Assembly (NCBI RefSeq): GCF_014076415.1
Contig: NZ_CP043568.1
Span: 744,001-808,000 of the forward strand
Direction of reading: 5' to 3'
Source: Comamonas testosteroni
Lineage (GTDB): Bacteria; Pseudomonadota; Gammaproteobacteria; Burkholderiales; Burkholderiaceae_C
DNA length: 64,000 nucleotides
Shown here one piece after another: positions 1-64,000 of this stretch; positions within the stretch are counted from its first letter, which is position 1; each line of letters begins with the position of its first letter. The position numbers were made by a program, and so were the translations under genes. Under the pieces are notes generated by a model. It was given only the letters and a program-made list of their open reading frames with translations, had not been told where the DNA came from and made no database searches.

Positions 1-101
1 TCCACGAGACGGCAGAGCTGGCATGGCAATTGCATGTTCCCTGTCGTGGCCAAGGTGGGCCACAGGGTGATGGTGCAAGGCTGGATCAGAACCCAAAAGA
101 C
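1..101. other. unassigned left edge
   Basis: No gene can be supported here. One forward frame is open across it but has no recognisable protein similarity, no ribosome binding site, and runs through the downstream hairpin. It may be the 3' tail of a gene or a leader region whose start lies outside the window. Confidence 0.3.
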
Positions 102-153
102 AAAGACGTCTACATGCTCATGCAAGTCATGAAGCATGCAGACGTCTTTTTTT
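102..153 (+). terminator. strong intrinsic terminator or leader attenuator ahead of nirB
   Basis: The arm at 102-118 (AAAGACGTCTACATGCT) pairs with 133-149 with one mismatch. The inner bases TCATG/CATGA extend the stem, leaving a 5-nt loop. A run of T follows to 153. It ends about 100 bp before the nirB start, so it either closes an upstream transcript or sits in a nirB leader. Nitrate-assimilation leaders controlled by ANTAR antiterminators have this kind of layout, but that is inference. Confidence 0.75.
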
Positions 154-256
154 GTTGCCGGGCCGTCTCAGGACACAGGCGCTTCTTCGGAGGTGTTGCT
201 GCCAAGCGCAGGGGTTCTGCGCGGGAGGCCTTTTTCGCAAGCCCACGGGGACTCAG

Positions 257-2731
257 ATGAAAAAATCCAAACTGGTCATGATTGGTAACGGAATGGCAGG
301 CGTGCGCGCGCTGGAAGAGTTGCTGGCCATTGCTCCCGATCTGTACGACATCACGGTCTTCGGCGCCGAGCCGCATCCCAACTACAACCGCATTCTGCTG
401 TCGCCCGTGCTCGCCGGCGAGCAGACGCTCGGCGATATCGTGCTCAACGACTGGTCCTGGTACCAGGATCACCATATCCTGCTGCACGCCGGCTATACCG
501 TGACGGCCGTGGACCGGGCCCGGCGCACGGTACATGCGGTCAATGCCCTGGGCGAGACCGCCAGCGCCGAGTACGACCGGCTGATCATGGCGACGGGCTC
601 CAAGCCCTTCATCCTGCCCATCCCCGGCAAGGACCTGGAGGGTGTGCTGGCCTACCGTGACATTGCCGACACCGAGGCCATGATCGAAGCGGCCAAGACA
701 CTCAGGCATGCGGTGGTGATCGGCGGTGGCCTGCTGGGACTGGAAGCGGCCAACGGCCTCATGAAGCGCGGCATGCAGGTCACCGTGGTGCATGTCGGCG
801 ACTGGCTGATGGAGCGCCAGCTCGACGATCAGGCGGGCCGCATGCTGCAGAAATCGCTGGCCGAGCGCGGCATGCAGTTCCGCATGCAGGCGCAGACGCA
901 GGAACTGCTGGGCGACGAAGACGCAGGACGCAGCGGCCGCGTGCGCGCCGTGCGCTTCAAGGACGGCAGCGAGATACCCGCCGAACTGGTGGTGATGGCC
1001 GTGGGCATTCGTCCCAGCACCGAACTGGCCGAGTCCATGCATCTGCATGTGAGTCGCGGCATCGTGGTCAGCGATACGCTGCAGACCGTGACCGATCCGC
1101 GCATCTATGCCGTGGGCGAATGCGCGGCACACCGAGGCATTGCCTACGGACTGGTGGCGCCCCTGTTCGAGCAGGGCAAGGTGCTGGCCAACCATCTGGC
1201 CGAGTTCGGCATCGGCCGCTATCTGGGTTCCCTGACCTCGACCAAGCTCAAGGTCACGGGCATCGATCTGTTTTCCGCAGGCGATTTCCAGGGCGGCGGC
1301 GATACCGAGGAAATTCTCATGAGCGACCCCTACGCGGGGGTCTACAAAAAGCTGGTCATCAAGGACGACAAGCTGGTCGGTGCCTGTCTGTACGGCGACA
1401 CGGTGGACGGCAGCTGGTACTTCAAGCTGCTGCGCGAGGGCCGCAGCGTGGCTGATATCCGCGACAAGCTGATGTTCGGCGAATCCAATCTCGGCGATAC
1501 CGGCCACCAGGGGCAGAGCAAGGCCGCGGCCATGGCCGACGGCGACGAGGTCTGCGGCTGCAACGGCGTGACCAAGGGCGCGATCTGCAAGGCCATCAAG
1601 GACAAGGGCCTGTTCACGCTCGACGATGTGCGCAAGCACACCAAGGCCAGTGCCAGCTGTGGCTCCTGCACGGGACTGGTGGAGCAGATCATCATGTTCA
1701 CGGCCGGCGGCGACTACTCGGCGGCCCCCAAGACCAAGGCCATGTGCGGCTGCACCGACCACGGGCACCAGGCCGTGCGCGATGCGATCCGCGATCACAA
1801 GCTGCTGAGCACCGATGCGGTGTTCCGCTTCATGGAGTGGCGCACGCCCAATGGCTGTGCCTCCTGCCGCCCGGCCGTCAACTATTACCTGATCAGCACC
1901 TGGCCCAAGGAAGCCAGGGACGACCCGCAAAGCCGCTTCATCAACGAACGCAGCCACGCCAATATCCAGAAGGACGGAACGTACAGCGTGATTCCGCGCA
2001 TGTGGGGCGGCGAGACCACGGCCTCCGAGCTGCGCCGCATTGCCGATGTGGTGGACAAGTACCAGATCCCCACCGTGAAGGTCACGGGCGGCCAGCGCAT
2101 CGATTTGCTGGGCGTGAAAAAGGAGGATCTGCAGGCCGTCTGGAACGATATCGGCATGCCCTGCGGCCATGCCTATGCCAAGGCGCTGCGCACGGTCAAG
2201 ACCTGTGTGGGCAGCGAATGGTGCCGCATGGGCACGCAGGACAGCACCCAGATGGGCAAGGACCTGGAGCGCGCCATGTGGCGCATGTACGCACCGCACA
2301 AGGTGAAGTTCGCGGTCAGCGGCTGCCCGCGCAACTGCGCGGAGTCCGGCATCAAGGATGTGGGAATCATCGGCGTGGACTCGGGCTGGGAGATGTATAT
2401 GGGCGGCAACGGCGGCATCAAGACCGAGGTCGCGCATTTCTTCACCAAGCTCAAGACCGCCGAAGAGGTGATGGAGTACACGGGCGCCTTCATGCAGCTG
2501 TACCGGCTGGAAGGCTGGTATCTGGAGCGCACGGTGCACTACATCAATCGCGTGGGTCTGGACTATGTCAAGCGACGCATTCTCGACGATGCCGAGGGCC
2601 GCAGGGCGCTGTGGGAGCAGCTGCAGTTTGCACTGGACGGCGAGCCCGATCCCTGGTTCGAGACCGACAAGGCGGCCGTGGACACGCGGCAATTCCAGGC
2701 TTTGCCCGCTGATGTGTCAGCTATTGCCTGA
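257..2731 (+). CDS. nirB: NADH-dependent nitrite reductase, large subunit
   Basis: Cytoplasmic siroheme enzyme reducing nitrite to ammonium with NAD(P)H, 824 aa (E. coli NirB is about 847). An FAD-binding GNGMAG motif lies at the N terminus, and an NADH-binding VVIGGGLLGLEAA near residue 155. Two BFD-like [2Fe-2S] segments follow (CGCNGV..CGSC and CGCTDH..CASC, about residues 432-540). The siroheme/[4Fe-4S] ligands are CVGSEWC (C-x5-C) and CPRNC (C-x3-C), about residues 648-690. The ATG at 257 is chosen because the protein begins MKKSKLVMIGNG as the family does; a longer in-frame extension to 152 has no support and overlaps the upstream hairpin tail. It leads the operon nirB-nirD-nasA-cobA, which carries nitrate to ammonium and makes the siroheme precursor. 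Confidence 0.97.
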   Translation: MKKSKLVMIGNGMAGVRALEELLAIAPDLYDITVFGAEPHPNYNRILLSPVLAGEQTLGDIVLNDWSWYQDHHILLHAGYTVTAVDRARRTVHAVNALGETASAEYDRLIMATGSKPFILPIPGKDLEGVLAYRDIADTEAMIEAAKTLRHAVVIGGGLLGLEAANGLMKRGMQVTVVHVGDWLMERQLDDQAGRMLQKSLAERGMQFRMQAQTQELLGDEDAGRSGRVRAVRFKDGSEIPAELVVMAVGIRPSTELAESMHLHVSRGIVVSDTLQTVTDPRIYAVGECAAHRGIAYGLVAPLFEQGKVLANHLAEFGIGRYLGSLTSTKLKVTGIDLFSAGDFQGGGDTEEILMSDPYAGVYKKLVIKDDKLVGACLYGDTVDGSWYFKLLREGRSVADIRDKLMFGESNLGDTGHQGQSKAAAMADGDEVCGCNGVTKGAICKAIKDKGLFTLDDVRKHTKASASCGSCTGLVEQIIMFTAGGDYSAAPKTKAMCGCTDHGHQAVRDAIRDHKLLSTDAVFRFMEWRTPNGCASCRPAVNYYLISTWPKEARDDPQSRFINERSHANIQKDGTYSVIPRMWGGETTASELRRIADVVDKYQIPTVKVTGGQRIDLLGVKKEDLQAVWNDIGMPCGHAYAKALRTVKTCVGSEWCRMGTQDSTQMGKDLERAMWRMYAPHKVKFAVSGCPRNCAESGIKDVGIIGVDSGWEMYMGGNGGIKTEVAHFFTKLKTAEEVMEYTGAFMQLYRLEGWYLERTVHYINRVGLDYVKRRILDDAEGRRALWEQLQFALDGEPDPWFETDKAAVDTRQFQALPADVSAIA

Positions 2732-2797
2732 AACCGAGAACCTCTTTCAATTTTTCAGCAGTTTACGAACCTGGCGCGGCATAGCCAAGGGACGGTG

Positions 2798-2891
2798 AGC
2801 AAGGGCCTGGGCGGCCCCGCCGCCCCGTAGCGAGGCCGTCGCTCCCCTCCCGCAAAGCGAGAGAGGGGGAAGTCGCAAGGCGGCTCAGGGG
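2798..2891 (+). repeat. dispersed GC-rich repeat, family A copy 1 (nirB-nirD gap)
   Basis: It begins AGCAAGGGCC and continues through a GC-rich CGGCCCCGC stretch and a GTCGCTCCCCTCCC section. It ends GGGGAAG-CGCAAGGCG-CTCAGGGG. The same order of blocks recurs at 25857-25938, 55934-55988 and, inverted, at 57468-57535. It fills much of the 165-bp space between nirB and nirD, so it is transcribed inside the operon. Confidence 0.7.
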
Positions 2892-2907
2892 AGCTTAGGA
2901 GATGCAA

Positions 2908-3306
2908 ATGAGCGAATGGATTTCTATCTGCACGATGGACGACATCCCCGTGCTGGGAGCGCGCCGCGTGGCGCGCGCACAAGGGCTGGATGTGGCCGTG
3001 TTCCGCAATGCCGACGACGAGGTGTTTGCGCTGCTGGATCGCTGCCCGCACAAGGGCGGCCCGCTTTCGCAAGGCATTGTGTTCGGTCGCAGCGTGGCCT
3101 GCCCGCTGCACAACTGGACGATTGCACTGAGCAGCGGCGAGGCGGCTGCGCCCGACGAGGGCTGCACGCCCTATTTCAGCGTGCGTGTGCAGGACGGCGA
3201 GGTGCAGCTGCGCGCCGACGAGCTGGCCAACCGCGCCCTGGAGCAGACCCGCCCGCATGCCGGTCCTGCGCATTGCGCGGGCAAATCCGGCTGTGCCACG
3301 GCCTAG
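2908..3306 (+). CDS. nirD: nitrite reductase small subunit, Rieske-type
   Basis: Small partner of NirB, 132 aa, with the Rieske-like fold. The segment CPHKGGPLSQG followed by CPLHNW gives the C-x-H...C-x2-H pattern, so this copy appears able to bind a [2Fe-2S] cluster; many NirD proteins have lost these ligands. AGGAG at 2897-2901 lies 6 nt before the ATG at 2908 but directly abuts an earlier ATG at 2902, so 2908 is preferred. It lies 176 bp after nirB, separated by a dispersed repeat, and about 300 bp before nasA in the same direction. Confidence 0.93.
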   Translation: MSEWISICTMDDIPVLGARRVARAQGLDVAVFRNADDEVFALLDRCPHKGGPLSQGIVFGRSVACPLHNWTIALSSGEAAAPDEGCTPYFSVRVQDGEVQLRADELANRALEQTRPHAGPAHCAGKSGCATA

Positions 3307-3329
3307 TGTCTATGTTGATATGAAATGAA

Positions 3330-3370
3330 TAGCTGCATGCGCTTGTTCAGAAAGCGTTACAGCATGATTT
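3330..3370. repeat. AGCT/GCGCTTG imperfect palindrome, family B
   Basis: TAGCTGcatGCGCTTG is followed by AAAGCG and CAGCA, an imperfect inverted arrangement in the nirD-nasA gap. Similar elements built on AGCTAT and GCGCTTG/CAAGCGC recur elsewhere in the window, most clearly at 34461-34500 and 28534-28579. Confidence 0.45.
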
Positions 3371-3385
3371 CACTGAAAGTCTGCC

Positions 3386-3499
3386 ATGCATGAGACTCGA
3401 TCCACCTGTCCCTATTGCGGTGTCGGCTGCGGACTCGCCTTCGGCGGTCCGCGTAGCGGTGAACATGAACGCCGCCGCCTCTCTCTGGTGACGCCATGA
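3386..3499 (+). pseudogene. leader mini-ORF 1, truncated copy of the nasA 5' end
   Basis: A 37-codon frame begins MHETRSTCPYCGVGCG, reproducing the C-x2-C-x3-C Fe-S ligands of the nitrate reductase N terminus. It then reads through the 63-nt insert and stops at a TGA that overlaps the next ATG (ATGA at 3496). There is no strong Shine-Dalgarno, only GAAAG upstream. It may be a relic of a previous nasA start, or a translated leader coupled to the next frame. Whether a peptide accumulates cannot be told. Confidence 0.5.
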
Positions 3500-3609
3500 A
3501 AGAAACCAAGTCCACCTGTCCCTATTGCGGTGTCGGCTGCGGACTCGCCTTCGGCGGTCCGCGTTGCGGTGACCATGGGCGCCGCAGCTTCTCTTCGGTG
3601 ACGCCATGA
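3496..3609 (+). pseudogene. leader mini-ORF 2, truncated copy of the nasA 5' end
   Basis: The second 37-codon frame begins MKETKSTCPYCGVGCG, identical to the first 15 residues of the downstream nasA, then reads the insert and stops at a TGA overlapping the nasA ATG (ATGA at 3606). GGTGA lies a few bases before its start, and the same GGTGA precedes nasA itself, so nasA initiation may be coupled to this frame. It may be simply a duplication by-product. Confidence 0.5.
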
Positions 3610-6467
3610 AAGAAACCAAGTCCACTTGCCCCTATTGCGGTGTCGGCTGCGGCGTGGTCATCGAGTCCGATGGCCTGCAGATTACCGGCGTGCGTGGCGA
3701 TCCCGAGCATCCTGCCAACTTGGGCCGTCTGTGCACCAAGGGCAGCACCCTGCATCTGACGGCCGCGCCCGCCTATGCCCAGCAGGCCCGCCTGCTGCAG
3801 CCCATGCGCAGGCTGGAGCGGACATCCGCGCCGCAGGCCGCGAGCTGGGATCAGGCCCTGGATGAACTGGCGGCGCGCATTGCCGGCATTCGCGCCGCCC
3901 ATGGGCCCGATGCACTGGGTTTCTATCTCAGTGGCCAGCTGCTGACCGAGGACTACTACGTCTTCAACAAGCTGGTCAAAGGCCTGCTGGGCACCAACAA
4001 TCTCGACACCAATTCGCGCCTGTGCATGAGCAGCGCCGTGGCCGGCTACAAGGCCACGCTGGGCGCCGATGCACCGCCGGCCTGCTATGAGGACATAGAC
4101 CTGGCCGGCTGCATGTTCATCACGGGCAGCAATATGGCCTGGGCGCACCCCATTCTGTTCAGGCGTGTGGAAGAGGCCAGGGCGCGCAGTCCGCAACTCA
4201 GGATCATCGTGGCCGATCCGCGCCGTACCGAGACGGCAGAGCTGGCCGATCTCTATCTGCCGCTGCAGCCGGGCAGCGATGTGATGCTGTTTCACGGTCT
4301 GCTGCACATCATGCTGTGGGAGGGCTGGACGGACAGCGCCTTCATCGCGCAGCACACCAGCGGCTTTGCACAGCTCAAGGAACTGGTGCGCGAAGCCACG
4401 CCCGAGAAGGTCGCTGCCATCTGCGGCCTGCCCGTGCCGGACCTGTACCTGGCGGCGCGCTGGATGGCGCTGGGCGGTGCCGAGGAGCCGGCGGACGCGC
4501 GTCGTCCCACGCTCAGCCTCTACTGCCAGGGTCTGAACCAGAGCCGCAGTGGCACGGCCAATAATGCGGCGCTGATCAATCTGCATCTGGCGACGGGCCA
4601 GATCGGCAGGCCTGGCGCCGGGCCCCTGTCACTGACGGGCCAGCCCAATGCCATGGGCGGGCGCGAGGTGGGCGGACTGTCCAATCTGCTGAGCGCGCAT
4701 CGTGATCTTTCGAACGCAGGGCACAGGGCAGAAGTGGCACGGCTATGGGGTGTGGAGTCGATTCCGCAGAAGCCCGGAAAGTCAGCGCTGGAGATGTTCG
4801 AGGCCGCTGCCGACGGCCAGATCAAGGCCTTGTGGATTGCCTGCACCAACCCCGCGCAGAGCATGCCCGAACAGGCCATGGTGCGCAGGGCGCTGGAGCG
4901 CGCCGAGCTGGTGGTGGTGCAGGAGGCCTTTGCAGCGACCGAGACCACGGCCTATGCCGACTGGTTGCTGCCAGCCTCCACCTGGGGCGAGAAGCTGGGC
5001 ACGGTCACGAACAGCGAGCGGCGCATCTCGCGGGTGCGCGCCGCCGTGGTCGCGCCGGGGGCGGCACGCCATGACTGGCAGATAGGCGTGCAGCTGGCGC
5101 GGCGCCTGGAGCAGCATCTGCGGCCCTCGCTGCCAAGCTTGTTTCCCTATGACACTGCGAATGCCGACGCGGGTGCAGAAGCCATCTGGAACGAGCATCG
5201 CGAGTCCACACGAGGGCGCGATCTGGATATCACGGGTCTGAGCTGGGCGATGCTCGAGGTCGAGGGACCCCAGCAATGGCCCATGCCTCAAGGCGCTAGC
5301 CAGGGCCGGCAGCGTCTGTATGGCGATGCGGTGTTTGCGACCGAGGATGGGCGTGCACGCTTTGATGCACAGCCCTGGCAGACGCCGGCCGTGCCGCGCG
5401 ATGCACGGCATCCGTTCAGTCTCAACACCGGCCGCCTGCGCGATCAATGGCATGGCATGACGCGCACTGGCCAGTTGGGGCGTCTGTTCGCCCATGCCAG
5501 CGAACCTCAGCTGCAGGTCAGTCCCCAGGACATGCAGAGGCAGCAGCTGCAGGACGGCGATCTGGTCCATCTGTCCAACCGCTATGGCGCCATCGTGCTG
5601 CCCGTGCAGGCGGACCCTGGCTTGCAGCCCGCACAGCTCTATCTGCCCATGCACTGGGGCAGCATGTACCTGAGCGGCATGGGCTCCAAGGGGCAGCGGC
5701 TTGCGGGCGTCAATGCCCTGACCACCCCCGAGCGCTGCCCGCGCTCCAAGCAGCCCGAGCTCAAGCATGTGGCCGTCAGGCTGCTCAAGGCCGAGCTGCC
5801 CTGGACCTGTCTGGGCATGGCCTGGCTTGATGACCAGCAGGTGCAGTCGGTTCGGCAGGCCCTGAGCGAACTGATGGCCGAGTTCGACTTTGCCAGCTGC
5901 GTGCTGTTTGGACGCGCCGTGCCGCTGGAGAAAGCGGATCAGGGCCGCACCGGCGTGCAGTTCCGCGCTGCAGCCTATGCGCAGCCCGGCGCCGAGGTGC
6001 TGGCGCGGCTGCACAGCCTGCTGCGGCTCGATGGCCCGCAGGCCATGCGCTATGCCGACGCGCGTCGCCAATGCAGCCGCGCCATGGCGATAGGCCGGCA
6101 GACCGATGAGCCCAGGCTCGATGCCTTTTTGCTCTGTGGCGATGCCAGCGCCGGTCGCTGGCTGGGGCCGGTACTGCGCGACGAGCAATCGGTGCAAAGC
6201 TATGGGCGTCTGCTGCTGTCCTCGGGGGCCAGGCCGCCAGCCGCCATGCCTGCCCGGTCGCCACAGATCTGTGCCTGCATGAATGTGGATGAGGCCAGCA
6301 TCAACTCGGCACTGACCGCGTGCGAGGGCTCCGCCGACGAGCGGATCGCGCAGCTCAAGTCTTCCCTGGGATGCGGCACGCGCTGCGGCTCCTGCATTCC
6401 CAGGATCAAACAACTGGTGCATGCGACGCCTGCGCCGCAGTCGGCAAGCCTGTCGGTTGCCGCCTAG
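3606..6467 (+). CDS. nasA: assimilatory nitrate reductase, molybdenum catalytic subunit
   Basis: Cytoplasmic Mo-bis-MGD enzyme reducing nitrate to nitrite, 953 aa. The N-terminal [4Fe-4S] ligands CPYCGVGC are at about residues 8-15 with the distal Cys in GRLCTKG. The molybdopterin oxidoreductase body includes GSNMAWAHP, a molybdopterin-dinucleotide region near FSLNTGRLRDQWHGMTRTG, and MHWGSMY. A C-terminal BFD-like [2Fe-2S] module (CACMNVDE...CGTRCGSC) begins near residue 887, as in the longer NasA/NasC-type enzymes. The ATG at 3606 is the third of three repeated starts; GGTGA at 3598-3602 is the likely binding site. The stop abuts the cobA region. It needs molybdenum, which may link it to the uptake operon at 9.0-15.5 kb. 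Confidence 0.95.
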   Translation: MKETKSTCPYCGVGCGVVIESDGLQITGVRGDPEHPANLGRLCTKGSTLHLTAAPAYAQQARLLQPMRRLERTSAPQAASWDQALDELAARIAGIRAAHGPDALGFYLSGQLLTEDYYVFNKLVKGLLGTNNLDTNSRLCMSSAVAGYKATLGADAPPACYEDIDLAGCMFITGSNMAWAHPILFRRVEEARARSPQLRIIVADPRRTETAELADLYLPLQPGSDVMLFHGLLHIMLWEGWTDSAFIAQHTSGFAQLKELVREATPEKVAAICGLPVPDLYLAARWMALGGAEEPADARRPTLSLYCQGLNQSRSGTANNAALINLHLATGQIGRPGAGPLSLTGQPNAMGGREVGGLSNLLSAHRDLSNAGHRAEVARLWGVESIPQKPGKSALEMFEAAADGQIKALWIACTNPAQSMPEQAMVRRALERAELVVVQEAFAATETTAYADWLLPASTWGEKLGTVTNSERRISRVRAAVVAPGAARHDWQIGVQLARRLEQHLRPSLPSLFPYDTANADAGAEAIWNEHRESTRGRDLDITGLSWAMLEVEGPQQWPMPQGASQGRQRLYGDAVFATEDGRARFDAQPWQTPAVPRDARHPFSLNTGRLRDQWHGMTRTGQLGRLFAHASEPQLQVSPQDMQRQQLQDGDLVHLSNRYGAIVLPVQADPGLQPAQLYLPMHWGSMYLSGMGSKGQRLAGVNALTTPERCPRSKQPELKHVAVRLLKAELPWTCLGMAWLDDQQVQSVRQALSELMAEFDFASCVLFGRAVPLEKADQGRTGVQFRAAAYAQPGAEVLARLHSLLRLDGPQAMRYADARRQCSRAMAIGRQTDEPRLDAFLLCGDASAGRWLGPVLRDEQSVQSYGRLLLSSGARPPAAMPARSPQICACMNVDEASINSALTACEGSADERIAQLKSSLGCGTRCGSCIPRIKQLVHATPAPQSASLSVAA

Positions 6468-6503
6468 ATGTCGATGTCCGGCAATGCATATGAAAGGCCA
6501 GCC

Positions 6504-7328
6504 ATGACAAACAGCCATGCCACTTCCCTGCTGCCCGCGGGCCGCTGCTATCTGGTCGGTGCCGGCCCCGGCGATCCGGAGCTGCTCACGCTCAAGGCGC
6601 TGAGGCTGATCCAGTCCGCCACGCTGCTGCTGGCCGACGACCTGGTGTCTGCCGACATCGTGAAGCTTGCCAGCGCAAGCGCCCGCATCGTGCATGTGGG
6701 CAAGCGCGGCGGGCGCGAGAGCACCTCGCAGGAGTTCATTGAAAAACTCATGATCATGGCGGCTCGCCAAGGTGAGCTGGTGGTGCGCCTCAAGGGTGGC
6801 GATCCCTTCATCTTCGGCCGTGGCGGCGAAGAGGTCGAGCATCTGCGCCGGGCCGGGATCGCCGTGGAAGTGGTCAACGGCATCACCGCCGGGCTGGCCG
6901 CAGCCACCAGCCTGGGCGTTTCGCTGACCCATCGCGACCATGCCCATGGCGTGGTATTCATCACTGGTCATGCCAAGCCAGGCAGTGCCGGCCATGACTG
7001 GCAACTGCTGGCCGGCACGGCCCGGATGCTGGGGCTGACGCTGGTGATCTACATGGGTGTTGCCACTGCCGCCGTCATCCAGCAGCAGCTGCTGGCTGGC
7101 GGGCTGCCGGCTTCTACTCCGGTGGCTCTGGTCCAGAACGCCAGTCTGCCGGCACAGCAGCAAGTGGTGACCGAGCTGGGGCAGATGACGCAGGCGCTGG
7201 CTCGCAGCGGACTGGGCAGCCCCTGCGTGTTCGTGGTGGGCGAGGTGGTCAGGCTGGCCGCATCGTCCGCCGGGGGGCTGGGCGGGCTGATGGAGCAGGT
7301 GGAGCGACGCCTGGCCGTGGGCGCATGA
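6504..7328 (+). CDS. cobA: uroporphyrinogen-III C-methyltransferase
   Basis: SAM-dependent methylation of uroporphyrinogen III to precorrin-2, the branch point to siroheme (needed by NirB) and cobalamin. About 274 aa, a single SUMT domain without the CysG oxidase/ferrochelatase part. Motifs: VGAGPGDPELLTLKA near the start, RLKGGDPFIFGRGGEE in the middle, GITAGLAAATSLGVSLTHRD after it. GAAAGG about 7 nt before the ATG at 6504 favours this start; an in-frame ATG directly after the nasA stop (6468) would add 12 residues. Last gene of the nitrate operon. Confidence 0.93.
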   Translation: MTNSHATSLLPAGRCYLVGAGPGDPELLTLKALRLIQSATLLLADDLVSADIVKLASASARIVHVGKRGGRESTSQEFIEKLMIMAARQGELVVRLKGGDPFIFGRGGEEVEHLRRAGIAVEVVNGITAGLAAATSLGVSLTHRDHAHGVVFITGHAKPGSAGHDWQLLAGTARMLGLTLVIYMGVATAAVIQQQLLAGGLPASTPVALVQNASLPAQQQVVTELGQMTQALARSGLGSPCVFVVGEVVRLAASSAGGLGGLMEQVERRLAVGA

Positions 7329-7461
7329 GGTCGATTGCTGACAGCTGTCCCCCTTTTGTCTGAGTGCCGAGCCCGCATGACTAGAATTTGTTCGGTAACC
7401 CCTGAACATTTGTCACACCCGGTCGCGCCAGTCTGCAGGGGGATAGCGGCGGCCGACACCT

Positions 7462-8916
7462 ATGAGTCATGCGATGAGCACTGCATATCCTGATACCCAG
7501 CTTTTGATCGACGGTCAGTGGCAGGACGCTGCCAGCAGCAAGAAAATTGATGTGCGCAACCCGGCAAGCGGCGAGGTGATTGGCCGCGTGGCCCATGCCG
7601 ATATTGCCGACCTGGATCGCGCCCTGGCGGCGGCCGACAAGGGCTTTCAGGTCTGGCGCAAGGTGTCTGCCCATGAGCGCGGTGCCATCATGCGCCGTGC
7701 CGCAGCCCTGTTGAAAGAACGTGCCGACGAGATCGCCGCGCTGCTGACGCAGGAGCAGGGCAAGCCGCTGGCCGAGGCCAAGGTGGAAATCATTGCCGGC
7801 GCCGGCATCATCGAATGGTTTGCCGACGAGGCGCTGCGTGTCTATGGCCGCATCGTGCCTTCGCGTCGCCCCGAGCAGCAGCAACTGGTGATCAAGGAGC
7901 CCGTGGGCCCGGTCGCTGCCTTCACGCCCTGGAACTTCCCCGTCAACCAGATCGTGCGCAAGATCGGCGCGGCCCTGGCTTCGGGCTGCTCCTTCCTGGT
8001 CAAGGCACCCGAGGAAACTCCGGCCTCCCCCGCAGCCCTGCTCAAGTGCTTTGTCGATGCCGGAATTCCTGCCGGTGTCGTGGGTCTGGTCTATGGCAAC
8101 CCCGCGCAGATTTCCGAATATCTGATTGCCCACCCCGTGATCCGCAAGGTGACCTTCACCGGCTCCACGGCCGTGGGCAAGCAGCTGGCGGCGCTGGCCG
8201 GCCAGCACATGAAGCGCTCCACCATGGAACTCGGCGGCCATGCTCCCGTGATCGTGGCCGAGGATGCCGATGTGCAGCTGGCCGTCAAGGCTGCGGGCGC
8301 GGCCAAGTTCCGCAACGCAGGCCAGGTCTGCATCTCGCCCACGCGCTTTCTGGTGCACAACAGCGTGCGCGAGGAGTTCACGCGCGCCATGGTCGCCCAT
8401 GCCGAGGCATTGAAGGTCGGCAACGGCCTGGAGCAGGGCACGCAGATGGGCCCGCTGGCCAATCCGCGTCGCGTGACCGCGCTGACCCAGCTGATCCAGA
8501 ACGCCGAACAAAGCGGTGCCAAGCTGATGACGGGCGGCGCATCCTTTGGCTCCGCCGGCAACTTCTTTGCCCCCACGGTGCTGGCCGACGTGCCTTTGAC
8601 GGCCGACATCTTCAACCAGGAGCCTTTCGGTCCCGTGGCGGCGATTCGCGGCTTCGACAGGATCGAAGACGCCATTCAGGAGGCCAATCGCCTGTCCTAT
8701 GGTCTGGCGGCCTACGCCTTCACGCGCTCGCTCAAGACGACGCACCAGCTGTCGCAGGATGTGGAAGCCGGCATGTTGTGGATCAACCAGCCTGCCCTGC
8801 CATCGGCCGAGCTGCCCTTTGGCGGCATCAAGGACTCTGGCTACGGCTCCGAAGGCGGCCCGGAGGCGCTGGAAGCCTATCTGGTGGCCAAGGCCGTGGC
8901 GATCAGCTGCGTTTGA
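7462..8916 (+). CDS. gabD: NAD(P)-dependent aldehyde dehydrogenase, succinate-semialdehyde type
   Basis: Aldehyde dehydrogenase of 484 aa, the normal length for GabD-like enzymes, probably oxidising succinate semialdehyde to succinate. It has [20 protein letters not shown] in the cofactor domain, [11 protein letters not shown], the general-base motif MELGGHAP, and the catalytic Cys in [10 protein letters not shown]. Substrate cannot be settled from sequence; 2-oxoglutarate semialdehyde or glutarate semialdehyde dehydrogenases look similar. It starts 133 bp after cobA and ends at a strong terminator, so it is probably its own transcription unit. A second ATG at 7474 is an alternative start. 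Confidence 0.88.
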
Positions 8917-8938
8917 ATCTGCGAGGCATTTGATGCAA

Positions 8939-8961
8939 GGCCACCCTCGGGTGGCCTTTTT
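8939..8961 (+). terminator. intrinsic terminator after the aldehyde dehydrogenase
   Basis: GGCCACC-CTCG-GGTGGCC followed by five T. A perfect 7-bp GC-rich stem 22 bp after the stop codon. Confidence 0.92.
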
Positions 8962-9004
8962 CATGGGTGATGTATGCCGTGCGGCTTATGGAGACTGTTT
9001 GTTG

Positions 9005-9031
9005 ATCGTTATTCCATAAATGAATAGCGGT
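9005..9031. promoter_or_regulatory. ModE-like palindrome upstream of the TonB operon
   Basis: The half sites ATCGTTATTC (9005-9014) and GAATAGCGGT (9022-9031) are inverted with an 8/10 match and a 7-bp spacer. The outer bases resemble the ModE operator pattern ATCGnTAT...ATAACGAT. It lies 50 bp before the receptor start, next to a -10-like TAGAAT, where a repressor would act. Molybdate-responsive control is inference. Confidence 0.45.
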
Positions 9032-9034
9032 GGC

Positions 9035-9040
9035 TAGAAT
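9035..9040 (+). promoter_or_regulatory. possible -10 element of the TonB operon
   Basis: TAGAAT matches TATAAT at five of six bases and lies 41 bp before the ATG at 9081. The -35 region is weak (TTCCAT near 9012) and falls inside the palindrome. Confidence 0.35.
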
Positions 9041-9080
9041 CGACATTTTTTACATTCGACAACAAATTCCAGCCCGCGCC

Positions 9081-11123
9081 ATGCCATTGCACTTCACGGT
9101 TTCCCAGATCCATCCTCCGAGTCTTGTTCTTCGCCGCAGCTGGTTGTGGGGCGCGCTGGCCATCGCGCCCATGGGTGCGGTCTGGGCCCAGGCCGCGGCC
9201 GAAGCTGCCAGTCAGACTTTCACGCTGGGTACGGTGGAGGTCAGTGCGCGGCGCGAGGCCGAAGAGCTCGGGGCCGGCGACATGCAGCGCGTCGGCAGTG
9301 CCGAGATGGAGCGCATCAATGCCGGCACCGTGGCCGATGCCGTGCGCAATCTCCCCGGCGTGAGCCTGTCGCGCAACAACCGCAACGAGGAAATGATCAG
9401 TCTGCGGGGCTTTGACTCGCGCCAGGTGCCCATCTTTGTGGACGGCGTGCCGCTGTATGTGCCCTATGACGGCTATGTGGATCTGGGCCGTTTCACCACC
9501 TTCGACCTGGCCGAGATCAATGTGGCCAAGGCCGGTGCCTCGCTGCTGTACGGCCCCAATACGCTGGGCGGTGCCGTCAATCTGGTCACGCGAAAACCGG
9601 CCAAGCCCTTCGAGGGCGACGTGCGCCTGGGTGTGGGCAGCGGTGGCGAGCGCAGGGCGAGCTTCAACCTGGGGGGCAACCAGGGCAACTGGTACTACCA
9701 GTTGGGCGCCTCCTACCTGGATGCCGACAGTTTTCCTCTGCCCCGGGGCTTCAGGGATTACAAAAAGCAGCCCACCGATACCGGCAGCAAGCGCGAGAAC
9801 GCGGACCGTACCGACAAGCGCCTGTCCTTCAAGCTGGGACTCACGCCCAATGCCACGGACGAATACGCCATTGGCTATGTGCGTCAGGAAGGCGAGAAGG
9901 GCAATCCCGTCTACACCGGCCAGTCCACGCAGAAGAACGCCGTGCGTTACTGGCGCTGGCCCTATTGGGACAAGGACAGCCTGTACTTCCTGAGCACCAC
10001 CCGTCTGAACAGCAGCAATGTGCTCAAGACCCGCCTGTACCACGATACCTACAAAAACGGTCTCGACATGTACAAGGACGCCAGCTACACGGCCCACGAT
10101 CCGACCAGCAGCTACAAGGATGTGAGCAAGGGGGCCAGCCTGGAGTGGGTCAACTACGCCTTCTCCGGTCATGAGCTGCATGCGGCCTTCCACTACAAGC
10201 AGGACGAGCACACCGACGCGGCCTCGGGCAAGGACCCGCAGAAGCACTACCGCGATGTGACCACCTCGCTGGTGCTCGAGGATCACATCGCCCTGGCCGA
10301 GCGTTGGCGCCTGACGCTGGGCCTGAGTCACGACCAGCGCGATGCCAAGCAGGTCTACCAGTGGCCCACGGGCTCCACCAGCGCCACCAACGGTCTGGCA
10401 CGCCTGAGCTATGCGCTCACGGCCCAGGGCGACGAGGTCTATCTGATTGCCTCGCACAAGACCCGCTTTGCGACCATCAAGGACCGCTATTCGGCACGCA
10501 TGGGAACGGCCCTGGCCAACCCCGACCTCAAGCCCGAGGTGGCCAACCACCTGGAGCTGGGCCTGAGCGGCAAGCCCTGGCAGGGCGGCAAGGGGCAGGC
10601 GGCCGTGTTCTACAGCCGGGTGCGCGACCAGATCCAGACCATGGTCCTGGACTCCACGGCCTGCGGCGGCAAGACATGCAACCAGGCGCAGAACGTGGGA
10701 CGCACGCGCAATGTCGGTCTTGAGGTGTCTCTGGCGCAGCAACTGTCGGCCCAATGGGCTCTGCATGCGGGCTACACCTATCTGAGCCGCACCAATCTCA
10801 GCGACCGCAGCATCACCTTGACTGACACGCCGCGTCAGCGTCTGACTGCCGCCCTGCAATGGAGTCCGCAAGCCCAGTGGCAGCTGCGTGCCGAGCTGGA
10901 GGCAGAACAGGGCCGCAAGGTACCGCTGTCGGCCAGCGGCCAGGCACAGGTCTATCAGATGGCCGGCTACGGCGTGGCCAATCTGCGCGCGCGCTATCTG
11001 CCGCGTCCGGACACCACGCTGGACTTCGGCGTGGCCAATCTGGGCGACAAGTGGTATCAGCTGGCAGACGGTCTGCCCATGCCTGGCCGCAGCTGGTACA
11101 TGAACCTGGGCTACCGGTTCTGA
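9081..11123 (+). CDS. TonB-dependent outer membrane receptor (candidate Mo/W uptake)
   Basis: Outer membrane gated channel of 680 aa. The signal peptide ends in VWAQA, then a plug domain (SLRGFDSRQVPIFVDGVPL; LLYGPNTLGGAVNLVTRKP at about residues 155-172), and a C-terminal beta-barrel ending in LGYRF, the aromatic end expected for outer membrane insertion. The ATG at 9081 is chosen because it directly precedes the signal peptide; the frame also opens at a GTG at 9030 inside the palindrome. It overlaps the next gene by TGATG and leads an operon with binding proteins and a BtuCD-type importer. The substrate could be a molybdate/tungstate complex, cobalamin or a siderophore; the neighbours favour the first. 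Confidence 0.85.
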   Translation: MPLHFTVSQIHPPSLVLRRSWLWGALAIAPMGAVWAQAAAEAASQTFTLGTVEVSARREAEELGAGDMQRVGSAEMERINAGTVADAVRNLPGVSLSRNNRNEEMISLRGFDSRQVPIFVDGVPLYVPYDGYVDLGRFTTFDLAEINVAKAGASLLYGPNTLGGAVNLVTRKPAKPFEGDVRLGVGSGGERRASFNLGGNQGNWYYQLGASYLDADSFPLPRGFRDYKKQPTDTGSKRENADRTDKRLSFKLGLTPNATDEYAIGYVRQEGEKGNPVYTGQSTQKNAVRYWRWPYWDKDSLYFLSTTRLNSSNVLKTRLYHDTYKNGLDMYKDASYTAHDPTSSYKDVSKGASLEWVNYAFSGHELHAAFHYKQDEHTDAASGKDPQKHYRDVTTSLVLEDHIALAERWRLTLGLSHDQRDAKQVYQWPTGSTSATNGLARLSYALTAQGDEVYLIASHKTRFATIKDRYSARMGTALANPDLKPEVANHLELGLSGKPWQGGKGQAAVFYSRVRDQIQTMVLDSTACGGKTCNQAQNVGRTRNVGLEVSLAQQLSAQWALHAGYTYLSRTNLSDRSITLTDTPRQRLTAALQWSPQAQWQLRAELEAEQGRKVPLSASGQAQVYQMAGYGVANLRARYLPRPDTTLDFGVANLGDKWYQLADGLPMPGRSWYMNLGYRF

Positions 11124-12025
11124 TGGCCATGGAACACCTGCTTCAGACATCGCTGGCAAGGCGTGACTGGCTGCGGAGTCTGGCTGCCCTGGGCATGGCC
11201 GGTGGCCCGGCCCTGGCGGCGGGAGCAAAACCCGCTGCGAGCACAGGCGTACAGGTGGCAGCCGTGGGCGGACTCGTGCTGTGCGGCGTGTGGCCGCGCG
11301 TGGCCGAACAGGCCAGCCAGGCCCTGGCCATGCCGGTCACCACCGTGGCGGCCGCGCCCAAGGAGGGCGTGGTGCCCGCCTTCGCGCGCGGCCAGGCGCA
11401 GATGCTGCTGATTCACGCCAGCGACGAAGCCATGGCACTGGAGGCCAGCGGCATGGCGGGTGCTGCGCGCGTCTGGGGCTGGAACCAGCATGTCATTGCC
11501 GGCCCCGCTCATGACCCCGCCGGCGTGCGTTCGGTCGCTGACGGCACGCAGGCGCTGCGGCGCATTGCCGAAACCGGCGCCCCCTTTATCGCGCTGCGCG
11601 ATCCCGGCAGCTATACCGTGGTGCAGCGTCTGTGGCGGCGCGGCGGCATACGCCCCGATGCGCGCTGGCTGCGCGCCGACACCGGCCCGCGCCCGCAGGC
11701 CGTGCTGGAGCTGGCGGCGCGCGAGCAGGCCTATGCCGTGGTCGGCCATATTCCCCTGGCTTTCGGCAAGATGGGCGCTCCCGGCATAGAGCTGCTGCTG
11801 CATGGCGATCCGCTGATGCGCAGACCCTATGTGCTGCTCACGCCCGGCCCGCGCCATCCGGCCACGCCGGAGCAGCGTCGGACGGTGAACCTGCTGGCCG
11901 AGTATCTGCTGTCGGCGGCCGGCCAGCATGTACTCGAAGCCGCCAGCGGCGCAGGCGGCCCCTGGGTGTTTGCGCGCGACAGCGTACCCGCCGGCATGAA
12001 CACCGGCGCCGATGGACAGACATGA
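11123..12025 (+). CDS. TupA/PBP-like periplasmic binding protein
   Basis: Exported protein of 300 aa. The N-terminal segment has a twin arginine (ARRDWLRSLAALG) and a signal-like stretch ending in GPALAAG. The body resembles tungstate-binding TupA proteins: LLIHASDEAM, AGPAHDPAGVRS, and ALRRIAETGAPFIALRDPGS followed by LWRRGGI and a late region with HIPLAFGKM. No TupB or TupC partner is present. It begins within the receptor stop codon (TGATG), so translation is probably coupled. Binding of tungstate or molybdate is inferred from this resemblance; some ligand residues may differ, so another oxyanion or a sensor role is possible. Confidence 0.65.
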   Translation: MAMEHLLQTSLARRDWLRSLAALGMAGGPALAAGAKPAASTGVQVAAVGGLVLCGVWPRVAEQASQALAMPVTTVAAAPKEGVVPAFARGQAQMLLIHASDEAMALEASGMAGAARVWGWNQHVIAGPAHDPAGVRSVADGTQALRRIAETGAPFIALRDPGSYTVVQRLWRRGGIRPDARWLRADTGPRPQAVLELAAREQAYAVVGHIPLAFGKMGAPGIELLLHGDPLMRRPYVLLTPGPRHPATPEQRRTVNLLAEYLLSAAGQHVLEAASGAGGPWVFARDSVPAGMNTGADGQT

Positions 12026-12038
12026 TCGAAGGAGCTGC

Positions 12039-12590
12039 ATGAGCCCCTATCCTGACCGGCCGCCGCTGGCGGCAGTGATCTTTCCCGATGACCGGCACGA
12101 TATCGAAGCCATGCTGGAGAGCGTGGCGCGGCGGCTGCAGCAGTCGGGGCGCTGCGTGGGCGGGCTGGTGCACCGGCAGAGCCGCTATGCCAATGGCAAC
12201 AAGTGCATGCGCCTCGTGGATCTGCGCAGCGGCCAGCAATTCGAGATGACCGAGGATCTGGGGGCGGCTTCGCGGGCCTGCAGCCTTAACCCTCAGGCCC
12301 TGGCCCGGGCCAGCGTGGTGCTGCGCCAGGCGCTGGCCGATGGCGTGGAGTTGGCCGTCGTCAACTGCTTTGGCCAGCTCGAAGCCGCAGGCGGCGGTTT
12401 TGTCCAGGAGATCGCTGCTTTTGTCGAGGCCGGCATTCCCATGATCACGGCGGTCGCCGCCCGGCATGAAGCCGGCTGGCAGGAATTTACCGGTGGCGCC
12501 TTTGTCGGCCTGCCGGTCGATGAGCAAGCGCTGCTGCAGTGGTGCCGGCAGCAGCTGGAGCGCGAAGACCAGGGAGACAGGTCATGCTGA
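12039..12590 (+). CDS. DUF2478 family protein
   Basis: Cytoplasmic protein of 183 aa without signal peptide or membrane segment. Features are AAVIFPDDRHDIEAMLESVA at the N terminus, CVGGLVHRQ, MRLVDLRSGQQFEMTEDLG, and VVNCFGQLEAAGGGF with an acidic/aromatic C-terminal part. I recognise this as DUF2478, a family that to my knowledge is frequently encoded beside molybdenum transport and utilisation genes; its biochemical role is unknown. AAGGAG at 12029-12034 precedes the ATG. Its last 7 bases overlap the start of the next gene, placing it firmly inside the uptake operon. Confidence 0.7.
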   Translation: MSPYPDRPPLAAVIFPDDRHDIEAMLESVARRLQQSGRCVGGLVHRQSRYANGNKCMRLVDLRSGQQFEMTEDLGAASRACSLNPQALARASVVLRQALADGVELAVVNCFGQLEAAGGGFVQEIAAFVEAGIPMITAVAARHEAGWQEFTGGAFVGLPVDEQALLQWCRQQLEREDQGDRSC

Positions 12591-13632
12591 CGCGTCGCCA
12601 ATGGCTGCAGGCCTCTGCGGGAGCGCTGGCCCTGGGCGTTCAGCCAGGAGCGGCCTGGGCGCAGGATGATCGCTCCGTCATTGCCGCCCGCTTTGGCTCG
12701 CTGCCGGCACGGCCGGGCCGGGTCTTCGCTTCGGGGCCGCCGGCCGGCGTGCTGCTGGCAGCGCTGGCGCCGCAGCAGTTGCTGGGTTGGCCCATGCAGC
12801 TTGGCGATGCAGCGCGCGCCCATCTGGGTGCGCCACTGCAGGCCTTGCCCTATCTTGGGCGCCTGTCGGGCCGTGGCAGCACGCTGCCGCTCGAAAAGCT
12901 GCTGGCTCTGCAACCCGATCTGGTACTGGACTCCGGGACTTCCGACGCCACCCATGTCTCAGCCGCAGAGCGCCTGGCGCGCCAGACGGGCCTGGCCTGC
13001 GTGCTGGTACAAGGCAGCCTGGGCGACCATGCGCGCCAGCTGCGCGAGGTGGGAGCTTTGCTGGGTGCGGCCGGGCGTGGCGAGACCCTGGCCCGCCATG
13101 CGGACGAGGTCGCGGGTCTGGTGCGAGCCGTGACTGCCGGTCTCGATGAGCAGGCCCGGCCGCGCGTCTATCTGGGGCGGGGCACCAACGGTCTGGAAAC
13201 CGGGCTGGCCGGCTCCATCAATGTCGAGGTGATCGACTATGCGGGCGGCCGCAATGTGGCGGCCCAGGCAGGGGCGGACTCACGCGCGTCTCCATGGAGC
13301 AGATCCTGGCCTGGGACCCCGAAGTCATACTGACCCAGGAGGCGGGCTTTGCCGAGCGCGTGCGCCAGGACCCCTTGTGGCGTGGCGTCAGCGCCGTGCG
13401 CAGCGGCCGTGTGCACTGCGCGCCTGTGCTGCCCTTTGGCTGGCTGGACGGCCCGCCCAGCGTGAACCGGCTGATCGGAGTGCGCTGGCTGGCTGAGAAG
13501 TTGCATCCGGGCCGGCTCGCGCGGCAGGGCGCCAAGCCCCTGGAGCAGGCGGTGCGCGAGTTCTATGCGTTGTTCTATGGCGTCCAGCTGTCGTCGGCAC
13601 AGTTGCAAGCGCTGCTGGAAGTCGCGCGCTGA
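12584..13632 (+). pseudogene. FecB/MolA-type substrate-binding protein with a -1 frameshift
   Basis: Periplasmic binding protein of the BtuF/FecB/MolA class. It starts MLTRRQWLQASAGAL (a twin-arginine-like signal ending AWAQ) and continues through LLALQPDLVLDSGT and the long helix region to NVAAQAGA near 13275. Coding then continues in a different frame as LTRVSMEQILAWDPEVIL through to the stop at 13630-13632. One base, probably a G in GGGGCGG at 13271-13277, appears lost: adding one G restores GAGGLTRVSMEQILAW. Both halves look intact, so the change is recent or a sequence error. Without it the protein would be about 349 aa. If real, the importer lacks its own binding protein unless the TupA-like protein substitutes. 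Confidence 0.8.
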
Positions 13633-13646
13633 GTGTCTCTGGTTTT

Positions 13647-14756
13647 ATGAAGCTATTCGGCGCTAGCCCAGACAGGGTAATCGGTGACAGCTCTATTTTG
13701 AGGAGCAAGGCAAGCCGCAGCCATCAACGCGGCCATGTTCGTAGCAGCACGGCCTGGGGCTGGCCTTTGGCCCTGCTCTTGCTGGCTATGGTGCTGCTGT
13801 GGGCGTTGTGCTCGGGCCAGTTTGCGCTCGCGCCGGCACAGCTGGCCGAAGCATTGTGGGCTCGGGCCACGGGGGCGGCTTCGCCGCTGCCGCCAGCGGC
13901 CGAAACCGTGCTCTGGAATATCAGGCTGCCGCGCATCGCAGCCGGCATGGCGGTCGGTGCGATGCTGGCTGCAGCCGGTGCGGCCTACCAGGGCATGTTT
14001 CGCAACCCGCTGGTATCGCCTGACATTCTGGGCGTTTCGGCCGGTGCCGGCCTGGGCGCCGTCGTCGCCATCTATCTGGGCCTGTCGATGTTTGCCGTGC
14101 AGTGGCTGGCCTTTGGCGGCGGACTGGTCGCCGTGGCTGTCGTGGTGCTCATCAGCGCCTGCGTGCGCAGGCACGATCCGGTGCTGGTGTTGGTACTGGC
14201 CGGTATTGCGCTGGGCGCTTTGCTGGGTGCCGGCATCGCCCTGATCAAGACCCTGGCAGACCCGAACACCCAGCTGCCGTCCATCACCTTCTGGCTCATG
14301 GGCGGACTGTCGGCCGTGACGCTGCAGGAAGTGGCCGCCACGGCACCCGTGATGCTGGCGGCCTTGCTGCCTTTGCTGCTGCTGCGCTGGCGCATCAATC
14401 TGCTGGCTCTGCCCGATGAGGAAGCGCGGGCTCTGGGCGTGCCGGTCGGGCGGCTGCGCCTGGTGCTGGTGGTTGGCGCCACGTTGGGCACGGCGGCGGC
14501 CGTGTCGCTGGCCGGCATCATCGGCTGGGTCGGACTGGTGGTTCCGCATGTGGCGCGCCTGCTGGTCGGTCCTGATTTCGTGCGCCTGCTGCCGGCTTCG
14601 GCCCTGCTGGGCGCGGGCTTTGTGGTGGCTGCCGATACGCTGGCCCGCACCATGGCGCGTATCGAGCTGCCACTGGGCATTCTGACGGCCCTGGTCGGTG
14701 CACCATTCTTTCTGTATCTGCTGGCCCGCACGGGTCGCCGTGAAGGAGATGCCTGA
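13647..14756 (+). CDS. BtuC/FecCD/MolB-type ABC permease
   Basis: Inner membrane permease of 369 aa with about ten hydrophobic segments. Typical family motifs are LPRIAAGMAVGAMLAAAGAAYQ followed by RNPLVSPDILGVSAGAGLGA, FWLMGGLSAVTL, and the ATPase-coupling helix around LPDEEARALGVPVGR. The C-terminal SLAGIIGWVGLVVPHVARLL and IELPLGILTALVGAPFFLYLL also match. The ATG at 13647 gives an unusual polar N terminus of about 37 residues encoded by a family B-like AGCTATTC element, so a later non-ATG start (TTG near 13698) is possible. It follows the frameshifted binding protein by 14 bp and overlaps the ATPase start. The fold is shared by B12, siderophore and molybdate (MolB) importers. Confidence 0.9.
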   Translation: MKLFGASPDRVIGDSSILRSKASRSHQRGHVRSSTAWGWPLALLLLAMVLLWALCSGQFALAPAQLAEALWARATGAASPLPPAAETVLWNIRLPRIAAGMAVGAMLAAAGAAYQGMFRNPLVSPDILGVSAGAGLGAVVAIYLGLSMFAVQWLAFGGGLVAVAVVVLISACVRRHDPVLVLVLAGIALGALLGAGIALIKTLADPNTQLPSITFWLMGGLSAVTLQEVAATAPVMLAALLPLLLLRWRINLLALPDEEARALGVPVGRLRLVLVVGATLGTAAAVSLAGIIGWVGLVVPHVARLLVGPDFVRLLPASALLGAGFVVAADTLARTMARIELPLGILTALVGAPFFLYLLARTGRREGDA

Positions 14757-15511
14757 TGGCGGTGCTGGACTTGCAGGGTCTGAGCACCGGCCATGGCCGC
14801 AGCGTGGTCAGCGAATCCGTGGATCTGTCGATTGCTACGGGCGAGGTGCTGTGTCTGCTCGGCCCCAACGGCTGTGGCAAGACCACGCTGTTTCGCACGG
14901 TGCTGGGCCTGCTGCCGCCGCTGGCGGGTCGGGTGCTGGTGCAGGGCCAGCCGGTACAGCACTGGCCGCGCGCGGAGTTTGCGCGCCGCGTCGGCTATGT
15001 GCCTCAGGCCCAGGCCGGGGTGTTTGCCTTCGAGGCGCTGGACATGGTGCTCATGGGCCGCGCTGCGCGCCTGCCCCTGCTGGCCAGACCCTCCGGCGCA
15101 GACCGTGCCATGGCACTGGCCTGCATGGAACGGCTGCAGATCGCCCATCTGGCCGCACGCCGCTACACCGAGCTCAGCGGCGGCGAGCGGCAGTTGGTGC
15201 TGATTGCACGCGCGCTGGCGCAGGAGCCGGCGCTGCTGGTCATGGACGAGCCCACGGCCAGCCTGGACTTCGGTAACCAGATTCGCGTGCTGGAGCAGAT
15301 CGAGGCGCTGAGCGCCCAGGGCATGGCCATGCTGTTGTCCACCCACCAGCCCGAGCATGGCTTGCGTGTGGCCAGCCGGATCGCCCTGCTGGGCCATGGG
15401 CGGCTGCTGGGCGTGGGCGAGCCGCGCGCCGTGGCCATGCCCGCAGCGCTGGCTGAGCTCTATGGTGTCAGCGAGGCGGCGATTGCCGCCCATCTATCGG
15501 GCGGCCGCTGA
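14756..15511 (+). CDS. BtuD/FecE/MolC-type ABC ATPase
   Basis: Cytoplasmic ATPase of 251 aa for the permease upstream, with Walker A GPNGCGKTT, Q-loop in GYVPQAQAG, signature LSGGERQ, Walker B LLVMDEPTASLD and switch His in STHQPEHG. The start overlaps the permease stop (TGATG). Last gene of the operon; it converges with the FUSC gene, leaving 5 bp between the stops. Confidence 0.92.
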   Translation: MAVLDLQGLSTGHGRSVVSESVDLSIATGEVLCLLGPNGCGKTTLFRTVLGLLPPLAGRVLVQGQPVQHWPRAEFARRVGYVPQAQAGVFAFEALDMVLMGRAARLPLLARPSGADRAMALACMERLQIAHLAARRYTELSGGERQLVLIARALAQEPALLVMDEPTASLDFGNQIRVLEQIEALSAQGMAMLLSTHQPEHGLRVASRIALLGHGRLLGVGEPRAVAMPAALAELYGVSEAAIAAHLSGGR

Positions 15512-15516
15512 AGCGG

Positions 15517-17511
15517 TCAGCGCAACGCGGCGCTGGAGGCAAAGAAGGCCGGGTGCTCGCTGATGTCCTGGGCGGCCAGCCGCAATTGCAGCGCCTGCTC
15601 GGGCTGGCGCTGTTGTATGCGCCGGGCCAGGGCTTGCAGCAGCGGCACGGCCCTGGCGGGAGCGCTGGGCAGTTGCTGCAGTCTCTGCAGCGCGCTGCGC
15701 ACACCGCGCAAGCTGCTTTCGGACAGGAGTACATCCGCCTGCAACTGGTGCAGGATCAGCACGGCCTTGCCCACCCGCAGCGCGGCCAGACCGCAGTCGG
15801 CCGCGTCCTGCACTGCGGGGGCGCTGACTTTTTCGGAGGCGCGCACCAGGCGCAGCAGGCGGTGGTAGAGGCGGGCGCGCCACACGCGCACGTCGCGGGC
15901 GTGCACGGGGGCGGAGGCCATGTCCTGCAGCTCATGAACCATCATGGCGCGCAGGCCGTTGAGCCTGCCTTGCGCGGTGACGGGCAGGATGAAGCGATAG
16001 GCGGCCCAGCCGGCCAGCGGGCCGGTGACGATGGCAAAAGCCATGGACAGCGAGTGGCCCACATCGAGCTGATAGGGGAAATGCGGCGACAGCGCCAGCA
16101 GGATCACCATATTGCAGTCAAAGCCGTACAGCGTGGTGCGGCGGTGGCTGAGAAGCAGGGCGCCAAGGAAGATGAAGGGCAGCATCATCAGCACCATCTG
16201 CAACTGGCTGTTGGCAAACGGCCAGGCAAACCACTGGCAGGCCAGCGCCACGCCCGCGCCCATGGCCTGGCCCAGAATCACAAAGCGCATGGTGAAGGCC
16301 GGGTTCTCGAACGAGGAGAACACGGTGATCATCACCGACAGGCCCAGCAACATATAGGCGCCGCCATGCCAGCCAGTGAGTACCCAGATCAGGCCGACCA
16401 GAAAGATGGAGCTGAAGGCCCGCAGCATGGCCCTGCGCGCACCCACCCAGTCGCTGTGCAGGACCACGGGCAACTGGCGTGCGCGATGGTGGGCCGGCAG
16501 AGTCAGGTCGCTGGCGGCCACGAAATGGGCCTGCAGGGCCAGGCCGATATTGCCCAGGATTTCCTCGGCATGACCCCAGCCCGCTGCGGCGCTGCGGGCC
16601 GTGGCGATGGCGTCGATGGCGGCCAGCGGGGCGGGCTGGGTTTCCAGCAGCTTGGCGGCCTGCTCCAGTGCAGCCGTCATGGCCTGGGCTTGGTCGGGCG
16701 AGAACTCGGGAGTGATGGTCTTGCCCGTGCTGTCGCGCAGCCAGAGCAGGGCCGAGATCTGGGTATTGATCAGGCGGCGCAGCGCCCGCACGGCGCGGCG
16801 CGAGCGCTGCGAGCCGGCGGCATGCGGGTCCAGTCCTTCCTCGATGGCAGCCATCACGGCCAGTCGCTCGGCCAGGTCCCTGGGGCTGAGGGCGCTATGC
16901 CCGTTGGCCGTGGCCTGTGCCGCATCGGCGATATCGCGCAGCAGACGCGCGCAGAGTCGTCGTACCCTGCCGTCGCCGGGGATTTCGGCGCCCACGGGCG
17001 TGAACAGCCAGCCCACGACGAGGGCGGCGGCCACGCCGGTCAGCGCCGTGAACAAACGATCCCAGCCCAGCGCGTAGACATGGGTGGGGTTGCCGTTGTC
17101 CAGCAAGGCCACCATGGAGGCCGAATAGCCGGCCAGCATGGTGCCGTAGGAGGCAAAGCTGCGCTGCAGATTGCCCAGGCCCGCGCATATGCCTATCCAC
17201 ACCGCCAGTCCCGTGACTAGCCAGAGCAGATCGCCATTCGCCACCAGTACCAGCACCACGCCGGCGGCCGTGCCGGCCAGCGTGCCCGTGGTGCGGAAAA
17301 AGCTTTTCTCCAGCAACTGGCCGCGCAGCGGCTGGGAGGCGGCCCAGACCGTCATGCCCGCCCATTGCGGGTGTTCCAGCCCCAGGGCCCAGGCGGCGAA
17401 CACGGCAATGCAGGCTGCAAAAGCCGTGCGCAGATGCTGGCGCAGGCGGGCGCTGTCAAAGTCCCATCGCGTGGCGCTCTCCAGCAGGCGGTCGTAGGCA
17501 GCCACGCTCAT
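15517..17511 (-). CDS. FUSC family inner membrane protein (aromatic acid efflux type)
   Basis: Membrane protein of 664 aa in the FUSC/YccS/AaeB-like family. It has two hydrophobic blocks (about residues 25-165 and 345-510), each with several helices, separated and followed by helical cytoplasmic parts. The family signature near the N terminus is HPQWAGMTVWAASQPLRGQL with FFRTTGTLAGTAAGV. Family members export p-hydroxybenzoate, fusaric acid or related compounds; the substrate here is unknown. Its start overlaps the stop of the MarR regulator by 4 bp (ATGA), so the two form one unit, and repression relieved by an aromatic acid is a reasonable expectation. Confidence 0.9.
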   Translation of the reverse strand: MSVAAYDRLLESATRWDFDSARLRQHLRTAFAACIAVFAAWALGLEHPQWAGMTVWAASQPLRGQLLEKSFFRTTGTLAGTAAGVVLVLVANGDLLWLVTGLAVWIGICAGLGNLQRSFASYGTMLAGYSASMVALLDNGNPTHVYALGWDRLFTALTGVAAALVVGWLFTPVGAEIPGDGRVRRLCARLLRDIADAAQATANGHSALSPRDLAERLAVMAAIEEGLDPHAAGSQRSRRAVRALRRLINTQISALLWLRDSTGKTITPEFSPDQAQAMTAALEQAAKLLETQPAPLAAIDAIATARSAAAGWGHAEEILGNIGLALQAHFVAASDLTLPAHHRARQLPVVLHSDWVGARRAMLRAFSSIFLVGLIWVLTGWHGGAYMLLGLSVMITVFSSFENPAFTMRFVILGQAMGAGVALACQWFAWPFANSQLQMVLMMLPFIFLGALLLSHRRTTLYGFDCNMVILLALSPHFPYQLDVGHSLSMAFAIVTGPLAGWAAYRFILPVTAQGRLNGLRAMMVHELQDMASAPVHARDVRVWRARLYHRLLRLVRASEKVSAPAVQDAADCGLAALRVGKAVLILHQLQADVLLSESSLRGVRSALQRLQQLPSAPARAVPLLQALARRIQQRQPEQALQLRLAAQDISEHPAFFASSAALR

Positions 17512-17999
17512 GCGCGCTCCTCGGTGCCGGGCTGGGCCTGGGCTGAGTGCTGCTCGTGCATCTGCTCGATGCGGGCGCGAATCTTGTTGACGCCGTCCAG
17601 CATGGCTTCGACCTCGCAGTCCTCAAGGTCCTGCAGCAGGCTGAGCTCGGCCTCCAGCATGGTGGCGCGGACATGGTCCACGGCGCTATTGCCTTCGGCC
17701 GTGAGAAAGATGCGCTTGCTGCGGCGGTCGGCCGCATCGGCGCGGCGCTCCACCCAGCCCTTGCCTTCGAGAATGTCCAGCAGGCGCACCAGGCTGGAGC
17801 CGTCCAGGCCCACGCGCTCGGCCAGCTCCTTTTGCGTCACGCCGTCGCCCCAGGCGCGCAGGTGCAACAGTGGCGTCCAGGTGGCGTCGGTCAGGCCGCT
17901 GGCGGCCAGCTGTTCTTCGACAAAACGCCGCCATTGGCGGGTCAGGGTGACCATGAGAAAGCCCAGGCGGTCGCGGGAGGGAGCATCGGCAAAAGACAT
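17508..17999 (-). CDS. MarR family transcriptional regulator
   Basis: Winged-helix regulator of 163 aa. The core reads TWTPLLHLRAWGDGVTQKELA, then VGLDGSSLVRLLDILEGKGW as the recognition helix, and the wing VERRADAADRRSKRIFLT. The ATG at 17999 is preferred over an upstream TTG at 18023, because the TTG lies within a palindrome that looks like this protein's own operator. It overlaps the FUSC gene by 4 bp and probably represses both genes in the absence of a phenolic ligand (family knowledge, not shown). Confidence 0.9.
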   Translation of the reverse strand: MSFADAPSRDRLGFLMVTLTRQWRRFVEEQLAASGLTDATWTPLLHLRAWGDGVTQKELAERVGLDGSSLVRLLDILEGKGWVERRADAADRRSKRIFLTAEGNSAVDHVRATMLEAELSLLQDLEDCEVEAMLDGVNKIRARIEQMHEQHSAQAQPGTEERA

Positions 18000-18019
18000 G
18001 GCCAAATTTTGATGCTTGC

Positions 18020-18048
18020 TCAATTAATTTGCAATTCAAACTAATTGA
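18020..18048. promoter_or_regulatory. probable MarR operator palindrome
   Basis: The 12-bp arms TCAATTAATTTG and CAAACTAATTGA flank a 5-bp centre, with one mismatch. It lies 21 bp before the regulator ATG at 17999, in an AT-rich patch that stands out from its surroundings. Size and placement fit autoregulation by a MarR dimer. Confidence 0.65.
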
Positions 18049-18090
18049 GTCTGCATTTATAGCAAGGGTATTCCCTTGTATTTATGCAGC

Positions 18091-18117
18091 AAAAAAAGAG
18101 AGCGACAAGCGCTCTCT
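18091..18117 (-). terminator. terminator after the yeiH-like gene
   Basis: The AGAGAGCG (18097-18104) and CGCTCTCT (18110-18117) arms have a 5-nt loop, with seven A on the plus strand just left of the stem, which are T in the leftward transcript. A small CAAGGG-TATT-CCCTTG palindrome lies alongside at 18064-18079. Confidence 0.85.
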
Positions 18118-18177
18118 TTCAAAGGGTTTCAGACCTGTAGATGTTCTAGTTCTAATCCAGTCAGGCGCAAGCCGCTA

Positions 18178-19266
18178 TCAAAACAGTGTTGGAATCCAGA
18201 GGTTCAATGCCAGGCCGGCGATCAGCAGCCAGGCAAACAGCGCCAGGGCCAGAATCAGCGGCCGGGTGCCCGCAGCACGCACGGCGCGGATATGGGTGGT
18301 CAGGCCCAGAGCGGCCATGGCCAGGGCCAGCAGCGCGTTGTCGAGTTGAATGCCAACGCTGACCACTTCCTTGGGCAGCACGCCCAGGGAGTTGACGCCG
18401 GCCATGGCCACGAAGCCCACGGCAAACCAGGGAATGGTGATCCGGTTGCCGGGCTGGCCGTCGTTCACGCCCAGGGCCCGTTCGCTGCGTGTCAGCCACA
18501 TGGACAGCACCAGCAGGAAGGGCGCCAGCATCATCACGCGCACCATCTTGGCGATCACGGCCGTGTCCGCAGCCTGGCTGCCTATGGCCTCGCCGGCGGC
18601 CACGACCTGGGCCACCTCATGCACGGTGGAGCCGACGAAAACGCCGTACTGCTGCATGCTGGTGTCTATCCAGCCGTACTCGGCATTCCAGTGGAACAGC
18701 GCCGGGTAGAGAAAAGTGCCTATGGTGCCGAACACCACCACGGTTGCCACGGCCACGGCCACGTCCTCGGCGCGCCCCTTGACCACGGGCTCGGTGGCCA
18801 GCACGGCGGCCGCGCCGCAGATGGAAGCGCCGGCTCCCACCAGCATGGTGGTGCGCTTGTCCATGCCCAGCAGTTTCTGGCCTATCCACTGCGCCAGCAA
18901 AAAGGTGCTGGACAGCACCAGTGCATCGATCACCACGCCGGCCATGCCGACCTGGCCGATGTCCTGGAAGGTCAGGCGCAGACCGTAGAGCACGATGCCG
19001 GTGCGCAGCAGGCGGGCCTTGGTGAAGGCGATGCCGCTGGCGCACTGGCTGGCGATGGCGGGATAGACGGTGTTGCCGACCAGCAGGCCGATGATGATGG
19101 CCAGCGTCAGCGCGCTCAGTCCGTTGTTCCTGATGGCCGGAAACTGCGCGGCCCAGGTGGCCACGGCAGCGATGGCGCCCGCCAGCAGCAGGCCCGGAAT
19201 CATCCCGCCGGTCTTGTGCATCCAGCCTTGCGAGGGTGCGGAGTTTTTCAGTGTTGTAGTGTTCAT
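18178..19266 (-). CDS. YeiH family putative sulfate/sulfonate exporter
   Basis: Inner membrane protein of 362 aa with about ten hydrophobic helices. Family markers are GLLVGNTVYPA, FTKARLLRTGIVLYGLRLTF, VGAGASICGAAAVLATEPVVK and VGSTVHEVAQVVAAG. The ATG at 19266 (MNTTTLKNS) is chosen over one nine codons upstream because AAGGT lies just before it. It is divergent from a LysR regulator with a 263-bp shared promoter region, the standard yeiH/yeiE-type pairing. The transported compound in this family is not firmly established; sulfate or sulfite is the usual suggestion. Confidence 0.88.
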   Translation of the reverse strand: MNTTTLKNSAPSQGWMHKTGGMIPGLLLAGAIAAVATWAAQFPAIRNNGLSALTLAIIIGLLVGNTVYPAIASQCASGIAFTKARLLRTGIVLYGLRLTFQDIGQVGMAGVVIDALVLSSTFLLAQWIGQKLLGMDKRTTMLVGAGASICGAAAVLATEPVVKGRAEDVAVAVATVVVFGTIGTFLYPALFHWNAEYGWIDTSMQQYGVFVGSTVHEVAQVVAAGEAIGSQAADTAVIAKMVRVMMLAPFLLVLSMWLTRSERALGVNDGQPGNRITIPWFAVGFVAMAGVNSLGVLPKEVVSVGIQLDNALLALAMAALGLTTHIRAVRAAGTRPLILALALFAWLLIAGLALNLWIPTLF

Positions 19267-19334
19267 CGTGACCTTTCGCAGCAGGCAAGACAACAGGTCT
19301 GATTGCCGGCATGGAGGTCACTTTAGATTTCTTG

Positions 19335-19350
19335 GTTATATTTGTATAAC
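19335..19350. promoter_or_regulatory. probable LysR-type operator
   Basis: GTTATA-TTTG-TATAAC is a perfect 6+6 palindrome in an AT-rich stretch of the intergenic region between the divergent yeiH-like and LysR genes. The T-N11-A geometry suits LysR-type regulators. Confidence 0.55.
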
Positions 19351-19529
19351 TAATAGTTTTTGTAAGATCAACCTATAAAACAGGTAGATTGGGCTTTCTG
19401 GCTCCTGCAAATCGACTCAATCATTGATTGGATGAGCCGATGCTGGAGAGGCTGGTTGCCCGTTTTCGGCTGGGGGCAGGGGCTACTGGCTAGCCTGCTG
19501 TTGTCGATACGAATATACGAATCATCGTC

Positions 19530-20474
19530 ATGCTGCATCTCACCTTGCGTCAGTTCGAGATCTTCTGCGCCGTGGCTCAAAGCGGGACCACGGTGGCTGC
19601 CGCAGAGGCCGTAGCGCTCTCGCAGTCGGCCACCAGTGCCGCGCTGCAGCAGCTGGAACAAGGCCTGGGCGTGCAACTGTTCGAGCGCGTGGGCAAGCGC
19701 CTGGTGCTCAACGATGCCGGCCGCGCGCTGCTGCCCCAGGCCCTGAGCGTGCTGGAGCAGGCAAGAGGCATAGAACAGACGTTTTCCGCGCGTGCGGCCA
19801 ATATGCCGGTGCGCCTGCGCGTGGCTGCCAGCACCACCATCGGCACCTATGCGTTGCCCGAAGTGCTGGCGCGGCTGGCACGCTCGCATCCGCTGGTGCG
19901 CGTGGACCTGCAGATCGCCAACACCCAGGAAGTGGGCGAAGCCGTGCTGGCCATGGAGGTCGACATGGGCCTGATCGAGGGCAGCAGCCACTGGCAGGGG
20001 CTGGAGGTCGAGCCCTGGCTGCGCGATGAACTGGTCATCGTGGCATCGCCGCAGGACCCGCTGGCCGAGCAGGCGCGCAGCAAGCCGCTGGGCGTGGCAG
20101 CGCTGCGCAAGGCGGCATGGCTGCTGCGCGAGGCGGGCTCGGGCACGCGCGAGATGGTCGAGCATGCGCTGCTGCCGCATCTGCACCAGCTGCCTGCAAG
20201 CGCCACGCTGGGCAGTTCCGAGGCGATTGCACGCTGTGTCGAGCAGGGGCTGGGCATCAGCTGTCTGTCGCGCGTGCTGGTGCAGTCACAGCTGCAGGCT
20301 CGGGCGCTCGAAATTCTGCCCACCACGCTGCCGCGAATGTGGCGCAACTTCTCTCTGGTGCAGCGCGCCGGCAAGCGCCGCTCGCCCGCGCTGCAGGCCT
20401 TTGTCGACGCCTGCAAGGCCGGCGGGCAGCCGCCGCCCGATCCGTCCGCGGCTCAAGCGCCAAGCACGCTGTAG
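19530..20474 (+). CDS. LysR family transcriptional regulator (YeiE/CysB-like)
   Basis: Regulator of 314 aa. The N-terminal winged helix-turn-helix spans LTLRQFEIFCAVAQSGTTVA to ALSQSATSAALQQLEQGLG and LFERVGKRLVLNDAG (residues 3-65), followed by the type 2 periplasmic-binding-like effector domain. The C terminus has a proline- and alanine-rich tail. Divergent transcription from the yeiH-like transporter points to control of that gene. The ligand is unknown. Confidence 0.92.
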   Translation: MLHLTLRQFEIFCAVAQSGTTVAAAEAVALSQSATSAALQQLEQGLGVQLFERVGKRLVLNDAGRALLPQALSVLEQARGIEQTFSARAANMPVRLRVAASTTIGTYALPEVLARLARSHPLVRVDLQIANTQEVGEAVLAMEVDMGLIEGSSHWQGLEVEPWLRDELVIVASPQDPLAEQARSKPLGVAALRKAAWLLREAGSGTREMVEHALLPHLHQLPASATLGSSEAIARCVEQGLGISCLSRVLVQSQLQARALEILPTTLPRMWRNFSLVQRAGKRRSPALQAFVDACKAGGQPPPDPSAAQAPSTL

Positions 20475-20613
20475 CGCTTGAATGACAGTCGCAGGCAGCT
20501 ATGGTTTTCTTGACAATGATTTTGCTTGCGGCGGCGGTTTTTGCCCCTATATTGGATAGACAAGTCGGGCGTGGGTTGTACAGCGCCGGCTTTCACAAGC
20601 AGGGAGGAACACC

Positions 20614-20835
20614 ATGAAAACCATCGATGAAATGCTGCACCTGGACCTGCTCACTCATGAACAGCATCTGCAGATCAGCCACTGGATCGACGATGCGCAG
20701 TCCCCCGAAGCCATCTTGCAGATGCCCGCCGGGCTCTGGCAGGCCGTGGAGCGCGCCAGCCAGGCCATGGGCGTGAATGAGGATTTGCTGCGCCCGCCGG
20801 CGCTGGACGCTGGCGGCCTGATTTTCAGTCAGTAG
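20614..20835 (+). CDS. small hypothetical protein, 73 aa
   Basis: I do not recognise a family. A strong AGGGAGG lies about 8 nt before the ATG, supporting translation. The protein is acidic (MKTIDEMLHLDLLTHEQHLQ at the N terminus), predicted mostly helical, and without signal or membrane segment. LTHEQHLQISHWIDDAQSPEAI and MPAGLWQAVERASQAMGV suggest two amphipathic helices. It is flanked by the LysR gene and, convergently, creA. A GCAGGCTG/CAGCCTGC hairpin at 20874-20897 lies between it and creA. Confidence 0.7.
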   Translation: MKTIDEMLHLDLLTHEQHLQISHWIDDAQSPEAILQMPAGLWQAVERASQAMGVNEDLLRPPALDAGGLIFSQ

Positions 20836-20873
20836 GTCGCGGGGCCTGGCCTTGAGTCAAAACTGCCTCAAAC

Positions 20874-20897
20874 GCAGGCTGCACAAGCTCAGCCTGC
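20874..20897. terminator. hairpin between convergent genes
   Basis: GCAGGCTG and CAGCCTGC form an 8-bp perfect stem with an 8-nt loop, followed by a weak TCTGATTTCT tract. It could end the small-protein transcript or creA. Confidence 0.45.
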
Positions 20898-20905
20898 TCT
20901 GATTT

Positions 20906-21406
20906 CTATTTCAACGGGATAGCCGTGCCCTGGGGCACGGCCACGGCGGTGACGCTGTTCTGAGGCGAGCCCTCGATCACCCGGTCCGAGTAGGTCATAT
21001 AGATCAGGGCATTGCGCTTGGCATCGACCATGCGCACCACACGCAGGCGCTTGAACAGCAGCGAGGTGCGCTCGGTAAACACTTCTTCCTGCTGCCTGAG
21101 CGGCGCGGGGAACTGGATACTGCCCGTGGCCTGGCAGGCGATAGACGCCTCCGAGCGATCCTCGGCCAGACCAAGGCCGCCCTTGATGCCGCCGGTCTTG
21201 GCGCGCGAGACATAGCAGGTCACGCCCGGCACCTTGGGGTCGTCATAGGCATCGACCACGATCTTGTGATCCGGGCCAATCCACTTGAAGACGGTATCCA
21301 CGGCGCCGATCTGTTCGGCATGGCTCATGCCGACAAAGGCCATGGTTCCTACGGTGGCGGCCCCAAGGGCCAGAACGGCGGAGAGCAATTTCATGGTGGT
21401 ACGCAT
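20906..21406 (-). CDS. creA: CreA family exported protein
   Basis: Protein of 166 aa with an N-terminal signal sequence ([20 protein letters not shown], then SHAEQ) and the well conserved CreA body: [77 protein letters not shown]. Probably periplasmic. In enterobacteria creA lies beside the creBCD two-component system; here no such genes adjoin it. Function is unknown. An internal ATG at 21394 (MKLLSAV) is an equally possible start. Confidence 0.9.
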
Positions 21407-21678
21407 AGGTTGTCTAGGGTTAACCCTTGGATTCTGGCAGGGCATTGTGCCTCGGACGTGAGACCGGAAGCCGGCCTGAAGACAATACCGGCTGCTGCAG
21501 AGCTTTCTGTATTGCATCACGGTTTGCCCCGACCTGCTGGCGGGCGCCGGCAGCTGAGACGCTGCCACAGGCATGACACAGCGCATGCCGGACTTCCGAA
21601 CTCCCTCTTTGATCAGCGACTGCCCCTCGGGTGGTGGCTCCATGCAAGCGCCGCATCCGCCGGATGTGGCTGTTATCT

Positions 21679-22872
21679 ATGTCGGTGAACGTTTCCGCGC
21701 CCGGTCTGAGCGCTTCCTCCCTTTTGTTGATGGCACTGGCCTGCGGCCTGTGTGCAGGCGGCAATTATTTCAACCAGCCGCTGCTGCACTCGATTGCCGC
21801 TCACTTCTTGGTCAGCGAGTCGGCGGCCGCGACCAGCGTGACACTGGCCCAGGTGGCCTATGCGGCAGGCCTGCTGCTGCTGGCCCCTCTGGGCGACAAG
21901 CTGCAGCGCCGCGGCCTGGCGGTGAGCCTGATGCTGCTGGCGGCCCTGGGGCAGGCGCTGTGCGGCCTGGCGGGCCAGTTCGATCTGTTTCTGCTGGGCA
22001 CGCTGATGGCGGGCCTGTTCTCGGTTGCGGCCCAGGTGCTGGTGCCCATGGCGGCGGCACTGGCCCAGCCGGGGCAAAGCGGGCGGGCCGTGGGCTGGGT
22101 GATGAGCGGTCTGCTGCTGGGTATCTTGCTGGCCCGCAGCGTGGCCGGCATGGTCTCTGAGGCCTGGGGCTGGCAGGCCGTCTACCAGGGCGCTGCGCTG
22201 GTGATGGCCGTGGTGGCGCTGTGGCTGTGGAAGGCGCTGCCGGCATCGCGCAACCCCAGCCCTGTCAGTTATCCACAGGTGCTGAGAAGCATGTGGCATC
22301 TGCTGCGCAGCCAGCCGGGTCTGCGCCAGCGTACCCTGGTCAGCGCGCTGGCGTTTGCCTCGGTCAGCGTGCTGTTCTCGACCATGGCGCTGCAGTTGTC
22401 CAGCGGTCCCCTGGGCCTGGATGATGGGCAGATCGGTTTGACCGGTCTGGCCGGCGCGGCGGGTGCCCTGGTGGCCACGCAGGCGGGGCGGCTGGTGGAC
22501 AAGGGTCTTGGGCGCGTGAGCTGCGCCATCGGGGCGCTGGCCCTGCTGCTATCCTGGCCCCTGCTGTGGGTGGGCGGAGCACATCTGGGCTGGTTCGTGC
22601 TGGGCATGGTGGTGATCGATCTGGGCCTGCAATGCCTGAACATCACCAACCAGGCCACGGTGGCCCAGTTGCTGCCCGCGGCGCGCGGCCGCATGAATGC
22701 CGTCTATATGACGGGCTATTTCACGGGCGCGGCGGCGGGCTCGGCACTGGGGACTCTCGCCTGGCGCATCGACGGCTGGCAAGGTGCCTGCGTGCTGGGC
22801 CTGGCCCTGGCGCTGCTGGCCTGCCTGGGTACATTCAGGATGCGCAAGACCCACAGGCTTGTGGCCGCTTAA
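21679..22872 (+). CDS. MFS transporter (YnfM/NepI-like)
   Basis: Inner membrane major facilitator of 397 aa with 12 predicted helices. The conserved region after helix 2 is LLLAPLGDKLQRRGLAVSLM and the central loop lies near WLWKALPASRN. NYFNQPLLHSIAAHF at the N terminus is typical of the YnfM-like group. The ATG at 21679 (MSVNVSAPG) is preferred because the first helix starts soon after; an in-frame extension to 21631 is possible. Substrate unknown. It is divergent from creA and overlaps the stop of the TonB receptor by 4 bp. Confidence 0.88.
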   Translation: MSVNVSAPGLSASSLLLMALACGLCAGGNYFNQPLLHSIAAHFLVSESAAATSVTLAQVAYAAGLLLLAPLGDKLQRRGLAVSLMLLAALGQALCGLAGQFDLFLLGTLMAGLFSVAAQVLVPMAAALAQPGQSGRAVGWVMSGLLLGILLARSVAGMVSEAWGWQAVYQGAALVMAVVALWLWKALPASRNPSPVSYPQVLRSMWHLLRSQPGLRQRTLVSALAFASVSVLFSTMALQLSSGPLGLDDGQIGLTGLAGAAGALVATQAGRLVDKGLGRVSCAIGALALLLSWPLLWVGGAHLGWFVLGMVVIDLGLQCLNITNQATVAQLLPAARGRMNAVYMTGYFTGAAAGSALGTLAWRIDGWQGACVLGLALALLACLGTFRMRKTHRLVAA

Positions 22873-25175
22873 AGGTCCCAGCGCAGGGAAGCGCTAAAGG
22901 TTCTCTGCGGATAGGGATGGAAGTTCCAGTACCTGGCATTGTTGGCGTTGTCTATGCCAAAGGCTGCCGATAGCTGTCTGTCGATCTGATAGCGGGCCCG
23001 CAGATCGACGCTGAAATACTGGCTGGCACCCATATAGGTGTCGGCATGCGCATCGCTGTTGTCCAGATTCGAGTACTGGCGCCCGCTGTAGCGCGCGGCC
23101 ACCGTCAGGGCCCAGCGTTCATCGGGCTTGTAGGTGGCCCAGGCCGTGGCACGCCAGCGCGGCACGCGCGGCTGCCATTTACTCACGCTGGCCGGATTGG
23201 CGGCATTGGCCGTGATGCGCGAATTGGCCCAGGTCAGGCTGCCGCCCAGGTCCAGCCCCCGAATCCACACCGATTGCGCCGAGTAAGCCAGCTCCAGCCC
23301 CGAGGTCCTGACCTGATCCACGTTCTGCACCGCAGAGATGGTTGTGCCGGCAATCAGCTGGCTGTAAAGCGCATCACGCGTGCGCTCGTGGAACCAGGTG
23401 GCGCGCAGCAAACCATTGCCCAGGTCTTGCTCGGCCGTCAGCTCGCCCGTCCAGGACTTTTCGGGTTTCAGATTCGGGTCGTTGATGAAGGACAGCGCGC
23501 CGCCAGAGGTCGCGCCATACAGCTCGCCCACCGTGGGAAAGCGCACGGCACGGCCCAGCGATGCCTTGAGCATGGTGCTGCGGGCCAGCTGATAGGCCAG
23601 CGCGGCCTTGGGCGAGAAATGCGATTCGCTGCGCTGGGCGTAACTCAGCTGGCTGCTGGCCGTGGCGGTGTGGCCCTGGCTGGCCGTCCAGTCCTCCCAG
23701 CGCAGGCCCAGCACGGCCTTCCAGTCTCTGGCCAGCTGCCAGCTGTCCTGTGCCCAGGCATAGCGGGTCTCGGCCCTGCCGCCGACCTGGCTGACGATGG
23801 ACTGCTCGTTGGCCGGGCCGGACTGCCAGTCGCCGAGCACGTTGTATTTGCCGATGTTGAGCTTGTAGGCATCGCGGCCCAGGCCGAAATCCACGATATG
23901 TGCGCCTTTCATTCCCTGCGGCCGCCATGTGCCCTTGGCAGCCAGCGTGTTCCAGCCCGTGCCGTCCTGATCCTGCAGCGTGCCCTTGCCGCCCAGATTG
24001 GCAGCCGGCTGGGCCACGATGGGCACGCGCTGCTGATCCTTGCCGTAGTCATAGAGACTGGCGCTGAGCTCCCAGTCGAGCTCGCCCTGGGTATGGCTTT
24101 TGAGCGAGACGCCATGCATGGTGTGGGTCTGCTGGTCCTGGCTCAGTCCGAATGCGGTGTCTGCCAGCTTGTAGGTCTTGCCGTCGATATTGATATTGCC
24201 GCTGTAAACCGGCTGGCCGTCCGGCCCGCGCAGATAGGTCTCGGAGCTGCCTCGGGCGCTGTTCTGCCACCAGCCCAGCGTGTAGCTGGCGCGCAGCGTG
24301 GGCGTGATGTCATAGGCCAGCTTGATCTTGGCGTGATCCTGCCTGGTACGGTACTGCGTGCCCGCACCCAGGATGTACCAGGGCTGGTTGGTGGTGCTGA
24401 GCCCGGCGATTGCGCCAGTCACGCGCGTGCCGGCACCGCCCGCCACGCCGGCGGACTGCAGCACGGTGGGGAAGGTCATGGGCTGGCCCTGGCTGTCGCT
24501 GCGGCTCAGATTGATCCAGTACGACCAGTCGCCGCTTCTGCTGCCTATGGAAGCGCTGGTATTCCAGCTGCGGTAATGGCCGCTGCTGCCCAGCACGCCG
24601 GCGCTCTGGTGGGCATAGCCCGCCGCCACATGGGCTTCGAGCTTGTCGGGCATGCGCGTCACATAGTCCACCACGGCGCCGGCGGAATTGCCGGGGTAGG
24701 CGGCCGAGAACGGGCCGTACATGACGTCGACGCGTTCGATCTCCTCGGGCGTCACCAGGCCCCAGCGCGGTGCGTAGTTGCTGCCGTTGGCAATGCCGTT
24801 GCCCAGATAGTTGGACAGCAGAATGCCGTCGGCATAGACGGCCGAGCGCGCGCTATTGCCCGTGCCCGAAGCCCGCGTGGAGAGGATGGCGTGGTTGTAG
24901 TCGCCGATATAGCGCTTGCGCACCAGCAGGCTGGGCAGATATTTCAGGGCATCTTCGCTGTCGGTGGCATTGATGCGGGTCTCTATCTCCTCGCGCGTGA
25001 TGCCTTCGATGGTGGTCGGAATCTGCGTGGGCAGCGAGCTGGGCTGGCCGCCGTTGACGGTGACCACGCCCAGGGTCCGGCTGCGCTCGGGCAGATCGCT
25101 GGATTCGGTGGCAGTCTGGGCCAGGCACGGCCAGGCGATGCCACCGACCACGAGTGGCAGAAAAATCTTGTTCAT
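22869..25175 (-). CDS. TonB-dependent outer membrane receptor, possible copper receptor
   Basis: Receptor of 768 aa with signal peptide (PLVVGGIAWPCLAQ). Plug motifs include VVTVNGGQPSSLPTQIPTTI, RASGTGNSARSAVYADGILL, and VDVMYGPFSAAYPGNSAGAVV, and the barrel ends in SASLRWDL. The plug region resembles OprC/NosA-type receptors. A DUF2946 protein with a CPMC motif is encoded 94 bp upstream in the same direction, and that family is often found with copper genes, so copper uptake is a reasonable guess. A siderophore receptor is the alternative. Confidence 0.85.
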   Translation of the reverse strand: MNKIFLPLVVGGIAWPCLAQTATESSDLPERSRTLGVVTVNGGQPSSLPTQIPTTIEGITREEIETRINATDSEDALKYLPSLLVRKRYIGDYNHAILSTRASGTGNSARSAVYADGILLSNYLGNGIANGSNYAPRWGLVTPEEIERVDVMYGPFSAAYPGNSAGAVVDYVTRMPDKLEAHVAAGYAHQSAGVLGSSGHYRSWNTSASIGSRSGDWSYWINLSRSDSQGQPMTFPTVLQSAGVAGGAGTRVTGAIAGLSTTNQPWYILGAGTQYRTRQDHAKIKLAYDITPTLRASYTLGWWQNSARGSSETYLRGPDGQPVYSGNINIDGKTYKLADTAFGLSQDQQTHTMHGVSLKSHTQGELDWELSASLYDYGKDQQRVPIVAQPAANLGGKGTLQDQDGTGWNTLAAKGTWRPQGMKGAHIVDFGLGRDAYKLNIGKYNVLGDWQSGPANEQSIVSQVGGRAETRYAWAQDSWQLARDWKAVLGLRWEDWTASQGHTATASSQLSYAQRSESHFSPKAALAYQLARSTMLKASLGRAVRFPTVGELYGATSGGALSFINDPNLKPEKSWTGELTAEQDLGNGLLRATWFHERTRDALYSQLIAGTTISAVQNVDQVRTSGLELAYSAQSVWIRGLDLGGSLTWANSRITANAANPASVSKWQPRVPRWRATAWATYKPDERWALTVAARYSGRQYSNLDNSDAHADTYMGASQYFSVDLRARYQIDRQLSAAFGIDNANNARYWNFHPYPQRTFSASLRWDL

Positions 25176-25269
25176 GGATGCTTACCTCGGGACATGCGGC
25201 AAGCCGCGATGTCCTGCAAAACGAATGGCGGCCAGCGCATGTCAGTGCTGCGCCGGAGCCGGGAAACGT

Positions 25270-25644
25270 TCAGAGATAAGCGCCGGGCGGTCCGCGCGCA
25301 GGCAGGGGCGCGGCGGTAAGGGAGGCGATGCGTGCGCGCTGCACAGGCTGCAGTGCATGCCACAGCGGCGACTGGGTAGGGGGCGGCAGCTGCAGCGCGG
25401 GCGGAGGCGGTGCTGCATGGGGCAGGCACATGGGGCAATCGAGGTGGCCCGCACCCAGGGCACTGCCGCCGTCTTCGCCCTTGACGATCAGCTTGACCGC
25501 GCCGGTGCTGGTGCAGATCAGCTCAAGCCCCTGAGATTGGATCAGTGGAGCGGCCGCCGCCACTCCCATGGACAGTGCCATCCATGCCAGCACGCACCGG
25601 CCCAGCAGGCAGGTGGCTATGCGGCGAAGCTGTTGCAAGGTCAT
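25270..25644 (-). CDS. DUF2946-like exported protein
   Basis: Protein of 124 aa with a hydrophobic N-terminal signal (CLLGRCVLAWMALSMGVAAA) and a mature part holding LELICTSTGAVKLIV and HLDCPMCLPHAAPPPP, the Cys-x2-Cys pattern typical of DUF2946. The tail is proline-rich. Probably periplasmic or membrane-attached, with the cysteines able to bind metal. The ATG at 25644 places the signal peptide correctly; 25677 is an alternative. Upstream partner of the TonB receptor. Confidence 0.65.
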   Translation of the reverse strand: MTLQQLRRIATCLLGRCVLAWMALSMGVAAAAPLIQSQGLELICTSTGAVKLIVKGEDGGSALGAGHLDCPMCLPHAAPPPPALQLPPPTQSPLWHALQPVQRARIASLTAAPLPARGPPGAYL

Positions 25645-25757
25645 GGGGTGGGCGCTGCTGATATGCGTGCGCATCATACGTCGTCTGCCGCCTCAGACCA
25701 TGCGTGAAAACCGCCGCCCAAGCCCTGCTGCAGGTGCAAAGTGCTGTGACTTCAATG

Positions 25758-25781
25758 ACAAAACCCGGCGCAAGGCCGGGT
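25758..25781 (-). terminator. terminator after cphA
   Basis: ACCCGGC-GCAAG-GCCGGGT, with A residues on the left that read as T in the leftward transcript. It lies 160 bp beyond the cphA stop, with a dispersed repeat in between. Confidence 0.65.
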
Positions 25782-25856
25782 CGGTATGGAGGTGCCGAGG
25801 GTTCATGCACGGCTCCTGGGCTGGAACATGGGCACTTGCTCAAGCGAGAGATGGCA

Positions 25857-25938
25857 GGCAAGAGCCTGGCCGGCCGCGCCGCCTCGCGGCGAGGCCCTCG
25901 TCCCCCTCAGGGGGAAGGCGCGTCAGCGCCTCAGGGGG
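25857..25938 (+). repeat. dispersed GC-rich repeat, family A copy 2
   Basis: GGCAAGAGCC, a GC-rich block, GTCCCCCTCAGGGGGAAGG, then CGCGTCAGCGCCTCAGGGGG. It abuts the cphA stop codon. The block order matches copies at 2798-2891 and 55934-55988. The CCCCCTCAGGGGG part can form its own short hairpin. Confidence 0.75.
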
Positions 25939-28509
25939 TCACTGTCCATTCACATGCTTGCGCAGATGCTCCAGAGCTTCTTCCACCTGATCCACCAGCA
26001 CCAGGCACAGGTCGCCGGGCTGCAGGCGGGCCAGGGCATGGTCGATGGCGAGGAACTCGCCATGGATCTCTGTGCTGTAGCTGGTGCGCGGCGCGCCTTC
26101 CAGGCCCTTTTTCAGCAGGGCCAGCACTTCGCCATCCACGCGGCCACGTTGGCAGGCGTCCTGATAAAGCACCACATCATCGAACACCTTGCCCAGAATC
26201 TGGGTCTGTTCGGTGATGTCCTGGTCGCGGCGATCGCCGGCGCCCGAGATCACCACGCTGCGGCGCTTGGCAGGCATGGCTTCCACGGCCTGGGACAGCG
26301 CGCGAATGGCGTCCGGGTTGTGGCCGTAGTCGGCAATGATGGTGGCGCCCTTGTAATCCATCACGTTGAAGCGGGCAGGGGCGTTGTCGCTGTCGTTGAG
26401 GAAGCCGGCCAGACCGCGGCGGATGGTCTGCCAGGGCAGGCCGGCCGCCCAGGCGGCGCCGATGGAGGCCATGACGTTTTCCACCTGGAAGGTGATGGTG
26501 CCGTTGCGGGTCAGCGGAATGTCGCGCAGCGCGATGCTCTCGCGCCAGGAACCTTCTGCAGCCACGATGGCGTCGCCATCGACATAGACCACGCGGCTGC
26601 CCTGGGCACGGTGCGTGGCCATGACGGGGTGGTGGCGGTCTGCGGCAAAGAAGATGACCTTGCCGGGGCAGACATGGGCCATGGCCGCGACCAGCGGATC
26701 GGCGGCGTTGAGCACGGCATAGCCCGTGGGAGCCACGTTCTGCACGATGACGCGCTTGAGCACGCCGACATCTTCCTTGGTGGTGATGAAGTTCAGACCC
26801 AGATGGTCGCCTTCGCCCACATTGGTGACCACGGCGACCTGGCAGCGGTCAAAGCCCAGGCCTTCGCGCAAGATGCCGCCGCGTGCGCATTCCAGCACGG
26901 CTGCATCGGTCTCGGGGTGGGCGAGGGCGTTGCGCGCACTCTTGGGGCCGGAGCAGTCGCCGCTGTCGATCTGGCGGCCGTTGACGTACACGCCATCGGT
27001 GTTGGTCATGGCAGTGCGCCAGCCATGCGAGGTGAACAGATGGGCGATCACGCGCGTGGTCGTGGTCTTGCCGTTGGTTCCGGTGACGGCGACCAGGGGG
27101 ATGCGGCCGTCATCACCGGGCGCGAACAGCTCGTCCACCATGGGCACGCCCACATTGCGGGGACGGCCGAAGGAGGGCGCCAGGTGCATGCGCAGGCCTG
27201 GAGCGGCGTTGACTTCCACAATGCCGCCACTTTGCTCTTCCAGGGGCTTGAGCATAGTTTCGCAGACCACGTCCACACCGCAGATATGCAGGCCTATGGT
27301 CTGTGCGGCCTCGATGGCGCGGGCGGCGATTTCGGGGTGCACGTCATCGGTCACGTCGGTGGCGCTGCCGCCGGTGGACAGATTGGCGTTGTTGCGCAGC
27401 ACCACGCGCTGGCCCTGGGCGGGCACGCTGTCAGGCGTCAGGCCTTCGCTGGCGATGCGCGCGATGGCGATATCGTCCAGACGCACCTTGGTCAGCGCCG
27501 TGCCGTGGCCCGAGCCGCGGCGGGGGTCCTGGTTGACGATGTCCACCAGCTCGCGGATGGTGTGCTGGCCGTCGCCCAGGACCTGGGGGGGCTCGCGGCG
27601 AGCGGCTGCCACCAGCTGGCCGCCAACGACCAACAGGCGGAAGTCGTGACCGGGCAGAAAGCGCTCGACCATGATTTCATCGCCGAACTCTCTGGCAGTC
27701 TTGAAGGCGGCCTCCAGCCCTTCGCGGGTGGTGATGTTCACCACCACGCCCTTGCCCTGGTTGCCGTCCTGGGGTTTGACCACCACGGGAAGTCCCACTT
27801 CCTGGGCCACGGCCCAGGCGTCTTCCACGTCGGTGACGGGGCGGCCCATGGGCACGGGCACACCGGCTGCATGCAGCAGGCGCTTGGTCAGGTCCTTGTC
27901 CTGCGCAATGGATTCGGCCACGGCGCTGGTGGAGTCCAGCTCGGCGGCCTGAAAACGGCGCGCGCGCGAGCCCCAGCCCAGCTGTACCAGCGAGCCGGTG
28001 GTCAGGCGACGGAAGGGAATGCCGCGCGCTACGGCGGCATCGACGATGGCGCCGGTCGAGGGGCCGATGCGGTCGTCCTCGTCCAGCTCGCGCAGCTCGG
28101 CAATCGTTGCGTCGGCATCGAAGGCGGTGTCCTTCAGTGCGGCCTGAATCAGGGCTTCGGCACGCTCCATGGCCAGCTTGCCCACGGATTCCTCGGTGTA
28201 CTCGACCACCACCTGGAAAGTGCCGTGATCCACGGTCTCATGGGTGCGGCTGAAGGTGACTGGGCAGCCTGCCTGGGCCTGCAGCGAAAGGGCGGCGACT
28301 TCCAGCACATGGGCCAGCGACAGGCGCTGGTCTGCGCCGTGCGGCTGCAGCGTGCCGATGGTGGGGAAACGCGCACGCAGCTTTTCTTCAAAGCCGGGCA
28401 TGGCGGTGTACAGCAGCTCGCTGTCTTCGCAGTGCACGATGGCTTCGATGGCGGTGCTGCGGGTCCAGAGGTTGGGGCCGCGCAAGGCTCGGGTGCGAGT
28501 GATCTGCAT
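25939..28509 (-). CDS. cphA: cyanophycin synthetase
   Basis: ATP-dependent polymerase making multi-L-arginyl-poly-L-aspartate, a cytoplasmic nitrogen and carbon store. 856 aa, a normal CphA length. After the N-terminal domain comes an ATP-grasp domain (VAQEVGLPVVVKPQDGNQGK near residues 235-255; VEVNAAPGLRMHLAPS) that adds aspartate. A Mur-ligase domain follows with an intact P-loop VAVTGTNGKTTTTR (about residues 472-485) that adds arginine. Start at the ATG of MQITRTRALRGPN, the conserved opening. It follows the cphA2-like gene by about 95 bp, separated by a hairpin repeat. Confidence 0.95.
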   Translation of the reverse strand: MQITRTRALRGPNLWTRSTAIEAIVHCEDSELLYTAMPGFEEKLRARFPTIGTLQPHGADQRLSLAHVLEVAALSLQAQAGCPVTFSRTHETVDHGTFQVVVEYTEESVGKLAMERAEALIQAALKDTAFDADATIAELRELDEDDRIGPSTGAIVDAAVARGIPFRRLTTGSLVQLGWGSRARRFQAAELDSTSAVAESIAQDKDLTKRLLHAAGVPVPMGRPVTDVEDAWAVAQEVGLPVVVKPQDGNQGKGVVVNITTREGLEAAFKTAREFGDEIMVERFLPGHDFRLLVVGGQLVAAARREPPQVLGDGQHTIRELVDIVNQDPRRGSGHGTALTKVRLDDIAIARIASEGLTPDSVPAQGQRVVLRNNANLSTGGSATDVTDDVHPEIAARAIEAAQTIGLHICGVDVVCETMLKPLEEQSGGIVEVNAAPGLRMHLAPSFGRPRNVGVPMVDELFAPGDDGRIPLVAVTGTNGKTTTTRVIAHLFTSHGWRTAMTNTDGVYVNGRQIDSGDCSGPKSARNALAHPETDAAVLECARGGILREGLGFDRCQVAVVTNVGEGDHLGLNFITTKEDVGVLKRVIVQNVAPTGYAVLNAADPLVAAMAHVCPGKVIFFAADRHHPVMATHRAQGSRVVYVDGDAIVAAEGSWRESIALRDIPLTRNGTITFQVENVMASIGAAWAAGLPWQTIRRGLAGFLNDSDNAPARFNVMDYKGATIIADYGHNPDAIRALSQAVEAMPAKRRSVVISGAGDRRDQDITEQTQILGKVFDDVVLYQDACQRGRVDGEVLALLKKGLEGAPRTSYSTEIHGEFLAIDHALARLQPGDLCLVLVDQVEEALEHLRKHVNGQ

Positions 28510-28533
28510 AGTGTTTCTTTCAGCTGGATTTCA

Positions 28534-28579
28534 AGCTATTTCTTGGTTTGACGCTTATCTGATAAGCGTCAGCAGCTAT
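28534..28579. repeat. family B palindrome between the two cyanophycin genes
   Basis: AGCTAT is followed by GACGCTTATC-T-GATAAGCGTC and then AGCAGCTAT. The central stem is a perfect 10-bp inverted repeat. It lies between two same-strand genes and could lower readthrough or mark processing of the mRNA. Confidence 0.7.
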
Positions 28580-28604
28580 ATCTGTTGAAGCGTTTATGAG
28601 GCAA

Positions 28605-30785
28605 TCAGGCCTGGTATTCAAAGGTCTTGATGCCGGCGCCGATCAGCTCGGGCGTGATGTCCAGGGCCCAGGCGGTGGCAATCGCAGCCAGCAGTGCCGA
28701 GGTGTCGGGGCGCTTGCCGCCGGCCAGGGACAGGGCATCGAGCGTGCCCAGCACGCGTTCCTGGGTGCCGGTGGCCAGCACCACGCTGTTGCCCTTGATG
28801 AAGACGGCGCGGCCGCCTTCGTGACGGGCTTCGGTGTTGGCGCGGTGGGCGGCGACAAATTCGTTGTCGGCGCTGGTGGCGTACAGAATGACTTCGCCGT
28901 CGCAGAGCTCGGCCAGATCGGCCACCTCGGGCAGGTCGGCGTTGAGCACGCCTGCACCGTCGTCCAGCACCACGTCGATCTGGGTGCGCATCACGCGGCG
29001 CATCTGGCCGGGCTCCAGCACATCGTGATCGGCCAGTTGCTCGTAGCCGTCCATGTCGGTGACCACGCCGACCAGGCAGCGGTCATAGGCCAGGCCTTCT
29101 TCCAGAATGGAACGGGCCGTGGTCTGGATGACGGCGGCTTCGGCCAGACGGTTGGTCAGCAGGCGATGGGCACCGGCCCAGTTGGCGGTATTGGTCTTTT
29201 GTGTCTGGCGATTGGCGAGGAACATGCCTTCGCCGCTGGCCACGCCGGTCAGCTTGCCCGACAGCTGCAGCAGCCAGCCGACCAGGCGCGAGATGAAGGC
29301 GTTGTTGCGTGTGCCCACAATGCCGACCACGGGGATGCGACCGGCGCCGGCACCGTCTTCGCGGGGGAAGAGATGGTCGGCAATGGCCATGCCCACGGGG
29401 CGCGGTGCGCCGCTGGTGGGCTTGAGGTGCATCAACAGGCCGGGGCCGGCGTTGACTTCCAGAATCGCTCCCTGGCCCTGCATGGGCTTGGAGACATCCT
29501 TGAGGATCATGTCCATGCCGGCAATGTCCAGGCCGACGATCTTGGCGGCCAGCACGGCGTAGTAAGCCACGTCGGGGTGCACGTCGTCCAGGCAGTCGAT
29601 GGCCATATTGCCATTGCGCTGCAGCAGCACGCCCTGACCCTGGGGAATCACGCTGTCGGGCGTCACATGCTGGCGATTGAGTTCCAGCTTGACGGCGCCG
29701 GCTTCCAGATTGATCCAGTCCAGCGGGTATTCCTGCTCGGGACCGCGGCGCGGGTCCTGGTTCAGCACTTCCACCAGCTCGCGCAGCGTGGCATTGCCGT
29801 TGCCGTAGACGGAAACCGTCTCGCCCTTGGTCGCTGCCACCACCTTGCCGCCCACGACCAGCAGGCGGTGCTCGACGCCGTCGATGAATTTTTCGACGAT
29901 CACGTCCGAGCCTTCGGGCTGGGCCAGTGCAAACGCGGCCTTGATGTCCGCTTCCTTGGACAGCTCCAGGGTCACGCCACGGGCATGGTTGCCGTCCGAG
30001 GGCTTGACGGTGACGGGAAAGCCGATGTCCTGCGCCACTTCCCAGGCTTCCTCGGGGCTGGCCACGATCTGGCCTTCGGGCACGGGAACGCCGCAGGCGG
30101 CCAGCAGGCGCTTGGTGAAGTCCTTGTCCTGGGCAATGCCTTCGGCGATGGCGCTGGTCTGGTCGGACTCTGCCGTCCAGATGCGGCGCTGCGCTGCGCC
30201 ATAGCCCAGCTGCACCAGATTGCCGTCGTTCAGGCGGATATGGGGGATGCGGCGCTCGCTGGCGGCATCGACGATGCAACCGGTCGAGGGGCCCAGGTAG
30301 CGGTCGTTGATGGCCGTCTTGATGGCATGCACGGCGGGCTTGAGGTCGAACGCCTCGTCATTGATGGCCGCCATCAGCAGCTTGTGCCCGTATTCCAGCG
30401 CCACGCGGGCCACGGCCTCTTCGGGGCAGCGGAACACCATGCGGTACACGCCGCGCCTGGATATTTCTCGGGTCTGACCGAACTCGGCGGGCATGCCGGC
30501 CAGGTTCAGCAGCTCGATGATCACATGTTCCAGCACATGGCCCATCCAGGTGCCGCCTTCCAGGCGCTGGATGAAGCCACCGCGCTCGCCGACGCCGCAG
30601 GTGTGCTCGATCAGGTCGGGCAGCCAGCTGGTCAGGCGCTCGTTGAGGCCGGGAATCTTGTTGGACGGATAGTCTTCCAGCTCTCCCAGATCCAGCCAGA
30701 CCTCCAGTACCGGGCGGTAGGTCCAGACACTGGGGCCACGCAGGAAAGTTGTGCGCAAGAGTTGGATGTCGTTGAATTTCGCCAT
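28605..30785 (-). CDS. cyanophycin synthetase-like protein with degenerate Mur-ligase site (CphA2/CphA' type)
   Basis: 726 aa, about 130 shorter than CphA. The ATP-grasp part is conserved (IGFPVTVKPSDGNHARGVTL; LEVNAGPGLLMHLKPTSG). In the Mur-ligase part the nucleotide loop reads VVGIVGTRNNAFISRL near residue 488, where CphA has GTNGKTT, so the catalytic lysine is missing and the C-terminal domain is cut short. CphA2 enzymes that polymerise beta-Asp-Arg dipeptides also have inactive Mur modules, so recycling of dipeptides is a plausible role. An accessory role to CphA is the alternative. The ATG at 30785 (MAKFNDIQLLRT) matches the opening of CphA; an in-frame extension to 30851 is unlikely. 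Confidence 0.85.
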   Translation of the reverse strand: MAKFNDIQLLRTTFLRGPSVWTYRPVLEVWLDLGELEDYPSNKIPGLNERLTSWLPDLIEHTCGVGERGGFIQRLEGGTWMGHVLEHVIIELLNLAGMPAEFGQTREISRRGVYRMVFRCPEEAVARVALEYGHKLLMAAINDEAFDLKPAVHAIKTAINDRYLGPSTGCIVDAASERRIPHIRLNDGNLVQLGYGAAQRRIWTAESDQTSAIAEGIAQDKDFTKRLLAACGVPVPEGQIVASPEEAWEVAQDIGFPVTVKPSDGNHARGVTLELSKEADIKAAFALAQPEGSDVIVEKFIDGVEHRLLVVGGKVVAATKGETVSVYGNGNATLRELVEVLNQDPRRGPEQEYPLDWINLEAGAVKLELNRQHVTPDSVIPQGQGVLLQRNGNMAIDCLDDVHPDVAYYAVLAAKIVGLDIAGMDMILKDVSKPMQGQGAILEVNAGPGLLMHLKPTSGAPRPVGMAIADHLFPREDGAGAGRIPVVGIVGTRNNAFISRLVGWLLQLSGKLTGVASGEGMFLANRQTQKTNTANWAGAHRLLTNRLAEAAVIQTTARSILEEGLAYDRCLVGVVTDMDGYEQLADHDVLEPGQMRRVMRTQIDVVLDDGAGVLNADLPEVADLAELCDGEVILYATSADNEFVAAHRANTEARHEGGRAVFIKGNSVVLATGTQERVLGTLDALSLAGGKRPDTSALLAAIATAWALDITPELIGAGIKTFEYQA

Positions 30786-31010
30786 GTTGATCAGCGGATA
30801 GGAATGAGGAGAGCAGGTTTTCTTAAACTCCTGCCCCTGATAGGTTGGCATTGTGCGCCCAGAATCTGCATTGTGAAGCTTGTCAGCCTAAATGCAGGTT
30901 CGCGCGTTAACCAGGGTATATCGGACGTCAGGCGCAGCCATATTCACCATGCCGATGCGGTTGCCCGCATGACTCTTGGAGCCGCCATCGGCGGAGAAAA
31001 ATAACTCAAC

Positions 31011-33308
31011 ATGCAACATCACCATACTGTGGACGCCTCGGCAGTCTTTGCCGGCCCCCTGGGGGGCGAGCTGCGAGCCAGGCTCGCTGAACATGAAAAC
31101 GTATTAGCCGTCGTCCCGGTTGACCTGAGTGCGGATTTGCAGTTCGGCAGCGGCCTGCTGGCCCTGACCCAGGAGCGTCTGCTGGCCTGCGATCCCGAGA
31201 CCCGGCAGTGGCGTGAATGGGCTCTGGCGGTAGATCAAAGCCTGCGCCTGCAGGATCATGGCGGTGTGGGCAACCTGGAACTGCATGACAGGAGCGCGCG
31301 TCTTGCGCAGTGGCTGATCACGCTGAAGCACCAGACCTCCATGCTGCAGCTGATGCAGCAGTTCGACCGCCAGCGCGAGCGCATCGCCCGTCAGGAGGTC
31401 TATAGCGCGGTCAGCGATGAGGATGTGGCGCATTGCCCGGTCTGCCACTCGGTGCTGCCGCCCGATACCGAAGAATGCCCGGCCTGCGCACGCCAGCAGG
31501 CGCCCCAGACCTCCACCTGGGTGCTGCTGCGCCTGTGGCGTTTTGCCAAACCCTATCAGGGCCAGCTGCTGCTGGGCTTCTTGCTGACCCTGGCCACCAC
31601 GGCGGCCCAGTTGGTGGCGCCTTATCTGACCATCCCGCTGATGGACAAGATCCTGATTCCATTCCAGAACGGTGAAAAAATCGACCGGGATCTGGTTTTC
31701 TTCTATCTGGGCATGCTGCTGCTGTCGGCGCTGCTGGCCTGGGCATTGGGGTGGGGGCGTACCTTCGTGCTGGCCAAGGTGTCCGAGCGCATAGGCTCCA
31801 ATCTGCGCACCACCACTTACAACCACTTGCTGAACCTGTCGGTGGATTACTACGGCAGCAAGCGCACGGGGGATCTGATGGCGCGTATCGGTGCCGAAAC
31901 CGATCGCATCAATCTGTTTCTGTCGCTCAACGCACTTGATTTTGCGACCGATGTGCTGATGATCGTGATGACATCGGCCATCTTGTTCTCCATCAATCCC
32001 TGGCTGGCGCTGGTCACGCTGGTGCCGCTGCCCTTCATTGCCTGGATGATCCATACCGTGCGCGACCGCCTGCGCACGGGCTTCGAGAAGATAGACCGCG
32101 TCTGGTCCGAGGTGACCAATGTGCTGGCCGACACCATTCCCGGTATCCGCGTGGTCAAGGCCTTCGCCCAGGAAAAGCGTGAAGCCGACCGCTTTGCCGA
32201 CGCCAACCTGATCAATCTGCAGGCCAACGACAAGGTCAACAAGACCTGGTCGCTGTTTACCCCCACGGTGACGCTGCTGACCGAGGTCGGCATTCTGGTG
32301 GTCTGGGGCTTCGGCATCTATCTGGTGGCCGGCGGCTCCATCACGGTCGGTGTGCTGACCGCCTTCATCGCCTATATCGGCCGCTTCTATACCCGCCTGG
32401 ATTCGATGAGCCGCATTGTCTCGGTCACGCAGAAGGCGGCGGCCGGTGCCAAGCGTATCTTCGATATCCTCGACCATGTCAGCAATGTGCCCGAGCCCAG
32501 CAACCCCGTGAAGCTGCCCGGCAAGGCCAAGGGCGCCATCACCATGGAGGATGTGGGTTTTCGCTACGGCAGCCGTGCCGTCATCAAGCATCTGAACCTG
32601 GAGATCAAGCCCGGCGAGATGATCGGCCTGGTCGGTCACAGCGGCTCGGGCAAGAGCACCCTGGTGAATCTGATCTGCCGCTTCTACGACGTCTCCGAGG
32701 GCTCCATCCAGCTCGATGGCGTGGACGTGCGCCGCATGTCCGTGTCCGACTACCGCAGCAATATCGGCCTGGTGCTGCAGGAGCCCTTTTTGTTCTTCGG
32801 CACGATCGCCGAGAACATTGCCTATGGCAAGCCCGACGCCACGCGCGAGGAAATCGTGGCTGCGGCGCGTGCCGCCCATGCCCACGAGTTCATCCTGCGC
32901 CTGCCCCACGGCTATGACTCCCTGGTCGGCGAGCGCGGCCAGGGACTGTCGGGTGGCGAGCGCCAGCGCATTTCCATCGCGCGTGCGCTGCTGATCGATC
33001 CGCGCATCCTGATCCTCGACGAAGCCACCTCGGCCGTGGATACCGAGACCGAAAAGGAGATCCAGAAGGCGCTGGACAATCTGGTCCAGGGGCGCACCAC
33101 GATCGCCATTGCCCATCGTCTGTCCACCTTGCGCAAGGCCGACCGTCTGGTGGTCATGGATCGTGGCGAGATCGTCGAAGTGGGTCCGCACGACGAGCTG
33201 ATGGACCTCAAGGGCCATTACTTCCGTCTGTACGACGCGCAGGCGCGCCGTGCCGAAGAGGATGCGCAAGCGGCCGGCCTGAAGTTGCAGACCAAGGAAC
33301 CCCAATGA
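31011..33308 (+). CDS. cyanophycin-associated ABC exporter-like protein
   Basis: Fused permease-ATPase of 765 aa. A soluble N-terminal domain (about 1-140) is followed by a zinc-ribbon-like CPVCHSVLPPDTEECPAC at about 142-160. Then comes a six-helix exporter-type membrane domain from about 185, and an ATPase domain with Walker A GHSGSGKST (about 541), signature LSGGERQR and Walker B ILILDEATSAVD. I recall this arrangement, with a DUF1854 gene, as a conserved neighbour of cyanophycin genes. The substrate is unknown; movement of Asp/Arg dipeptides or a signal linked to the polymer is a guess. It is divergent from the cphA pair and overlaps the next gene by 4 bp (ATGA). Confidence 0.88.
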   Translation: MQHHHTVDASAVFAGPLGGELRARLAEHENVLAVVPVDLSADLQFGSGLLALTQERLLACDPETRQWREWALAVDQSLRLQDHGGVGNLELHDRSARLAQWLITLKHQTSMLQLMQQFDRQRERIARQEVYSAVSDEDVAHCPVCHSVLPPDTEECPACARQQAPQTSTWVLLRLWRFAKPYQGQLLLGFLLTLATTAAQLVAPYLTIPLMDKILIPFQNGEKIDRDLVFFYLGMLLLSALLAWALGWGRTFVLAKVSERIGSNLRTTTYNHLLNLSVDYYGSKRTGDLMARIGAETDRINLFLSLNALDFATDVLMIVMTSAILFSINPWLALVTLVPLPFIAWMIHTVRDRLRTGFEKIDRVWSEVTNVLADTIPGIRVVKAFAQEKREADRFADANLINLQANDKVNKTWSLFTPTVTLLTEVGILVVWGFGIYLVAGGSITVGVLTAFIAYIGRFYTRLDSMSRIVSVTQKAAAGAKRIFDILDHVSNVPEPSNPVKLPGKAKGAITMEDVGFRYGSRAVIKHLNLEIKPGEMIGLVGHSGSGKSTLVNLICRFYDVSEGSIQLDGVDVRRMSVSDYRSNIGLVLQEPFLFFGTIAENIAYGKPDATREEIVAAARAAHAHEFILRLPHGYDSLVGERGQGLSGGERQRISIARALLIDPRILILDEATSAVDTETEKEIQKALDNLVQGRTTIAIAHRLSTLRKADRLVVMDRGEIVEVGPHDELMDLKGHYFRLYDAQARRAEEDAQAAGLKLQTKEPQ

Positions 33309-33796
33309 TCGAAGCTCCCCAATCCAATCTGAACGGCATGCAGCTGGTGCGCAACGCCCATGGCCGTCTGGTGCTGACCCTGGGCAACGGCCTGGTCTAC
33401 GAAGCGGTGGTTCCCGTGCGTGCATTTCCCATCGCGGCGCCTGCCGAAGGGCTGTCGCTGATCGCCGCCGATGGCAAGGAAGCGTTGTGGGTGGCCCGCA
33501 TGGCCGACCTGCAGCCCGAGCATCGTCAGCTGATCGAGCAGGACCTGGCAGTGCGGGAGTTCGTGCCGACCATAGAGCGCATCCTCAAGGTCTCCAGCTT
33601 TTCCACTCCCAGCACCTGGGATCTGCAGACGGATCGCGGTGCTACGCAGATGGTGCTCAAGGCCGAGGAAGACATCCGCAAGCTGGCCGGGCGTACCAGG
33701 CTGCAGATCACGGGCCAGGATGGCGTGCAATACCGGATTCCCGACAGCGGCAAGCTGGACCGGCATTCGCGCAAGCTGCTGGAGCGTTTTCTGTAA
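33305..33796 (+). CDS. cyanophycin-associated DUF1854 protein
   Basis: Cytoplasmic protein of 163 aa without signal or membrane segment. Recognisable DUF1854 parts are LGNGLVYEAVVPVRAFPIAA, REFVPTIERILKVSSFSTPS, WDLQTDRGATQMVLKAEEDI and YRIPDSGKLDRHSRKLLERF. Function unknown. The start overlaps the ABC gene stop by 4 bp, implying coupled translation and a joint role. A terminator follows. Confidence 0.85.
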   Translation: MIEAPQSNLNGMQLVRNAHGRLVLTLGNGLVYEAVVPVRAFPIAAPAEGLSLIAADGKEALWVARMADLQPEHRQLIEQDLAVREFVPTIERILKVSSFSTPSTWDLQTDRGATQMVLKAEEDIRKLAGRTRLQITGQDGVQYRIPDSGKLDRHSRKLLERFL

Positions 33797-33819
33797 GCCG
33801 CGCAGCACAACGATTTCGA

Positions 33820-33849
33820 GGGTCTCGTATGAACGCGAGTCCCTTTTTT
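33820..33849 (+). terminator. terminator after the DUF1854 gene
   Basis: The arms GGGTCTCG (33820-33827) and CGAGTCCC (33836-33843) have one mismatch and an 8-nt loop, followed by six T. Confidence 0.85.
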
Positions 33850-33884
33850 GTATCAAATTGCGCAGCGGTGCTTGATATATATAG

Positions 33885-33905
33885 ACTAATAGCTATCAAA
33901 ACAGG
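33885..33905. repeat. family B half-element (AGCTATCAAAA)
   Basis: TAATAGCTATCAAAACAGG is the AGCTATCAAAA arm of the family B repeat, without a clear second arm. The AT-rich surroundings could hold the promoter of the next gene. Confidence 0.4.
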
Positions 33906-34001
33906 ATTGAAAATAATCCTACAGTTTTCTCAAGCGTGGCCGATAACAGGGCGAGATAGCTGTTTTTCCGCCTGCACCTTTTTACTGCCGAGGGCCAAGC
34001 C

Positions 34002-34439
34002 ATGCAAATTCCACCTCTAGACCGGACACAGACGCCCTGGCGTACCCAGGGTGCGGATTTGTACTCCACAGGGGCTTCGGGCGCCGCGCCGGTGCGCCCC
34101 GTAAACGCCGTGAATGCCCCAGAGTCTGTGGACAAGATCGGCGAGGGCCGCACGGTGCGCGAACCGGAGAAGCCATCGGCTCCCGACACCGAGAACCGTG
34201 ACTGGACCCTGGCCGAGGAGATCAAGCAAAAGGAAGAGGTGGAGGAGCCGCCCAAGGAGCCTATCTCCAAGCAGCTGATCGAGTTCATCCAGTCCATGTG
34301 GCGCGCCAGCGCCCAGGCGGTGGAACAGGCGCAGGAGACCAGCAAGTCGGAAGATCTGCTGCAGAGCAAGCAGACGGCACGCAATGAGCCGCTGACTTAT
34401 TCCGAGCCCAGGGTCAAGCGTAGCGGCAACGCCAAGTAA
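34002..34439 (+). CDS. hypothetical proline- and charge-rich protein, 145 aa
   Basis: No family recognised. It lacks signal and membrane segments and is probably largely disordered. Runs such as KEEVEEPPKEPISKQ and acidic/basic mixtures dominate, with one likely helix (QLIEFIQSMWRASAQAVEQA, about residues 90-110). GAGGG precedes the ATG and a terminator-type repeat follows the stop, so expression is plausible. Confidence 0.65.
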   Translation: MQIPPLDRTQTPWRTQGADLYSTGASGAAPVRPVNAVNAPESVDKIGEGRTVREPEKPSAPDTENRDWTLAEEIKQKEEVEEPPKEPISKQLIEFIQSMWRASAQAVEQAQETSKSEDLLQSKQTARNEPLTYSEPRVKRSGNAK

Positions 34440-34460
34440 GGCGTTTGCTTTGATTTTGAG

Positions 34461-34500
34461 AGCTGATTGCGCTTGATATTCAAGCGCTTCAGCTATTTTT
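34461..34500 (+). terminator. family B palindrome acting as terminator
   Basis: AGCTGATTGCGCTTGA-TAT-TCAAGCGCTTCAGCT forms a long near-perfect stem with a 3-nt loop, followed by ATTTTTATAT. It separates two convergent genes. It is the best formed family B element in the window. Confidence 0.85.
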
Positions 34501-34505
34501 ATATC

Positions 34506-34952
34506 TTATTTGCTTTCAGGGCCTGCGCTATAAGCTTCTGATTTGTGAGCGTCGTCCTTGGCCGGCGCAGCAGCCACGGCGTCGGCGGCCTTGGCCTTTT
34601 CACGCGCTGCACGGTACTTGACGGCAAAGGCGCGCACTTCCTCATAGGTGACGAAGCCGTCCTTGTTGGTGTCGGTTTCGTCAAAGGCGGCGGCCAGCTT
34701 GGGGATGATGGCCACTTCCTTGCGGCTGAGCTTGCCATCCTGATTGAAGTCCAGCATCTTGAATTGCTGCTGGGCCTTGATCTCGCCCTTGGAGAGCTGG
34801 GTTCCCTGTCTTTCCCCGATCTTGTCGCCGGCGGTTTCTTCGGCGCGCACCGTGGGCAGCAGCAGCACGGCGCTGGTCAGCAGCACGCCCATGGCGGTCT
34901 TCATGACCGAGCTGCTGCGCGCGACGATGGGGTGTTTCTTGGCTTTTGACAT
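34506..34952 (-). CDS. exported EF-hand protein
   Basis: Protein of 148 aa with an N-terminal signal-like segment (MKTAMGVLLTSAVLLLPTVRA) and two EF-hand loops, DFNQDGKLSRKE and DTNKDGFVTYEE, each with Asp/Asn at the usual calcium positions and a terminal Glu. It ends in a long Ala/Lys-rich helix and tail. Probably a periplasmic calcium-binding protein of unknown role. The ATG at 34952 (MSKAKKHP) is chosen over one seven codons upstream. Confidence 0.8.
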   Translation of the reverse strand: MSKAKKHPIVARSSSVMKTAMGVLLTSAVLLLPTVRAEETAGDKIGERQGTQLSKGEIKAQQQFKMLDFNQDGKLSRKEVAIIPKLAAAFDETDTNKDGFVTYEEVRAFAVKYRAAREKAKAADAVAAAPAKDDAHKSEAYSAGPESK

Positions 34953-35044
34953 AGCGATATAGATGAGGGCCATGACGGCATTCTCAACCTCCGGCCCGTC
35001 GCACTTTCAAAGTTTTGCATTCGCTTGCCGGACTTTGCCAAGCT

Positions 35045-35962
35045 TTACGTAGGCAGAGCCGCCTTGTCATGGGCAATGCCGCTGCGCACATGGCCCGAGG
35101 GAACATGTCCGGCCGCATTGCGCACATGGCCGGTCTGGTCGTCGAAGAAGAAATCGGGCTCGAACTCGCGCAGAAAACCGCCCTTGGCCAGTCCGCCGAG
35201 GAACATGGCCTCATCGACATCGATCTTCCAGTCCATCAGCGTATTGAGTGCGCGCTCATGGGCCGGGGCGCTGCGCGCCGTGACCAGGGCCGTGCGCACG
35301 CGCATGCCGGCTACATCGGCCTGCTGCAGCCGGTGCAGGGCCGCCAGCAGGGGCTTGAACGGGCCTTCGGGCAGCGGCTGGGCGGCTTTCTCCAGCTCAT
35401 GCTGCTGGAAAGCCTCCAGGCCCTGGGCCTGGAAGATGCGTTCGGCCTCGTCGGAAAACAGCACGGCATCGCCGTCGAAAGCGATGCGCACTTCGCGGGG
35501 ATGGCTGCTGCTGGCGCGCATGGAGTCGGTGAACACATGGGCGGCCGGGTAGCCCAGCTGCAGTGCCTGGGTCACGTCATCGGCATTCGCTGACAGAAAC
35601 AGCTGGGCTCCCAGCGGGCGCAGATAGCCGAAAGGGTCGCGCCCCTGGGTGAATACGCCGCGCTGTATGGAGTGCAGGCCGTGGGCCTTTGCCGAGCGGA
35701 AGACGCGCATGCCGCTGACGGGGTCGTTGCGCGAGAGCAGCACCACTTCCACATGCTGCTGTCCTTCCGTGTTGAAGGCCAGCAGCTTCTTGACCAGCGA
35801 GAAGGCCACGCCGGGTGCGGCAGGCACGTCCAGCCGCTCGCGCTGCAGGCGCAGGTAGCTCGCCGGGTCGCTGTCCTCGAAGAGGCGGTTTTCCTCCTCG
35901 AAATCGAACAGGGCTCGCGAGGAGATGGCGACGACGAGCTTGTCGTTCAGGGTCATGGCCAT
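35045..35962 (-). CDS. 5'-nucleotidase
   Basis: Protein of 305 aa, cytoplasmic, of the cytosolic 5'-nucleotidase I-like family. Family stretches are KLVVAISSRALFDFEEENRL, VVLLSRNDPVSGMRVFRSA, RIAFDGDAVLFSDEAERIF (the phosphatase Asp motif DGD), ALVTARSAPAHERALNTL and DEAMFLGGLAKGGFL. It would dephosphorylate nucleoside monophosphates. It stands alone between the EF-hand gene and amtB. Confidence 0.9.
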   Translation of the reverse strand: MAMTLNDKLVVAISSRALFDFEEENRLFEDSDPASYLRLQRERLDVPAAPGVAFSLVKKLLAFNTEGQQHVEVVLLSRNDPVSGMRVFRSAKAHGLHSIQRGVFTQGRDPFGYLRPLGAQLFLSANADDVTQALQLGYPAAHVFTDSMRASSSHPREVRIAFDGDAVLFSDEAERIFQAQGLEAFQQHELEKAAQPLPEGPFKPLLAALHRLQQADVAGMRVRTALVTARSAPAHERALNTLMDWKIDVDEAMFLGGLAKGGFLREFEPDFFFDDQTGHVRNAAGHVPSGHVRSGIAHDKAALPT

Positions 35963-36023
35963 GGCGGTACGGCTTCAATCGGATGTGCAGACAAGCTCTG
36001 ATGATACGCAGGCCGCCGCGCCC

Positions 36024-37226
36024 TCACCAGTTGGCTTCGCGCTCGGGCGTGGCACTGATGTGGTGAATGGACAGATCGGCTCCGTCGAATTCCTGCTCCT
36101 GGCTCAGGCGCAGCCCCATGGTCTTCTTGAGCAGGCCGTAGACCAGCAGGCCACCGAGGGCCGCCCAGGCCACGCCCATCAGCGTGCCTATGAGCTGGGC
36201 CAGCGGATGCACGCCGCCAAGCCCGCCCAGTGCCTGCGTGCCGAAGATGCCCGCCGCAATGCCACCCCAGGCGCCGCACAGACCGTGCAGCGGCCACACG
36301 CCCAGCACATCGTCGATCTTCCATTTGTTCTGCGTCAGCGTGAACATGAAGACAAAGATGGCGCCGGCGGCGGCCCCCACGACCAGCGCCCCCAGGGGGT
36401 GCATCAGATCCGAGCCCGCGCAGACGGCGACCAGGCCGGCCAGCGGGCCGTTGTGCACAAAACCCGGGTCGTTCTTGCCCACGGCCAGGGCTGCCAGCGT
36501 GCCGCCCACCATGGCCATCAGCGAGTTCACGGCGACCAGACCGGAGATCTTGTCCAGACTCTGGGCGCTCATCACATTGAAGCCGAACCAGCCCACGATC
36601 AGAATCCAGGCGCCCAGCGCCAGGAAGGGAATGCTGGAGGGGGGCGTGGCGGCAATCGCTCCGCCCTGGCGGTAGCGATTGCGGCGCGGGCCCAGCAGCA
36701 GCACGGCGCCCAGGGCGATCCAGCCGCCCACGGCATGGACCACCACGCTGCCGGCAAAGTCGTGGAATTCGGCGCCGGTCAGCGCCTTGATCCAGGCCTG
36801 CACGCCGAAATGCTGGTTCCAGGCAATGCCCTCGAAGAAGGGGTAGATCAGGCCCACGATCATGGCCGTGGCGATCAGCTGGGGCCAGAACTTGGCGCGC
36901 TCGGCGATGCCGCCCGAGATGATGGCGGGAATGGCGGCCGCGAAGGTCAGCAGAAAGAAGAACTTGACTAGGCCATAGCCGTTGAGTGCCGTCAGCTGCT
37001 CGGCGCCCACGAAAAAGTGCGTGCCGTAGGCCACGCCATAGCCGAGAGCGAAATAGACCACGGTGGAGACCGAGAAGTCGACCAGGATCTTGACCAGGGC
37101 ATTGACCTGGTTCTTGCGGCGCACGGTGCCCAGTTCCAGGAAGGCGAAACCGGCGTGCATGGCCAGGACCATGACGGCGCCCATCAGAATGAACAGGGCA
37201 TCCGCGCCCTGTTTTAGTGCTTGCAT
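36024..37226 (-). CDS. amtB: ammonium transporter
   Basis: Inner membrane ammonia/ammonium channel of 400 aa with about 11 helices. The twin histidines lie in FHDFAGSVVVHAVGGW and VWPLHGLCGAWGGIAAG, with the conserved Asp just before the first. ISGGIAERAKFWPQL and GPLAGLVAVCAGSDLMHPLG are typical. No separate signal peptide precedes the first helix (the gene begins MQALKQGADALF). No glnK adjoins. A sigma-54-type promoter lies 74 bp upstream, consistent with NtrC control under nitrogen limitation. Confidence 0.95.
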   Translation of the reverse strand: MQALKQGADALFILMGAVMVLAMHAGFAFLELGTVRRKNQVNALVKILVDFSVSTVVYFALGYGVAYGTHFFVGAEQLTALNGYGLVKFFFLLTFAAAIPAIISGGIAERAKFWPQLIATAMIVGLIYPFFEGIAWNQHFGVQAWIKALTGAEFHDFAGSVVVHAVGGWIALGAVLLLGPRRNRYRQGGAIAATPPSSIPFLALGAWILIVGWFGFNVMSAQSLDKISGLVAVNSLMAMVGGTLAALAVGKNDPGFVHNGPLAGLVAVCAGSDLMHPLGALVVGAAAGAIFVFMFTLTQNKWKIDDVLGVWPLHGLCGAWGGIAAGIFGTQALGGLGGVHPLAQLIGTLMGVAWAALGGLLVYGLLKKTMGLRLSQEQEFDGADLSIHHISATPEREANW

Positions 37227-37266
37227 GAAAACGCTCCAGCTGAAATTTGCTATTTATTGGTGCGAA

Positions 37267-37287
37267 ATTGCGGAAAAAACCCGCAAT
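37267..37287. other. hairpin in the amtB leader
   Basis: ATTGCGG and CCGCAAT form a 7-bp perfect stem with loop AAAAAAC. It falls right at the predicted 5' end of the amtB transcript and might stabilise the message or affect initiation. Confidence 0.4.
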
Positions 37288-37299
37288 GCACTAAAAGAA

Positions 37300-37315
37300 A
37301 GCAAGAATTGCGCCA
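37300..37315 (-). promoter_or_regulatory. sigma-54 promoter for amtB
   Basis: On the minus strand the bases read TGGCGCAATTCTTGCT: GG of the -24 box and GC of the -12 box are exactly 10 nt apart, matching TGGCAC-N5-TTGCW with one change. Transcription would start near 37289, leaving a leader of about 63 nt. Confidence 0.75.
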
Positions 37316-37357
37316 AGCTGGAGTGGGTGCTTCCGCACCGTTGCGGGCGCGGCCGGC

Positions 37358-38581
37358 CTATTTGACGAACTGGTTGAGCTGGATGATGGGCATGAGCACG
37401 GCCAGCACGATGAGCATGACCACCAGTCCCATGACGACGATGAGCAGCGGCTCGAGGATCGTGGCCAGGTGCATGGCACGGCGCTGGACCTCGGTGGACA
37501 GCTGGGTGGCGGCACGCTGCAGCATCAGCGGCAGCTGGCCCGTCTGCTCGCCCAGCCGGGCGAACATGGCGACCAGGCCCGGAAAGCGCTTCTTCTGAGC
37601 CAGGGCCGAGGCCAGTGGCGCGCCTTCGCGCACCAGCACCAGCGCATCCATGGCATCGGCGCGCAGGGCGCGGTTGTTCAGCGTCTCGGCCGCGGCCTGC
37701 AAGGCCTTGAGAATGGGCACGCCCGCTCCGGCCAGCATGGCCAGCGTGCCGGCAAAGCGCGCCGCGTTATAGCTGCGCGAGAGCCGGCCTATGAGCGGCA
37801 GACGCAGCCACTGGGCATCGAAGCGCTCGCGGAATGCCTCGTTCCTGAGAGCCAGCCGAAAGCCCACGGCAGCCAGCAGCACCACGGCCAGCATGAACCA
37901 GCCGTAGTGGCGCACAAAGTCGCTGATGCCGAGCATGACCACGGTGAGAAACGGCAGCGCACGCTTGGTGCCGGCAAACACGCCGGCCACCTGCGGCACC
38001 ACATAGCTGACCAGAAAGATCACGATGACGATGGCCACCAGCGTCACGATGGCCGGATATAGCGAGGCGCCGATAAGCTTGGACTGCAAGGCCTGGCGCG
38101 CCTCCAGGTCGTCGGCCAGGTTTTCCAGCACCGGACCCAGGCTGCCGCTGGATTCTCCGGCGCCGATCACGGCGCAGAAGATATCGGAAAACTCGCGTGG
38201 ATGCTGTTCCAGCGCCCTGGCAAAGCTGGAGCCTGCATTGACCTCTGCCCGCAGCGCTGCAACCAGCTGATGCTGGCGTTCGTCCTCGGCTTCCTCGGAC
38301 AGAGCGGCCAGTGCGCGTTCTATGGGCAGGCCGGAGCTGACCAGGCCCGAGAGCTGGCGGGTCCATACCGCGAGGCTGGTGGAGTTGAAGACCGGGCGCG
38401 TGAACCATCCGGAAGCGCCGGTGCGGCCCTGGCCCTTGCCTGCGGCGACGGGCTCGACCTGCAGCGGCACCAGGGCCTGGCTGCGCAGTTGGCTGCGCGC
38501 GGCACGGGCGTTGTCGGCTTCCAGGGTGCCCTTGCGGGTCTGGCCCTGGGCATCCAGGGCTTCAAAGGTAAAGGCGGGCAT
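37358..38581 (-). CDS. gspF: type II secretion inner membrane platform protein GspF
   Basis: Polytopic inner membrane protein of 407 aa that anchors the T2SS assembly ATPase. It opens MPAFTFEALDAQGQTRKGTL, has SLAVWTRQLSGLVSSGLPIE and two repeated PilC/GspF domains (LERFDAQ-type loops; FAGTLAMLAGAGVPILKALQ), three hydrophobic helices, and ends LAVLMPIIQLNQFVK. Length is normal. It stands alone 10 kb from the main gsp operon, with unrelated genes between. Confidence 0.95.
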   Translation of the reverse strand: MPAFTFEALDAQGQTRKGTLEADNARAARSQLRSQALVPLQVEPVAAGKGQGRTGASGWFTRPVFNSTSLAVWTRQLSGLVSSGLPIERALAALSEEAEDERQHQLVAALRAEVNAGSSFARALEQHPREFSDIFCAVIGAGESSGSLGPVLENLADDLEARQALQSKLIGASLYPAIVTLVAIVIVIFLVSYVVPQVAGVFAGTKRALPFLTVVMLGISDFVRHYGWFMLAVVLLAAVGFRLALRNEAFRERFDAQWLRLPLIGRLSRSYNAARFAGTLAMLAGAGVPILKALQAAAETLNNRALRADAMDALVLVREGAPLASALAQKKRFPGLVAMFARLGEQTGQLPLMLQRAATQLSTEVQRRAMHLATILEPLLIVVMGLVVMLIVLAVLMPIIQLNQFVK

Positions 38582-38741
38582 GCGCGAATCGATCTGACGG
38601 GTGAGGGGTTGGTGCAGATGGTAGCGACTAATGATGTCAGCACTTCGGCGTTGGGGAGAGCGAACCCGGCTTGATGCAGGTCATGGCTGCCGCGGGTGAG
38701 GTCGGCACAATGGTCTGCCGATTCAAGAATGCGAGGTTTTG

Positions 38742-39491
38742 ATGCTCAAGGACAAGGTTGCATTGGTGACGGGGGCTGCATCCGGCATAGGCCGTTGTGT
38801 GGCGCTGACATGGGCCCGGGAAGGCGCGCGGGTGGTGCTGGCCGACCTCAACGAGGAGCAGGGCCAGGAGACCGCGGCCCTGGTGCGAGAGCTGGGTGCC
38901 GAGGCACAGTATCTGCGCGCCGACGCCGGCAGCCCGGCGGATCATGAAGCGCTGGTGGCCCTGACCATGCGCCACTTCGGCAGGCTGGACGTGGCCTGCA
39001 ACAACGCCGGCATCGGCGGAGCCAGCGCGCCAACCGCCGACTATCCACTCGATGCCTGGGAGCAGGTGCTGCGCGTCAATCTCTCGGGTGTCTTCTATGC
39101 CTGCAAATACCAGATTGCCGCCATGCTGCAGGGCGGTGGTGGCTCCATCATCAATATGGCGTCCATCCTCGGTGCCGTGGGCTTTGCCAACTCTGCGGCC
39201 TATACGGCGGCCAAGCATGGCGTGCTGGGCCTGACCAAGGCGGCGGCACTCGAATATTCGGCCCGGGGCGTGCGAGTCAATGCCGTGGGGCCGGGCTTTA
39301 TCCAGACCCCCATGATCAGCGGTCTGGAGCAGGACCCGGCCACGCATGCGGCGCTGGTGGCGGCCCACCCCATGGGACGCCTGGGCCAGCCTGAGGAGAT
39401 TGCCGAACTGGTGGCCTGGCTGGCCAGTGACCGCGCGTCGTTTGTGACGGGTGCTTATTACCCGGTCGACGGCGGTTACCTGGCACGCTGA
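38742..39491 (+). CDS. SDR family oxidoreductase
   Basis: Cytoplasmic short-chain dehydrogenase of 249 aa. The cofactor motif is TGAASGIGR (about 10-18), with an Asp after beta-2 (VLADLNEE) pointing to NAD(H). NNAGIG, the catalytic Ser region INMASILGAVGFAN, and Y-x3-K in YTAAKHGVLG follow. The carboxy end YYPVDGGYLAR is usual. The ATG at 38742 is used; an upstream TTG would add one codon. Substrate unknown. It is divergent from gspF. Confidence 0.9.
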   Translation: MLKDKVALVTGAASGIGRCVALTWAREGARVVLADLNEEQGQETAALVRELGAEAQYLRADAGSPADHEALVALTMRHFGRLDVACNNAGIGGASAPTADYPLDAWEQVLRVNLSGVFYACKYQIAAMLQGGGGSIINMASILGAVGFANSAAYTAAKHGVLGLTKAAALEYSARGVRVNAVGPGFIQTPMISGLEQDPATHAALVAAHPMGRLGQPEEIAELVAWLASDRASFVTGAYYPVDGGYLAR

Positions 39492-39563
39492 GTGGTTTGC
39501 AGCGGTTTGCTATAGGTTTTGATGGCCCTGCTCTTGACGGACGGTCGCTGCGGGCCAAAACCT

Positions 39564-40220
39564 TTAAACGACTGGCGCCATGGCTGCGGCTTGCATATCG
39601 CCGTCGATCTCGTCGGCGCGCACCGAGGCTGCACGCTGCAACAGCGGCGTGGCATAGGCCTCGAATTCGGGCCGTCTGGGCAAGCTGCCGTCCATCATGC
39701 TCCAGCCGATATAGCTGGCCAGATACAGATCGGCGGCCGTGAAGTGGTCGCCGCAGACATAGCGTTTGCCGGCCACCGCATGCAGCAAGGTGTTCAGCAC
39801 ATCGTCAAAGCGGCCAAAGCCCGCGCTCATGGCCTGCTGATGCGTTTGCGATTTCAGCCAGCCTTCGTTGCGGGCGGTTGTGACGGCCTCCACCGGCCCG
39901 GCGACAAAGAACAGCCAGCGAAAGTAGCTGGCGCGCTCCGGGCTGCCCATCGCCGGGGCCAGTCGTTTCTCGGGGAAAAGCTCGGCCAGATAGGCAAGGA
40001 CGGCTCCGGTCTCGGTGACCACGGCGTCGCCATGCTGCAGCGCCGGGACCTTGCCCATTGGGTTGATGGACAGGTACTCGGGCGACTTCATCTCGGGTCC
40101 GAATTCCAGGTCAACGGTTTCATAGTCGGCACCGCACTCCTCCAGCATCCAACGCACCATGCGGGCGCGTGATCTGGGGTTGCTGAAAAAGCGCAGCTTG
40201 GGCTGGTGAGGTGTGGACAT
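39564..40220 (-). CDS. glutathione S-transferase family protein
   Basis: Cytoplasmic GST of 218 aa. The thioredoxin-like N-terminal domain has LRFFSNPRSRARMVRWMLEE and the cis-Pro/glutathione site MGKVPALQHGDAVVTETGAV. The all-helical C-terminal domain includes KRYVCGDHFTAADLYLASYI. AGGAG before the ATG at 40220 decides the start (15 further codons lie upstream). Conjugation substrate unknown. A palindrome and a WYL regulator gene lie directly upstream on the same strand. Confidence 0.9.
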   Translation of the reverse strand: MSTPHQPKLRFFSNPRSRARMVRWMLEECGADYETVDLEFGPEMKSPEYLSINPMGKVPALQHGDAVVTETGAVLAYLAELFPEKRLAPAMGSPERASYFRWLFFVAGPVEAVTTARNEGWLKSQTHQQAMSAGFGRFDDVLNTLLHAVAGKRYVCGDHFTAADLYLASYIGWSMMDGSLPRRPEFEAYATPLLQRAASVRADEIDGDMQAAAMAPVV

Positions 40221-40286
40221 TGCGGTTCTCCTTGGCGGGCTGTTGTGACATGGCAAAAACGCCATGCAGCCAATGTAGAGACCGGG

Positions 40287-40305
40287 GCTGACAGTTTCTG
40301 TCAGC
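40287..40305. promoter_or_regulatory. palindrome upstream of the GST gene
   Basis: GCTGACAG-TTT-CTGTCAGC is a perfect 8+8 inverted repeat between the WYL regulator stop and the GST start. It could be the regulator's operator or a short terminator; no T run follows, which favours the operator. Confidence 0.5.
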
Positions 40306-40313
40306 AGTGCCGC

Positions 40314-41003
40314 TCAATCCAGCGTGTAGCCGGTTTCTTCCAGCCAGCGCTGTATCAGGGCCTGACGTCGCTGTGGATAGCGTTCGCCCAGATCTTCGAG
40401 CGCGTCCACGCGGTCGGCGCGAAAGTGACGAAAGGCTTGGCGCAACTCGCACCAGGCAGAGACCACGCGGCTGCGCTCGAAGTAGGCCATGGCAAACGGC
40501 CAGACCCGGCGCTGGCTCGGCACGCCATGCTGGTCCCGGTAGTGCAGCACGACCTTGTGTTCGGCGCGGATGGCGCGGCGCAGCGCGGCCTGCCAGGGCT
40601 CGGCCGGAGGGTCTGTCTGCATATTGGGAACCAGCAGGCCGCTGGTGTCGACGGCGATGCGCAGCTCCAGAGGCAGTGCCGAGCGTATGCGGTCCATGGC
40701 GGCGGTGGCGGCCTGGGCCAATTGCGGATCGGCTTGCAGGCTGGCCCAGCGCGCGCCCAGCAGCAGTGCCTCCAGCTCGTCGGCGTTGAACATCAGGGGC
40801 GGCAGCAGAAAGCCGGGCCGCATCTCGAAGCCTATGCCGGGGTCGCCCAGAATGTCCGCGCCCTGACTGCGCAAGGTGGCGATGTCGCGGTAAATGGTGC
40901 GCAGGCTCACGTCCAGCGCCTGGGCCAGTTGCGGCCCGGTCTGTGGCAGACGTGCACGGCGCAGGGCATCCAGCAGCTGCAACAGGCGGGCGGAACGACT
41001 CAT
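40314..41003 (-). CDS. YafY-type HTH/WYL transcriptional regulator
   Basis: Regulator of 229 aa. The N-terminal DeoR-like helix-turn-helix is RLLQLLDALRRARLPQTGPQ followed by ALDVSLRTIYRDIATLRSQG. A WYL-type ligand domain covers the rest (VVLHYRDQHG; SAWCELRQAFRHFRADRV). The ATG at 41003 (MSRSARLL) is the natural start; the frame runs 70 codons further up without homology. It probably controls the GST gene just downstream, and perhaps itself. Confidence 0.88.
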   Translation of the reverse strand: MSRSARLLQLLDALRRARLPQTGPQLAQALDVSLRTIYRDIATLRSQGADILGDPGIGFEMRPGFLLPPLMFNADELEALLLGARWASLQADPQLAQAATAAMDRIRSALPLELRIAVDTSGLLVPNMQTDPPAEPWQAALRRAIRAEHKVVLHYRDQHGVPSQRRVWPFAMAYFERSRVVSAWCELRQAFRHFRADRVDALEDLGERYPQRRQALIQRWLEETGYTLD

Positions 41004-41276
41004 GGCGTGGGCTTTCTTGGCTATCGACGGTTTGTGGAACTGCCGGAGTTCAGGACAGAGATGGGCTGCAAGGATCATCTCGATGGTGCCCCGCGCGGAG
41101 AGCGGATCACAGCGCTGAGCAGCGGCCTGCGCGGGCAGTGGAGGCTGAGGGAAGTATGCAGGCCGCAGAAGAACCATTGGGAATTTACCCCGGGTCTGAA
41201 GATTTTGTAACACCTAAGATGGTTTGTTGAATGGCACGGTCGTGCTATTCCTCAAAACGACAACGGAGACAATTTC

Positions 41277-43703
41277 ATGCCCATTCATCGAGTCGGGTAC
41301 GCACGGTACCTCGCCCTTTCTTCAATTGCCGCCGCCGCAGCCTTGCTGGCAAGCTGCGGCGGCTCGGATTCACCTGTGAAGCCGCCAGAGAGCAAGTTCA
41401 GCGCCGAGATCCGGCGCACCACAATGGGTGTTCCACATATCAAGGCCAAGGACTGGGGCTCCCTGGGTTACGGCGTTGGGTATGCGCAGGCGCAGGACAA
41501 TCTGTGCACCATCGCCGATTCGATGCTGACCTACCGCGGCGAGCGTTCCCGCCATTTCGGCGGCGAAGCCCTGGCGGTCTACAACAGCACCATTGCGCAG
41601 CCGCGCAACATCGACTCCGATTTCTATTTCCGGCAGGTGATTTCCGACGAAAACATCGTCGCCATGGAGGCCGCACAGCCCGAAAAGCTGATCAGGATGG
41701 TGGAGGGCTTCGCTGCCGGCTACAACCGCTATGTGAAGGAGGTGAAGTCGGGTCAGTCAAAGGCCAATGCCGCCTGTGGTTCACAAGACTGGGTACAGCC
41801 CATCACGGCCGACGATATATGGCGCCGTGCCTATGCAGCAGGGCTGGCTGGCGGATATGCCAATTTCGTGGCGGCGATCGCCAATGCCCAGCCGCCGGTG
41901 ACCAAGACGGCGAGCGCCAAGTCGGCAAGCCTGCAATTGGCAGCCATGAAGGCGCCCGAACTGCAGGTCGGCGGTAAGGCCGGTATCGGCAGCAACGTGT
42001 ACGGCTTCGGCACCACCGGCACGGCCGGAGACAGTCCACTGCTGTTCGGCAACCCGCACTGGTACTGGAAGGGGCCAGATCGTTTCTATCAGATGCAGCT
42101 CACCATCGACGGCGAGGTGGACGCGAGTGGCGCGGCCTTCCTGGGCCTGCCCATCGTGCAGATCGGCTTCAACAACAACGTGGCCTGGAGCCACACGGTG
42201 TCCACCGCACGGCGCTTCGGTTTCTTCGTGCTGGGCCTGGATCCAAAGGATCCTACGCGCTACATGATGGACGGCCAATCCGTGCCGATGACAGCCAAGG
42301 ATGTCACCATCGGCGTGCGCAATGCCAATGGCGGTGTGGATCAGGTCACGCGCACAATGTACCAGTCCGAGCATGGCCCCATCGTCAATCTTGCAAGTCT
42401 CAATCCGGCCATGGGCTGGACCGCGCAGAGCGCTGTCGCCATCCGCGACATCAATGCCGGAAACTACCGCACGCTGCGCACATGGATGCGCTGGAACCAG
42501 GCCAAGTCGTTGGACGAGTTCACCCGGATCCAGCGTGAAGAAGCGGCGATTCCCTGGGTCAATACGGTCGCCGTGGGCAGGGACAGCAAGCAGGCCTGGT
42601 ATGCCGATCTGGGCGCGGTGCCGAATGCACCGGATGCGCTGCTCAAAACCTGCACGACGCCGTTCAGTGCCGCCGCAGCTGTGGCGCTGCCGCGCGTGCC
42701 GGTCTTGAGCGGTGCGAGCGCGGCCTGCAAGTGGGTGACCGATACCGATTCGGTGCAGGCCGGGGCCATCGGCGTGAGCCGCATGCCGACGCTGATGCGT
42801 GAAGATTACGTGGGCAATATGAACGACAGCTACTGGCTGAGCAATGTGAATCAGCCGCTGACGGGCTTCCCGGCGATCTTCGGACAGGCGGGCACGCAGT
42901 CGCAATCGCTGCGCACCCGGCTCGGCCATACCATGGCCGTGCAACGTCTGGCAGGCTCCGATGGCTATGCAGGGAAATCTGCCACCAGCGAGATCGTGCG
43001 CCAGATGGTGCTGGATAGCCGGGTGCAGTCGGCGCAGTTCAAGGACCAGATCCTGGCGCTGGTTTGCGGATCCAGCGCCAGTGGGGATCGTGCTCCGGCC
43101 TGTTCTGCACTGGCCGCGTGGGATGGCAAGGGATCGAAGACTTCGACCGGCTCGCATGTGTGGGATGAGTTCTGGACGAACCTGATCGCGCTGTCCGTGC
43201 CCGAGGCCACGCTCTACAAGGTTCAGTTCAATCCGGCGGATCCGCTCAATACACCGCGGGATATCAACCCCGCAGCGGCGGCGCAGATCGGCAAGGCATT
43301 CGATGCCGCAGTCGCCACGGTCAAGGCCAGCGGCATTGCGTTCGACGCAGCGCGCGGCAGCGTGCTGTACGTGACGCGCAGCGCGCAGCGCCTGCCGCTG
43401 TTTGGCGGTTGCAGTGCGGTGGGCTACTTTACCGTCGATTGCTCGCAGGCGGCGCTGAACCAGGCAGGCTACGCGATGGACAACCAGCCGCACGGCAATT
43501 CGTACATGCAGGTGGTCTCCTTTCCGAAGGGCGGAGTCGACGCCTACACCTTCCTGACTTTCTCGCTGTCCGACGATCCGGCTTCGCCACACTACGGCGA
43601 CTACACCCAGGCTTACAGCGCACAGCAGTGGCTGAAGGTGCCGTTCACGGAAGCCGAGATTGCCGCCAACCCGGAACTGGTGAAGATGCAGCTGTCCGAA
43701 TGA
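41277..43703 (+). CDS. penicillin acylase/AHL acylase family lipoprotein
   Basis: Ntn-hydrolase precursor of 808 aa. The lipoprotein signal ends in LLASCGGSDS (Cys about residue 27). The alpha part includes TTMGVPHIKAKDWGSLGYG. The autocleavage site is probably GIG/SNVYGFG near residues 240-247, making Ser the new N-terminal nucleophile of the beta chain, followed by GNPHWYWKGPDRFYQMQL. The family cleaves beta-lactam side chains, acyl-homoserine lactones or other amides; quorum quenching is possible but unproven. GGAG precedes the ATG. Export as a lipoprotein, and its place between gspF and the gsp operon, allow a link to secretion. GC and codon use seem slightly less extreme than neighbours. 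Confidence 0.9.
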   Translation: MPIHRVGYARYLALSSIAAAAALLASCGGSDSPVKPPESKFSAEIRRTTMGVPHIKAKDWGSLGYGVGYAQAQDNLCTIADSMLTYRGERSRHFGGEALAVYNSTIAQPRNIDSDFYFRQVISDENIVAMEAAQPEKLIRMVEGFAAGYNRYVKEVKSGQSKANAACGSQDWVQPITADDIWRRAYAAGLAGGYANFVAAIANAQPPVTKTASAKSASLQLAAMKAPELQVGGKAGIGSNVYGFGTTGTAGDSPLLFGNPHWYWKGPDRFYQMQLTIDGEVDASGAAFLGLPIVQIGFNNNVAWSHTVSTARRFGFFVLGLDPKDPTRYMMDGQSVPMTAKDVTIGVRNANGGVDQVTRTMYQSEHGPIVNLASLNPAMGWTAQSAVAIRDINAGNYRTLRTWMRWNQAKSLDEFTRIQREEAAIPWVNTVAVGRDSKQAWYADLGAVPNAPDALLKTCTTPFSAAAAVALPRVPVLSGASAACKWVTDTDSVQAGAIGVSRMPTLMREDYVGNMNDSYWLSNVNQPLTGFPAIFGQAGTQSQSLRTRLGHTMAVQRLAGSDGYAGKSATSEIVRQMVLDSRVQSAQFKDQILALVCGSSASGDRAPACSALAAWDGKGSKTSTGSHVWDEFWTNLIALSVPEATLYKVQFNPADPLNTPRDINPAAAAQIGKAFDAAVATVKASGIAFDAARGSVLYVTRSAQRLPLFGGCSAVGYFTVDCSQAALNQAGYAMDNQPHGNSYMQVVSFPKGGVDAYTFLTFSLSDDPASPHYGDYTQAYSAQQWLKVPFTEAEIAANPELVKMQLSE

Positions 43704-43754
43704 GCCGTATGGCGGTGTGCAGGTGACCGCCTGCCACCTCATGTCTGAGGATAT

Positions 43755-43782
43755 ATCGCCCCGTGCCTTGCGCCGGGGCGAT
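43755..43782. terminator. hairpin between convergent genes
   Basis: ATCGCCCCG and CGGGGCGAT form a perfect 9-bp stem with a 10-nt loop. No long T run follows on either strand, so termination would be weak. It lies between the acylase gene and the convergent LLM gene. Confidence 0.55.
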
Positions 43783-43793
43783 TGCCTTGGGCT

Positions 43794-44792
43794 TTACCGG
43801 AACGCGCCAGCCGTGATTTCCAGGCTGCGCAGGCGCAGAGCGGCGTCGAACACATCACTGACCATCATGAACTCGTCGGCCTGGGTTTCATCGGCCAGCT
43901 TTTGCAGGCCTTGGCGCACGGTATCAGGCCCGCCGACAACACCCACGGCCAGAAAGTCGCCGATGGCCGACTGGGCACGCGGGTCCAGTTGTTCCCAGAA
44001 GTTCTCCACTGGTGGCATGAGGCGGCTGCGGTTACCCGTCAGAATGCCCAGCACGCGCTGGTAGGTGCTGCTGGCCAGGAACTGGGCTTCTTCATCGCTG
44101 GGCGCCGCAATCACAGGCACGCCGACGATGGCATAGGGCTTGGCCAGTGTGGCGCTGGGCTTGAACGTCTGACGATAGATGGCCAGAGCCTGGTGCAGCA
44201 TGCGCGGCGCAAAGTGCGAGGCAAAGGCGTAGGGCAGGCCCAGGTGCGCGGCCAGCTGGGCCGAGAACAGGCTGGAGCCCAGCAGCCAGATGGGCACATG
44301 GGTGCCGGCACCGGGCATGGCGATGATGCGCGCACCATCCTGGTCGTCGCCCAGCAGGCGCTGCAGCTCCTGCACATCGCGGGGGAAGTCTTCCTCGGTC
44401 TCCACACGGTCGCGGCGCAGCGCACGCATGGTGGGGCCGTCGGTGCCGGGCGCGCGGCCCAGGCCCAGGTCGATGCGGCCCGGGTAGAGCTCGGCCAGCG
44501 TGCCGAAGGCTTCGGCCACCACCAGCGGTGCATGGTTGGGCAGCATGATGCCGCCCGAGCCCACGCGAATCTTCTGCGTGGCGCCTGCGATGTGGCCGAT
44601 CAGCACGGCCGTGGCCGAACTCGCAATGCCCGGCATATTGTGGTGCTCGGCCAGCCAGTAGCGGGTGAAGCCCAGCTTTTCAGCCTGCTGCGCGGTGCGC
44701 ACGGCAATCTGCAGAGCATCGGCCACCGTTCCGCCTTCGCGCACGGCGACCAGGTCCAGCATGGACAGCTTGACGTTGTTCAGGGATTTCAT
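43794..44792 (-). CDS. LLM class flavin-dependent oxidoreductase
   Basis: Luciferase-like monooxygenase of 332 aa. Typical segments are [60 protein letters not shown] and [20 protein letters not shown]. It resembles the YhbW/MsnO8 group. Uses reduced flavin from a partner; substrate unknown. Followed downstream by convergence with the acylase gene and preceded by a family B fragment (TTTTGATAGCTTG). Confidence 0.9.
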
Positions 44793-44805
44793 GGCGATTG
44801 ATCTT

Positions 44806-44835
44806 TATGGTTTTGATAGCTTGCAGCGTTTTCTG
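44806..44835. repeat. family B fragment
   Basis: TTTATGGTTTTGATAGCTTGCAGCG carries the TTTTGATAGCT arm of family B, between two minus-strand genes. No full palindrome is present. Confidence 0.4.
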
Positions 44836-44837
44836 GG

Positions 44838-45122
44838 TCAGCGCTTGCGGCCGATTTCACGTCCAAAAACAATGCCGACCAGCACGCCCCAGGCCAGCAG
44901 CACGGCTGCCATGGCGTAGTAGGTGCTGCCAGCCTGCATGGCGAATACCGAGCCCAGCAAGGCCACCAGCGCCGCCATGCGGATCACGCGGCGCAACTGG
45001 TCCACGGGCAGACGGGCCTTGAGGTTGAACAGCACGGCGAGGCTGATGACAGCCAGGGCGATCAGCAGCAGAAACAGATCGCCGCCATAGGGCTGGACGG
45101 AGGTGCGAAGGTTTTCAAGCAT
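44838..45122 (-). CDS. small inner membrane protein, 94 aa
   Basis: No named family recognised. Three hydrophobic helices are evident: LFLLLIALAVISLAVLF, then MAALVALLGSVFAMQAG, then MAAVLLAWGVLVGIVFG. The C terminus is basic (REIGRKR). It is followed on the same strand by the LLM gene 45 bp away, so the two may be cotranscribed. Confidence 0.7.
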   Translation of the reverse strand: MLENLRTSVQPYGGDLFLLLIALAVISLAVLFNLKARLPVDQLRRVIRMAALVALLGSVFAMQAGSTYYAMAAVLLAWGVLVGIVFGREIGRKR

Positions 45123-45174
45123 GGCAACGATTCTGGCAAAGGCTCAATGACCGCTGCTGGCTGAGGCCATGCAT

Positions 45175-45200
45175 GAAAAAAGCCCACCGAGAGGTGGGCT
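45175..45200 (-). terminator. terminator after the large lipoprotein gene
   Basis: AGCCCACC-GAGA-GGTGGGCT is a perfect 8-bp stem with six A to its left, read as T in the leftward transcript. It lies 23 bp after the stop. Confidence 0.92.
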
Positions 45201-45223
45201 GTGCAGCCAGGCGGGGCCTGGTA

Positions 45224-47176
45224 TCAGTTCAGACCGAGGGCGGCAAGCAGCGCATCGGCGGCCGTGCCATTGAGCCGCTGCTGATTGCTGACCATCTGCT
45301 TGTCCCGATAGCCGACATAGGTGATGCCGCCGCGTTCGACGAACAGGCGGTAGTTCTGAAAGTTGCTGACATTGAGCTGGGTGGGCTCCTGCGTGAAGCG
45401 CAGCACCTTGGCATCCGCCTGGGTGGCGATGCTGTAGTTGCTGACCAGGATGGTCTTGCAGGTGGACACTCCGTTGATGAACAGGGTCCGGTTGTTGGGC
45501 AAGGTGCTCATATCGCCCTCGCATTCATAGAAGCGCGCGCGCTGCTCGCCGCCGTTCTCGAAACCCACCATATAGCGCTTGTAGGCAGCGCTGCCATCGG
45601 GCTTGAGATAGTCGCGGCGGCTGACCAGCACGCGCGAGTTGTTGCCGTGCACATCGGCGGCCGAGATGTTGGGCGCGAAGTCGCCGGCGTTCCAGGCGAT
45701 GAACTCCGCAAGCGTCGCGCTGCGCCAGGTGCTGGAGTCAGGGTTGTTGGGGGCGTCGACACGGGCAATGGTGGCGCGGTTGCCGTTGTTGCTCAGGTAG
45801 TAGTCGCTGCCGCCCAGGTCGGTGACGGTGCGATAGCTGAGCGTGGAGCCGCTGGGGAAGGTCGTGTCGGCGGGAACCTGATCGGGTCTGGGGCCCCAGT
45901 TGGCAAAGCTGCCATCGGCCGCGTCCTGCCAGGGGGCGGAACGGATTTCGGTGACGATATCGCGCATCTTCAGGCCGGCGATATTGCGCACGCTCTGCTT
46001 GGCTCTGCTGGCCAGGCTCTTGCAGTACAGGGATTCGGTCTCGCCGCTGGTGAGACTGGTGACCTGCTGCACGAAATCGGTGGGACAGGCAAACCATTCG
46101 CTGCCCGTCCAATAGACCTGCGGCCGGGTCCAGGGCTGCTCCTGGCCGCCGACCACGCGCTCGCGGAATTCCGTGAAATAGCGTTTGCCGTTGGCATCGG
46201 GCGTGTTCTGTTCGGCCGTGGCTTCGAAGGCGCGAATGTAGTAGTTGCTGGTGTCGGTAAAGCTGAGCCAGCGCAGCTGAGTGCTCGGCGCGGGGCCGCC
46301 GGCCTCGGGGCTGCTGGATTGCGACTGCATGGCTGCGATCAGGCCCACATTGCCGGCCGTGACGCCCGAAGCGCCGGCAACTTGCCGGGCGGCGGTTTCC
46401 ATGGCGGATTGCTTGTCCTTCATGGAGGTGCTGGTGTCGCTGAGGGTGGGGTTGTCCAGCACGGCCGTGGCCAGTGTTTGCAACTGCTGCAGCAGCACGC
46501 TGTTGACGGCGGCATTGAGCTGCACCGAGGTCAGCGGCGCGCCGTCGACGCCTGTGGCACCGGCCGTGTTGGTGAGCTGGGTCTGGGTGGTCACCACGAT
46601 CAGACGCGCCATGGTGGCGGCCAGCTTGCCGGCGTTGCTGCCGTCCTGGGTGAAATCCGCCAGCGCCGAAGTGCCCAGGCCCAGCTGGCTCTGGATGGCA
46701 GCTGCCGCATCGCTGGTGCTGCTGCCCGTGGCCTGGCTGTGTGCCTGGACCAGGGTGCTCAGCGGGCTGACGACGCCAGGCTGATCGGCGGGCGCTCGCA
46801 ACATGAAGGCCACGGGAACGGCGCCGGTGTCGGCATCGACGGAGTCCCTGGTGACCAGGGCCAGAATCGGGTACTTGCCCACATCGGACTCGGGCACTTC
46901 CAGGCTGGCCTGACCGGAGGCATTGGTGACGGCACTGGGTTCTCCACTGTCACAGCTGCCGTTGTCATTTCTGTCCAGGCAGACCTTGACGTTCTGCAGG
47001 GCTCCGTCGATCACGGTGGTGGAGACCGAGGTGGTGGCGGGTGCCGGAGCGGGCGATGGTGCGGGAGAAGCGCTGTCGCTGCCGCCGCCGCAGCCGGCAA
47101 TGGAGGCAATCAGGACCAGGGCGCCCAGGGACACTGAGCGGCGGATGAAGGGTGTGGTGGTGGGTGCTTGTGACAT
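45224..47176 (-). CDS. large hypothetical lipoprotein, 650 aa
   Basis: No family recognised with confidence. The lipobox is ASIAGCGGGSD (Cys about residue 29), followed by a Ser/Pro/Ala linker. The N-terminal module has DGALQNVKVCLDRNDNGSCD and a calcium-loop look. A long helical middle part (about 130-310) follows, then an aromatic-rich C-terminal half with several Cys (CPTDF, LYCKSL, YECEGD, STCKTI). Probably on the cell surface or in the periplasm. It is divergent from the LuxR-type gene and near the T2SS operon, so it might be a secretion substrate. Confidence 0.75.
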   Translation of the reverse strand: MSQAPTTTPFIRRSVSLGALVLIASIAGCGGGSDSASPAPSPAPAPATTSVSTTVIDGALQNVKVCLDRNDNGSCDSGEPSAVTNASGQASLEVPESDVGKYPILALVTRDSVDADTGAVPVAFMLRAPADQPGVVSPLSTLVQAHSQATGSSTSDAAAAIQSQLGLGTSALADFTQDGSNAGKLAATMARLIVVTTQTQLTNTAGATGVDGAPLTSVQLNAAVNSVLLQQLQTLATAVLDNPTLSDTSTSMKDKQSAMETAARQVAGASGVTAGNVGLIAAMQSQSSSPEAGGPAPSTQLRWLSFTDTSNYYIRAFEATAEQNTPDANGKRYFTEFRERVVGGQEQPWTRPQVYWTGSEWFACPTDFVQQVTSLTSGETESLYCKSLASRAKQSVRNIAGLKMRDIVTEIRSAPWQDAADGSFANWGPRPDQVPADTTFPSGSTLSYRTVTDLGGSDYYLSNNGNRATIARVDAPNNPDSSTWRSATLAEFIAWNAGDFAPNISAADVHGNNSRVLVSRRDYLKPDGSAAYKRYMVGFENGGEQRARFYECEGDMSTLPNNRTLFINGVSTCKTILVSNYSIATQADAKVLRFTQEPTQLNVSNFQNYRLFVERGGITYVGYRDKQMVSNQQRLNGTAADALLAALGLN

Positions 47177-47346
47177 GACAGCCTTTGCTTGAGAGTGGTT
47201 GCCTTGTTTGTAAGCACTTGTTGTCGCGAAAACATCACCAAAATGGGTGAAGGGTTTGCAGTGATTTCAAAGTGTGAGTAAATGAAATAAATCCCCGGCG
47301 AAGGGCCATCAGGCGCTTGCTGTGGCGAGCCTTGGAAGGGGGCTCT

Positions 47347-48525
47347 ATGGCGGTAGCGCATCTGTCTTTGATGTTGCAGGAGAGGGTTCCTGCATTGATA
47401 GCGGCCATCTACGAGTCGGCGCTGGAGCCGGCTCGCTGGCAGGGCTTTCTGGCCTTGTTCGGTGCGGCCCTGCGTTCGCCGGCCAGTGTGATCTGGGCCA
47501 ACGACTTCGCGCAGCGGACGGTGGATCTGGACGGGGGCTTCGGCACTTTCGGCGCCAGCCAGGGCTTTGCCGCCGCCGAACTCGAAAGCTTTGCCGAGCA
47601 CTACTGCCAGTGCAATGTCTGGCTGCAGGACCAGAGCCTGCATAGACCGGGCACGGTGGTGAATTCCTCCACCCTGTTTCCCGACCGGAGCCTGCCGGGT
47701 ACCGAATGGTATGGCGACTGGCTGCAGCCTCAGGATCTGTTCTATTCCTGCGCGGCCGTGGTCGACAACCAGCACGATCGCTCGTTCAACATCACCGTCG
47801 TCAGGCCGCATGCGGTGGGTGCCTACAGCGCCGAAGAGCTGGGCCTTGTGCAGCAGCTCATGCCGCATCTGCAGACCGCGTTTGCGATGCACCGACGCCT
47901 GTACCGCACCCAGGCATTGCTCAATGCATCGCTGTCCGTGCTGGAGGATCTGCCGCTGGGCGTGGTTCTTCTGGACGAACATGCGACCGTGATGCATGCC
48001 AGCACACGGGCCCTGCGCCTGATGGAGCAGAGCCAGCTGATGTATCGCGGGGCCGATGAGAGCCTGCATGCCACCAATGCCGCAGACCAGCGCTGGCTGC
48101 ACAAAGCCATGCGCGACTGTGTGGCCACGGGGCTGGGCAAGGGGCAGCAGCACGGGCGGGCCAGCCGCTTCACAGGGCTGGCCGGACAGCAGTTGCAGGT
48201 CATGGTGTCGCCGCTGCCCGTGCACAGCAGCCCCTATGGCGAGCGCAGCGCCGCCATGCTGCTGATCAGCGATCCGGCGCTGAGCATTCCCTCGCTGCAG
48301 GAGTTGCTGCGCAATCTGTACCGGCTCACGCTGGCAGAGGCTCAGCTAGCCCAGGCGCTGATCAATGGCTGGACCCTGCAGGAGTTCGCCGAGAGACAGG
48401 GCCTGTCCATCCATACCGCGCGTTCGCAATTCAAATCGGCGGCGGTCAAGGTCGGCGTGGGGCGGCAGGCCGATTTCGTGCGGGTGCTGCTCACGGGTCC
48501 TGCCATGTTGCGCTGGCGCGAGTGA
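47347..48525 (+). CDS. LuxR-type helix-turn-helix regulator with unknown sensor domain
   Basis: Regulator of 392 aa. The C-terminal domain is LuxR/GerE-like (LTLAEAQLAQALINGWTLQE, then RQGLSIHTARSQFKSAAVKV, about residues 325-385). The N-terminal 300 residues resemble a PAS-like sensor with SVLEDLPLGVVLLDEHATVM and no receiver or autoinducer domain I can name. GGAAGGGGG before the ATG at 47347 supports this start. It is divergent from the lipoprotein gene and ends 3 bp from the convergent gspE stop. Confidence 0.85.
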   Translation: MAVAHLSLMLQERVPALIAAIYESALEPARWQGFLALFGAALRSPASVIWANDFAQRTVDLDGGFGTFGASQGFAAAELESFAEHYCQCNVWLQDQSLHRPGTVVNSSTLFPDRSLPGTEWYGDWLQPQDLFYSCAAVVDNQHDRSFNITVVRPHAVGAYSAEELGLVQQLMPHLQTAFAMHRRLYRTQALLNASLSVLEDLPLGVVLLDEHATVMHASTRALRLMEQSQLMYRGADESLHATNAADQRWLHKAMRDCVATGLGKGQQHGRASRFTGLAGQQLQVMVSPLPVHSSPYGERSAAMLLISDPALSIPSLQELLRNLYRLTLAEAQLAQALINGWTLQEFAERQGLSIHTARSQFKSAAVKVGVGRQADFVRVLLTGPAMLRWRE

Positions 48526-48528
48526 GCC

Positions 48529-49890
48529 TCAGTCCCGCGTCACGCGCATGACCTCGGCCTGGGTGGTGATGCCTTCGCGAACCAGGCGTTCGCCATCCTC
48601 GCGCATCAGCTGCATGCCTGCCGCCATGGCGGTCTCGCGGATCTCGGCCTCGCTGGCCCCGCGGTGGATCTGGGCGCGAATGGCATCGTCCACCGTCAGC
48701 AGCTCGAAGATGCCGGTGCGGCCCCGGTAACCGCTGGGCTCGCTCTGGTCGACCTTGCGTACCAGGCGCTGTGCCAGCACTCCCAGCAGCGAGGAGGACA
48801 GCAAAAAGGGCTCGACCCCCATGTCGATCAGCCGGGTGACGGCGCTGGGTGCGTCGTTGGTATGCAGCGTGGCCAGTACCAGGTGGCCGGTGAGCGAAGC
48901 CTGGATGGCGATCTGCGCGGTTTCGAAGTCGCGGATTTCGCCGATCATGATCACGTCCGGGTCCTGACGCAGCAGGGCGCGCAAGGCCTTGGCAAAGGTC
49001 AGCTCGATCTTGGCATTGACCTGGGTCTGGCCCACGCCGGCCAGCTCGTATTCGATGGGGTCTTCCACCGTCATGATGTTGCTGTGGCTGGCATCCATGC
49101 GCTGCAGCGCGGCGTAGAGCGTGGTGGTCTTGCCCGAGCCCGTGGGGCCGGTGACCAGCACGATGCCGTGCGGCTGCGCCGTGAGATGGGTGAAGCGCCT
49201 GAGCGTCTCGCCGCCCATGCCCACGGCTTCCAGGCTGAGCTTGCTCTCGCTCTTGTCCAGCAGACGCAGCACGGCGCGCTCGCCGTGGGCACTGGGCAGA
49301 GTGGAGACGCGCACGTCAATGGCTCGCGTGCCCAGGCGCAGGCTGATGCGGCCGTCCTGGGGCAGGCGTTTCTCGGCAATGTCCAGGTCGGCCATGATCT
49401 TCAGGCGGCTGATCAGGGCGGCGTGCAGGGCGCGATTGGGTTGCACCACCTCACGCAGATCGCCGTCCACGCGAAAGCGCACGCTGGAATGGCGCTCGTA
49501 GGGCTCGATGTGGATGTCCGAAGCACCGTCGCGCGCCGCCTGCGTGAGCAGGGCGTTGAGCATGCGGATGATGGGGGCGTCGTCCGCGGTTTCCAGCAAG
49601 TCTTCCACGGCTGGCAGCTCCTGCATCATGCGTGTCAGATCGGCATCGGACTCGACTTCGCTGACCACCATGGCCGCGCTGGAGTCGCTTTGTGCATAGG
49701 CCGCGCTGATGCGGTGGGCCAGCGCGCCGCTGTCCAGTAGTTGCCAACGCTGCACCGCATGCTTGCGCTGCACTTCGGAGATGGCCGACCAGTCGGGTTG
49801 CGGACCATGCCAGAGCACGGGCTCCTGGCCGTCATCCTCGATCAGCAACTGGCTGCTGCGGGCAAAGCCATAGGGCAGGGGGTAGCGCAT
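48529..49890 (-). CDS. gspE: type II secretion assembly ATPase, lacking the tetracysteine domain
   Basis: Cytoplasmic ATPase of 453 aa driving pseudopilus assembly. Walker A is [17 protein letters not shown]. The Asp box [20 protein letters not shown], Walker B-like [16 protein letters not shown], and the His box [15 protein letters not shown] are all intact. Between LAQRLVRKV and [12 protein letters not shown] only six residues (DQSEPS) remain, where GspE normally carries about 45 residues with two CxxC zinc pairs. The deletion is in frame. PilB-like paralogues without zinc modules exist, but its place at the end of the gsp operon supports GspE. It follows gspD by 13 bp. Confidence 0.92.
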
Positions 49891-49903
49891 GCGTGGCCTT
49901 CGC

Positions 49904-52282
49904 TTACAGAGTGCCTGGAGGCAGGGTGGCGGGCGTCGCAGGCGTCACGGTCACGGGCTGGCCGTTCACCGTGGGCTGGCCCGGGCGCGTGAAGTCCACG
50001 ATCTCGGGCTTGGCTCCGGGAACGATGGCCACATTGGACGCGCTTGACTGTGCAGCGCCGCTGGATGCGGGCAGCAAGGGCGCTGCATTGACATTGCGCA
50101 TCAGCAGATTGGGGTCGGGCTGCACGGTTTGCTGCATGCCGCGAATGGACTCATAGCGGTCCTGCGAAAGCTGGCTGGTGGAGTTGGCGTCGCGCAGCAC
50201 GGTGGGGCGCAGAAACACCATCAGATTGGTTTTCTTGCGCGCGCGGCTGGTGTTGCGGAACAGATTGCCCAGCAAGGGAATGTCGCCCAGCAGCGGCACG
50301 CGTTCCTGGCTCTGGCTGTATTCGTCGGCAATCAGGCCGCCCAGCACCACGATGGCACCGTCCTCGACCAGTACGTTCGACTCGATGGAACGCTTGGTGG
50401 TGGTGGCGCCGGACTGGGCGTTGGCTGTGCCCTGCTTGACTGCCGAGTTCTCCTGGTAGACGGCCATCTTGATGGTGCCGTTCTCGTTGATCTGCGGACG
50501 AATCTTGAGCAGCGTACCCACGTCCTTGCGTTCATAGGTGGTAAAGGGATTGACCGAGCCCGAGGTGCCCGCAGTGTTGGTATAGGAGCCCGTGGGGAAG
50601 GGGACGTTCTCGCCCACCATGATGCTGGCCTCCTCGTTGTCCAGCGTCATCAGATTGGGGGTGGAGAGGATGTTGGTGTCGCCGTCGCCCTGCATCAGGT
50701 TGACCAGGGCGCCCAGGCTGGTGTTGCCGTTGACGTTCTGGGTGAAGCCCAGGTTCATCCCCTTCATGCCGCCGATCGCCGAGGCCTGGCTGTCGGTCAG
50801 GGGCGTGCCGTTGACCAGATTGCCAACGGCCCCCGACAGGCCGAAGATGTTGGAGATGCCGCTGATGGAGGTGCCGTTGCCGAGCACGCCCAGCACGCGG
50901 CCGTTGTTGCGGATCACCGAGCTCCATTGCACGCCGAGCTGGGCCGCCTTGTCGGCGGAGACTTCGACAATCAGGGCTTCGATCAGCACCTGTGCGCGGC
51001 GGCCGTCGAGCTTGTCGATGACGGTGCGCAACTGACGGTACAGCGGGCCGGGGGCGGTGATGATCAGCGAGTTGGTCGTGGGGTCGGCCTGGATCATGCC
51101 GCCCGTGGAGGGTTGCTGGGCGGTGCCGAAACGGGAGCTGGGGCCGCTGTTGCCGCCGCCCAGGCCTACGGTTGCGCTGCCGTCCGTGCCGCGTGAAATC
51201 ACGGGCTGGGAGCTTGCTGCATTGGTGGTCGAGCCGGCGGCTGCCGTCATGCCCGGCTGGCCACCCAGTGCGGTGCTGGCACTGGTCTGGGCATTGATGG
51301 CGGCACGCAGCGTGGCGGCCAGAGACACTGCGTCGGCGTTCTTGAGATACACCACATGGATATTGCCGTCGTCACCATTGCCCGTCATGGCCGGCTGGTC
51401 CAGACGCGCGATCAGCGAGCGGATCAGCGACAGCTTGGCCGGGTTGGCCGCACGGATCAGCACCGAGTTGCTGCGCGGCTCGGCCAGTATGGAGGTGCGG
51501 AAACTGGTGTCCGCCTGGCCTGTTGCCGCGCCGGCTCCTGCCTGGATCACGCCGCCGGCGGTGGCAGAGCCACCTTCCATCAGGCGATTGACCAGGGCCA
51601 CCATATCGGCGGCCACGGCATGGCGCAGCGAGATGACTTCCACATCGGTGGCGTTGGAGACATCGGTGCTGGCGATGATGCGCGAGATGCGCTGCAGATT
51701 GTCGGCGTAGTCGGTGATGATCAGCGAGTTGTTGCCGGGGTTGACGTTGATGGTGTTGTTGGGGCTGATCAGCGGCCGCAGCACGGGCACCAGATTGTTG
51801 GCGTTCTCGTAGTTGAGCTTGAAGATCTGAGTGACGATCTGTCCGCCGCCCTGGCTGGCGCGTCCGCCCTGTCCCACGGAGACCTCGCTGGACTGTAGCT
51901 TGGCATCGGCTTCTGGAATCACCTTGAACAGTCCTGCCGACTCCGTCACCGTGAAGCCCTGCATGCGCAGCGCCGCCAGATATTGCTGGTAGGCCGTGGC
52001 AGGCGAGACGGCCTTGTCGGTCAGCAGCGTGATCTGGCCCTTGACGCGCGGATCCACCACCACGTTGCGATTGGTGATAGCGGCCATGGCGCGCGACACG
52101 GCCTCGATATCGGCATTGGTGAAGTTCAGCGTGACCGGCTCGCCGGGTCGCAAACTAGGAGTGGCATTCGCTTGTCCACTCTGGGTTTGAGCATGAATTG
52201 GTGCTGAAATGCAGACGGCAAGCGAGGCAACAGCTATCGAATGCAGTGTGTTTTGCCAGGCGGTGCGTGAACGCTGAGTCAT
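49904..52282 (-). CDS. gspD: type II secretion outer membrane secretin
   Basis: Secretin of 792 aa with a signal peptide ending in SAPIHAQ. N domains with repeated [24 protein letters not shown] segments follow (about 35-330), with a Gly/Ser/Thr-rich insertion near 355-400. The C-terminal secretin domain has [26 protein letters not shown] and [12 protein letters not shown]. It forms the outer membrane exit channel. A proline-rich tail follows. It starts 3 bp after gspN, in the operon gspG-H-I-J-K-L-M-N-D-E. Confidence 0.95.
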
Positions 52283-52285
52283 GGG

Positions 52286-53116
52286 TCAACCAAAGGTGAT
52301 GATGGAGCGCGCACCCTGGCGGCGCCCCAAGATATTGAGCAAATTCGACAGAGCGGCTTCGCGCTCGGGGCTGGCAGAGGCTTCGCCCCTGAAGTGCAGG
52401 CGCGAGCCCACCCATTGGCCCTGGCCGCTGAGCTGCAGGTCGCCGCCCAGCGTGGTCAGATTCAGCTGGGCATTGTCTCCGCCCTGTATATCGAGGCGGT
52501 AGCTGCCCAGGGGCTTGAGCGACGACAGTCTTGACGATACGGCCAATGCTTCCAGCCGCGTCAGGCCCTGGCTGGTGGCCCGGCCGGCGCGATATTGCAG
52601 TGTCAGCCCGACCGTGGACAGGCGCAACTGACCCTGCAGGGCCACTGTGTTCCAGGGCGTGCCAAGGCCGGCCAGCAGGTCGGCGGGCAGCTGCAGCACG
52701 CTGTCCTTGACGTGCACCGTCATGGCGTTCCAGCCCGGCTGCAGCTGCGCCAGCATCGGGGTGCTGGTGCAGCAATCGCTTTGAAGGCTGATGCTGGCGC
52801 CGCTCAGGCTGGGGCGCAGTGTCCAGTTCAGACGCGTGGGCAGGCTGCTCTGGTCCTGGCTGTCCTTGCCTCCCGTGAGCACCAGCCTGGCCGAGCCACG
52901 CCAGAGCGTGCCGCGCGGCTCCTGCAGCTGTACCTGGTTGGCGGTGATCGATTGCACGCCTGTGGCCAGCCAGGCCGCCGGAGCCTGGACCAGCACCGTC
53001 AGCAGAGCGCCCAGCAAGGCACCGCCCACTGCCCAGCGGCGCGGCGAACGCGGATCGCCCGCCTGGCGCGGTCTGCGCAGGGCTTGGCTGGCTGGGTGTG
53101 ACCGGGACAGTTTCAT
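52286..53116 (-). CDS. gspN: type II secretion protein GspN
   Basis: Protein of 276 aa with a single N-terminal membrane helix (VGGALLGALLTVLVQAPAAW) and a periplasmic beta-rich part: VQLQEPRGTLWRGSARLVLT, LNWTLRPSL, LGGDLQLSGQGQWV. Typical GspN, a dispensable accessory of T2SS found in beta-proteobacteria. Starts 9 bp after gspM. Confidence 0.9.
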   Translation of the reverse strand: MKLSRSHPASQALRRPRQAGDPRSPRRWAVGGALLGALLTVLVQAPAAWLATGVQSITANQVQLQEPRGTLWRGSARLVLTGGKDSQDQSSLPTRLNWTLRPSLSGASISLQSDCCTSTPMLAQLQPGWNAMTVHVKDSVLQLPADLLAGLGTPWNTVALQGQLRLSTVGLTLQYRAGRATSQGLTRLEALAVSSRLSSLKPLGSYRLDIQGGDNAQLNLTTLGGDLQLSGQGQWVGSRLHFRGEASASPEREAALSNLLNILGRRQGARSIITFG

Positions 53117-53125
53117 GGCCTAGGC

Positions 53126-53668
53126 TCAGTTCTGCCCACCCGCGTTGCCGGGCAAATCGAGCAGCAGATTGCCGCTCCAGCGTGTAACGGCAGCGCCGTC
53201 GACACTTTCACCGAGGATGCGGTTGAGCTTCATCTCGGCCACCGAGGCATGGCTGTTATCACGCACCTGTGCCAGCCAGCGGGCCAGGGCGGGAGCGGCG
53301 GCATTGCTCAGGCTGACCTGGGCACGGTTGCCCAGCCACTGCAGCTGTGCGCTGCTGCCGAGTTCGGTCTTGAGCGACTGCTCCAGCTGCGTGCGTGTAT
53401 CGGTGCTATTCCCCTGAGGCTGCTGGCGCAGCAGCTCGGCCTGGGCCTGCATCTGCAGCATGTTCTGCAGCTCGCGCTCCGCTGCCGCATGGCGCGCGGG
53501 GGCCGTGCGCAGGCTGTGCAGGGCCGGAGCCAGTGCCACCCACCAGAGCAGGGCCAGCAACACGACGCTGGCGGCGAGCAGCAACAGATTCTGTTCGCGC
53601 TGGGCCAGGGCACTCCAGCGCTGGCGCAGCGGAGCCAATGCGGTTTTCAAGGCGTTTTTCTGCTTCAT
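53126..53668 (-). CDS. gspM: type II secretion protein GspM
   Basis: Bitopic inner membrane protein of 180 aa with a membrane helix (NLLLLAASVVLLALLWWVAL, about residues 24-44), then a periplasmic coiled-coil-like segment rich in Leu/Gln and a small ferredoxin-like domain. It pairs with GspL in the platform. The start overlaps the gspL stop by 4 bp (ATGA). Confidence 0.92.
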   Translation of the reverse strand: MKQKNALKTALAPLRQRWSALAQREQNLLLLAASVVLLALLWWVALAPALHSLRTAPARHAAAERELQNMLQMQAQAELLRQQPQGNSTDTRTQLEQSLKTELGSSAQLQWLGNRAQVSLSNAAAPALARWLAQVRDNSHASVAEMKLNRILGESVDGAAVTRWSGNLLLDLPGNAGGQN

Positions 53669-54891
53669 GGGCTAGCCTTTGCACTCAGCACCAGATCTGT
53701 TCCTTCCGGTTGCAGCATATAGCCGTTGGCCTGCAGGCTTTGCTGTGCGTCGCCCAGTGCTTCGGGGCTCAGCTCCAGACCCGAGATGCGCAACTGCTTG
53801 TCCTGGTACTGCAGGCTCTTGGCATTCTGCACGCCCTGGATGCCGGCACTTGCTGCCAGAAGGGCCTCGAGGTCGTTGGCGGACAGTGCGCCGGAGTTGC
53901 TGCGCAGCAGATCCAGTTCGCGCTGCATCTGTACCGGAGCATCGATGATGACGGGCACGTGAGGGAAGGTGGTCTGAAGTACCTGCTTGGCCTGCTGCTG
54001 GCGCAGTTCGATGGCACGGTTTTCCCTGAAGGCCCAGGCGTTGAGCCCGGCCAGCTGGGCAAGGACGGCAATGCCTGCTGCCCAGCGCGCAGCGCGCCAT
54101 TGCGGGGCCTTGGCAAAACCATACCAGGCATCGATCAGGCGGCGCTTGGCGCGGGTGCTGCCGCCCAGGTCCAGGTCGAACTGGGCCAGGTCGCCTGCGT
54201 AGCCATGACTTTGCAGCAGTCGCTGGGCGGCGGTGAAGATGCCGACCGGGCGCTGCAGCGCTTCCGCGCTGCGTGCCAGATGGGGTTCGGCCAGCACTGG
54301 CAGATCCTCGGGCAGGCGAGCCAGCAGTGGCTGCAACAGGCCGGCATCGGCATGCTGGGGCAGGACGACGAGGCAGGCCTGTGCATCCAGTCCGGTGGCG
54401 CTCAACTGGGGCAGCGTGCTGTCGCCCGACAGAAGCAGCTGGGCCTTGCTGCTGGGCCATTGTTCGGGCACCAGGCGGCTGGCGGCATGACCATGCTGCT
54501 CCAGGGCCTGGAGATGGGATTGCAGCCAGCCCTTGTCGCAGGCGGCTACCCAGCAGGTCTGACCTGCCGCCGAGCCAGCGTCCAGAGCCAGGTGCATGGC
54601 GGCCGGCTCATCGAGCAGCTTTTCTTCCAGCAAACCCTCGAGCACGGCGCGCAGACGCTGCTGACGCCGGCTTTGCACATTCAGTCCCAAAGGCAAGGTG
54701 ACGGCATGCCAGGACAACTGAGCTGCCGGGATGACGGCAGTGACCTGGGTCGTACGGCCTGTGGCCGGCAGCAGGGATGCAGCAGCCTGGCCGCTGCGCT
54801 GAATGCTTTGACCATCGTCACTGAGGACGTAGAGATATTCCGTGGCGGAGTTGGCGGGCTTCGCCGACAGCTGTATTAGCAATGTGCTCAT
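53665..54891 (-). CDS. gspL: type II secretion protein GspL
   Basis: Inner membrane protein of 408 aa. The cytoplasmic actin-like domain covers about residues 1-260 (MSTLLIQLSAKPANSATEYL; WHAVTLPLG), then one membrane helix (AAGIAVLAQLAGLNAWAF, about 272-290) and a periplasmic ferredoxin-like domain. Connects GspE to the platform. It overlaps gspM by 4 bp. Confidence 0.92.
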   Translation of the reverse strand: MSTLLIQLSAKPANSATEYLYVLSDDGQSIQRSGQAAASLLPATGRTTQVTAVIPAAQLSWHAVTLPLGLNVQSRRQQRLRAVLEGLLEEKLLDEPAAMHLALDAGSAAGQTCWVAACDKGWLQSHLQALEQHGHAASRLVPEQWPSSKAQLLLSGDSTLPQLSATGLDAQACLVVLPQHADAGLLQPLLARLPEDLPVLAEPHLARSAEALQRPVGIFTAAQRLLQSHGYAGDLAQFDLDLGGSTRAKRRLIDAWYGFAKAPQWRAARWAAGIAVLAQLAGLNAWAFRENRAIELRQQQAKQVLQTTFPHVPVIIDAPVQMQRELDLLRSNSGALSANDLEALLAASAGIQGVQNAKSLQYQDKQLRISGLELSPEALGDAQQSLQANGYMLQPEGTDLVLSAKASP

Positions 54892-54936
54892 GAGGGAAGA
54901 TGCAGCATTCTATGGGGGCAGTGTGACATCAGGGTG

Positions 54937-55995
54937 TCAGGGTCTGGCAACCGCGGGCATACCCCAGTCGGCATGCTCCTGCCACAGGGTAGTCACGTTC
55001 ATGTCCTTGCGCTGAATCAGTGAGCGCTGACTCAAGACATTGTCCCCGAGGCGCAGGCGGCCGCGGGCTTCGAAATAGCTGGTGGTCACGGAGTGCATGG
55101 CACTGTTGAAGACGCCGCTCAGGCCTATGGCCGCAGCCGCTGCATTCAGGGACTTGAAAGGCGAGGCGTCGCGCAACTGCACCAGCTGGTTGGCGCGGGC
55201 CCAGTCCAGATCCTCGGTGCTGGCCCAGATGACCTCGGCGCTGGCCGTGTTGAGATTGACCATGGTGCGCTCGGGCAACAGCGAGACATAGGGTTCGATG
55301 CGGGCGATGATGCGCGGATCAATGCCCAGCCAGCCCAGTTGCCTGACGGTGCGAGGCATCAGCGGCGCAGTCTGGCTCTTGCCGCGCATGGCTTGCTGCA
55401 AGGCCGTGGCGATCTGCATGACGGAGCTGCCGGGCAGACCCAGGCGCTCGAACAGGCGCAGAAAAGGCTTGAGGTTTTCCTCCTTCACGCTGGAATCGGC
55501 CCCGCTGAGCAGATTGCGCAGATTCAGGCGCGACTGCAGATCCACGATCTCGCCCGAGAGAAAAGCGTCCTGCATGTCGGCAAGACCGTCATCGACCTGA
55601 CTGACATTGTTCTTGGCTGCCAGAAATGTGGACAGGCGAGCCTCCTTCAGCGGCACCGCCCAGGGCTCACCCAGATGATCGACCGGGTTGCTGCGGTTGG
55701 CGCGCGAGTCCTCCTGCAGCACCACGCGCGACCAGTCCAGCGCACCCAGCAGCAACCAGTTGGCCTGAACTCTATTGCGTTCGGCGGTCTCGATTTCCAC
55801 ATCGCGCCATTGCTGCCAGAGCGCGGCCGAGGCCAGGGTGGCGACCAGCACCACCGTCAGCATGGCCGCCAGCAGCGCTGCACCGCGCTGGCGCCTGTGT
55901 CTGAAACTGGCGCTCCCCAAGCCGGCAGTCCCGAGCAAGGGCCGCCCCGCAGCGATGGGGTGGGAAGGCGCGAAGCGACTCTGGGGGGATTTCAT
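54937..55995 (-). CDS. gspK: minor pseudopilin GspK with a repeat-derived leader
   Basis: Tip pseudopilin of 352 aa. The prepilin site is RQRG/AALLAAMLTVVLVATLASAALW; the mature domain includes DLQSRLNLRNLL, MVNLNTASAEVIWAS and LVQLRDASPFKSLNAAAA. The start (ATG 55995) overlaps gspJ by 4 bp, so the leader is fixed at about 37 residues, long for this family. Residues 3-21 are encoded by a copy of dispersed repeat family A (55934-55988). A 45-bp gap separates it from gspL. Confidence 0.92.
   Translation of the reverse strand: MKSPQSRFAPSHPIAAGRPLLGTAGLGSASFRHRRQRGAALLAAMLTVVLVATLASAALWQQWRDVEIETAERNRVQANWLLLGALDWSRVVLQEDSRANRSNPVDHLGEPWAVPLKEARLSTFLAAKNNVSQVDDGLADMQDAFLSGEIVDLQSRLNLRNLLSGADSSVKEENLKPFLRLFERLGLPGSSVMQIATALQQAMRGKSQTAPLMPRTVRQLGWLGIDPRIIARIEPYVSLLPERTMVNLNTASAEVIWASTEDLDWARANQLVQLRDASPFKSLNAAAAAIGLSGVFNSAMHSVTTSYFEARGRLRLGDNVLSQRSLIQRKDMNVTTLWQEHADWGMPAVARP
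55934..55988 (+). repeat. dispersed GC-rich repeat, family A copy 3 (inside gspK)
   Basis: AGCAAGGGCCGCCCCGCAGCGA, then GGGGTGGGAAGGCGCGAAGCG and CTGGGGGG, in the same orientation as copies 1 and 2 and antisense to gspK. It codes for most of the GspK prepilin leader. Confidence 0.75.
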
Positions 55996-56684
55996 GATCG
56001 TGAGTTGGAGCGCAGCGGGTTGACCCAGTCCACCGTCATCACGCCATTGAGCGCGCGGCCGGGCGGCAGGGTCAGCTCGATGCGTATGCCGTCGGGCACC
56101 GTGGGCAGCACGGGATTGCCGTCGCTGCCGACGCTGCTGCCGTCATCGCCGCCCTGATCGCTGGACTGGGGGTTGGTCCAGGCGTTGCTGCGGTAGTAGT
56201 AGACGCGCCACAGGTCGAGCGGTATCAGCACGGTTTCGCGGCGCATCTGGTCGCTGGAGGGATTGCGGCCCCATTGGGCCGCCTGGTTCCAGGCATCGTT
56301 CCATTCGCTGACCGTGCGTGCGGGCAGCGATTGCCAGCGCACCCATTGGAAGCGGCCATCCACATTGCGACGGCTCCAGGCCACGATGAGTGCCCCGTTG
56401 TCGACGGCTGCACTGGTCTTGCGCGTCAGGCGCAGCACCTGACCGTCCCAGTCCAGCACCTGGCGTCCCTGCAGCGGCATCAGCGCGTTGAGGTCGGCAT
56501 TCCACTGAGCCAGCACGGTCTGCATGACGGCGTGTTGCTCACCTTGCTCGCGCGTCACTTCCTGCGCGCGCAGCATGCCGTCGATGCCGCGCCAGCTCAT
56601 GATGGAAAGCAGGGCCATGGCGGCCAGGGCCACCAGCAGCTCGATCAGTGTGAAACCTTGGTTTCTGTTGCGCATGCTGATCAT
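55992..56684 (-). CDS. gspJ: minor pseudopilin GspJ
   Basis: Pseudopilin of 230 aa. The prepilin motif NQG/FTLIELLVALAAMALLSIM comes after a short leader, with GMLRAQEVTREQGEQ and a C-terminal domain ending RIELTLPPGRALNGVMTVDW. It forms the tip complex with GspI and GspK. Starts 3 bp after gspI; an alternative ATG three codons on is equally possible. Confidence 0.92.
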   Translation of the reverse strand: MISMRNRNQGFTLIELLVALAAMALLSIMSWRGIDGMLRAQEVTREQGEQHAVMQTVLAQWNADLNALMPLQGRQVLDWDGQVLRLTRKTSAAVDNGALIVAWSRRNVDGRFQWVRWQSLPARTVSEWNDAWNQAAQWGRNPSSDQMRRETVLIPLDLWRVYYYRSNAWTNPQSSDQGGDDGSSVGSDGNPVLPTVPDGIRIELTLPPGRALNGVMTVDWVNPLRSNSRS

Positions 56685-56687
56685 GAT

Positions 56688-57053
56688 TCAGTAGCGACCG
56701 ACGATGGTGGAGACGCGCAGCACCGCAGCAGCCTCGGAAAACACCTGGGCATCCACGCGCCTGAAGCTGGGGTTGGGCGTGGGGCGCACGCTGAGCTGTA
56801 CCTGCATCTGTCTGCCGGCCTGCTGGCACTGGATGGTGGTGTCCCCGACGGCAGGCATCTGATTGAACAGCCGCAGTCGCACCAGTTCGTTCTGCGCGCA
56901 GAGCTGGGCCAGGATGACGTCGGACTGGCGCTGGGCATTGCGCGTCAGGGCGCTGCTGGCCTGAAGTCCAGCCAGCAGGGTGACGCCGACGATACCGACC
57001 GCGACCAGTACCTCGATCAGCGTGAAGCCGCGCTGCAGCAGGGCGGGCTTCAT
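56688..57053 (-). CDS. gspI: minor pseudopilin GspI
   Basis: Pseudopilin of 121 aa with the prepilin motif QRG/FTLIEVLVAVGIVGVTLLA, then RNAQRQSDVILAQLCAQNEL and a small C-terminal domain (CQQAGRQMQVQLSVRPTPNP). Start ATG 57053 overlaps the gspH stop by 4 bp. Two Cys in the mature part could form a disulfide. Confidence 0.92.
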   Translation of the reverse strand: MKPALLQRGFTLIEVLVAVGIVGVTLLAGLQASSALTRNAQRQSDVILAQLCAQNELVRLRLFNQMPAVGDTTIQCQQAGRQMQVQLSVRPTPNPSFRRVDAQVFSEAAAVLRVSTIVGRY

Positions 57054-57574
57054 GGCGTCTCCTGCAGATTTTGAATGCTGAACGGGCGCAGCCCGTCGGT
57101 GGCCAGCCGCACTGGCGCGGAGCTGCTGCCGGGCAGCGACAAGGTAATGCTCTGCCTTGGAATCAGCGGCTCCGGCCCCAGCACCACGGGTGTATTGGGC
57201 TGCACCAGCACAGGAGTCTGCAGCCATTGCGTGGGCATCTTGACGTTGGGTGGCAGACCTTCAAACCGGAAGCCCTGCGGCATCGGGCGCCAGACCACCA
57301 GGGCGCCATTGGTACGGGCCTGGGCGCGTGCGGATTCGAGCAGCGTGGCCAGACGCTGGGCCTCGCGTTCGAGCTGCTGCTCGCCGCTGTCGCGTATGGC
57401 CAGGCTCACACCCGCCGTCGCCAGCGCCATGATTGAAATCACCACCAGCAACTCCAAGAGTGTGAATCCCCCCTGAAGCGCTGCGCGCCTTCCCCCCCGG
57501 GGGACGACAGCCTGTGCTGCGGGGCGGCCCTTGCTGGCTGTCCCTGTGACAGAGCGCACCAGTTTTACAGGCAT
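57050..57574 (-). CDS. gspH: minor pseudopilin GspH with a repeat-derived leader
   Basis: Pseudopilin of 174 aa. The prepilin site lies in LQGG/FTLLELLVVISIMALATAG; the rest carries LEREAQRLATLLESARAQAR and a beta domain. Its leader is about 36 residues because no in-frame ATG or strong alternative start lies closer. From about 57535 down to the cleavage-site glycines (57468) the leader is encoded by an inverted copy of dispersed repeat family A, giving a basic stretch (KGRPAAQ, PRGGRRA). The overlap with gspI (4 bp) shows a compact operon. Confidence 0.88.
   Translation of the reverse strand: MPVKLVRSVTGTASKGRPAAQAVVPRGGRRAALQGGFTLLELLVVISIMALATAGVSLAIRDSGEQQLEREAQRLATLLESARAQARTNGALVVWRPMPQGFRFEGLPPNVKMPTQWLQTPVLVQPNTPVVLGPEPLIPRQSITLSLPGSSSAPVRLATDGLRPFSIQNLQETP
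57468..57535 (-). repeat. dispersed GC-rich repeat, family A copy 4 (inside gspH)
   Basis: On the minus strand it reads AGCAAGGGCCGCCCCGCAGC, then GTCGTCCCCCGGGGGGGAAG, then GCGCGCAGCGCTTCAGGGG, the family A order. It runs in the gspH reading direction up to the codons for the prepilin cleavage site. Confidence 0.8.
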
Positions 57575-57593
57575 TTGATGCGTTCGGGGTTGC

Positions 57594-57686
57594 CGCCGGG
57601 CCGCCCCAAGGCAAACCCCGGCGCCAGCCGCTCAGGGCCCCCTCGGGGGGCAGCGACCACACACAGTGAGGGAGCGTGGGGGCTCA
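57594..57686. repeat. second GC-rich repeat (family C) between gspG and gspH
   Basis: A GGGCCCCCTCGGGGGGCAGC block is followed by GACCACACACAGTGAGGGAG and CGTGGGGGCTCA. I associate very similar blocks with intergenic regions of Comamonadaceae genomes. It lies inside the gsp operon in the 115-bp gspG-gspH gap. CCCCCTCGGGGGG can form a short hairpin. Confidence 0.6.
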
Positions 57687-57689
57687 TTT

Positions 57690-58142
57690 CTATTGCCAGG
57701 AGCCAATATCCGCATCCTTGCCTTCGCCGCCGGCCTTGCCGTCAGCGCCTAACGACATGATGTCGATGGGGCCCTTCACGCCGGGGTTCAGGTATTGATA
57801 AGGATTGCCCCAGGGGTCATTGGGCAGCTTTTCCAGGTAGGGCTTCCAGTTCTGCGGAGCGGGGCCGGTGGTTGGTTTGACCACCAGCGCCTGCAGGCCC
57901 TGTTCGGCCGTTGGATAGCGCTGGTTGTCGAGGCGGTAGAGCTTGAGTGCCTGGTTGATATTGGCGATATCGGTCTTGGCCGCGGTCACGCGCGCATCGT
58001 CGGCGCGGTCCAGCACATTGGGCACGATAAGCGCTGCCAGCACGCCAATGATGACCAGCACCACCATCAACTCGATCAGGGTGAAGCCGCGTGATGCGGC
58101 GTGGCGAATAGCAGACATCGGATGACGGCAGTTGGTGCTCAT
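57690..58142 (-). CDS. gspG: major pseudopilin GspG
   Basis: Major pseudopilin of 150 aa. The prepilin motif SRG/FTLIELMVVLVIIGVLAALI is followed by the calcium-site region PTAEQGLQALVV, LPNDPWGNPYQYLNPG and DIMSLGADGKAGGEGKDADI. First gene of the minus-strand gsp operon. The ATG at 58142 (MSTNCRHP) or an internal one at 58118 (MSAIRHAA) could start it; neither has a clear Shine-Dalgarno. Divergent from gspC. Confidence 0.93.
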   Translation of the reverse strand: MSTNCRHPMSAIRHAASRGFTLIELMVVLVIIGVLAALIVPNVLDRADDARVTAAKTDIANINQALKLYRLDNQRYPTAEQGLQALVVKPTTGPAPQNWKPYLEKLPNDPWGNPYQYLNPGVKGPIDIMSLGADGKAGGEGKDADIGSWQ

Positions 58143-58188
58143 TGGAAACTGTAGGAAAAATGCAGTATTGCACCATCATAATCGTCGA

Positions 58189-58659
58189 ATGCGACTGCAA
58201 TCTTTCAATACCGGTCAGGGCCTTTCCATGCCGGTCAAACTCACGACCCTGCTGCTGTGGGCGATTGCCGCTGCGGTGGTGGTGTTCTGGACACTCCGGT
58301 TCGTCGGCAGTGCCAGTGAGCAGTTACCCTTGGTCGTACCTGCTCAGCCGGTACAGGCCAATGCCCAGGCCATGGCCAAGGCTTTGGGGGCGGTCGCAGC
58401 GCCTGCCGCCGCCGTGGCCGCACCAGTGGCCAGCCGCTATGCGCTGCTGGGGGTTCTGGCAGGGCACGAAACAGGTGGCGGCGCCGCCGTGATTGCCGTG
58501 GAAGGCAAGGGCAGCAAGGCCGTGCGTGTAGGTGAAGCCGTGGAGGATGGTGTGATTCTGCAATCGCTGGCGGCGCGCGAAGCGCGACTGGGTCCTGCCA
58601 ACGGGCCGACCAGCACGGTGCTGCAATTGCCCAGGCCGCCTATGGCCAGCTTCAACTGA
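58189..58659 (+). CDS. gspC: type II secretion protein GspC, short form
   Basis: Bitopic inner membrane protein of 156 aa. One helix (LTTLLLWAIAAAVVVFWTLR), a Pro/Ala-rich linker, and the periplasmic homology region (ASRYALLGVLAGHETGGGAA; GKGSKAVRVGEAVEDGVILQ). No PDZ domain, which some GspC proteins lack. It links the platform to the secretin. The start is uncertain: ATG at 58189, an earlier one at 58132 overlapping gspG, or 58228 (MPVKLTT). Divergent from the rest of the gsp operon, in contrast to the usual gspC-first order. Confidence 0.88.
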   Translation: MRLQSFNTGQGLSMPVKLTTLLLWAIAAAVVVFWTLRFVGSASEQLPLVVPAQPVQANAQAMAKALGAVAAPAAAVAAPVASRYALLGVLAGHETGGGAAVIAVEGKGSKAVRVGEAVEDGVILQSLAAREARLGPANGPTSTVLQLPRPPMASFN

Positions 58660-59215
58660 GCTCTAGCTGCAGCCACCGCCCATAGGCGGGCGCCGGCAAG
58701 GTCCACTCATGGCTTTGCGGCAGCCGGTGGCCATGCTGCAGCAGCCATTGCGCGCAGCGTGCCACGCCGGCATGGCAGATCCACACCATATGCTCGCTGT
58801 GGCCGCTGAGCGCGTCCTGCAGAACCTCGTGGACGCGCTGCAGCATCTGAGCCAGGGATTCGCCGTCGCCGGGCGCGTGCAGCGCCAGATCCTGCGCCCA
58901 GGCGCTGATGGCGGCTTCGCCGATGTCATTCCAGCGCAGGCCTTCCCAATGTCCGAAGTCCATCTCCAGCAATCTGCCGTCGGGGGTGGAGACGAAATCC
59001 GGCTCCAGTACCTGCAGATCCAACGCCAGCTGTCTGCATCTCTGCAGCGGTGAATGCCGGATCTGCAGCTTGCCATGCAGGGGCTGCAGAGATTGCTGCA
59101 AGGCCTGGGCGGCTTGCTGTGTGGCCTCTGCATCAGCGGCGATATCGAGGCGGCCGTAACAGCGCTCGGTGTCGATCAAGGGACGTGCGTGGCGCACCAG
59201 CCATAGTGTTTTCAT
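58652..59215 (-). CDS. cobC: alpha-ribazole phosphatase-like histidine phosphatase
   Basis: Histidine phosphatase of 187 aa. The catalytic RHARP motif near residues 8-12 and later WICHAGVARC carry the two His, with LEMDFGHWEGLRW and RHSPLQRCRQLA. Removes phosphate from alpha-ribazole-phosphate in the cobalamin lower-ligand pathway. Its start overlaps the cobS stop by 4 bp, which supports CobC over a general phosphatase. It overlaps the gspC stop by 8 bp at its own 3' end. Confidence 0.9.
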   Translation of the reverse strand: MKTLWLVRHARPLIDTERCYGRLDIAADAEATQQAAQALQQSLQPLHGKLQIRHSPLQRCRQLALDLQVLEPDFVSTPDGRLLEMDFGHWEGLRWNDIGEAAISAWAQDLALHAPGDGESLAQMLQRVHEVLQDALSGHSEHMVWICHAGVARCAQWLLQHGHRLPQSHEWTLPAPAYGRWLQLELS

Positions 59216-60045
59216 GCCTGAAGCAACTGGCGCAGATAGATGCAGCTGGCCAGCAGCAGGGCCAGTTCATTGAGCTGCTGGCAGGCGCCCAGGCAGTCGC
59301 CCGTCATGCCGCCCAGACGCTTGCGCAGCCAGCGCTGCAGCAGCCAGGTGGTGAGCAGCATGGCCGTCAGCAGGCTGGGCACAAAGCTCCAGACGCCGAG
59401 CCAGCCCAGAAGGCCCAGTGCCGGCAGGCACCAGAGGCCGCCGGTCAGCAGCTCTTGCCAGCCCAGTTGCCTGCCCGCGATATGCAGGGTCTTGCTGCTC
59501 GCGGCCAGGCCGACGTGGGGCAGGCTGCGCATCAGCACCAGCGGCGCAAAGCGCGACAGCACATGAATGCAGCACACGAGGATGAGCACCGGCACCGGCC
59601 CCCAGAACGGCTGTATCACGGACAGCAGCAGGGCGATCAGCACGACCTTGGTCAGCAGGGCCATGAGCAGTGCCATCACGCCATAGGCGCCGATGCGCGA
59701 GTCCTTCATGATCTCCAGCGCCCGCTCGGCTGGCACCAGGCCGCCCAGTCCGTCGGCAACGTCGGCCAGGCCGTCCTCATGGAAACCGCCGGTCAGCCAG
59801 ACCGTGCCGGCGGTGCTGATGAGCGCCGCCGCCAGCGGCGACCAGGGGCTTGCCGGCAGCAGCCATAGCAAGGCTCCCAGCAGCAGCGCGGCCCACAGGC
59901 CCACCAGCCAGCCCACGCCCGGCAGATGCGCGGCGCTGGCGCGCTGCATCTCGGGGCTCCAGCCCACCCAGGCCGCCAGGCGTCCGGCCACGGGGATGCG
60001 GCTGAAAAACTGGACGGCCAGCAGATAGTGGCGCAGGGCTTGCAT
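59212..60045 (-). CDS. cobS: adenosylcobinamide-GDP ribazoletransferase
   Basis: Inner membrane enzyme of 277 aa joining alpha-ribazole (phosphate) to adenosylcobinamide-GDP, the last assembly step of cobalamin. It has LLAVQFFSRIPV at the start, TGGFHEDGLADVADGLGG (the conserved Asp-rich catalytic region), MKDSRIGAYGVMALL, and several hydrophobic helices. It is the upstream member of a cobS-cobC pair with a 4-bp overlap. Other cobalamin genes are not in view. Confidence 0.93.
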   Translation of the reverse strand: MQALRHYLLAVQFFSRIPVAGRLAAWVGWSPEMQRASAAHLPGVGWLVGLWAALLLGALLWLLPASPWSPLAAALISTAGTVWLTGGFHEDGLADVADGLGGLVPAERALEIMKDSRIGAYGVMALLMALLTKVVLIALLLSVIQPFWGPVPVLILVCCIHVLSRFAPLVLMRSLPHVGLAASSKTLHIAGRQLGWQELLTGGLWCLPALGLLGWLGVWSFVPSLLTAMLLTTWLLQRWLRKRLGGMTGDCLGACQQLNELALLLASCIYLRQLLQA

Positions 60046-60063
60046 GGTGTTGTGAATAAAAAA

Positions 60064-60150
60064 GGAGCTGCTTTCGCTTTCTGTTCCTTGGTTTTAGATA
60101 CTTTTCTATCTGAAATCAATGCTGGGAAAGCGGTAGCAGCTCCTGTTTTT
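60064..60150. terminator. nested palindrome between ilvA and cobS
   Basis: The outer arms GGAGCTGCT (60064-60072) and AGCAGCTCC (60135-60143) extend inwards by CGCTTTC/GAAAGCG. An inner hairpin AGATA/TATCT lies at 60096-60111. A T run follows on the right, and an A run precedes on the left, so it can end transcripts in both directions. It probably separates ilvA from cobS. Its core resembles family B elements. Confidence 0.75.
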
Positions 60151-61703
60151 TACTTCAGGAACAGCTGATACGCAGGATTGTCGGTTTCCTCCACCCAGGG
60201 ATAGCCGAGGTTCTTGAGGAAGCTGTCGAACTTCTTGTGGTCCTTGGCCGGCACCTGCATGCCGACCAGAATGCGGCCGTAGTCGGCCCCCTGGTTGCGG
60301 TAGTGGAACAGGGAGATATTCCAGGTCGGCGCCATCAGGCTCAGGAACTTGAACAGCGCGCCGGGACGCTCGGGAAAGACAAAGCGCAGCAGGCGCTCGT
60401 CCTGTGCCAGCGGCGAGTGGCCGCCCACCATATGGCGCAGATGCTCCTTGGCCATCTCGTCAAAGGTCAGATCCAGCGCCTCGAAGCCGTTCTTCTGGAA
60501 GTTCTTGCAGATCTTCTCGGACTCGCCCTTGGTCGGCGTGGTCAGGCCCACAAACACATGGGCCTTGCTGTCGTGGCTGATGCGGTAGTTGAACTCGGTC
60601 ACGTTGCGCGGGCCGCCGGGCAGCTTGCCCACCACCTCGCAGAAATGCCTGAAGCTGCCGCGTTCCTCGGGGATGGTGACGGCGAACAGGGCTTCGCGCT
60701 CCTCGCCGACTTCGGCGCGCTCGGCCACAAAGCGCAGGCGGTCGAAGTTCATATTGGCGCCGCTCAGTATGGCGGCGTAGGTCTCGCCCTTGGTCTTGTG
60801 CCTGGCCACGTACTGCTTGATGGCCGCAACGCCGAGGGCGCCCGATGGCTCGACGATGGAGCGGGTGTCGGTAAAGATGTCCTTGATGGCGGCGCAGACG
60901 GCATCGGTGTCCACGGTCACATAGTCATCCACCAGGCCCTGGGTGACGCGGAAGGTTTCCGCCCCCACCAGCTTCACGGCCGTGCCGTCGGCGAACAGGC
61001 CCACATCGGCCAGTTCCACACGCTCGCCCGCCTGCACGGACTGCATCATGGCGTTCGAATCCTTGGTGTGCACCCCGATCACCTTCACCTCGGGGCGCAC
61101 GGCCTTGATGTAGTTGGCAATGCCGGCAATCAGGCCGCCGCCGCCGATGGGCACGAAGATGGCATCCAGGCGCTGGCTGCCCAGTTTTTGCAGCTGGCGC
61201 AGCAACTCCATGGCGATGGTGCCCTGCCCGGCAATCACATCGGGGTCGTCAAAGGGGTGGACAAAGGTCAGGCCCTCGGACTTTTGCAGCTTGACGGCGT
61301 GCTTGTAGGCGTCGGAGTAGCTTTCTCCGGCCAGCACCGCCTCGCCGCCCAGGGCGATCACGGCATCGATCTTCACCTGGGGTGTGGTGGTGGGCATCAC
61401 GATCACGGCGCGGCAGCCCAGCTTCTTGGCGCTCATCGCCGTACCCTGGGCATGGTTGCCCGCGCTGGCGCAGATCACGCCCTTTTGCAGCTGCTCGGCC
61501 GTCAGATTGGCCATCTTGTTATAGGCGCCGCGCAACTTGAAGCTGAAGACAGGCTGCTGGTCCTCGCGCTTCAGCAGCACTTTGTTGTGCAGGCGGCGGC
61601 TGAGGTTCTTGGCAATGTCCAGATCGGACTCCACGGCCACGTCATAGACGCGTGCATTGAGGATGCGAGTCAGATAATCGGCAGGGGTCAGGGCTTGAGT
61701 CAT
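60150..61703 (-). CDS. ilvA: threonine ammonia-lyase, biosynthetic
   Basis: PLP enzyme of 517 aa converting threonine to 2-oxobutanoate, first step to isoleucine. The catalytic Lys is in FSFKLRGAYNKM, then ASAGNHAQGTA, the Gly-rich PLP phosphate loop VPIGGGGLIAGIAN, and a C-terminal regulatory region with two ACT-like repeats (LFAVTIPEERGSFRHFCEVV; LLRFVFPERPGALFKFLSLM). The full regulatory part marks the biosynthetic, isoleucine-sensitive form. A 380-bp upstream region with a minus-strand terminator suggests leader control. Confidence 0.95.
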   Translation of the reverse strand: MTQALTPADYLTRILNARVYDVAVESDLDIAKNLSRRLHNKVLLKREDQQPVFSFKLRGAYNKMANLTAEQLQKGVICASAGNHAQGTAMSAKKLGCRAVIVMPTTTPQVKIDAVIALGGEAVLAGESYSDAYKHAVKLQKSEGLTFVHPFDDPDVIAGQGTIAMELLRQLQKLGSQRLDAIFVPIGGGGLIAGIANYIKAVRPEVKVIGVHTKDSNAMMQSVQAGERVELADVGLFADGTAVKLVGAETFRVTQGLVDDYVTVDTDAVCAAIKDIFTDTRSIVEPSGALGVAAIKQYVARHKTKGETYAAILSGANMNFDRLRFVAERAEVGEEREALFAVTIPEERGSFRHFCEVVGKLPGGPRNVTEFNYRISHDSKAHVFVGLTTPTKGESEKICKNFQKNGFEALDLTFDEMAKEHLRHMVGGHSPLAQDERLLRFVFPERPGALFKFLSLMAPTWNISLFHYRNQGADYGRILVGMQVPAKDHKKFDSFLKNLGYPWVEETDNPAYQLFLK

Positions 61704-61852
61704 GGTGCAAATCGAAAGCAGAGCACCAGAGCCAGGGTCATCAGCCTGCCGGGTGCATGGAAGCCGACCATGATAGGCGCTTGCTTGCCGTGCTGCAGTA
61801 CTCGCTCAAGAGGTGCATGCTGTCGCTCTGAGAAGCGGGATGGGCAGGTACG

Positions 61853-61884
61853 AAAAAAAGCCCCTAGCTCAGGAGCTAGGGGCT
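61853..61884 (-). terminator. strong terminator in the region upstream of ilvA
   Basis: AGCCCCTAGCTC and GAGCTAGGGGCT form a perfect 12-bp stem, with a run of A to its left that reads as T leftward. A smaller CCACC/GGTGG hairpin at 61889-61907 precedes it in the minus-strand sense. It faces ilvA, 150 bp before the ilvA start, and could be an attenuator or the end of a small RNA. Confidence 0.85.
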
Positions 61885-62086
61885 GAATCCACCATTAGAG
61901 GAGGTGGAGGAGACAATCGGTGCGATACAGATCGGTGTTAACCAGTAATCTGCAGTCTGCCTGCGGGTTTGACCTCACAGGTAACGCTTGAGTTGTATTG
62001 TATGAGGCTTGTGTTTTCTGTGCATCAAAAGATTCGGGTTTTTATGTATTTGATGCAAAATTGCAACAGTTTCGAGAGGAAAAACA
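61885..62086. other. leader or small RNA region between ilvA and osmC-like gene
   Basis: No ORF with a normal start codon is supported. On the minus strand a stop-free frame carries TPICIAPIVSS but begins without ATG, GTG or TTG. A -10-like TACAAT lies on the minus strand near 62002. The region must also hold the promoter of the divergent OsmC gene. Confidence 0.4.
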
Positions 62087-62539
62087 ATGGAATGCACAGT
62101 TAGTTGGACAGGCGCGGCCACCGGAACGCGCTCGGGCATGGGTTTTGTGGCAGAGACCGGCAGCGGCCATGTGGTCAATATGGATGGCGCGCCGGACGAG
62201 AAGAACCCGGCCAACGGCGGTCGCAACCAGGCACCGCGCCCCATGGAGATGCTGCTGGCCGGTGCCGGCGGCTGCACGGCCTACGACGTGGTGCTCATCC
62301 TCAAGCGTGGCCGCCACGATGTGAAGGGCTGCAGCGTGCAGCTGACTTCCGAGCGCGCCGAGACCGACCCCAAGGTGTTCACCAAGATCCACATGCAGTT
62401 CACGGTCAGCGGCAAGAACCTGCCTGCCGGCGCCGTCGAACGCGCCATCGCCATGAGCCACGACAAATACTGCTCGGCCACCATCATGCTGGGCAAGACG
62501 GCAGAAATCACTACGGGTTTCGACATCGTCGAAGCCTGA
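62087..62539 (+). CDS. OsmC family protein
   Basis: Protein of 150 aa of the OsmC/Ohr superfamily, YhfA-like. It has EMLLAGAGGCTAYDVVLILKR with the first redox Cys, and SHDKYCSATIMLGKTAEITT with the second, the paired cysteines of the family. Cytoplasmic; may reduce organic peroxides or have another thiol role. GAGAGGAAAAAC precedes the ATG. A bidirectional terminator follows. Confidence 0.9.
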   Translation: MECTVSWTGAATGTRSGMGFVAETGSGHVVNMDGAPDEKNPANGGRNQAPRPMEMLLAGAGGCTAYDVVLILKRGRHDVKGCSVQLTSERAETDPKVFTKIHMQFTVSGKNLPAGAVERAIAMSHDKYCSATIMLGKTAEITTGFDIVEA

Positions 62540-62555
62540 ACTGGACGTTCGGTCG

Positions 62556-62582
62556 AAAAACGGGCCTCAACGGCCCGTTTTT
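62556..62582. terminator. bidirectional terminator between osmC-like gene and coq7
   Basis: ACGGGCC-TCAAC-GGCCCGT is a perfect 7-bp stem, flanked by five A on the left and five T on the right, suited to both convergent transcripts. Confidence 0.93.
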
Positions 62583-62598
62583 GTTGAACAGGCGCCAA

Positions 62599-63216
62599 TC
62601 AGATGCGATGCGCTGTAATCGTCATGACTTTGGCTGCTGCACGCATCAGCCCCTGGGCAATCGGCGGCAGTTGGATTGCGCCTTCATCGATCGCTGCCGC
62701 GGCATGACGCTCTTCGTCATCCTTCATGCGTTCGACCACGGCACGCGAAGCCTCGTCCTCTTCGGGCAGGCGACCCAGATGGCTCGCCAGGTGGGCAGAA
62801 ACCTGATTTTCTGTCTCGACCACAAAACCCAGGCTGGCGGCATCGCTGAATTTGGCGGCAATCGTGCCAATGGCAAAGGCGCCAGCAAACCACAGCGGGT
62901 TCAGCAATGAAGGTCTGTCACCCAGGGCATGCAGGCGCTCGCGGGTCCAGGCCAGGTGGTCCATTTCCTCGCGAGCGGCATGCAGCAGATGCTCGCGCAA
63001 CTCCATGTCCTTGGTCACCATGGCCTGGGCGTTGTACAGGGCCTGCGCACAGACCTCGCCCACATGATTGACGCGCATCAAGGCTGCGGAGAGCCTGCGC
63101 TGTTCATCGCTCAGGTCGGCTTCGGCGATCCCTGCTGCAGGCGAGCGCTCTGCGGCCACCGGGTCGGCAAACAAAGTGCGAAGAGCTGCATCGGCAGCGG
63201 TCAGAAACTTGTCCAT
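62599..63216 (-). CDS. coq7: 2-polyprenyl-3-methyl-6-methoxy-1,4-benzoquinone monooxygenase
   Basis: Di-iron hydroxylase of 205 aa for ubiquinone synthesis, membrane-associated. Iron ligands are in [34 protein letters not shown] (E-x2-H) and [17 protein letters not shown] (E-x2-H), with [14 protein letters not shown] between. The ATG at 63216 (MDKFLTAAD) is chosen because homologues begin there; the frame runs 13 codons further. Single gene. Confidence 0.95.
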
Positions 63217-63546
63217 GGCTAAAAAGAACTCAGTGCGGCGCCTGTCTGGCGTCAATGCACATAAGGTACACCAGAGTGGCTCATCCGCAACTTGCGCTGG
63301 GGCAATCCTAGGCCGAAACCCCTAAGGGTGTGCCCGCTAGTGCGGCTTGGTGTTTGTTGCGGTGGTGCAACGAAAACGCGCCGAATCGAGCAGTTTTGGG
63401 TGAATTCCTTTGCGCTGGGCTCGGTGGTCTGGTGCAATAGACCCAACTTCCCCACCAGGAGGTTGGCGCGGGAAACCGGTGGAGCTCGAGGCTCAAGTCT
63501 CTCTCCCATAGAACCGGCGCCCTTCTAAACCTTGGAGTAACTCGTA
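63217..63546. promoter_or_regulatory. porin upstream region
   Basis: No gene is supported in these 330 bases. The region carries the coq7 promoter on one side and a probably long porin leader on the other. TTGGAG about 9 nt before the porin ATG is the ribosome binding site. A GC-rich stretch around 63450-63515 looks able to fold, but no single strong hairpin was found. Confidence 0.5.
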
Positions 63547-64000
63547 ATGAAAAAATCTCTGATCGCCCTGGCAGTGCTGGCCGCTTCCGGCGCCGCAATG
63601 GCTCAATCTTCCGTGACTCTGTTCGGTATCGTTGACACTGGCGTGTCTTACGTGGACAACGCTGATGGCAAGGATGCAAAGTACGGTGTTGGTACAAGCG
63701 GTAACGCTACCAGCCGTCTGGGCCTGCGCGGTACTGAAGACCTGGGTGGCGGTCTGAAGGCTGGCTTCTGGCTGGAAGGCGAAATCTTCGGCGACACCGG
63801 CAACGCTAACGGCTTCGACTTCAAGCGCGAATCCACCGTGCGTCTGTCCGGCAACTTCGGTGAAGTTCGCCTGGGTCGTGAAACAACCCCCACTTTCCGT
63901 GCTGGTCTGAAGTATGACCTGTTCGGCGCTACCGGTATCGGCCAAAACATGGGCTACAGCCGTTGGTCTACCGTTGGTGGTTTCGCCAATTCTGGCGACA
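63547..64000 (+). CDS. Gram-negative porin, Omp32-like, 3' end outside the window
   Basis: Outer membrane trimeric porin, first 151 codons seen. The signal peptide MKKSLIALAVLAASGAAMAQ is followed by SSVTLFGIVDTGVSYVDN, then TSRLGLRGTEDLGGGLKAGF and VRLSGNFGEVRLGRETTPTF, typical of beta-proteobacterial porins. Codon choice differs from neighbours (many CTG, GGT, CGT, AAC, GAA), as in very highly expressed genes. It runs off the window edge. Confidence 0.93.
   Translation, partial: MKKSLIALAVLAASGAAMAQSSVTLFGIVDTGVSYVDNADGKDAKYGVGTSGNATSRLGLRGTEDLGGGLKAGFWLEGEIFGDTGNANGFDFKRESTVRLSGNFGEVRLGRETTPTFRAGLKYDLFGATGIGQNMGYSRWSTVGGFANSGD

Follow-up and report, generated by a model that had tools for sequence, protein, structure and literature searches.

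The locus considered here raises the question of what is taken up by an operon that combines a TonB-dependent receptor, a relative of a tungstate-binding protein and a BtuCD-type importer. TonB receptors and BtuCD-type importers mostly transport organic complexes, and molybdate is generally held to enter the periplasm through porins. The window analysed, to which all coordinates refer unless a locus is named, is a stretch of 64,000 nucleotides from the 5.95 Mb genome of Comamonas testosteroni, and the six genes of the operon lie on its + strand at 9081-15511. Their nearest named relatives are from Comamonas. A sequence-only reading of the window had proposed that these genes form one unit that takes up molybdenum or tungsten actively across the outer membrane. 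Judging from sequence comparisons, the operon is probably a two-stage importer of molybdenum under ModE control, accepting molybdate or a molybdate complex and possibly tungsten.

Gene content and conservation of the operon

The first gene (9081-11123) encodes a TonB-dependent outer-membrane receptor matching PF00593 and PF07715. Its open reading frame starts with a GTG at 9030, and the ATG at 9081 is favoured by comparison with the starts of relatives. It is followed by genes for a TupA-like periplasmic binding protein of the VGG clade (11123-12025), an NTPase-like DUF2478 protein that is presumably cytoplasmic (12039-12590; PF10649, 163.5 bits), a FecB/MolA-type periplasmic binding protein (12584-13333; PF01497), a FecCD permease of the BtuC/MolB type (13647-14756; PF01032, 288 bits), and the ABC ATPase of the importer (14756-15511; PF00005), which closes the conserved gene order. 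The overlaps that had been taken to couple the genes were confirmed in the letters, with TGATG at 11121-11125 and ATGCTGA at 12584-12590. All six families were found where a six-gene unit had been proposed, but the FecB/MolA-type gene is frameshifted and not intact. Elsewhere in the window, positions 61853-61915 on the - strand match a Betaproteobacteria toxic small RNA family (RF02278).

Compared with four intact relatives, the FecB/MolA-type gene has lost four bases, net, near position 13267. The retained frame stops at 13333, and the remainder continues in another frame of the + strand (13294-13632), where the C-terminal part of PF01497 is matched slightly below the cut-off. The predicted product has 249 residues, the final ones off frame, compared with 350 in the relatives. 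The frameshift may be genuine or may have arisen in the assembly. Because the MolA-type protein is truncated in the strain of the window, the inner-membrane step may be impaired there or served by a different carrier, for example ModABC. C. testosteroni ATCC 11996 (L016) is one strain whose operon is intact.

Species genomes were scanned with search patterns that contained no VGG or TTTS motif, which yielded 30 loci; profile matches in the loci below 35 bits were dropped, and L051 and L052, which duplicate L021 and L022, were left out of the counts. All of the 12 closest relatives (L012-L023) and one further genome (L053) have the six genes in the same order, and the recurrence of this order in all 12 close relatives indicates that the set is not a product of chance. 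The TupA-like binding protein itself is rare, being found by a family search in 7 of 299 genomes, own genome included. Five of these carry all six genes in order (G000, which is the genome of the window, G128 = L013, G141 = L021, G178 = L022, and G294 = L053), and two have the receptor and the binding protein alone (L049 and L050). In the same search, the protein was absent from two of the three other genomes of the genus. The receptor adjoins the VGG protein without a FecCD importer in L035, L049, and L050. Conversely, the stretch L060:6493-12869 contains modE, the box described below, and genes for a receptor, DUF2478, FecB, FecCD, and ATPase without a TupA-like gene, so the latter is not essential to the set.

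Full-length matches to the ModE profile lie near the operon in 5 of the 13 six-gene loci (L019, L020, L021, L023, and L053), 1 to 4 kb beyond the ATPase gene. Such matches were also obtained in the farther relatives L024, L025, L026, L033, L039, L040, and L050, and in L060. The ModE matches were confirmed by Pfam in all three loci tested. ModA scored above the curated cut-off in all three loci tested (L020, L023, and L053). ModB did so in the single locus tested (L020), where the ATPase of the mod set fell below the ModC cut-off. In the modE-flanked cluster of Rhodocyclus, a small protein with a PF00174 molybdopterin-binding domain is encoded between two TonB receptors (L024:4144-4701), and a similar small PF00174-type protein, judged by eye, is encoded at L025:3637-4314. 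Genes for a second TonB receptor and a second periplasmic binding protein are present at L030:9727-12995 and L039:17014-20282, the receptor being confirmed by Pfam in L039 only, and both stretches also contain a ModE-type box.

Two further claims about the neighbourhood fared less well. The gene for nitrate reductase, a molybdenum-dependent enzyme that had been cited as a neighbour, does end at 6467, which is 2.6 kb before the receptor gene. This neighbourhood is not conserved, however, since nitrate reductase was found upstream of the operon in 2 of the 12 close relatives (L012 and L016; approximately 10 kb upstream viewed), and the link was dropped as support. DUF2478 had been said to sit near molybdenum genes. 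The operon copy is the sole one in the host genome, and DUF2478 was found in 6 of 276 class-level genomes, two of which are the own genome and one of the same genus. Among the other four, L060 has the modE and receptor set mentioned above and L062 has TupABC-like genes, whereas none of the profiles used matched in L061 and L063 (a short contig). With a context of the molybdenum or tungsten type in two of the four genomes outside the genus, DUF2478 was rejected as a general molybdenum marker.

Kinship of the transport proteins

When the permease was compared with solved structures, HI1471 (2nq2) ranked first with an E value of 1.8e-64, and the next match had 5.6e-54. A profile built from 15 intact relatives of the FecB-type protein matched 4pag and 4ovk, for which no function is named, and then HI1472 (3psa; E = 1.4e-26), which ranked above iron and B12 binders. 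The window's own 5' piece matched 4pag and, weakly, four other structures, with HI1472 absent among them. We take HI1471 and HI1472 to be MolB and MolA, respectively. The operon thereby resembles MolABC of Haemophilus influenzae (HI1470-1472), a BtuCD-type molybdate/tungstate importer, in having a permease and, less clearly, a binding protein of the same importer type; it differs in adding a TonB receptor, a second binding protein, DUF2478, and a ModE-type box. MolBC-A transports molybdate in vivo and is described, in the portion of the source available, as a low-affinity importer whose regulation is poorly understood (PMC4031551). Such a low affinity would be a poor match for an energised receptor.

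The receptor, FecB, FecCD, and ATPase families are also typical of ordinary uptake operons for iron-siderophores, heme, or B12, in which case the palindrome upstream of the receptor gene would be a matter of chance. B12 riboswitches had been named beforehand as counter-evidence to a molybdenum role, and no cobalamin riboswitch was found in the window or in 14 loci by Rfam at gathering scores, so that the molybdenum reading survives on this point. The receptor reached the curated cut-off of none of the 25 NCBIfam models listed (of 31), and the NCBIfam models of the B12 receptor, BtuC, BtuD, and BtuF all gave scores below cut-off. Together with the comparisons to solved structures, these searches do not favour a B12 or siderophore system.

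The TupA-like protein matches three solved structures, namely 3lr1 (named as tungstate-binding), 5my5, and 3muq, with an E value of 9e-20 for its kinship with TupA, and its homologues are publicly named tungsten or tungstate transporters. The ligand site of TupA is formed by Thr9-11, Ser12, His59, Arg118, Thr124, and Asp170, as given in the part of the source consulted (PMC5517513). In a comparison by eye, with our own placing of the published residue numbers, the protein of the window has VGG in place of TTTS and a glycine in place of the aspartate, while the histidine is retained and the arginine is displaced by one position. VGG or IGG is present in 33 of 33 clade proteins, and TTTS or STTS in 28 of 28 canonical TupA proteins, with starts placed by eye; the latter sample comprises 28 weaker matches with loci (L066-L093).

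By these motifs, the TupA-like protein is a member of a separate clade that lacks TTTS and is usually found with receptors. A receptor is encoded in the stretch in 25 of the 33 VGG loci, while a ModB-like protein and ATPase pair is close by in 19 of the 28 canonical TupA loci. The stretch has no receptor in the other eight (L027, L029, L032, L034, L036, L037, L040, and L041), of which L034 and L041 are contigs shorter than 4 kb and L027 and L032 are truncated on the upstream side. The receptor gene of L026 and L033 is approximately 2.7 kb off on the opposite strand, and in L031 and L038 the receptor scores weakly. At L037:8493-10816, the gene for a VGG-clade binding protein neighbours one for an arylsulfotransferase, and no receptor was found there, which is possibly a different use of the clade.

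The operon is therefore related to TupABC in that its binding protein is a TupA homologue, but it lacks TupB and TupC, has a FecCD importer instead, and carries VGG/IGG where TupA has TTTS/STTS. The kinship with TupA and the public names of the homologues would suit a system mainly for tungsten, as tungstate, in which ModE also responds to this anion. We consider this improbable, given that the TupA motif is lost, that the box upstream of the receptor gene is common to modE/modA, and that modABC lies near the operon in relatives.

A ModE-type box upstream of the receptor gene

A predicted ModE-type operator box, the inverted repeat CGNTAT-N11-ATANCG, is located at 9007-9029, 51 bases upstream of the receptor ATG, as the palindrome CGTTATTCCATAAATGAATAGCG. 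A near-identical sequence, CGCTATTACATTAATGAATAGCG, is present in the same genome at the junction of the divergent modE and modA genes; this modE (L007:6581-7453) encodes an HTH_1 domain and one TOBE domain. A longer box pattern was drawn from these two sites, which both match it by construction, and the result of searching the genome with it at up to 3 mismatches is the absence of a third place (reversed control, 0). The bare skeleton CGNTAT-N11-ATANCG occurred at 7 places in the genome (control, 2), and the skeleton with the E. coli spacing of N12 at 0 places (control, 3). The box is specific in the host genome in its longer form only and not as the bare skeleton. Within the window, the skeleton was matched exactly once and with a single mismatch twice (0.27 expected). 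In 4 kb around modE/modA of E. coli K-12, one half-site match was found, beginning 43 bases before the modA ATG. The half-sites of this modA promoter box are identical to those of the Comamonas box, and the spacers differ, being 12 bases in E. coli and 11 in Comamonas.

The half-sites persist across the related receptor loci, which span several genera, while the centres vary. The strict pattern occurred 11 times in the 12 closest loci (L012-L023; 249 kb), each time before the receptor gene, against 1 in the control, and the box upstream of the receptor gene in L018 has one mismatch. In the other 18 loci, 12 matches against 6 in the control make for a suggestive excess; the totals over all 30 loci are 23 and 7, respectively. 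We also scored the upstream regions of receptors above 300 bits, a threshold that left out L025, L028, L030, L031, and L038. Of 22 such regions, the window included, 21 scored at least 9 of 10 and 13 scored 10 of 10, counts that are not independent events as the genomes are related. Random 300-base stretches from the same loci, which may themselves contain boxes, reached at least 9 in 20 of 880 cases and 10 in 4 of 880.

Directly downstream of the box, a TAGAAT stretch is common to the window and L012-L018, as noticed by eye, and a sigma-70 promoter scan found no site. The position of the box next to the TAGAAT stretch would suit repression. With a ModE protein encoded in the genome and a ModE-type inverted repeat in place, the receptor promoter has the predicted features of a ModE-regulon member, the repeat being its putative operator. 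The operon shares this operator type with the ModABC and ModE system, and modABC lies near it in some relatives, but it adds an outer-membrane receptor and an inner pump of the BtuCD type. The box findings in the genome, in the half-sites of E. coli, and in 21 of 22 upstream regions, as well as modE and modABC as neighbours, argue against chance and make an ordinary iron, heme, or B12 operon highly improbable.

Proposed uptake route and its substrate

The role in molybdenum or tungsten uptake that had been proposed is thus supported, and for molybdenum it is indicated by the ModE-type box common to modE/modA, by the modE and modABC neighbours, and by the kinship with MolB and MolA, in addition to the lack of B12 riboswitches in the window and the 14 loci searched. 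The division of labour would be as follows. The TonB receptor would pump the substrate over the outer membrane, the VGG-clade TupA-like protein and the MolA-type protein would capture it in the periplasm, and the MolBC-type permease and ATPase would move it into the cytoplasm, where DUF2478 would be an accessory part. When molybdenum is plentiful, ModE would bind the box and the operon would be shut.

Free molybdate, tungstate, and a complex are all candidates for the ligand. Because the oxyanion motif is lost and the binding protein is linked to a receptor, an organic complex has to be considered. The regulation would then be the same, and the cargo would be an organic molybdenum complex, either a molybdophore such as a catecholate or a pterin-type cofactor, handled whole by the receptor and the BtuCD-type importer as with B12, heme, and siderophores. 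This is possible but doubtful. Organic complexes are the usual cargo of both transporter types, TTTS is lost in the VGG clade, and the modE-flanked Rhodocyclus cluster includes the PF00174 molybdopterin-binding-domain protein; the characterised relatives MolB and MolA, on the other hand, carry the bare oxyanion. In the parts of the literature covered, the complexes named for TonB-dependent transporters are those of iron, zinc, cobalt, and nickel (PMC4965479), and Azotobacter is described as making molybdenum-complexing compounds available for uptake (PMC3440940). The likeness to Azotobacter is that molybdenum complexes are taken up under limitation; the receptor and importer are not named in the part of that source seen (PMC3440940). 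One tentative form of this idea is a ModE-switched, TonB-energised scavenging of an organic molybdenum compound, molybdophore-like or cofactor-like, in which the VGG protein might be a periplasmic partner of a new class, passing the substrate from the receptor onward. The receptor and VGG pair found without FecCD in three loci would then be the core of such a scavenging system.

Returning to the proposed ModE-controlled importer as a whole, a literature search over titles and abstract openings, with few subscription journals, found among the papers listed no ModE-controlled TonB receptor for molybdenum, which does not prove novelty, and no paper joining DUF2478 and molybdate. A molybdate route with an outer-membrane protein has been proposed in Pseudomonas aeruginosa as T6SS-ModA-IcmP; in the part of the source available, IcmP is a metalloproteinase outer-membrane protein and not a TonB receptor as here (PMC8602904). 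A C. testosteroni transcriptome reports upregulated modB and iron-type genes, and no tie to the operon was established from the part of that source seen (PMC10781756).

If the molybdenum reading is true, some bacteria spend energy on gathering molybdenum at the outer membrane, as is done for iron, nickel, and B12. This would bear on the use of nitrate and on other molybdoenzymes where waters and soils are poor in molybdenum. The proposal also offers a setting that can be put to the test for DUF2478 and for a TupA-like clade publicly called a tungsten or tungstate transporter without having the ligand motif of TupA.
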